Origin: a virus
Length of the DNA stretch: 26,519 nt
Reading direction: 5' to 3' (one strand)
Virus record (IMG/VR): IMGVR_UViG_3300028920_000241
Location: 1 to 26,519 of that record
This document shows positions 1 to 26,519 of the stretch, in pieces. Within the stretch, counting starts at the first letter, position 1; each line of letters starts with the position of its first letter. The translations under genes were made by a program, and so were the position numbers. The notes beneath the pieces are model-generated. The model was not told the DNA's origin, ran no database searches, and saw nothing but the letters and a program-made list of their open reading frames with translations.

Positions 1-2
1 TT

Positions 3-524
3 GCTTTTGACCCTGATGATCTGCCGCCCCTCAGCGATGAGGAGCTCGAGCCGTTTCCGTATGCTACTGTGAAGGCGTATAAGGAGGCGCAGAAAGAGAC
101 GTTGAACAGGGCTGAGGCCAGTATTACGGTGCTGGACACGCTTGGAAACAACGCCACGAACAGGCTGAAGTTGCGCAAGAGGCGCGGGTACCATCAGGTA
201 TGGAAAAGGCCAGATCAGTTTGAAGCTGCGAAACAGCTTGGTTATACGGTCATCAGGGAGCCGAAAGACGATAGGGAGGCAGAGAATCCTGGCATGGAGT
301 CCGGACCGATAAAGAAGATTGGGAAAGAAGATGATCCGGAGCTGATTGCTATGGAGATCCCGCAGGAGCGGAAGGATCGGCACACAAAGGCACAGACGTT
401 GAAAAGCCAGCGTGCGTATAAGTCGAACAAAGAGACCTTTGCGGGAAACGTTGAGCAGTTCAACAGGAACCTTCCGAAGCCCGACCGTATGAAAGTAGTA
501 GATGATGAGGGGGATGTAGGCTAA
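3..524 (+). CDS. Capsid-adjacent phage protein, 5' truncated by window edge
   Basis: The reading frame is open from base 3 to a TAA at 522-524, so the gene starts before the window. A GTG at 69 is in frame but has no ribosome binding site and sits mid-frame, so it is not taken as the start. The visible 173 residues are highly charged. A segment reading GYHQVWKRPDQFEAAKQLGY is followed by an acidic linker, then a DPELIAMEIPQERKDRH segment. From memory, this two-part layout (aromatic GYH..W, then GY..V, then a 'MEIP/MRRP' helix) resembles a recurrent protein of unknown function encoded just upstream of capsid genes in other tailed phages. A scaffold or capsid-assembly role would fit the position but is inference. 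The next gene begins 50 bases downstream. Confidence 0.75.
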   Translation, partial: AFDPDDLPPLSDEELEPFPYATVKAYKEAQKETLNRAEASITVLDTLGNNATNRLKLRKRRGYHQVWKRPDQFEAAKQLGYTVIREPKDDREAENPGMESGPIKKIGKEDDPELIAMEIPQERKDRHTKAQTLKSQRAYKSNKETFAGNVEQFNRNLPKPDRMKVVDDEGDVG

Positions 525-573
525 GCCGTCGGCTATCTGGCCTGCACCGCCTTAAGATAATAGGAGGAAAAGG

Positions 574-1095
574 ATGAACACATTTGCTCCTTTTTCGCTG
601 CGTTATCATAACAGGGATTCCGGCACTTCTGCCGCTCCCACTCGACGTGTACCGATAGGCGCTCAGGGAGACACGATCTCCACGGGTGATCCGGTGCAGG
701 TAGAGGGCGGTGTAGCTGCTGAGTATAACGCTGGAGATGGTATCTTCGGCGTAGCGCTGTACGACTTCCCTACGTATGACGCAGATTTGGGTCTGAGAGA
801 CGGTCCTGACTATAACTTTCCGCTGATCTATCCGGCGAACGACAGCGAGTCTGTCTACCGGGTGCAGGCTAAGCTCCTTGAGAGTGAAGAGGCACAGGAA
901 GTGACGGCGGATGGTGTTCTCGGTCATTCGTTCAATCTTGCCGGCGCTACCGGTGCGATGTACCTTGATCTGAGTGCGACAGGAACCGACTTTCTTGTAA
1001 TCGATATCGACCGGAACGTAAGTGAGTGGGGAGACCTTTATCCCGTACTGCTCGTTCAGATCATCAACCCGCAGGACGTTGATCCAACGGTTTAA
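574..1095 (+). CDS. Putative capsid decoration / head structural protein
   Basis: The protein has 173 residues and starts with ATG behind a strong AGGAGG about 7 bases upstream. It is rich in small, acidic and aromatic residues and looks predominantly beta-stranded, with no membrane segment, signal peptide or catalytic motif. The central stretch (about residues 25-60: GAQGDTISTGDPVQVEGG, then GIFGVALYDF) resembles small beta-barrel decoration proteins encoded directly upstream of HK97-fold capsid genes, which keep 'G.PV' and 'G.A..D' elements. It lies 13 bases upstream of the major capsid gene, supporting a head-stabilising role. The function is inferred from position and fold-like features, not from a diagnostic motif. 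Confidence 0.7.
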   Translation: MNTFAPFSLRYHNRDSGTSAAPTRRVPIGAQGDTISTGDPVQVEGGVAAEYNAGDGIFGVALYDFPTYDADLGLRDGPDYNFPLIYPANDSESVYRVQAKLLESEEAQEVTADGVLGHSFNLAGATGAMYLDLSATGTDFLVIDIDRNVSEWGDLYPVLLVQIINPQDVDPTV

Positions 1096-1108
1096 GGAGG
1101 AGTAGAAT

Positions 1109-2005
1109 ATGCCTATGACAACTGGTGGGTTTGCAAATCTGCTTACCCCGGAGTTTTCGGACATCTTCTTTGACGATTATCAGCGTCAGCCTACTGAGTA
1201 CACTGCGGTTGCGAATACCACACAGGAGACGACTCACTTCGTTAAGGAAGGAGACATGGTTGGGCTCGGAGCCATGCAGGCAATGCATGAGAATCAGGCG
1301 ATTCCGTTTGAGCGCTTTGAGCAGGGCAATGACAAAACTGTATACTTTACCAACTTTGGTCTTGGTGTACAGATGTCACGAAATATGTATGAGGACGATC
1401 TTACCGGCCACATGAAGAAGGCCATGAGCGATCTCGGTAAGTCCGCCGCCTACACCCGTGAGCTGATGTTTTGGGATCTGCTGAACAGCGGTGCCGATCC
1501 TTTAGTCCGTGTAGGTCTCGACGGTCTTGCGCTGTTCAATAATTTGCACCCCGTACAGGGAGTTCCTGGTGCTACGCTGGACAACATCGTAGGTGGTGCG
1601 CTCAGTGCTACTACGCTTGAGAGTGCCTGTGATCTGCTCGAAGGTCTTACGAATGAGAAGGGCGTTCCCATTGTGTACAAGCCGAAGCTGTTAGTTATTC
1701 CTTATCAGCTGCGGTGGATCGCACAGGAACTGATTGAAAGTGAGCTGGACCCTGAGAGTGCGAACAACACCATGAACCCGCTCAACCACATCGGCCTGAA
1801 GTTTATGGTAAGTCATTACCTTACTGATGCTGATGCGTGTTATCTGATTGCGAACGAACACGACCTTCGCTTTATGTGGAGACGTGAGGCGCAGTTTAAG
1901 GGCATGGACGACTTCAACACCGATGCTGCAATCTTCAAGGGCACCATGCGCTTTCAGACCACCTTCTTCCACTGGAGAGGCGTTGTAAAGATCGACGGAA
2001 CGTAG
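1109..2005 (+). CDS. Major capsid protein (HK97-like fold)
   Basis: The protein has 298 residues and starts with ATG behind AAGGAGGAG. It shows the pattern of Mu gpT-like or similar HK97-fold shell proteins. An N-terminal arm ('LLTPEFSDIFFDDYQ') is followed by a charged segment, then 'YFTNFGLGVQMSRNMYEDD' (about residues 79-97), where the shell polypeptide commits to an L-G-V-Q-M-S-R strand and a D-D-L turn. A helix holding 'AAYTRELMFWDLLNSG' follows, then 'DGLALFNNLHP', which matches the 'D...LF...HP' element of these proteins, and 'PKLLVIPYQLRWIAQELI'. No N-terminal prodomain is obvious. It forms the icosahedral head shell. Decoration-like and small structural genes flank it, and a terminator lies beyond the next gene, as is common for highly expressed capsid operons. 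Confidence 0.9.
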   Translation: MPMTTGGFANLLTPEFSDIFFDDYQRQPTEYTAVANTTQETTHFVKEGDMVGLGAMQAMHENQAIPFERFEQGNDKTVYFTNFGLGVQMSRNMYEDDLTGHMKKAMSDLGKSAAYTRELMFWDLLNSGADPLVRVGLDGLALFNNLHPVQGVPGATLDNIVGGALSATTLESACDLLEGLTNEKGVPIVYKPKLLVIPYQLRWIAQELIESELDPESANNTMNPLNHIGLKFMVSHYLTDADACYLIANEHDLRFMWRREAQFKGMDDFNTDAAIFKGTMRFQTTFFHWRGVVKIDGT

Positions 2006-2014
2006 GAGGTAGTT

Positions 2015-2323
2015 ATGGTTTTTAATAATCCAGCGGCTGCATCTTATTTTCCGAATGGCGTAGCTCAGATAACGCACTTCATAAAGGGCGGAGCTGCCGG
2101 TGACCACACGGTTGCGAACATTAAGACGACCGATATGTTGCTTGCAGTGCAGGCTATAGAGTGGGACACCGACGGTGATGTCAGCGCTGTTACCGGACTC
2201 CTCAGTGAGTTCAGCATCAAGCAGGACGGCAAGATTAACAACGCAGGCGGTACAAACACGTCTGATATGTTGCTTGCAGTCACTATCGCAGCCGGTACGA
2301 AGCGTTACAGTGTTATGAGCTAA
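2015..2323 (+). CDS. Small structural protein downstream of major capsid
   Basis: The protein has 102 residues. Its ATG is preceded by GGAGG 8 bases upstream, in a 9-base gap after the capsid gene. It is not recognised as a named family. The sequence contains two copies of a T/S-x-DMLLAV motif (about residues 39-46 and 83-90), spaced like two equivalent strands of a beta-sandwich, with acidic and glycine-rich turns between. There are no cysteines and no membrane segments. Sitting between the capsid gene and a terminator, it is probably a virion head component such as a cement or decoration protein. That role is inference from position. Confidence 0.7.
   Translation: MVFNNPAAASYFPNGVAQITHFIKGGAAGDHTVANIKTTDMLLAVQAIEWDTDGDVSAVTGLLSEFSIKQDGKINNAGGTNTSDMLLAVTIAAGTKRYSVMS
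2132..2280 (+). repeat. 17-base direct repeat within the small structural gene
   Basis: The sequence gatatgttgcttgcagt occurs at 2132-2148 and again at 2264-2280, in the same reading frame, 132 bases (44 codons) apart. It encodes the duplicated DMLLAV motif. This could be a relic of internal duplication or convergent coding of the same strand; the flanking codons differ. Confidence 0.8.
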
Positions 2324-2343
2324 TGAAACCGTAAAGAGATTTT

Positions 2344-2379
2344 AAGGGGCCGCCTCACCGTAGGTGAGCCCCTTTTTTC
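2344..2379 (+). terminator. Rho-independent terminator after capsid operon
   Basis: AAGGGG pairs with CCCCTT, and inside it CTCACC pairs with GGTGAG around a GTA loop. A four-base asymmetric bulge (CCGC) lies on the 5' side. The stem runs straight into six T residues. It lies 20 bases after the stop of the small structural gene and about 15 bases before the next start. It should limit read-through from the capsid transcript to the genes that follow. Confidence 0.88.
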
Positions 2380-2394
2380 TGTAAGGAAAAACAT

Positions 2395-2709
2395 ATGGGT
2401 GCAGGAGACAGAGAGGTTACATGGGTAGACCGGGAAGTGCAGGACACTGACGGGTCTATTGTTACAAGGAGCGTGCCGCAGTCCTCAGACGGCTTTGTTC
2501 CCGGCCTTACCGGCCAGAGGAGCTACCGCTGTGTGATATGCGGGCTTGCGTATAAAGAGGAAGACGTGCGCATATTCCGCGGAAAGCCTTACTGTATACC
2601 GGGAGGATGCGCTGACGATATAGAAAGCATTCTTATGAAAGAGCGGGCTGGGCGGCTTCGCAAATCATCAGGCACCGAGCAGGTGTCTCACTTCACTGAA
2701 GGAGGATAA
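2395..2709 (+). CDS. Small Cys4 (zinc-ribbon-like) protein
   Basis: The protein has 104 residues and starts with ATG behind TAAGGA, just after the capsid terminator. Cysteines at about residues 46, 49, 67 and 72 form a C-x2-C...C-x4-C arrangement, with aromatic and glycine residues between (CVICGLAYKEEDVRIFRG, then YCIPGGC). This is the expected geometry of a single structural zinc site, and the sequence YRCVICG is typical of zinc ribbons. The N-terminal 40 residues are acidic and probably extended; the C-terminus is a basic helix. I do not recognise the family. It may be a minor virion protein or assembly factor; nucleic-acid binding is possible but unproven. Its last codons carry the GGAGG of the next gene. 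Confidence 0.7.
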   Translation: MGAGDREVTWVDREVQDTDGSIVTRSVPQSSDGFVPGLTGQRSYRCVICGLAYKEEDVRIFRGKPYCIPGGCADDIESILMKERAGRLRKSSGTEQVSHFTEGG

Positions 2710-2711
2710 AT

Positions 2712-2951
2712 ATGGCTGCTGTAGAAAAAGGACAGGTTATCATAATGGCTGCTGACGGTGATGCTGTTACCGGTCTTCGTCGGATTCAGGCTATGCACGC
2801 TACAGGTGCTGTAGCTGCTATTCAGAATACGGATGGGGACGCTATATGTGCGTTTGCAGGTGAGGACAGCATCAGCTATCCTTCTAACCTGAAGGCAAGC
2901 GGCATAAAGCGCGGGGCCGGCGCCGGCGTACTGTACGTGTACCTTGCATAA
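2712..2951 (+). CDS. Small hypothetical (structural?) protein
   Basis: The protein has 79 residues. Its ATG lies 2 bases after the previous stop and uses a GGAGG located in the end of that gene, so translation is probably coupled. The composition is rich in Ala, Gly and Asp with alternating hydrophobic positions ('GQVIIMAADGDAVTGLRRI', 'GVLYVYLA'), suggesting a small all-beta protein. There are no catalytic motifs, signal peptide or membrane helix. The overall look resembles the 102-residue protein after the capsid gene, although no convincing alignment is visible by eye. Function unknown; a minor virion component is the most economical guess. Confidence 0.65.
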   Translation: MAAVEKGQVIIMAADGDAVTGLRRIQAMHATGAVAAIQNTDGDAICAFAGEDSISYPSNLKASGIKRGAGAGVLYVYLA

Positions 2952-2968
2952 CTGTGTGAGGTAAAAAC

Positions 2969-3805
2969 GTGACAATATTAACAGTTCAATTTGATATCAA
3001 CGGTTACACGGACTACAAGGAACTGTTACGTGTATTCGAGTCATCTGTGCACCGGCACATGCCGGAGGCGAACTTTGAGAAGATCATTCTGCCGGCAGAG
3101 GATCGCACTCCTGCTATGCGTTGCGGTAAACACGCGAACACGCGTAAGCTTGAGGTTTGGGTAGATTACATCGATAACACTGACGACGATGTTATCTTAG
3201 CCGACTGCGATATGCTGATGCTTAAGAGCGCCGAGCACGCCTTCGATCTGCCGTTTGATATTGCGTATACGCGCCGGCTGAAGGTAGGCAAGGTTCCCTT
3301 TAACAACGGGATCATGATGGTCCGTCCTACTGGAGCCTCTCGCGACTTTATGCACCGCTGGCTTGAAGTGAACAATCAGATGTTTCTTGATAAAGACTTT
3401 CATGGAGTGTGGAACAGAAAGTATAAGGGTATGAATCAGACAGCGTTCGGTTATATGCTTGAGAGGGGTGAGCATCATGCTGACCTTCATGCTTACACAA
3501 CCCGTGAATGGAATGCTGTAGATCCGGACTGGTCGTACATTGATGACGATACGGTGTTCGTGCATATAAAGGGAGCGCTTAGGGACGCTACTGTACGGGG
3601 TAAAGCCCCGCTCGGTTCTGTCGTATATCCTGCAGCCCTCTGGTACAAGGAAGCCGGTCAAGGTATTCCTCATCAATATAAAAGGCTTATAGACATACGC
3701 AGAAACGGTCGCGGTCACAGTGCCATAGTACGGAAGCATCTGAGACGGCAGGGGGGGCAGCTTAATAAGGTTGAGAGTATGATGGAAAAGGCGGGTCTTA
3801 TATGA
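2969..3805 (+). CDS. GT-A fold glycosyltransferase (GT8-like)
   Basis: The protein has 278 residues and starts with GTG behind GAGGT. Sugar-nucleotide transferase features appear in order: an N-terminal beta strand (TILTVQFDI), an ADCD motif at about residues 78-81 that fits the metal-binding DxD of GT-A enzymes, 'FNNGIMMVRP' at about 111-120 (the N-x-G-x-x-x element of GT8-like and related families), and VHIKG at about 198-202, matching the late H-x-x-G metal-ligand motif of GT8-like enzymes. It should transfer a sugar from a nucleotide donor; acceptor and sugar are not readable. It overlaps the next glycosyltransferase by 4 bases (ATGA), so the two are co-translated. Possible roles are virion protein glycosylation or host surface modification. 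Confidence 0.82.
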   Translation: MTILTVQFDINGYTDYKELLRVFESSVHRHMPEANFEKIILPAEDRTPAMRCGKHANTRKLEVWVDYIDNTDDDVILADCDMLMLKSAEHAFDLPFDIAYTRRLKVGKVPFNNGIMMVRPTGASRDFMHRWLEVNNQMFLDKDFHGVWNRKYKGMNQTAFGYMLERGEHHADLHAYTTREWNAVDPDWSYIDDDTVFVHIKGALRDATVRGKAPLGSVVYPAALWYKEAGQGIPHQYKRLIDIRRNGRGHSAIVRKHLRRQGGQLNKVESMMEKAGLI

Positions 3806-4548
3806 CTCCTATAATAGCTGTGATAATGGTACGCAACGAAGATCTCTACATTAAGTATGTTATTGAGGGTGTAGAACGGTTTGTTGACGACATCCTTATG
3901 ATAGACACCGGCAGTACTGACGATACGGTAAGCATAGCGAAGCATTGTGGAGTAACACCGGTGCATGAGCCGAATCTGAAGAAGACGCACAGCTACATTG
4001 AGCCGTATATCGGGAAGAATGTGTGGGTCTTCGGCGTTGATGGGGATGAAATATTCGACCCTGCAGGACTCGAGACGCTGTACAGCCAGATAGAGAGCGG
4101 AATGTATGATCTTGCTTACCAAGTGCAAGGCTGGTTTCTGCACGCCACCGAGTTCACGCCAGGAGACAATACTGCGAAAGGGTATCTTGGTCCGCCGGCA
4201 CACACTCCGACGAAGCTGTACAATATGAGTCATATATCAAGGTGGCCGAACACCTATAATGATGTGCTGTTTCATGTAGGCACCCGTGTACATGCGGGCA
4301 AGAAAATGCGGGCTCTTCCAGACACGTGGGAAGGCAATCCGCTACGGTGTGTGCACACGCGGTTTCTGCGGAGATCTACCGCTGACCGGGAAGAAGAGGT
4401 AGGAGTGCGGTTCGGTCCGGGGCACAATGCCGGCAAGCGGCTGAACTCAGGATTTAAGGGGAAAGATCCTGCAAAGAACTATCGTCATAACTACAGACGT
4501 GGTATAATACAGGAAGTAGAGATTTGGGATATGTTGAGGGAGGAGTGA
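3802..4548 (+). CDS. Family 2-like glycosyltransferase
   Basis: The protein has 248 residues and starts at an ATGA overlap with the preceding glycosyltransferase. The N-terminus has classic GT2 landmarks: 'AVIMVRNE' (residues 6-13), 'IDTGSTDDT' (34-42) binding the nucleotide, and 'FGVDGDE' (about 77-83), where DGDE fills the DxD position. This is the shape of the GT2 group that reads '.RNE......D.IvVvDtgStD.T...'. There are no membrane segments, so it is a soluble cytoplasmic enzyme. Donor and acceptor are unknown. It forms a cassette with the upstream GT8-like and the downstream methyltransferase genes; its TGA overlaps the methyltransferase ATG by one base. Confidence 0.9.
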   Translation: MTPIIAVIMVRNEDLYIKYVIEGVERFVDDILMIDTGSTDDTVSIAKHCGVTPVHEPNLKKTHSYIEPYIGKNVWVFGVDGDEIFDPAGLETLYSQIESGMYDLAYQVQGWFLHATEFTPGDNTAKGYLGPPAHTPTKLYNMSHISRWPNTYNDVLFHVGTRVHAGKKMRALPDTWEGNPLRCVHTRFLRRSTADREEEVGVRFGPGHNAGKRLNSGFKGKDPAKNYRHNYRRGIIQEVEIWDMLREE

Positions 4549-5213
4549 TGCCGAGCAAAGAAATCATTGAGGCGGAAAGGAATCGCAAAAAGCCGGTTGT
4601 ACCGAGAAAGGCGAACATACGGGAGCAACTTTTAGAAGCGCATAAAGCTGAGCGGAGCCGCATAAACGGCAAAAGCAAACGGTGGGAAGAGCTGATTGCT
4701 CGCATACCGGTAGCGGTCCCTACGCGTGGAGCTGAGATCGGCGTATGGAAAGGAGCGACATCAAAGCAGGTTCTGCAGAAGCGCCCCCTTACGACTCTTC
4801 TTATGATAGACAGTTGGCGCCGTCCTCCGGAAGGCAGCCGGTATGCTGAGACTCCCGGCACTACACAGCACAGGCCGCAGGAAGTCTTTGATGAAGCGTA
4901 TGAAGGCGTGCTTGCCATGGCACAACGCTATGGTGAACGCGGTCTTGTTATGGCAATGTACAGCAAGGAGGCAGCAGAGGAGGTCAGCAACCACAGTCTT
5001 GATTACGTCTTTATAGATGCCGAGCACACCTATGAAGGGGTAAAGGAAGACATTGCGTTGTGGTCGCCGAAGGTCAAGCACGGCGGCTGGATCGGCGGAC
5101 ACGACTATAACAATTTGCCGAACTTTCCTGGAGTGAAGAAGGCTGTTGATGAAGCTTTCCCTGACGGGGTGGAGCTCGGTGCAGACCACGTTTGGTTCAA
5201 ACGTATTCTTTGA
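4548..5213 (+). CDS. Class I SAM-dependent methyltransferase (Methyltransf_24-like)
   Basis: ATG at 4548 is chosen because it has a GGAGG about 4 bases upstream and overlaps the previous TGA by one base. An in-frame TTG at 4524 has no such site. The product is 221 residues. A basic helical N-terminus (1-50) precedes a Rossmann methyltransferase: 'GAEIGVWKG' (61-69, SAM motif I), 'MIDSW' (86-90), 'DYVFIDAEHTYEG' (about 152-164) and 'GGHDY' (183-187). The IDA.H.YE and GG..GGHDY elements are the signature of the Methyltransf_24 group, many of which methylate sugars or act beside glycosyltransferases. Placement after two glycosyltransferases suggests methyl capping of a glycan, which is inference. 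Confidence 0.9.
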   Translation: MPSKEIIEAERNRKKPVVPRKANIREQLLEAHKAERSRINGKSKRWEELIARIPVAVPTRGAEIGVWKGATSKQVLQKRPLTTLLMIDSWRRPPEGSRYAETPGTTQHRPQEVFDEAYEGVLAMAQRYGERGLVMAMYSKEAAEEVSNHSLDYVFIDAEHTYEGVKEDIALWSPKVKHGGWIGGHDYNNLPNFPGVKKAVDEAFPDGVELGADHVWFKRIL

Positions 5214-5226
5214 GTGAGGAGAATAT

Positions 5227-5724
5227 ATGGTAGATGTTACTTGTTTGAAACAATTGTTGTTATATGACCCATTGACAGGAAACATTACATGGAAGAGAAA
5301 CCACTTCTCAATGAAAGCTGGACAGATTGCTGGCGCGGTTGACGATCGCGGTTATCGTAGGATTTCAATTAAAGGTAAGTCGCATTTAGCGCATAGAATA
5401 GCTTGGGTTTTTATTAGTGGCGATTGGCCTATCAATCAAATAGATCATATTAACGGTAATAAAGATGATAATAGGGCTATGAATCTTCGTGATGTAACTA
5501 ATCGCGCTAATATAATCAACTCTTATAAGCACCGCAACGGAAAACTACCTGGAGCTACCTATCTTAAGAGGCTAAAGCAAAGAAAACACCCGTGGCAAGC
5601 TCAGATAAGGATAGACGGAAAACAAACTTTCCTTGGCTGTTTTGCTACTAAAGAGGATGCTAATAAAGCTTATATGAAAGTTTATAGCGATTTAGAAAAC
5701 TTATATGAGCGTGGAGGAGGTTGA
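5227..5724 (+). CDS. HNH homing endonuclease with AP2 DNA-binding domain
   Basis: The protein has 165 residues and starts with ATG behind GAGGAG. The HNH core spans about 52-95: 'HRIAWVF' with H56, 'QIDHINGNKDDNR' with D73-H74 and N82, then 'MNLRDVTNRAN'. A C-terminal AP2-like domain follows ('HPWQAQIRIDGKQTFLGCF', then TKEDANKAY). HNH-AP2 proteins are free-standing homing endonucleases of phages. The gene is visibly richer in A/T (codons such as att, aat, tat) than its neighbours, suggesting recent transfer. It lies between the methyltransferase and adaptor genes and appears to split no coding sequence. Its final codons supply the GGAGG of the adaptor gene. Confidence 0.93.
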   Translation: MVDVTCLKQLLLYDPLTGNITWKRNHFSMKAGQIAGAVDDRGYRRISIKGKSHLAHRIAWVFISGDWPINQIDHINGNKDDNRAMNLRDVTNRANIINSYKHRNGKLPGATYLKRLKQRKHPWQAQIRIDGKQTFLGCFATKEDANKAYMKVYSDLENLYERGGG

Positions 5725-5725
5725 T

Positions 5726-6682
5726 ATGACAGTTGAGGAGATGCTCATAGAGCTGCACAGTCAGCTTGGTAAGCCGAGTGATCTTGACCCGTATGCGGCA
5801 GACGGCGAGACGGTAGACATCGGCTCGGAAGGAGCGGTACGGCTTCTTCAGTGGCTCAACAGAGCCTACCGGCGTATACTTACGTGGCGCTTTAAGAACG
5901 GGCGCATCATACGGTTTCGCTGTACTGAGCGTGAAGTATATTTTGCCGGCGTTTCCCTAACCGGGACCGCTGCAGCAGGTGCTGCTCAGACTATTACCTT
6001 TGACGCTGTCGCTGAAGCTGTGGCCGACTTTTATAATGGGTGGGCCATTGAAATAACCGGAGGAACCGGGAGCGGGCAGAAGCGTCTCATAGTAGACTAC
6101 AGCGCGGCACGGGTGGCGACAGTGGCCACAGCGTGGGATACGACACCGGATGCTACAAGCACCTACTGCGTGACAAAGAACGTGTACAACTTTGTGGATG
6201 CAGGAGCGGCTGATGCGGCGGTAAACATTCCGCTCTCGCCGACTGAAGAGCTGATAGCGGTCATGCAGATAACAGATCTTGAAGATAATAGCGTGCTTAC
6301 GCGGGCGGACCGCACCGCTCAGTTCACTTCTATCGAGACAACGATAGGAAGCTCACCGAGCGTATTTGCTGACGTAACAGGCGGTCTCATCTTCGACACG
6401 ACTGTACCTGATGGCCGGTATTATAGGATAAGGTATTTCGGTATGCCGGCAACGCTTACAGCGCTTACTGATGAGCCTGAGATACCGCAGGCATTTCAGG
6501 AGGCGGTTCTGCTGTGGGCTGTCTGGTGGGGTTTGCGCAGACAACAGGAGTTTGCAGGCGCATATAGCACAAAGCGTGATCTTGAGGATACGCTGGAAAC
6601 TGCAATACAGCAGTTCGACCGTGGGAGTGATCGCGATGATATTTCGTTTTATATGGAGGATTATTATGGATATTCTTCGTAG
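5726..6682 (+). CDS. Head-tail adaptor / connector protein
   Basis: The ATG at 5726 is preferred over an in-frame ATG at 5705 because GGAGGAGG lies about 8 bases before it; the product is 318 residues. The N-terminus ('TVEEMLIELHSQLG', then 'LLQWLNRAYRRIL') and C-terminus ('IPQAFQEAVLLWAVWWGLRRQQ', split here as two helices) form the helical adaptor body seen in podovirus connector proteins of the P22 gp4 / T7 gp11 type. A central beta insertion (about 75-165) contains 'EITGGTGSGQKRLIVDY', a small beta module common in phage adaptor and fibre proteins. It should join the portal ring to the tail. Position before fibre and tail genes supports this. Confidence 0.72.
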   Translation: MTVEEMLIELHSQLGKPSDLDPYAADGETVDIGSEGAVRLLQWLNRAYRRILTWRFKNGRIIRFRCTEREVYFAGVSLTGTAAAGAAQTITFDAVAEAVADFYNGWAIEITGGTGSGQKRLIVDYSAARVATVATAWDTTPDATSTYCVTKNVYNFVDAGAADAAVNIPLSPTEELIAVMQITDLEDNSVLTRADRTAQFTSIETTIGSSPSVFADVTGGLIFDTTVPDGRYYRIRYFGMPATLTALTDEPEIPQAFQEAVLLWAVWWGLRRQQEFAGAYSTKRDLEDTLETAIQQFDRGSDRDDISFYMEDYYGYSS

Positions 6683-7376
6683 TTTACTGGCCTTAGTGAC
6701 GTGGAATACGTCATTCGAGGATAACCCGAGCGGCAACGACAGCCCGAGCTACGGCGATGATGAGATCAGACTCTTAAAGACAGGAATAAGAGAGCGGTTT
6801 GAGAAGGGGCACACGATGAACCTCGGCAGCGGAACGGTTGCTGCAGACGGCTGGCACAAGAGCGGGAGTGCAAAACTATATTATCAGGCTGCTGAGCCTA
6901 CAACGCGCCCCGATGGTACAACTGCCCTCACTGCTGATGACAATGGCCGCCGGTGGGTTCGCTCTACTGATAGAAGCGAATATGTTTACGTGCATCCATC
7001 ATGGGTTCCTGTTTCAATTTTAGTTGGCGGTAACAATGTTTTCTCTGGAGATAATGATCACACTGGAGAAGAAACTTTCTCAGGTGGGGCTGATCTTGGG
7101 AATAATGGTACGTCAATAGGTATAAAAGCCTTAACAGGAACGTTAAATGCTGGCGGAAATATATCCGTAGCTCATGGTCTTGACGTTGACGACATTCTTG
7201 TTGCGATAGCATTTGTACATAGTATTACTAACAGTAATTGGGCGGCTATACCTTGGGATGGAGATGGGACAAGCGGTGCATACGTATTTTACGACGCTAC
7301 AAATGTTATCATAACTAGCTTAACTGCTGATTATAATAATCAAGGCTATAGAATTGTAGTTATTTACGCAATATAG
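6666..7376 (+). CDS. Short tail fibre / receptor-binding protein
   Basis: The ATG at 6666 has a GGAGG 6 bases upstream, inside the end of the adaptor gene (17-base overlap). The product is 236 residues. The N-terminal 40 residues contain 'GDDEIRLLKTGIRERFEKGH', a common virion-anchor motif of phage fibre proteins (N-S-P..GDD.IR.LK). The middle resembles a collar segment ('DNGRRWVRSTDRSEY'), followed by 'NNVFSGDNDHTGEETFSGG', a repeat style typical of trimeric fibres. The last 100 or so residues look like a compact beta domain ('DDILVAIAFVHS...', 'YRIVVIYAI') and are encoded by clearly more AT-rich DNA (about 7000-7376), consistent with an exchanged receptor-binding tip. Receptor unknown. Confidence 0.75.
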   Translation: MDILRSLLALVTWNTSFEDNPSGNDSPSYGDDEIRLLKTGIRERFEKGHTMNLGSGTVAADGWHKSGSAKLYYQAAEPTTRPDGTTALTADDNGRRWVRSTDRSEYVYVHPSWVPVSILVGGNNVFSGDNDHTGEETFSGGADLGNNGTSIGIKALTGTLNAGGNISVAHGLDVDDILVAIAFVHSITNSNWAAIPWDGDGTSGAYVFYDATNVIITSLTADYNNQGYRIVVIYAI

Positions 7377-7388
7377 GTGCAATGCAAA

Positions 7389-7706
7389 ATGAGTGAGCAT
7401 GAGAGGCGATCGGGTATGGAAGAAATGCAACTTAAGGTGGCGCAGCTCCACTCTGCGTTATATCAGAACGGATTCTCGAAGAAGGTAGGCGACCTTGAGG
7501 CGGACATGCGGGAGGTGAAGGATGACATTAAGGACGTTAAGAAGAGTATGGCGGTATTTATTGCCGGTCGTGAGACATCTTGCCCTCTTCGTAAAACAGC
7601 GGCGGATAAGCGACGGGAAATCTTCACAATCGTCGGACTCTGTTTCTCCGCCATCAGCTCCGTTGCCGTCATCATTACCCTTATCTGGCGACTCGCAGGT
7701 TGCTGA
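7389..7706 (+). CDS. Holin-like / XhlA-type membrane protein
   Basis: The ATG at 7389 (105 residues) is favoured over an in-frame GTG at 7377 because AGGTG at 7375-7379 is at a suitable distance. The first half is a charged amphipathic coiled coil ('KVGDLEADMREVKDDIKDVKKS', residues 32-53 in part). A basic stretch follows ('RKTAADKRRE') and a single hydrophobic helix at about 79-101 ends at the C-terminus. Coiled coil plus one C-terminal membrane helix is the layout of haemolysin XhlA-like proteins in phage lysis cassettes. The next two genes, a cysteine-peptidase-like protein and a two-helix membrane protein, make a lysis role plausible. Direct proof of pore formation cannot be read from sequence. 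Confidence 0.7.
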   Translation: MSEHERRSGMEEMQLKVAQLHSALYQNGFSKKVGDLEADMREVKDDIKDVKKSMAVFIAGRETSCPLRKTAADKRREIFTIVGLCFSAISSVAVIITLIWRLAGC

Positions 7707-7707
7707 T

Positions 7708-8193
7708 ATGAAGGAAGAGTTTCCGTATCAGAACGATCCAGCCTTTACTCCGGAGCACAACGCGAAGGGTTGCTACTTTCAGGTTATAGCGAAGATTGCG
7801 TGGAATGAGGGCGCCTTCCGTCCTATTAACCTTCGGGAGGAGATCAGACGCATAGCGGATCTGTGCATGGCTGAGGGTTATATGAGGAAGGATTTTAAGG
7901 TGCTCGCACCGAATGAGGTGTTCTTAGCGTTCGGCCTCATTGTGGAGTATACCGATAAGTGGGAGAAGCCTGACCGTGTGTGCGGACCGGAGGAGCGAGA
8001 GGCGCTGCGTATGTACTACGATAATGAGACCGCTGAAACAGAAGATGATAAGTGGCACTTCGTTGAAGGGGACGGACAGAGCAACTGCGAATGGGACCCG
8101 TGGGAAGGCGGCAGTGTAACGGCAGCGAAGGGGATTGTAGTTGATAAGAGGATCTTTAGGATAATGGGAACGGTACGGGAGGTGGCGGCATGA
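7708..8193 (+). CDS. Papain-like (C39/DUF261-like) cysteine peptidase candidate, possible lysin
   Basis: ATG at 7708 follows the previous stop by one base with a modest AGG site, giving 161 residues. The N-terminal 'NAKGCYFQVIAKIA' places C22 at the start of a helix. Near the end, 'KWHFVEGDGQSNCEWDPW' presents H117 and D130, followed by 'GGSVTAAKGIVVDKRIFRI'. Cys-helix, then H-F-V..G, then D-P-W is the ordered Cys-His-Asp arrangement of C39-like peptidases, and from memory it also resembles DUF261 proteins found on Borrelia plasmids and in phages. There is no signal peptide. Its position between a holin-like and a small membrane protein makes it a candidate endolysin or cell-wall amidase; this is inference. 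It overlaps the next gene by ATGA. Confidence 0.6.
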   Translation: MKEEFPYQNDPAFTPEHNAKGCYFQVIAKIAWNEGAFRPINLREEIRRIADLCMAEGYMRKDFKVLAPNEVFLAFGLIVEYTDKWEKPDRVCGPEEREALRMYYDNETAETEDDKWHFVEGDGQSNCEWDPWEGGSVTAAKGIVVDKRIFRIMGTVREVAA

Positions 8194-8471
8194 AGTTCGG
8201 CACAGTAGGAAAGATAGTCATGATATTCTTCATTGCGCTCGGTGCGGCTATATTCATCTATGGAGTGTTTGCGGAGGAGGGAATGCCAGTAAACCTGATG
8301 CAGGTATACATTGGAGCATTCGCCGGCGTGTACACTGTGTACAGCACGAATGAGAGTTGGCAGCGCAATGTGCGCAGTAAATATTATCGGCCTGAGATGG
8401 ATGATAAGAGGCCGGAGGTTCAGCAGGCGGCGATAAAGAGGATGCTAAATGGGCAAGGAGACAGTAAGTAG
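8190..8471 (+). CDS. Small membrane protein, possible holin
   Basis: The protein has 93 residues, starts at an ATGA overlap and has GGGAGG 6-7 bases upstream. Two hydrophobic segments are visible: about residues 8-27 ('IVMIFFIALGAAIFIYGVF') and about 36-51 ('LMQVYIGAFAGVYTVY'). A short acidic loop separates them and a charged cytoplasmic-type tail follows ('RSKYYRPEMDDKRPEVQQA'). Two helices with a polar tail is the class II holin layout. Together with the upstream coiled-coil membrane protein and peptidase-like protein it probably forms a lysis cassette embedded among fibre genes. The 3' end overlaps the next fibre gene by 23 bases in another frame. Confidence 0.68.
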   Translation: MKFGTVGKIVMIFFIALGAAIFIYGVFAEEGMPVNLMQVYIGAFAGVYTVYSTNESWQRNVRSKYYRPEMDDKRPEVQQAAIKRMLNGQGDSK

Positions 8472-9954
8472 AAAGGGCCGAGAGGCGCAACTATACCCGA
8501 AAAGCTCAGGAAACAATGCGACGAATGAAGATCAGATTGTCGCATCTGAAGCCTTCGAGTGGCACTACAGTGCAGATAAGAAGACGATCTATGTTACTAT
8601 GACTGACGGCTACGTCTTCGCTCTCAATGCCTCTGAGCTCACCATAGACGGTGACTCTATTGCTACCTATCTTGCCTCTTTAGCAGGAGAGGAGTTGCCG
8701 CTGGCTTCAATCATATGGTGGGATAAATCGCTTGAAGCGGTGAGCAAGACGAACAAGAGCAGCGGCACAGCAGACACAGATACTGCTACCTGTCTCGAAG
8801 ACTCTACTGCTACCTTTCAGACTGACGGCGTAGTTGCCGGCGACATTGTGTGGAACACGACCGATAGCGTGCCTGCTACTGTGGTATCAGTGGACAGCGA
8901 AATAAAAATCACGCTCGACTATGATGCTTTTCCTGACGGCAACGAAGACTACGACATCTATGATGAGCCGGACGTACAGCCAGGATGGGTTGAAATGGAT
9001 GGCGGCACTATCGATGAGCCAAACTCTCCCTTCGATGGCATGGGCATCGTTGATGTAATAGGTGAAGAGCGGTTTATCAGGGCGCGGCAAACGGCAGGTA
9101 GACTTCAGGCTGATGCAATAAGAAACATAGAAGGATCATTCCAAGGTAATGATGGCTTCTTTTATAACATGACAGGCGCTTTTGAACCCATAGGGGGGAC
9201 CAGTACAGGACCGGCAGGCTCTGGTAATAGTAGATACGTTACAGTCGGCTTCGATGCCTCAAACGTTGTGCCTACAGCAGATGAAAACAGACCTATTAAC
9301 ATCTCAGCTATTCCGATCATTAAAATAATGAACAGCACAAGTGTGAAGCTTGCTACCTACTACTCGGTAGATGGTGACAATTTTGCTGACCTTGCTCACC
9401 TGAGCGACCTTGCCGACGATGACCGGCTTGTCGTGTGGGATGAGTCGACTGAGACGTATCAGTATACAGAGATCGATGATATCCATGAGCACTTTATAAA
9501 GAAGACTGAAATTGGCGTTTTCCAGCATACTAATAATGGGAATGCTTTGTCTCCATGTGGGCTAAATGTATGGTGTACTACGCCCCTGAATACTGAACAA
9601 TATAATGGTATTACGGGAGCATCATCGGATATGGTAACAAACCATGATGTCACTCTGCCAGCCGGCACTTATGAGATTGATTTTTCTCATGTGTTTATGC
9701 GCTCTGGTGTTGTCCGGGCTCGTGTGTATGATGTCACAAATAGCGCTGTTATTGTTGGCCCGATTGGTGGCTTCGCTGATAGCGGGTCAGACGGTGACCA
9801 AGTTGCTTATCCGTGTTGTGCTATAGTTATATTGACCGGCGAAACCACGATTAGACTTGAGCATCAGTATAATACCTCAAGTTCTTACGAGATTGGCTAC
9901 GGAATTGGTGAAGAGGCGGTATATAGCTGGTTAAAAGTCAGGAGGATTGCGTGA
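8449..9954 (+). CDS. Tail fibre protein with collar-like middle and C1q/TNF-like tip
   Basis: The protein has 501 residues. ATG at 8449 has AGAGGA 7 bases upstream and overlaps the previous gene by 23 bases. Three parts are visible. About 100-180 is a beta insertion ('ATCLEDSTATF...GDIVWNTTDS...'). About 180-290 looks like a tail-collar domain: 'GWVEMDGGTIDEPNSPFDG', then 'GRLQADAIRNIEGSF', then 'ENRPINISAIPIIKIM', which are recurrent landmarks of phage fibre collars. The C-terminal 140 residues ('GVFQHTNNG...', 'TLPAGTYEIDFSH', 'TIRLEHQYN...', 'SWLKVRRIA') have the strand pattern and terminal 'W..v.ri' of C1q/TNF-like jelly rolls, typical of trimeric receptor-binding tips. The tip region is more AT-rich than the rest. 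Confidence 0.82.
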   Translation: MGKETVSRKGREAQLYPKSSGNNATNEDQIVASEAFEWHYSADKKTIYVTMTDGYVFALNASELTIDGDSIATYLASLAGEELPLASIIWWDKSLEAVSKTNKSSGTADTDTATCLEDSTATFQTDGVVAGDIVWNTTDSVPATVVSVDSEIKITLDYDAFPDGNEDYDIYDEPDVQPGWVEMDGGTIDEPNSPFDGMGIVDVIGEERFIRARQTAGRLQADAIRNIEGSFQGNDGFFYNMTGAFEPIGGTSTGPAGSGNSRYVTVGFDASNVVPTADENRPINISAIPIIKIMNSTSVKLATYYSVDGDNFADLAHLSDLADDDRLVVWDESTETYQYTEIDDIHEHFIKKTEIGVFQHTNNGNALSPCGLNVWCTTPLNTEQYNGITGASSDMVTNHDVTLPAGTYEIDFSHVFMRSGVVRARVYDVTNSAVIVGPIGGFADSGSDGDQVAYPCCAIVILTGETTIRLEHQYNTSSSYEIGYGIGEEAVYSWLKVRRIA

Positions 9955-10535
9955 ACTATTGGAACGAATGTTGTACGAAGACAGACACCGAGTGGCACTG
10001 GCATCTTGAGCCGGACGGCAGTCTGTTTATTGAGTTTGAGGGTAGCACGAGTAAACTGGACTGGCTTCAGAACTTTCGGTTCCTACGTGTCGTGTACAAG
10101 GATATGCCTACGGTGTGGCGGGCGCACGCCGGCTTCGTTGAGAAGTGGCACTCTATTCGGGACCGTTTCCTCGAAGTTGTGGCTGAATACGGCAGTCATG
10201 GGGTGTGGCTGCAGGGCTACAGTCAGGGCGGAGCGCTTGCCACTCTTGCACATGAGGACGTGTGGTGGCACTGGCCTGAGCTGAGAACGAAGTTGCACAC
10301 GATTACGTATGGGGCGCCGCGGACAGTGAGCTGGTGCGCTCCTGATAACAGGTGGATCGGACTGACGGCGGTATGGTTAGGATGGGACATTGTACATCAG
10401 GTTCCACCGTGGCTGTTCGGCTATAAGCATGTCGGCGTAGTACAGCACATAGGACGGAAGTGGGTGTGGCCGCTACTGAGTGTGCGGGACCATCTGCGGT
10501 ATGAAGAGCGGCCCTGCTATAGAATAGAGCCGTAA
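9951..10535 (+). CDS. Class 3 lipase-like alpha/beta hydrolase
   Basis: The protein has 194 residues, with a GTG start overlapping the fibre stop by 4 bases (GTGA) and AGGA upstream. The class 3 lipase signature is complete and in order: 'EFEGSTSKLDWLQNF' (the FRGT..DW oxyanion region, residues 28-42), 'HAGF' (59-62), the nucleophile elbow 'GYSQGG' (89-94, Ser91), 'TYGAPR' (119-124), then 'DIVHQVPPW' with Asp146 and 'RDHLRYE' with His181 as the likely triad. It has no signal peptide or membrane segment. It would hydrolyse an ester or acylglycerol. Set between a fibre and the main tail protein, it may act on the host envelope or on acylated surface glycans; that substrate is inferred. Confidence 0.88.
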   Translation: MNYWNECCTKTDTEWHWHLEPDGSLFIEFEGSTSKLDWLQNFRFLRVVYKDMPTVWRAHAGFVEKWHSIRDRFLEVVAEYGSHGVWLQGYSQGGALATLAHEDVWWHWPELRTKLHTITYGAPRTVSWCAPDNRWIGLTAVWLGWDIVHQVPPWLFGYKHVGVVQHIGRKWVWPLLSVRDHLRYEERPCYRIEP

Positions 10536-10544
10536 GGAGGATAT

Positions 10545-12428
10545 ATGAGCGGGTTTCAACAGGTAAGCAATCCACAGAATCTGCCGATGCGACCGCTGAA
10601 CGGGGGCATGATTCTTAATAAGCCTCCGCAGATACTCAACGCAGGGGAGTGCAGAGATGCGAAGAACTATATTATAACGGAGAACGGACCGAAGCGCCGG
10701 CCTGGGTATGAGCCCTACGGTTCTACCGACCTCAGCTCCGGAGCACTTACTGCACTCGACTATGTGCACATCGATCTGTTTAACTTCTGGACAAGCGAAG
10801 TAGGGGAGCTCGAGCAGGAGTTGTTGCTGGCTACCGCAGGTCCGCTGTTTAAGGTTGGCTTAGCCGGGTTTGAGGAAGTAGAGTGGACTTATGAGGTCGG
10901 GACTATAACGGTAAACGGAACCGATGTAACCGGTATAGGCACTGACTTTCTGAGCGCAGACATATACCCCGGTTACCTTGTGCGGTGCGGCGGAGGTGAG
11001 GCTCGCGTGCTTGAGATCGTAGATGCTACAAATATACGGCTTGAAGAGGGCGGTGACATAGCAGACTGCGTAAGCCAGCCTTACTCTATACAGTTCTCTT
11101 TTAATGATGACCCGCGCTACCTTGCCGACTGGGTGGTGTTTAATAGCGAGGTTATATTTACTGACTTCAACTCGCCGCTGGTAGTGTATAAGCCGACAGA
11201 GCCGGACGGCAGTCAGCTTACATGGTACATAGACAGCGAGTATTATGAGATAGAGGGGGAGAGCGGACCGGAGGTTTTTGTTGCCCGCTGTATAGAGGTG
11301 TTTCAGGACCGGATCTTTGTAGGCCATACGATTGAAGCGACTGATGGACTTCGCCGGCAGCGCATCAGGTGGAGCACCGCTACGAACTCACGGGACTTCA
11401 GTGATTCTACCGCGTACATAGATCTGCCGTACACGCAGGGCGGTATTGTGCGGCTTGTACGACTCGGTAATACTCTGGTTGCTTACTTCGATGACGCTAT
11501 CTTTCTCGGTATGCCGACGAATAACCCGAACCTGCCGGTTGTCTTTCAGCGTGTTGAGACCGGCAATGTAGGATTGGTCGGTATGAAGGCGGTCGCCTCT
11601 TTCCTCGAGGGTCACTTCTTTATTGGTCAGGATGACATCTACCTTATGACCACTGCAGGCCCTGAGCGTATAGGCGCCCCTATAGTCGAGAGAACCATCA
11701 GAGAGAGCGAGCATAAAGAGCGGACTTACGTTACGATAGATCCGTCTAACGATAGGGTTGTTTTCGGTTTTACGAAAGCTCGGACAATAATGGAAGAGCT
11801 CTGGTCTTTTCAGTATAAGAGTAAGGGATGGTCGTACACTGCCTTCGAGACGTATATGATATCGTATCCGCTGAACGTGTTCAGCTTAACGTGGAACGAC
11901 CTTGTAGGATTTACGTGGAGCGACGCTACCCCGATCGGTTCTACCTATCTTACGTGGGATTCTATGGAGGCTCAACCTGGCGCTATGAAGCTGTTCGTTG
12001 AGTATGACTATATGCTTCGCCAGCTCAGTGAGAATGGGGCTGTAGATACGCTGATAGTTGATGATGTTACTACGGAGGAGCCGATAGAGGCGGTGTATGA
12101 AACCGGTGATCTTGACTTTAACGTACCTGATCAGGTGAAGACGTTTCTGCGGCTGAGCATGAAGGTCGATTTTGACGTGGCGCCGACGGAGGCCGTGAAC
12201 TTTGCGGTGCAGGGCTCATGGAACAGAGGACGAAGCTGGCGCTCTCTCGGCAACCTTCGTATACGGGAAAACTATGATGAGGGGTATGTGAACTTTCTTA
12301 TGACGAGCAGCCATGTGAGGTTCCGGATAACGACCACTGCCGCTATTGCCCCCTTCACTATTGAGGAGCTTGTGGTAAAGGTGAGGCTGAGAGGAAATGA
12401 GCTCAGCTTAGGAGTGCAGGCACCATGA
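10545..12428 (+). CDS. Major tail protein, P22 gp10 / tail-nozzle-like
   Basis: The protein has 627 residues and starts with ATG behind AAGGAGG. The N-terminus 'GGMILNKPPQILNAGECRD', then 'NYIITENGPKRRPGYE', matches the opening of podovirus packaged-DNA stabilisation or nozzle proteins, in which a polypeptide lists 'P..L..G.c.d..N......G...RPG'. A small beta insertion (about 118-175, 'ITVNGTDVTGIGTDFLSAD') is followed by repeated strand-turn units and late 'DLDFNVPDQVKTFLRLSMKV' and 'FRITTTAAIAPFTIEELVVKV', consistent with a beta-propeller-like body. Length fits such tail proteins. It would extend the portal-adaptor channel and carry fibres. It has an ATGA overlap with the next gene. Confidence 0.72.
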   Translation: MSGFQQVSNPQNLPMRPLNGGMILNKPPQILNAGECRDAKNYIITENGPKRRPGYEPYGSTDLSSGALTALDYVHIDLFNFWTSEVGELEQELLLATAGPLFKVGLAGFEEVEWTYEVGTITVNGTDVTGIGTDFLSADIYPGYLVRCGGGEARVLEIVDATNIRLEEGGDIADCVSQPYSIQFSFNDDPRYLADWVVFNSEVIFTDFNSPLVVYKPTEPDGSQLTWYIDSEYYEIEGESGPEVFVARCIEVFQDRIFVGHTIEATDGLRRQRIRWSTATNSRDFSDSTAYIDLPYTQGGIVRLVRLGNTLVAYFDDAIFLGMPTNNPNLPVVFQRVETGNVGLVGMKAVASFLEGHFFIGQDDIYLMTTAGPERIGAPIVERTIRESEHKERTYVTIDPSNDRVVFGFTKARTIMEELWSFQYKSKGWSYTAFETYMISYPLNVFSLTWNDLVGFTWSDATPIGSTYLTWDSMEAQPGAMKLFVEYDYMLRQLSENGAVDTLIVDDVTTEEPIEAVYETGDLDFNVPDQVKTFLRLSMKVDFDVAPTEAVNFAVQGSWNRGRSWRSLGNLRIRENYDEGYVNFLMTSSHVRFRITTTAAIAPFTIEELVVKVRLRGNELSLGVQAP

Positions 12429-12874
12429 AGCCAGTAGTGCTGAATGAGGCAGAAATAGAGCGTCTGCGGAAGCGGTTCGCAGGTAAGCCCGGAACGAGCG
12501 AATATGACGGGGATGGCGGTAAGCGGTTCTTTCATAAAGCGTTGTTTAACAGCGTACTTGTTTTCGAGTGCGAGTTCGGCCTCATTCGAGTCACAGATTA
12601 TGTACCGAGTCAGAAGGTGAGGATACACGGGCTGTTTGACAGCAAGCAGGTGTTTCGGGAAATAGGACAGCTTAAGGCGCTCGGTAACTATCTGTTTGAC
12701 CGGCTTCACATACAGTGGATAGAGGCGCTTGTGCCGGTTGATAAGCGAGCGCTGCAGCGGCTGTTGAAACGGGTTGGCTTTCAGGAGAAAGGAGCATTGC
12801 GAAAAGACTTCTATGATGGTAAAATGTACACAGAGGGTGTTTTATACTGGTTGACGAGGAGGGATTTATTATGA
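12425..12874 (+). CDS. GNAT-like N-acetyltransferase-fold protein
   Basis: The protein has 149 residues and starts at an ATGA overlap with the tail gene. The C-terminal half has the GNAT pattern: a helix 'VFREIGQLKALGNYLFDRL', a strand-like 'IQWIEALVPVDKRALQRLLKR' stretch in which conserved residues precede 'VGFQEKGALRKDFYDGKMYTE' (the late 'GF...G.......dG...' element), and a terminal strand 'VLYWLTRRDLL'. The N-terminal half is divergent ('RKRFAGKPGTSEYDGDG'), and the acetyl-CoA pyrophosphate loop (Q/RxxGxG/A) is not clearly visible, so catalytic activity is uncertain. GNAT-like proteins between tail and ejection-protein genes are known in podoviruses of the T7 group and relatives; whether they modify virion proteins is unclear. 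Confidence 0.68.
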   Translation: MKPVVLNEAEIERLRKRFAGKPGTSEYDGDGGKRFFHKALFNSVLVFECEFGLIRVTDYVPSQKVRIHGLFDSKQVFREIGQLKALGNYLFDRLHIQWIEALVPVDKRALQRLLKRVGFQEKGALRKDFYDGKMYTEGVLYWLTRRDLL

Positions 12875-13530
12875 GTAAGGGTGAATATGAGAACTTAGCG
12901 TCGGCAGACGACTATCAGATAGCTGATCCTGGACAGCATCTTCAGGGCGCTATGGACCAGTACCAGAACATGGCTGCCTTCGGACAGGGCGGCATGGTTG
13001 GTGCACTTGACCAGAACAATGCCTACAACGCTTTCATGGGGCAGTCAGGCGGCCTTGCGAACCTTGCTGCAGGACCGAACGCTCAGCTTACCGAACAGCT
13101 TAATGCGATAGCTACAAGGCAGGCAGACGAGGGCATACAGAATGCCGCTACACAGTTTAATGCGATGGGAGCCGGCAGAAGCGGGGCGGCAAACAGAGCT
13201 ATGGGTATGGCTGCTGCTCAGCCGTTCGCTGATGTTGCCGCACAGCAACAGCAGAATCAGCTCAACCTGACCGGCAACCTGTGGAACAGCGCCTTTGGTG
13301 GAGCACAGGATCTTAATAGGCTTGCAGCTCAGTTGTACGGTACAGCTTATGGGCAGGGTATGCAGGGTTACGGCGGAATAGCTGGACAGCTTGGTGGTCT
13401 TGTTGCACCGCAGTATCAATATCAACCGAGTGCTTGGGAAAGAGTTGCGAGTGGCGCCGGTGATTTCTTAGGCTTCGGTATGGACGCAGCTACCACTGCA
13501 GGCGGACTTGGCTGGAAGCCGTTCGGATAG
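12871..13530 (+). CDS. Internal virion (ejection) protein, small
   Basis: The protein has 219 residues, starts at an ATGA overlap and has GAGGAGGG upstream. The composition is dominated by Gln, Ala, Gly and Asn ('LNAIATRQADEGIQNAATQ', 'AAAQPFADVAAQQQQNQ'), with predicted amphipathic helices and no cysteines. A glycine-rich hydrophobic stretch ('ASGAGDFLGFGMDAATTAGG') lies near the C-terminus. This is the usual look of the smallest of the three podovirus ejection proteins (P22 gp7 / T7 gp14 role), which embed in the outer membrane or periplasm to extend the short tail. The next two genes are larger proteins of the same class. Confidence 0.75.
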   Translation: MSKGEYENLASADDYQIADPGQHLQGAMDQYQNMAAFGQGGMVGALDQNNAYNAFMGQSGGLANLAAGPNAQLTEQLNAIATRQADEGIQNAATQFNAMGAGRSGAANRAMGMAAAQPFADVAAQQQQNQLNLTGNLWNSAFGGAQDLNRLAAQLYGTAYGQGMQGYGGIAGQLGGLVAPQYQYQPSAWERVASGAGDFLGFGMDAATTAGGLGWKPFG

Positions 13531-13539
13531 GAGGAGTAT

Positions 13540-15882
13540 ATGGCACAGATACCGCAACCACAATTTCTTAATACAGGGATGGACTACCGTCAACAGCAGC
13601 TTCAGCAGCAGGGACTGAGGGCTCAGCAGGTCGGCCAGTTTGCGAACGTGATGCAGGAGAACCGCCGGCTGGCAGAGGACCAGAGACAGTTTGATGTGCG
13701 GAACGTTCTCGACTACGCACAGAACGTTGTCAAGACACAGCATGGTGGGGACTGGGCAAACTACCTGAAGAACGATCCGACTGCTGAGAGCACCTTTCAG
13801 GCTATATGGGGCCCGGACAAGGGCACTCAGATGTTCAATCAGACTGTTACGGCTATCAACGATCCTAATATACCGATGCGCACAAAGGGTCAGATCATGG
13901 AGAACGTGATGCGGAGAGCCTTCATAGAAGGCGTTCCGCGAGACGGTGGTGGCGGCGGTGTTGCTCCGGAGCCGGGAGTTACTCCCACACCGGTCCGTGA
14001 CACGAATCCTACTCCTCAACCGCAACCTTCTAAGACTATAAATAAAGACTTGAATCCAAATCTTATGAGCGCCGCAGAGCGTTTACAGGGAAATGTACAG
14101 GTCGGTATCAATGATCCTACTACACAACAGACTGAAGGCGGAGGCTTATATCCCGCTACAGTAGCGAGTCCTGATGTGTCTACTATTCCGGGGCGTGAAG
14201 TAGGTCGTCCGGAGGGAGAGCAGAAAAGAGAGGACTATGCGACGCAGGCAAACGCAGTTGCATCAAGAGGCGGTATGCCTGTAAACGCGAGCGGTTTTCC
14301 TATAGCTACAGGGCAGGAGCAGGCTGACCTTCCCATTAACACACAGACAATAGAGCAGGTATGGAGCAGCGTGAGTCTGCCTCAAAACGCCGGTCCTGGA
14401 CAGATAGCAACCACGCTTAAGCAGGCTGTGCTTGACGCCGGCGGAAGTCAGGAAGCAGCAGACTTTATGGGAAAAGGTACAGCGTACCTTACAGATAATA
14501 AAGGAGATGATGAGGCTGAGTGGGCAGAGTTTGATGAGAAAGCCCGAAGACTGTTTGGTGTAGATGGCGATACTCTTTATGCTGTGCGCAATCAGATGTT
14601 TGATAACGTTGCTAAAGGCAGGCCGACTACTTACATGCCTCCGGAAGGTTCAGAAGACCGTAATCAGCCTTGGTGGTCAGGTAAAAATATTCAAGTACAG
14701 GATAGGATACGTGACGTTGTAGCAGACCCTGAAGCAACCGACGCTTCGATGGTTAATGCGTTGAGCTCTGCGAGCTCTGTAGACTTAAGCAGCTTAAACG
14801 GCGTTGAGCTCGCGAACATAGGTCAGCTTGTTGATAAAGCTGATAAGCGTTTTCGTGAGACAATGATCAGGGAGCCTGAATATCACAACTTTGTAGCAAA
14901 GGAAGCGGGTCTTCCTGAGAGCTCCGGTGCACAGGTTCAGGAAGCGCTCTCTATGGTAGACTCTGCGGAGAATGCGCAGGCGCTTAGTAAGAGCATGAAT
15001 GATAATCCGAGAAAGCGACGTATTGTTCAGCGTACTACTGACCACCTTTCAAGCGCTTTTACACCGAGGACGTATAAGCAGGTTGGAGACCATAGATATG
15101 TTGAGAAGGCGCGAGAGCAAAGGGAGAACGGCGAGCAGGTTTCGTTCGTCGGTCAGATGGGTATAACCCGTGAGCGATATGAGCAGATAGCGCAGGAGCT
15201 GTACGGCAACGCTCCGCTGAGTCCTGAAGTTGAGGCAGTTATTCCGCTCGAGGAGCGACAGTTTACGGAAGCAAAGAGGCAGTTTGATGAAAACATGAAG
15301 CTCACCCGTGAGCAGATGCCGAGCGCTGAGTTGCGCAGAAAGGAGATGGCTCTCAAGGAAAAAGAAATCGATATCGCTGCTGGAAGGCTTGCTCTTGAAG
15401 AGATGAAACTCAATATGGCGAAGGAACAACTTGAGGCGATACAGAACGGTGAAGCCCCTCCTGACTATTCTCTGGCTTACGATCTCAGTCATGAGACTTA
15501 CAAGATGTATATGGAAAACATCCTCGAGAACAATGAGACTCCGGAAGAGATAAACGCTGCTGTAACAAGTCTGCTCCAGACAAATGAGCATTTCAAGTCG
15601 GCGCATGACAACATGATGAATATAGGTTCTATGATGACCGGCCTCCCGATAGAGGAGTTTACGACCTCTATATATAAGACGAACGGTTGGAGAGAGTTTT
15701 GGAAACTTGGACCAAAAGAGACGGGTGAAAGCGCGACCTTCACAAACTTCTCGACTGGTACGCCGTACACTGTAGCACCTACAGTAAATGTTGGTCCTGC
15801 GCAGTCAGCTGCAGGCGGAGGTGCTGGTAGTGGCGGTGGAGGCAACAACGTAGACGATCTGCTCAGGAACGCTGGTTTTTAA
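13540..15882 (+). CDS. Internal virion (ejection) protein, medium, coiled-coil
   Basis: The protein has 780 residues and starts with ATG behind TAGGAGGAG. The N-terminus is a Gln-rich helix ('YRQQQLQQQGLRAQQVGQF'). A Pro/Thr-rich disordered linker lies at about 145-170 ('PEPGVTPTPVRDTNPTPQPQ'). A long charged coiled coil lies at about 575-650 ('EEMKLNMAKEQLEAIQNGE' region), and a Gly-rich tail sits at the end. No catalytic motif is visible. Size, order and composition match the second ejection protein of podoviruses (P22 gp20 / T7 gp15 role), which leaves the capsid before the DNA and helps form a trans-envelope channel. Sequence similarity to those proteins is not evident, so the assignment rests on context. 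Confidence 0.75.
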   Translation: MAQIPQPQFLNTGMDYRQQQLQQQGLRAQQVGQFANVMQENRRLAEDQRQFDVRNVLDYAQNVVKTQHGGDWANYLKNDPTAESTFQAIWGPDKGTQMFNQTVTAINDPNIPMRTKGQIMENVMRRAFIEGVPRDGGGGGVAPEPGVTPTPVRDTNPTPQPQPSKTINKDLNPNLMSAAERLQGNVQVGINDPTTQQTEGGGLYPATVASPDVSTIPGREVGRPEGEQKREDYATQANAVASRGGMPVNASGFPIATGQEQADLPINTQTIEQVWSSVSLPQNAGPGQIATTLKQAVLDAGGSQEAADFMGKGTAYLTDNKGDDEAEWAEFDEKARRLFGVDGDTLYAVRNQMFDNVAKGRPTTYMPPEGSEDRNQPWWSGKNIQVQDRIRDVVADPEATDASMVNALSSASSVDLSSLNGVELANIGQLVDKADKRFRETMIREPEYHNFVAKEAGLPESSGAQVQEALSMVDSAENAQALSKSMNDNPRKRRIVQRTTDHLSSAFTPRTYKQVGDHRYVEKAREQRENGEQVSFVGQMGITRERYEQIAQELYGNAPLSPEVEAVIPLEERQFTEAKRQFDENMKLTREQMPSAELRRKEMALKEKEIDIAAGRLALEEMKLNMAKEQLEAIQNGEAPPDYSLAYDLSHETYKMYMENILENNETPEEINAAVTSLLQTNEHFKSAHDNMMNIGSMMTGLPIEEFTTSIYKTNGWREFWKLGPKETGESATFTNFSTGTPYTVAPTVNVGPAQSAAGGGAGSGGGGNNVDDLLRNAGF

Positions 15883-15894
15883 TAGGAGGTCACC

Positions 15895-18800
15895 GTGGCC
15901 GACGCAAAGACATTTATCGAAAGTGAACTGCAACGTGTGGCTGCTATGCCGCAATTCGCACAGCTAACGTATGAGGAACAGCAGGAGGCGCGAGCTCGCA
16001 TAGTAGCAACCATTCTCAATAATGACCCTGCCCTCTCTCAGTATGATGTACAAACGAAGGGGAAAGCGATAGATCAGATCGTAAGCGGCAGAGCGCCGGT
16101 ATTCGAGGACCCTCGGAAGATGGCTGCTGCCGCTCCCCTTATACAGAAAGCACAGAGCGGGGCGCTTGAGCCGACTGACATCAGCGGCTTCGGCGCTATG
16201 CATGGACTCATGTCGAACGGTCTTGCAGCTAATATCGTAGGCCGTCCCGCAGCTAAAATAGCTGATATGCTGACCGGCTCGAAGGAGAACGCAGCGCAGT
16301 TCAGTTGGGAAAACCTGATAGATATGCACACCGGCACTGATGGGGATAAGCTGGCGAGCTACCTCGAGAGCGTAGGACGAAAGAACGGACTGCGCACCGT
16401 GCAGAAAACTTATAGTGGGCTTGGATCAGCCATCGGATTTGTCTCTGACCTTTATATATTTCATGGCACCTATAATAAGATAACTGCCGCTCCTATGAAA
16501 GAGGCCGGCGTTGCGCTGGCAAAGAAGCTGCCGGGAAAGTTCGGTACGTGGGCAGGAAAGGTAGCGTTACCGGCCTTCGTTAGCGGCACTTCAAGCGGCG
16601 CCTATGGTATTGTTCGTGAGCAGATACTGGCTACGCTGAACAGCGACGATGAACGCAAGCAGAATACCTTCAGGAAGATAGCGAAGACTTTCGGTGAGTG
16701 GGCCTTGCTTGACTACGCTATAAACATATCGCTCGGTACTGTGTTGCCTCACCTTGGAGGAGCTATAAGGAGAGCAGGCGGAAAGGCACGGGAGACAAAG
16801 AAGATAAAAGGGATGATGCCGAAGGAGCTCGATGACCTAATCGACCGCATAGTCAACGGCACTGTCACTGATGATATGATGGGGCAGCTCGATGACAGTA
16901 CCCGCAGGTTCCTGCAGGGGCAGGCTCACATTAGAGTGGCGGCGAGCGGAACAAGCCGGTCTATACGTCTGAATCCTTATGACGACCTCGTGCTTGAAGG
17001 TAACTCTGCCGGCATGACCGTACACAAGGAGATGGGTACAAGTAAGTACTATGTGTATGCACCTACGAAGGGAGCCGGCGTCACTGAGGAAGTGTTCGAC
17101 GATATGGTAGGAGCCCGCCGGCGCGTCTCTCGCGGAATGTATGATAAGCTGAAAGGGCTGAGCGGATCTGACAAGGATGAGTACATTAACCTGCACAAGA
17201 ACATGCTCCAGTATGAGGCGACAAGCAGAGTGCTGGACGGCGGACTTGATCCGCTGAAGGTGAAGGGGTATGTAGATCCGAAGCGGGCTGAACAGCTTAA
17301 GAAACTGAGGGTGAAACGGGCAAGCGACTTTGTTTCTCCTATAGACCGTCCCTACATCGGCACCGGAGAAGCGGACACGATGCAGAAGATCTTCGGCGAC
17401 ACCGGCTACGTAAAGGTTGTGAAGGCTGAGGTCGGAGATGAAGCGCTCGGAAGAGTCGCAAAGGGTCAGGACATGTTCAGCTCTAAGCGGCCTATCAGAA
17501 TAAAAGCGTCTACTGAGGGCGAGGACGTTCTTGTTATGGTACGGCGTCCCGCTACTCCTGACGCTATTAATATCGCTGACCGCATGGCGCAGAAGGCGGT
17601 AGCGAAAGGCGCCCCTGAGAGTGCTGAAGCGCTCAGGGCTATGTACCTGATGGAAGCGGGCTTTGACGGCATCGTTGAAAGTGACGACGTTGTGCAGATG
17701 TTCTATCCTGATAAGCTGAAACTGGTAGCCAGCGAGTTTAATCCGCACACCGGTAAGATCGGTCTTGCGAAGAACTTTGTAGATGAGAGTGAGGCGACGG
17801 TACGCGACACTGTGAGTCGCATGTATAAGGGCACAGTGAGCGCTAAGCAGTTCGCCCGCAATAATAAGCTTGTTACTGCTGCTGCTGAGGGGATGAAGGG
17901 AGAGCTTAATCAGGATCAGGTTCAGCGTTTCGTGCGCTTAGTGCTCGCTGATCAGGATGTACCGGTGAATAAGATCTCGGTAAAGATTGGTACGAAGGCA
18001 GACGTCATAGACAGCGCTGATGCTATGGCACTGGCACGTACTGCAAGCGGAGGGCGCATAACGATTGAGGTTCCGGGCCGTATCACTACGCCGAAGGCAC
18101 AGAAGCAGTTCATAAAGGAGCTGTTCGATCCTGAGAGCGGCCAGCTTAAGGACGTCGTTGAAGCGTTCGGCGGGAAGGGCAAAAAGATAGCCGTGCCGAA
18201 GATGGGCAAAGCTACCTCTGCACTGTACCGCTCACCGTTCACCTCTGCAGGTGATACAGAGAAGTGGCTCCGCAGCAGCGTTGTTGACGTTGCAGGCGGC
18301 ACCTTTGATAAGACTGCTGCAGGTTATCAGGTGAAGCTGCCAGGGCGAAATCCTATAACTGGCAGTAATCTTGAAGAGATCACGGACCGTATCCTGCTTG
18401 AAACAACCGACTTCTCCTACGTAAAGTTTGATATGGCCCGTCGCGGCTACAACATAACGAAGAAGGGCAAGGTGTTTACGGTCCGAGGAAAGGATCTTAC
18501 AGAGCCTATTACCGGTAAGAGCGTGAATGAGGTTGCAGATAAGATAGGATATAGGCCGCAGAAGATTAGTAACCGGTTCGCGCCGAAAGTTAATATGGTC
18601 AGCGAGGACGCGGTAGACATCACCTTTGAGAACGGAGTTGCTATCGGAAACAAGCGCAGTGTGAAGCAGCTGCTGGCAAAGTTCGAGGACATGGAACATA
18701 TGACCAGCCTTAAGAAGATAAGCGGGTACGACACCGGCGAAGTATATGTTACTCCTGCAGGCGTATATGAGGTTCATATGCCGGAGTTCGGTATCATTCA

Positions 18801-21048
18801 GAAGTTTGAGACACCTACTGAGGCAAACCGTTTCATCCGTAAAAGCTGGAAGGAGTATGAGACACTGCAATCTATAGGGCACAGGAAGGGCCTGCAGATA
18901 TGGCACGAAGGCGCCGGCCTTAAGGTCAGTGACGGTCAGAACACATTTACCGTGAAGAATAAGGATGAGCTGCTTCGTGTATATAAGGAGTACCCGGACA
19001 GCACCGGAGCGCCTGAAATCATGCTAGAAGAGATCGATGAGGAAGGACTGAACGCCATAGATAAGGTGCTGCGGGAATACGATAGGGCAAACATACCGGT
19101 GCATGACGGTCCTCCTGTACGACCCCTTGGTGACATAGCTCAGAAGAAAGGCGAGCCTCTTACACACATGGGAGCAACCGGCGAGATCCGTGCTCTGTTC
19201 GATAACATGGATCACTGGGCTGAGGTTACACTCAATAAGATGGGACAGACTGACCTGTTATCAAAGTACCGCAACATTACTGTAACGCGACGGATGGCAA
19301 AGGCAGCCAGTGATAAGGCAGAAGGAGCGCTCAGGCAGATTTTCACTGATGATGCGGGTAAGATGCTACCGCTTGAGCGCCGGAAGGCGATCTTCTATCA
19401 CAGCGGTGCGCAGACACCTGCAGAGGAGCTGAGTGCCCTCGAGCTGTTCGGTGAGCTGACAGAGAAAGAGAAAGGAATAGCTGGCCGGCTACGTAAGCTG
19501 CTTGGTGAAGACAAAGACGGAGTAATCACAGGACTTGCTGGAGTGTTCGGCATAGGCCCTGATAAGATGATAAAGAACTATATGCCGCGTATAATGGATT
19601 GGGCAGTTAAGAACGCTGATGAAGTTGCAAAGATGTCTACGGCGGAGGACTTAGTAGAGGCGGCTATGCGGGATGTGTATGGAACGAACCCGCCAAAGCA
19701 CCTTAAAGCGTTCTTTAAGAATATGCGGACAAGCGAAGCACTGGAGTTTGCGGCTATCGATGACCCGATCCGTGCCGTGCAGCATTACATCAGAGTTGGA
19801 TACCGGCAACATTATATGGGACGTGCATGGGAAGAGCTGTACGATACGCTTGCTAAGAGCAGCGTGGATGAGGGTGTTATTCAACGCTTCAACCGCTACC
19901 GTGAAGCTATTATGGGTCTTCACAGTAATGAAGGCTCGAGGGTAGCGAAACGGATAGGGGAAGATCTCGGTAAGAAGCTCGGACTGAAGAACGGCGGTAA
20001 CTTAGTTGATGCTTACTTCAGTATGAACTACCTTGCGAACATGGGATATAGGCCGTGGCTCGCGCTTAGAAATACGTATCAGGTATTCACTACACTTGCA
20101 CCGCGGTTCGGCAATACATGGGTAGATGACGCGATCACGAAGGCTCGCAGTATGACGAAGGAAGAGTACGCATACCTGCGGGAGATCGGTGTGTTGCGCG
20201 GTGAGCCGCCTATTGTGAACACTATCTTAGACGCAGAAAGTACGCTCGGTAACATCACGCATAAAGCGCTCGGACTGTTTAAGAGCAGTGATGAGTACAC
20301 ACGGGCGGTTGCCTACCATACGGCTGCAGGCCGGTTTGACTTCGCTCTTGATAAGTGGCGGAAGGGCGGCATTAAGGATATTGACGGCTTCCTCAAAGAG
20401 GCCGGCATTACAAAGATGGACAGTGAAACTATCAGCAGAGTGAAGGCTCTCGTAGGTAAGAACACCGATGATGGACTGAATGCCGCTCGAGCTTACTTCG
20501 GAACGAAGGTGAGCAATGAGACGATGTTTGAGTATATAAAGGAGCAATCTCCTACCATATACACCGGCTCATTCTTTGGAAAGATGTTCGGTCAGTACGG
20601 AACTTATGCTGCAGGATACAGGGCAAACTTTATGAGAGGGATAACAAACGGGGACTTCGGCGATAAGGCTTCTTTCGTAGCACGGTTCGTTGCGAACCAG
20701 AGCGCTCTATTTGCTGCCTTCACTGCTCTCGGAATAGATGCGAAGAACTTCATACCAGGGATGCCGGCGCTGTTCGGCGGCGGTCCCCAGTTTGAAGTGG
20801 GAGTAGCGGTCCTGCAGTCTATGGGTTCTGGTTATCAGGCTCGTCAGGCTCGCTCTCAGCTTGTTCGGAAGTTTTCTCCGGTAGGTTATACAAAAACTCA
20901 GGGTTTGTACGCAAACTATCCCGAAATGTTGCCCGGAAGTATTCAGTTTCGTTACGCAAAAAAGGCTCTCGAGTACTATGATCAAGGGGATCTGTGGCGA
21001 GCTTTCCTTGCGGCAACGACGACTCCGGTAACAGATCCGAAGCGTTAA
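15895..21048 (+). CDS. Giant internal virion (ejection) protein, multidomain
   Basis: The protein has 1717 residues, with a GTG start behind AGGAGG. It is the last gene of the plus-strand unit and occupies the T7 gp16-like slot. The N-terminus (1-70) is helical. No clear lytic transglycosylase motif is visible. About 525-612 looks like an ADP-ribosyltransferase-fold segment: 'GEDVLVMVRRPATPDAINIADR', then 'EAGFDGIVESDDVVQMFYPDKL', the 'GyDGi......vvvfdp..i' ending seen in phage polyvalent proteins (here split into two parts). A degenerate unit of about 45 residues recurs near 372-415, 800-835, 845-885, 945-985 and 1000-1035. The C-terminal 600 residues are helical with conserved-looking aromatic/Gly stretches, as in other large ejection proteins. 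The last 230 bases overlap an opposite-strand gene. Confidence 0.8.
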   Translation: MADAKTFIESELQRVAAMPQFAQLTYEEQQEARARIVATILNNDPALSQYDVQTKGKAIDQIVSGRAPVFEDPRKMAAAAPLIQKAQSGALEPTDISGFGAMHGLMSNGLAANIVGRPAAKIADMLTGSKENAAQFSWENLIDMHTGTDGDKLASYLESVGRKNGLRTVQKTYSGLGSAIGFVSDLYIFHGTYNKITAAPMKEAGVALAKKLPGKFGTWAGKVALPAFVSGTSSGAYGIVREQILATLNSDDERKQNTFRKIAKTFGEWALLDYAINISLGTVLPHLGGAIRRAGGKARETKKIKGMMPKELDDLIDRIVNGTVTDDMMGQLDDSTRRFLQGQAHIRVAASGTSRSIRLNPYDDLVLEGNSAGMTVHKEMGTSKYYVYAPTKGAGVTEEVFDDMVGARRRVSRGMYDKLKGLSGSDKDEYINLHKNMLQYEATSRVLDGGLDPLKVKGYVDPKRAEQLKKLRVKRASDFVSPIDRPYIGTGEADTMQKIFGDTGYVKVVKAEVGDEALGRVAKGQDMFSSKRPIRIKASTEGEDVLVMVRRPATPDAINIADRMAQKAVAKGAPESAEALRAMYLMEAGFDGIVESDDVVQMFYPDKLKLVASEFNPHTGKIGLAKNFVDESEATVRDTVSRMYKGTVSAKQFARNNKLVTAAAEGMKGELNQDQVQRFVRLVLADQDVPVNKISVKIGTKADVIDSADAMALARTASGGRITIEVPGRITTPKAQKQFIKELFDPESGQLKDVVEAFGGKGKKIAVPKMGKATSALYRSPFTSAGDTEKWLRSSVVDVAGGTFDKTAAGYQVKLPGRNPITGSNLEEITDRILLETTDFSYVKFDMARRGYNITKKGKVFTVRGKDLTEPITGKSVNEVADKIGYRPQKISNRFAPKVNMVSEDAVDITFENGVAIGNKRSVKQLLAKFEDMEHMTSLKKISGYDTGEVYVTPAGVYEVHMPEFGIIQKFETPTEANRFIRKSWKEYETLQSIGHRKGLQIWHEGAGLKVSDGQNTFTVKNKDELLRVYKEYPDSTGAPEIMLEEIDEEGLNAIDKVLREYDRANIPVHDGPPVRPLGDIAQKKGEPLTHMGATGEIRALFDNMDHWAEVTLNKMGQTDLLSKYRNITVTRRMAKAASDKAEGALRQIFTDDAGKMLPLERRKAIFYHSGAQTPAEELSALELFGELTEKEKGIAGRLRKLLGEDKDGVITGLAGVFGIGPDKMIKNYMPRIMDWAVKNADEVAKMSTAEDLVEAAMRDVYGTNPPKHLKAFFKNMRTSEALEFAAIDDPIRAVQHYIRVGYRQHYMGRAWEELYDTLAKSSVDEGVIQRFNRYREAIMGLHSNEGSRVAKRIGEDLGKKLGLKNGGNLVDAYFSMNYLANMGYRPWLALRNTYQVFTTLAPRFGNTWVDDAITKARSMTKEEYAYLREIGVLRGEPPIVNTILDAESTLGNITHKALGLFKSSDEYTRAVAYHTAAGRFDFALDKWRKGGIKDIDGFLKEAGITKMDSETISRVKALVGKNTDDGLNAARAYFGTKVSNETMFEYIKEQSPTIYTGSFFGKMFGQYGTYAAGYRANFMRGITNGDFGDKASFVARFVANQSALFAAFTALGIDAKNFIPGMPALFGGGPQFEVGVAVLQSMGSGYQARQARSQLVRKFSPVGYTKTQGLYANYPEMLPGSIQFRYAKKALEYYDQGDLWRAFLAATTTPVTDPKR

Positions 21049-21640
21049 CGATCTCGCGGAACACGTACACGTTCGGCACATCAAATATGAGTGTTACCCC
21101 TTTACGGTTCTCTGCGAAGATCTTTGTATCCAGTGAGAACTTATCTACTATGTACTCATAACGCTTAAGATCGTACGTGTAGTAGTCATCACCGAATGTG
21201 TCCCTAAGCTTGACGGCCCGATTGCGCAGTTCAGGGATAGACTTCAGAACGCGCTTGAGCTCGCTGCGCCGGCGGTAAAAGTAGCAGGCAATAGTGTCAC
21301 GGCTGCAACCGCTGAGCTTCTGCAGGTGGTAGAAGTCTCGGGGCATAGGCTCACCTTCGTGCTTCTCAAGCCACTGAGCAAACTTGCTTGTGTGCCGGCT
21401 GTGGTGCACGGCCATCTTCATAGCGTTGCTGCGTGAGAGCAGCGGCACGTTATTCTCTTTCAACACTCGAAGCAACGTGACGTGACTGATTCCGAGAGCC
21501 TTCGCTGCAGCTCTCGCCGTCTTGAACTTCCGGTACGCACCCACCATCTTCTCCAAGGGTATTCGCGTATATACTGACGGGCGGCCTACTGCTTTCTTCT
21601 CCTCCACCTTTTCCTCTACCTTTTCCTTTTTCTTTGACAT
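20819..21640 (-). CDS. Double helix-turn-helix DNA-binding protein
   Basis: The protein has 273 residues. The ATG at 21640 has AAGGAG about 10 bases upstream. A lysine/glutamate-rich leader with a GRP motif (about residues 19-21) precedes a resolvase-like HTH ('ARAAAKALGISHVTLLRVL', about 42-60). A second HTH-like unit follows ('FYHLQKLSGCSRDTIACYF', about 102-120). The C-terminal region contains 'GVTLIFDVPNVYVFREI' and an acidic tail. It probably binds DNA; possible roles are transcription control or replication/packaging initiation, and I do not recognise the family. It is last in the minus-strand replication unit. It overlaps the upstream primase/helicase gene by 191 bases in a different frame, and the 1717-residue gene by 230 bases on the opposite strand. 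Confidence 0.75.
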   Translation of the reverse strand: MSKKKEKVEEKVEEKKAVGRPSVYTRIPLEKMVGAYRKFKTARAAAKALGISHVTLLRVLKENNVPLLSRSNAMKMAVHHSRHTSKFAQWLEKHEGEPMPRDFYHLQKLSGCSRDTIACYFYRRRSELKRVLKSIPELRNRAVKLRDTFGDDYYTYDLKRYEYIVDKFSLDTKIFAENRKGVTLIFDVPNVYVFREIVNASDLLPESSLPQGKLATDPLDHSTREPFLRNETEYFRATFRDSLRTNPEFLYNLPEKTSEQAESEPDEPDNQNP

Positions 21641-23099
21641 GCTTCTTCATCTCCTTCGGATCGTATTTATTAAGCTTGCTCTTCTCTTCCACGTACAGCT
21701 TTGACAGCGTATACACTTCATCTCCGGCCTTGCTCGGATAGCTGTGTTGTTTCCCGCCCCTTGTTATCATTATATTACCAGTCTGCACTAAGTAGTCAAG
21801 AATCGGGTTGAGCTCATCAGCCTTATATTTGCACTTACGCATGAGCTCTGTACGGGTGAGGCTTACGTGCCGGTCAAGTATACGCAGCACTGACTCGCCG
21901 TTCCCTATCACTTCATCACCAAGTTCACCAAGCAGAGCGGCGCTCATACCGTAGGTCATATGGACAAGGTTGATGGCCTCTGCCATGTCGTCGCCTGTTA
22001 TCTCGTTCTTCGGCTCCTGTACGTACCGCTGTGCCCTGAGCAACATCGCAACCTTCAGCAGGTTAATATCCATCCGTCCGCGCAGTCCGCTCTCAAACTC
22101 GTTTTGCTCAAGGTAATCCTTGTGGTCGTCGTACCAGCTATCATAGAGAGCGAACGCATCCTCGCTCAGATGATATTCACCGAGAGAGTTTTCAGCAATC
22201 CATGCAAGGCGCATTGACAGCTCCTCTATCGTAGGACCATGTTCGACCCTGCGCGGCATACTGAAACGGCGGTTCGTCTTCGATTGGTAGACGACTACAG
22301 AACGTGAGAGGAAGCCGTCGCCGGCGGCTACCTTCGGTACGCTCTCCTTGAAGGCGGTCGGCGTAGTGGCAGCAAGCATAGTTAGGTATGTCCTGTGAAA
22401 CTTCTTCACACCTTCACCCTTCGTTCGCCACTGCCACTCGTCCTTCGGATTGTACAGGTCCAGAAGGATCTCAACAAAGCCTTCAGTGTAGCTGCGCTTA
22501 CCGATGCTGCTCGTCATCTCGCTGAGCACTACTCCCATCTCGCTTGTTGCATTGTAGCGTATGGCCCTGTTATGCTTATCCAGCAGCGGATCTCCGTTCT
22601 CATCTACGAAAGCAAACGCCGCCTTTCCCGGCTTATTCGCAGGAAGCATAGCGTCGAGCAGCGCTTCAGGGGTCATCTTATCCTTCACGACGTGAATGTT
22701 CTTCATCCGCCTGATGTTAATGTTGTCGATATATTTTCCGATCCGTTCAATGATCGGCATACCAACTTCATCTATAGTGACGCTCTTTTTACAGCCAGCA
22801 GGCCCCGCGAGTATTACGTACAGATTCGGGTACAGCACTCGCGGGTACCAGCTCAGCCACGCCTCCCTCTTTATGACTGTGCTCAGGAGCCAGAGTCCGC
22901 TCCATAGCGTGAACAGCGTCGGGACCTCCATACCTCTCATAAAATATACAAGGTCGGTAAGGAAGCCCTTCTGCTGCGGGATGGCACTATCATAGAGATC
23001 CGGCAACCAGAAAGGAGACGGATCGTTCTCTTCAAGGTAAGGCGCAGGCGGCTCTGTGTAACCGCCTTCGGCCTTTTCAAATACGTGTTCCTCTTGCAT
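21450..23099 (-). CDS. DUF3987-like primase/helicase ATPase
   Basis: The protein has 549 residues. The ATG lies one base after the polymerase stop, with GAAGGTG upstream. It is a P-loop ATPase: 'YVILAGPAGCKKS' (Walker A, GPAGCKKS at 99-106, the G-P-x-G-x-x-K-S variant of DUF3987/YfjI-like proteins), 'AFAFVDENGDP' and 'GVVLSEMTSSIGK' (Walker B/acidic region), 'YLTMLAATTP' (sensor 1-like) and 'GDGFLSRSVVVY' (arginine-finger-like). A winged-helix-like part ('RILDRHVSLTRTELMRKCKY') sits at about 405-450. DUF3987 proteins accompany phage polymerases as replicative helicases. No primase domain is seen at the N-terminus. The last 63 residues are a Gly/Ser/Glu-rich low-complexity tail that overlaps the HTH gene, so the true end deserves checking. 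Confidence 0.85.
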   Translation of the reverse strand: MQEEHVFEKAEGGYTEPPAPYLEENDPSPFWLPDLYDSAIPQQKGFLTDLVYFMRGMEVPTLFTLWSGLWLLSTVIKREAWLSWYPRVLYPNLYVILAGPAGCKKSVTIDEVGMPIIERIGKYIDNINIRRMKNIHVVKDKMTPEALLDAMLPANKPGKAAFAFVDENGDPLLDKHNRAIRYNATSEMGVVLSEMTSSIGKRSYTEGFVEILLDLYNPKDEWQWRTKGEGVKKFHRTYLTMLAATTPTAFKESVPKVAAGDGFLSRSVVVYQSKTNRRFSMPRRVEHGPTIEELSMRLAWIAENSLGEYHLSEDAFALYDSWYDDHKDYLEQNEFESGLRGRMDINLLKVAMLLRAQRYVQEPKNEITGDDMAEAINLVHMTYGMSAALLGELGDEVIGNGESVLRILDRHVSLTRTELMRKCKYKADELNPILDYLVQTGNIMITRGGKQHSYPSKAGDEVYTLSKLYVEEKSKLNKYDPKEMKKHVKEKGKGRGKGGGEESSRPPVSIYANTLGEDGGCVPEVQDGESCSEGSRNQSRHVASSVERE

Positions 23100-23100
23100 G

Positions 23101-25779
23101 TTACACCTTCAGTTCTTTTAATGAGCCCCAATTCGGTCCTACCTCTACGTCTACCGGGAACACTACGTTCCGCTTTCCGATCTTAACCGGCTTTTCCATG
23201 ACGTCTTTTATTTTCTTCCCCTCCCGCTTGTACACACTATTCGGCACCTCAAACAACAGTGAGTCATGGACCTGTCCTACCAGTTTTGCCTTCAGCTCTC
23301 CTGCTCCAATCATACGCTCAAGCTCTATCATAGCAAGGTTGATGATGTCGGCTGCTGTAGACTGAATTGGAAAGTTCAAGCCTTCCCGTACTATCTCATT
23401 ATCGCGCCCGAGGAAATAGCGCACACGTCCAAACGCATTCTCAAGCCGGCGGGTTGTTTGCACCTCCCGTATCACACTGTTACGCCAGCGGTCGTACTGC
23501 GGATGCGCCTTTCTGTACGCTTCATCTATTTCACAAAACCGCTCATAGGTAAGGTTAAGCTCGGGCACAGCCTTCACTACGCGGGCATGTATTCCCTTAA
23601 GGCCGCCTCCGTAGTTGCGCCCGAAAATATACGTCTTACAGGCTCTGCGGGCGCCCTTCCACAACGGGTGGTCATCATCAATCTGAAACATCATCTTGCA
23701 GTTCTCAGTATGAACGTTCAGACCGCGGGCAAATATGTCACGCAGAACATCATCGTTGCTGATCTCTGCCATCACTCTCAGCTCAAGGTTGCTGTAGTCG
23801 AGCTGTATAAAGACTGAGCCCTCGGGAGCTATGAACAGATGCTTTGCCTCCGGAGGAATGTTCTGCATGTTGCCGGCCTCACCCTCTTTCTTATTGCCGC
23901 TACTGAGCCGTCCAGTGTTTGTGCCGGTTATGCGGTACGGAGCCCGCAGCCGATTATCCTTACCGAGCGGAAATGAAGTGTATGTCGTAAGCAGTTTCTC
24001 ATTCGCTCTATACTCACGGTATGTAGTGAGCAGATCGGTGAGCCGTAACAGCTCTGCCTTCTCATCAGCGTGCTTAGGAGTAAGACGGCGAAGCCTCCCT
24101 ATCTCGGCGAGTCGGTTGTTCGCCGCGACCTGAACGTTCAGGAGCGCTTCGTCGTCAAGACTTATGTTTCCGCTTTCTGTTTTCTTCGGCGTATGCCGCA
24201 ACCGTCTGAACGGCACAATAACGTTGAACAGCTCAACACGTTCGAGCAGCTGACGGTACGCCTTCGTGTTGCGGTTCTTCTTTGGGTCGTCGGTGTACGC
24301 CTTCAGTTTATCGACTGCAGTAGACCATTGTTTCGGTACTATGCCAAAGATCAGGTAACGCATGTGGTCGCCTGAGTTAAAGTTGAACTCTTCCGGAACA
24401 CGGGCAAGCTCGAGCAGCTTCGCATACAGCGTTTTCTGTTTCCGTTTCAGCTTCACTCTCCACTTGCGCAGAGCCGCTGTATCTACAAGAATACCGTTCT
24501 CTATCATGTGCAGGACTGCAGGAACAAGGGGCATCGCTATATTCTCATACACGTACAGGACACCGCTTTCCTTCGCATCCTCGAGCATGGGACCAAGCAC
24601 CTGATGGAGCACTACACAGTCACGCAAGTTATAAGTGCGAAGCTGATCATCGGGAGCCTTAATGAGCGCCTTCATTGAGTCCAGCATCTCGCCTTTCCAA
24701 TACGGTGTCTTCCCATAGACGCTGGTAATGTAGCCAAGGTTGTGCGGCAGCTCAGGATTCAGGCAGTGGTGCAGGATCATCGTGTCGTGCTTAATACGCT
24801 TCGGTTCACAGCCGAGATACATCAGGTGACGGGCATCGAAGAGAGCGTTCTGAAAAATAGTATCGCACTCTTCCATCATGATCTTAAGCTGAGCAAGAGC
24901 GGCGGCTTTATCAAACGGCTCGAAGTTCTGTTTACCGCCCTCCTTAAGGAAGGGGATAGAGAAAGCCCGCTCTCCAGTCTCTGCTATACCTGTCACTATG
25001 ATAGCGGCGTGGCCGGGGACGAAGCCGCTTGTCTCGAGGTCAACGGCAAGCAGGTTCGAGTTCTCTACAGCGCTCCTCGCTCGGTCCTCTATTTCAAGGG
25101 CAGTCGGATAAATGTTGAAGTTTTCAGCCGGCGGCACGTACCGCTTCTTCGTGAGCTCATACGCTTTATCAAGGTCGTTGATGAACGTGACTTGATGTCG
25201 CGGATCTTTACTATAGTCTAAGAAGGCCGGATGAAAAGTCGGTATACACAGTATATCATAGGCGCCGTCGGATGGTTCGAGAACCATAACATCCTTCACT
25301 CCGTCAGTAAAGAAATCAGCCATGCGCCAGCGCATAGGAGTAACTGAGCCGCGAATACGTGTAATGCTTTCCGTTATGCCGAACGCTGCTATAGCTGTTG
25401 CTCCGACCGGAACGAACACCTTCGCTCCCCTCTTATACAGCGCGTACAGCTCCTCAAAGAAACCTGCCCTGCAGCAGTCGATCGCAGTCTGCCCTTCCAC
25501 GCTTTCTATCTTGTTGTTTGGTGGACGACAACAGATCACGTTCGTCTTATGCGCCTTGTGCCACAGGTGGCCGGTGTCGGTGACAGCGTTCTTGAATATC
25601 CAGCCGGCCCGCCCGACAAACGGCACGCCTTTCAAATCCTCATCACCTCCGGGAGCTTCTCCTATGAAGACGATCTCAGGCCGCTCAGCATCACACTGAC
25701 CGTGCACCTTATGCCTTACTGCGCCGTCGAGCGGACACTCCTTACATATGCTTTTTGTTCTTACGATTTTTACACTCAT
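23101..25779 (-). CDS. Uracil-DNA glycosylase - family A DNA polymerase fusion
   Basis: The protein has 892 residues. Residues 1-210 are a family 4 uracil-DNA glycosylase: cysteines at 12, 15, 83/84 and 102/103 for an Fe-S cluster, 'FIGEAPGGDED' (38-48), 'PFVGRAG' (53-59), 'NVICCRPPN' (80-88) and 'HPA' (183-185). Residues 240-400 are a 3'-5' exonuclease: D247/E249 ('AVDLETSG'), N311/D315 ('NALFDARH') and Y383/D387 ('YNLRD'). Residues 420-892 are a family A polymerase: 'TNTGRLSS' (620-627), motif A 'DYSNLELR' (D661), O-helix 'RRACKTYIFGRNYG' (K715, F719, Y723), 'NFPIQSTAAD', and motif C 'QVHDS' (D839, S840 where Glu is usual). There is no 5' nuclease domain. It is the replicative polymerase of this phage. 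The ribosome binding site is weak; coupling to the upstream gene is likely. Confidence 0.97.
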   Translation of the reverse strand: MSVKIVRTKSICKECPLDGAVRHKVHGQCDAERPEIVFIGEAPGGDEDLKGVPFVGRAGWIFKNAVTDTGHLWHKAHKTNVICCRPPNNKIESVEGQTAIDCCRAGFFEELYALYKRGAKVFVPVGATAIAAFGITESITRIRGSVTPMRWRMADFFTDGVKDVMVLEPSDGAYDILCIPTFHPAFLDYSKDPRHQVTFINDLDKAYELTKKRYVPPAENFNIYPTALEIEDRARSAVENSNLLAVDLETSGFVPGHAAIIVTGIAETGERAFSIPFLKEGGKQNFEPFDKAAALAQLKIMMEECDTIFQNALFDARHLMYLGCEPKRIKHDTMILHHCLNPELPHNLGYITSVYGKTPYWKGEMLDSMKALIKAPDDQLRTYNLRDCVVLHQVLGPMLEDAKESGVLYVYENIAMPLVPAVLHMIENGILVDTAALRKWRVKLKRKQKTLYAKLLELARVPEEFNFNSGDHMRYLIFGIVPKQWSTAVDKLKAYTDDPKKNRNTKAYRQLLERVELFNVIVPFRRLRHTPKKTESGNISLDDEALLNVQVAANNRLAEIGRLRRLTPKHADEKAELLRLTDLLTTYREYRANEKLLTTYTSFPLGKDNRLRAPYRITGTNTGRLSSGNKKEGEAGNMQNIPPEAKHLFIAPEGSVFIQLDYSNLELRVMAEISNDDVLRDIFARGLNVHTENCKMMFQIDDDHPLWKGARRACKTYIFGRNYGGGLKGIHARVVKAVPELNLTYERFCEIDEAYRKAHPQYDRWRNSVIREVQTTRRLENAFGRVRYFLGRDNEIVREGLNFPIQSTAADIINLAMIELERMIGAGELKAKLVGQVHDSLLFEVPNSVYKREGKKIKDVMEKPVKIGKRNVVFPVDVEVGPNWGSLKELKV

Positions 25780-25782
25780 AGA

Positions 25783-26172
25783 CTACCACACAAGCATGAT
25801 GACATCGAGGGTGAAAAAGACAGTTGCGCTTACGCCGAAGATGATACTCCAACGGCGCCACTGTTCCTTCTTCTGTTTCTCCTCTATCAGTTCGAGTCGT
25901 AGCTCGTCCGCTGTCGCGGCAGTGTCAAACGCAATCTGCGCGAGCTCGTTCGAGTGCTCGATGAGCAGGGGAGTGAGCTCATAATAGTAAAGCGCGTTTC
26001 GCATGGCTCCCACCGTGGTTGTAACCTGTTCACTGTCTCCCGGTTGCGGCGACGGTAGTGGCGGAAGTTCAAGCTTCGGAAGTTCAACCGTCTGTTCCGC
26101 CGCCATTATCGGCAGGGTCACGATACTTATAAGAATGATGAGCACTAACACCAAAAGCTTTCTCAAATGCAT
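25783..26172 (-). CDS. Exported Pro-rich membrane protein, Rz1-like position
   Basis: The ATG at 26172 (129 residues) is chosen over an in-frame ATG at 26244 because AAGGAGG lies about 9 bases upstream and the protein then begins with a signal peptide ('MHLRKLLVLVLIILISIVTL', likely cleavage near residues 24-25). Next come a proline-rich stretch (30-44, 'ELPKLELPPLPSPQP'), a helix, a charged coiled coil (about 86-107) and a C-terminal hydrophobic helix (108-129). There is no cysteine, so no lipobox. The 5' part overlaps the upstream small membrane gene by 89 bases in another frame. Overlap plus export plus proline-rich segment recalls Rz1, but the C-terminal membrane helix and missing lipobox do not fit. 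Function unknown. Confidence 0.62.
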   Translation of the reverse strand: MHLRKLLVLVLIILISIVTLPIMAAEQTVELPKLELPPLPSPQPGDSEQVTTTVGAMRNALYYYELTPLLIEHSNELAQIAFDTAATADELRLELIEEKQKKEQWRRWSIIFGVSATVFFTLDVIMLVW

Positions 26173-26425
26173 ATACGATATCCTCCTTCTTCGCCTGTTC
26201 AACCTCTTCTCTGATTGCCCACGCTTTCTCATTGAAGCCTTCATTTTTTATCTCAAGGCCCTCGAGTATTTCTTTCTGCAGCTCATCAGGTGCAGTATTC
26301 AGGAACACCTCAGCGTGCTTAAGCTCACGGGTGTGCGCGTACAGCTTCCAAGCAAGGAAGATGAGCGTTCCGAGAACTGCGGCGGCGCCGAGACCGAATG
26401 AAATCAGTTTGTCTTTCATACTCAT
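26084..26425 (-). CDS. Single-pass membrane protein with coiled coil, i-spanin-like layout
   Basis: The protein has 113 residues. The ATG at 26425 has GAGGG 7 bases upstream and forms an ATGA overlap with the stop of the preceding partial gene. A short basic N-terminus is followed by one hydrophobic helix (about 8-28, 'ISFGLGAAAVLGTLIFLAW') and then a long charged helical region ('LNTAPDELQKEILEGLEIKN', 'REEVEQAKKEDIV') and a glycine-rich acidic tail. N-in/C-out with a periplasmic coiled coil is the layout of inner-membrane spanins (Rz). The downstream gene overlaps its 3' end out of frame by 89 bases. Other explanations include an accessory replication-module membrane protein. Confidence 0.6.
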   Translation of the reverse strand: MSMKDKLISFGLGAAAVLGTLIFLAWKLYAHTRELKHAEVFLNTAPDELQKEILEGLEIKNEGFNEKAWAIREEVEQAKKEDIVYAFEKAFGVSAHHSYKYRDPADNGGGTDG

Positions 26426-26519
26426 ATGACTACCCTCACGTTCTGCTTAGGCGGAAGACTTAAAACCCACGTCTTCTTCGCCTCCTGCGTAATGAACTCC
26501 ATCGCCGTCTGCAGACTCA
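26422..26519 (-). CDS. C-terminal end of a gene truncated by window edge
   Basis: The frame is open from the window edge to a TGA at 26422-26424, encoding at least 31 residues: SLQTAMEFITQEAKKTWVLS followed by LPPKQNVRVVI. The TGA overlaps the ATG of the next gene as ATGA, the coupling style used throughout this genome, which supports it being a real gene end. The other two minus frames hit stops within this stretch. Too little is visible to name a family. Confidence 0.55.
   Translation of the reverse strand, partial: SLQTAMEFITQEAKKTWVLSLPPKQNVRVVI

Follow-up and report, generated by a model that had tools for sequence, protein, structure and literature searches.

The polymerase gene of the window, by which we mean the whole stretch of DNA analysed (an entire IMG/VR record, 26,519 bases long and probably fragmentary), encodes a uracil-DNA glycosylase (UDG), an exonuclease and a family A polymerase in one polypeptide, with similarity to these families that is far beyond chance. 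UDG-fused phage PolA is a known architecture that recurs in dozens of viruses, with intact active sites as the rule. Relatives that have lost catalytic residues of the UDG conserve the domain, which suggests, on comparison of the aligned proteins, a non-catalytic DNA-binding role that was absent from the preliminary description of this DNA.

Domain organization and predicted structure

The reading frame (25779–23101, minus strand) starts with an ATG and continues for 892 residues without an internal stop, at the coordinates given in the preliminary description (Table 1). Pfam assigns residues 27–203 to UDG (PF03167, E-value 1.2e-15, 58.2 bits against a cut-off of 24.3) and residues 581–885 to DNA_pol_A (PF00476, 4.8e-58). 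The match of residues 233–395 to DNA_pol_A_exo1 (PF01612, 6.1e-5) scores 23.3 bits, slightly below the cut-off of 23.6. A single PHROG profile, phrog_17, spans residues 24–890. The UDG was thus correctly described as fused in frame to a proofreading exonuclease and a family A polymerase. The best NCBIfam model for the UDG domain is UDG_fam4 (4.1e-25), ahead of UdgX (1e-15); both matches are below the models' own whole-protein cut-offs, that of UDG_fam4 being 125 bits. Solved relatives retrieved with the single sequence are Thermotoga TM0511 (~1e-19), 4zbx and 1ui0, and a profile of 16 lineage members matches TM0511 at 2e-50. The UDG_fam4 and TM0511 matches bear out the earlier assignment to family 4.

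The full-length AlphaFold2 (AF2) model, computed with 27 lineage sequences, has a mean pLDDT of 89.9 and a pTM of 0.86. Its UDG domain is confidently predicted except for an insertion, where pLDDT falls below 50 at residues 158–171; a single-sequence model of the UDG domain alone (pLDDT 31) was discarded. The best 50 Foldseek matches of the full-length model in the PDB are polymerases only (Klenow/Taq/Bst fold) and, as a result, the UDG assignment rests on sequence profiles. Viral models in BFVD match over the full length, from UDG to polymerase, with TMq of 0.64–0.71 for ~950–1000 columns.

Table 1. Positions in the window of the fusion gene, its domains and motifs, and the adjacent gene.
Feature	Position	Strand	Basis and remarks
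UDG-exonuclease-PolA fusion protein, 892 aa	23101..25779	(-)	open frame; Pfam/PHROG/NCBIfam domains; AF2
Family-4-like Fe-S UDG domain, residues 1-215	25135..25779	(-)	PF03167 1.2e-15; UDG_fam4 4.1e-25; TM0511 profile 2e-50
Fe-S cysteines C12-x2-C15	25735..25746	(-)	alignment with family-4 UDGs and the lineage
Motif A G40-E-A-P-G44, catalytic E41	25648..25662	(-)	alignment; E47 at 25639-25641
N80 (TNV motif) and Fe-S C84 in CRPPN (84-88)	25516..25542	(-)	alignment
Fe-S cysteine C103	25471..25473	(-)	alignment
Lineage-variable insertion, residues 146-177, partly disordered in model	25249..25344	(-)	alignment; pLDDT <50 at 158-171
Motif B H183-P-A-F-L-D-Y189; position 189 usually Arg	25213..25233	(-)	alignment
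3'-5' proofreading exonuclease, residues ~236-410	24550..25074	(-)	PF01612; catalytic residues present
Family A polymerase domain, residues ~581-890	23110..24039	(-)	PF00476 4.8e-58; Klenow/Taq/Bst fold
DUF3987 primase/helicase-like gene, 549 aa, next after polymerase	21450..23099	(-)	PF13148 5.3e-16; phrog_14296 DNA primase 6.2e-33

Active site of the window protein

By alignment, all four family 4 Fe-S cysteine positions are filled (C12, C15, C84 and C103), the cluster itself being predicted; C84 and C103 each lie beside an extra cysteine (C83 and C102). E47-D48 (in GEAPGGDED), C84-R-P-P-N88 and H183-P-A185 are also in place, so that the complete family 4 motifs listed in the preliminary description (four cysteines, GEAPG..ED, CRPPN and HPA) were all located. 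One departure from the family 4 consensus had been missed there. In motif B, HP(S/A)xxxR, the segment H183-P-A matches, but the arginine is replaced by Y189. Among 24 lineage members, this position is arginine in 15, tyrosine in four and lysine in three. The equivalent residue of MsmUdgX, R184, contacts a DNA phosphate (PMC10359453), and the missing arginine would count against a domain that both grips DNA and excises uracil. An insertion of ~30 residues (~146–177) lies upstream of motif B. The DEDDy exonuclease residues (D247, E249, D315, Y383 and D387) and the PolA residues (D661, E666, R711, K715, Y723, H838 and D839) are present and, as judged from the alignments, the active-site residues of all three domains are intact.

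The domain shares GE(A/G)PG, E47-D, N80, CRPP, HP(A/S) and the four cysteines with the family 4 UDGs of known structure (Thermotoga TM0511, 1vk2; 1ui0; 4zbx), which differ in being stand-alone enzymes that have the motif-B arginine, whereas the window domain forms part of a polymerase chain. UdgX belongs to the same superfamily and has a similar Fe-S layout. It is defined by a GEQPG motif A and a KRRIH R-loop (PMC10359453); the window protein has GEAPG in place of GEQPG and no KRRIH R-loop in its sequence, which rules out membership in UdgX.

Relatives and distribution of the fusion

The window protein belongs to a class in which a UDG-like domain lies directly N-terminal to the exonuclease and polymerase in one polypeptide. 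This architecture is known because it is shared by PHROG_17, by the full-length BFVD models and by PDB entry 9qhs. PHROG_17, which spans UDG to polymerase, matches all 27 aligned relatives. Scans of IMG/VR retrieved a lineage of such fusions and, counting named phages and duplicate retrievals as well, 49 ORFs contain both domains. A mixed alignment of ten UDG domains offered no conserved stretch for a locus search. The nearest named relative, Caudoviricetes sp. vir526 (BK063670), was assigned by its depositors to Methanomicrobiales and is 37% identical over the full length. It has the same UDG-exonuclease-PolA fusion with intact catalytic residues, and its adjoining primase and an esterase fall into PHROGs of the window; it differs from the window protein in keeping the motif-B arginine. 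IMG/VR relatives (L018–L058) carry the same fusion at identities of up to 45%, most of them with intact catalytic residues. The polymerase of Thermus phage phiLo (9qhs), for which a structure has been deposited, is a family A phage polymerase that likewise has an N-terminal UDG domain, but it is remote, is longer (1175 residues) and does not conserve CRPPN; the 9qhs sequence begins at residue 34, past the CxxC motif.

With vir526, PHROG_17, the BFVD models and phiLo as precedents, the earlier statement that the fusion is not unprecedented is upheld. The same description considered an intact set of catalytic residues less ordinary, a view that the relatives contradict: E41, E47, N80 and H183 are all kept in 18 of the 24 distinct lineage members, vir526 is intact and so is phage ctfzr933, which lies outside the lineage. 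Its interpretation therefore stands for the fusion, the motifs and family 4, but not for the rarity of the active site.

Among the papers searched, none dealt with UDG-PolA fusions or with 9qhs. The PDB molecule name of UdgX, "Phage SPO1 DNA polymerase-related protein", indicates that the link between UDGs and such polymerases was known earlier. An early survey of the UDG fold by Aravind and Koonin (2000) reportedly noted this link.

Several relatives have interrupted polymerase genes. Two (L025:3642-6698 and L026:1608-5225) contain in-frame intein-like insertions just past GRL and before motif A, with ends of the form ..HNS / ..HNC. L040, L041, L043 and L044 encode the polymerase in two ORFs, with the break near the intein site (..GRLSSG / M-N-x-Q-N-[IL]-P..), the N-terminal part ending at ~6809–6818. 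Other sequence lies between the halves in three of these four, and L041 has an overlapping stop and start. An Rfam search for introns at the split polymerase genes gave no match.

Loss of catalytic residues and selection

Catalytic residues of the UDG are lost in six of the 24 lineage members (L028, L031, L038, L049, L057 and L058). Mapped onto the exonuclease-polymerase tree, these losses are most parsimoniously explained by five changes, at least three of which are forced by well-supported branches. All four Fe-S cysteines are retained in five of the six. L039 (4950-7589) presents the reverse situation, with E41, E47, N80 and H183 intact and all four cysteine positions lost, which would speak against an indispensable Fe-S cluster. 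Across the 24 members the cysteines are 92–96% conserved and the UDG catalytic positions 83–92%, while the structural positions G126, R143, G144, P180 and P184 are invariant. The exonuclease residues D247, E249, D315, Y383 and D387 are invariant in 24 of 24 rows, and D661 and E666 of the polymerase do not vary in any row with coverage there. It is thus the glycosylase chemistry alone that is being lost.

Within the intact vir526 group, dN/dS is 0.08–0.10 for the UDG domain, 0.03–0.05 for the exonuclease and 0.01–0.04 for the polymerase. The corresponding values for the catalytically dead pair L030/L031 are 0.06, 0.12 and 0.15, from one pair of sequences. The UDG domain of the dead pair is under purifying selection no weaker than that on its own polymerase. 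Such tight constraint on a dead domain suggests some function distinct from excision, although a single pair is thin evidence. Since dead lineages keep the domain, DNA binding may be its more basic constraint.

Genome context and host

The plus strand of the window encodes a Mu gpT-like capsid protein, an adaptor and tail proteins. The DUF3987 family of the neighbouring gene is matched in 18 of 20 fusion-bearing records, and its gene directly adjoins the polymerase in both the window and vir526. We infer that the fusion protein is the replicative polymerase of a tailed virus. Within the structural module (2969–5721, plus strand) are genes for a nucleotide-sugar transferase-like protein, a GT2 glycosyltransferase, a Methyltransf_24 methyltransferase and an HNH endonuclease. 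A class 3 lipase (PF01764, phrog_21992; 9951–10535, plus strand) lies amid the tail genes, and its PHROG is common to vir526.

Each of the 20 fusion-bearing records lacks a second UDG match, and the fused domain is therefore the only viral UDG found. The same 20 records, some of which may be incomplete contigs, contain no match to dUTPase families. Thymidylate synthase (TS) or dUMP hydroxymethylase-type genes are absent from the 19 lineage records, with the same proviso, the TS family being matched only in ctfzr933; a deaminase occurs in one of the 19. A host search in the genome collection returned one stand-alone UDG match, in a Sulfurovum MAG, and no provirus. The host can only be guessed from vir526, a distant relative assigned to methane-producing archaea.

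Possible roles of the UDG domain

We consider it an even proposition that the UDG domain is the template-binding part of the replicase, with uracil recognition kept and, in this virus, probably also excision. The Fe-S UDG domain would dock on the polymerase, where it could hold and scan the template DNA, giving the replicase an integral DNA-binding element and perhaps greater processivity. The pocket of the domain would still recognize uracil in the template and probably still excise it in this virus, coupling a lesion check to replication; template binding would not need excision. Vaccinia D4 is a UDG that acts as a polymerase processivity factor (PMC10253040), and the D4-A20 pair offers a functional analogy, a UDG that likewise serves as the DNA-binding part of a viral replicase. 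D4 differs in being a family 1 enzyme and a separate subunit working with a family B polymerase, and its homology is limited to the UDG superfamily; on this analogy, we propose a D4-like processivity role for the fused domain. Against DNA grip as the whole explanation, the catalytic residues persist in most members, and either excising or binding uracil must therefore be important to most lineages.

A simpler account is plain repair, in which the tethered, active UDG clears uracil from double-stranded DNA and, once other enzymes have processed the AP site, the gap is filled by the polymerase, with no special role in replication. The intact catalytic residues of the window protein and of 18 of 24 relatives fit this account, as do two absences from the 20 records, that of a stand-alone UDG and that of a viral dUTPase; the latter would leave uracil misincorporation unchecked by the virus itself. 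However, the domain stayed through three to five losses of catalytic residues, and the polymerase gene is paired with a primase/helicase gene. Uracil excision in a single-stranded template would, moreover, create AP sites that block replication. We regard plain repair as unlikely. Reading of uracil ahead of synthesis, raised in the preliminary description, could also operate without excision: the domain would bind template uracil and stall the polymerase, by analogy with archaeal Pol-B and Pol-D. These replicases are inhibited by template uracil (PMC5045986), a precedent for a possibly shared uracil check in replication, although they have no UDG domain and belong to unrelated polymerase families. 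The Methanomicrobiales assignment of vir526, the conservation of pocket residues in most members and the tyrosine in place of the motif-B arginine, which could weaken turnover, are consistent with such stalling. But the residues conserved in most members include those for catalysis, beyond mere binding; lineages without E41, N80 or H183 probably no longer sense uracil and yet retain the domain; and an archaeal host is only a guess for the window virus. Stalling without excision seems to us slightly less likely still.

The preliminary description also raised recognition of a base-modified genome (dU or hmU) and discrimination of host DNA. Modified genomes are suggested for StAshley (L010) and BSTP5 (L015), in which polymerases with UDG-like domains adjoin 7-deazaguanine/queuosine biosynthesis genes, and the intact UDG-PolA gene of ctfzr933 (L012:1-6271) adjoins genes annotated as thymidylate synthase, FAD-dependent thymidylate synthase and pyrimidine hydroxymethylase. 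The absence of dUTPase (0 of 20 records) and, in the lineage itself, that of TS (0 of 19) and the near absence of deaminases (1 of 19) lend nothing to the idea, and a dU genome would itself be a target for an active UDG. Gene content does not favour a dU or hmU genome, in records that may be fragments, and discrimination of host DNA found no support; we think either role very unlikely. Separately, ctfzr933 is a candidate modified-pyrimidine phage. Finally, the degenerate versions of the domain in the six lineage members listed above could be taken to mean that it is an inactive, functionless relic, kept only because it is joined to the polymerase. Intact and dead members alike show purifying selection (dN/dS 0.05–0.10), which, together with the intact catalytic and Fe-S residues of the window protein, argues against a relic; we find this reading scarcely credible.

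Implications

A bolder form of the template-binding reading treats the fused UDG as an Fe-S template clamp in which glycosylase chemistry is optional, a base-excision enzyme converted by this polymerase family into a module for processivity and uracil sensing, which would be a second case beside poxvirus D4. We advance it tentatively and with some doubt; if it is true, the catalytically dead members would be ready-made natural controls. The fusion itself is not new, and the interest lies less in the intact window protein than in the variants of its lineage. These form a natural series (an intact UDG, a dead UDG under purifying selection and one without the Fe-S cysteines) that makes the contributions of excision, uracil sensing and DNA grip in a replicase testable.
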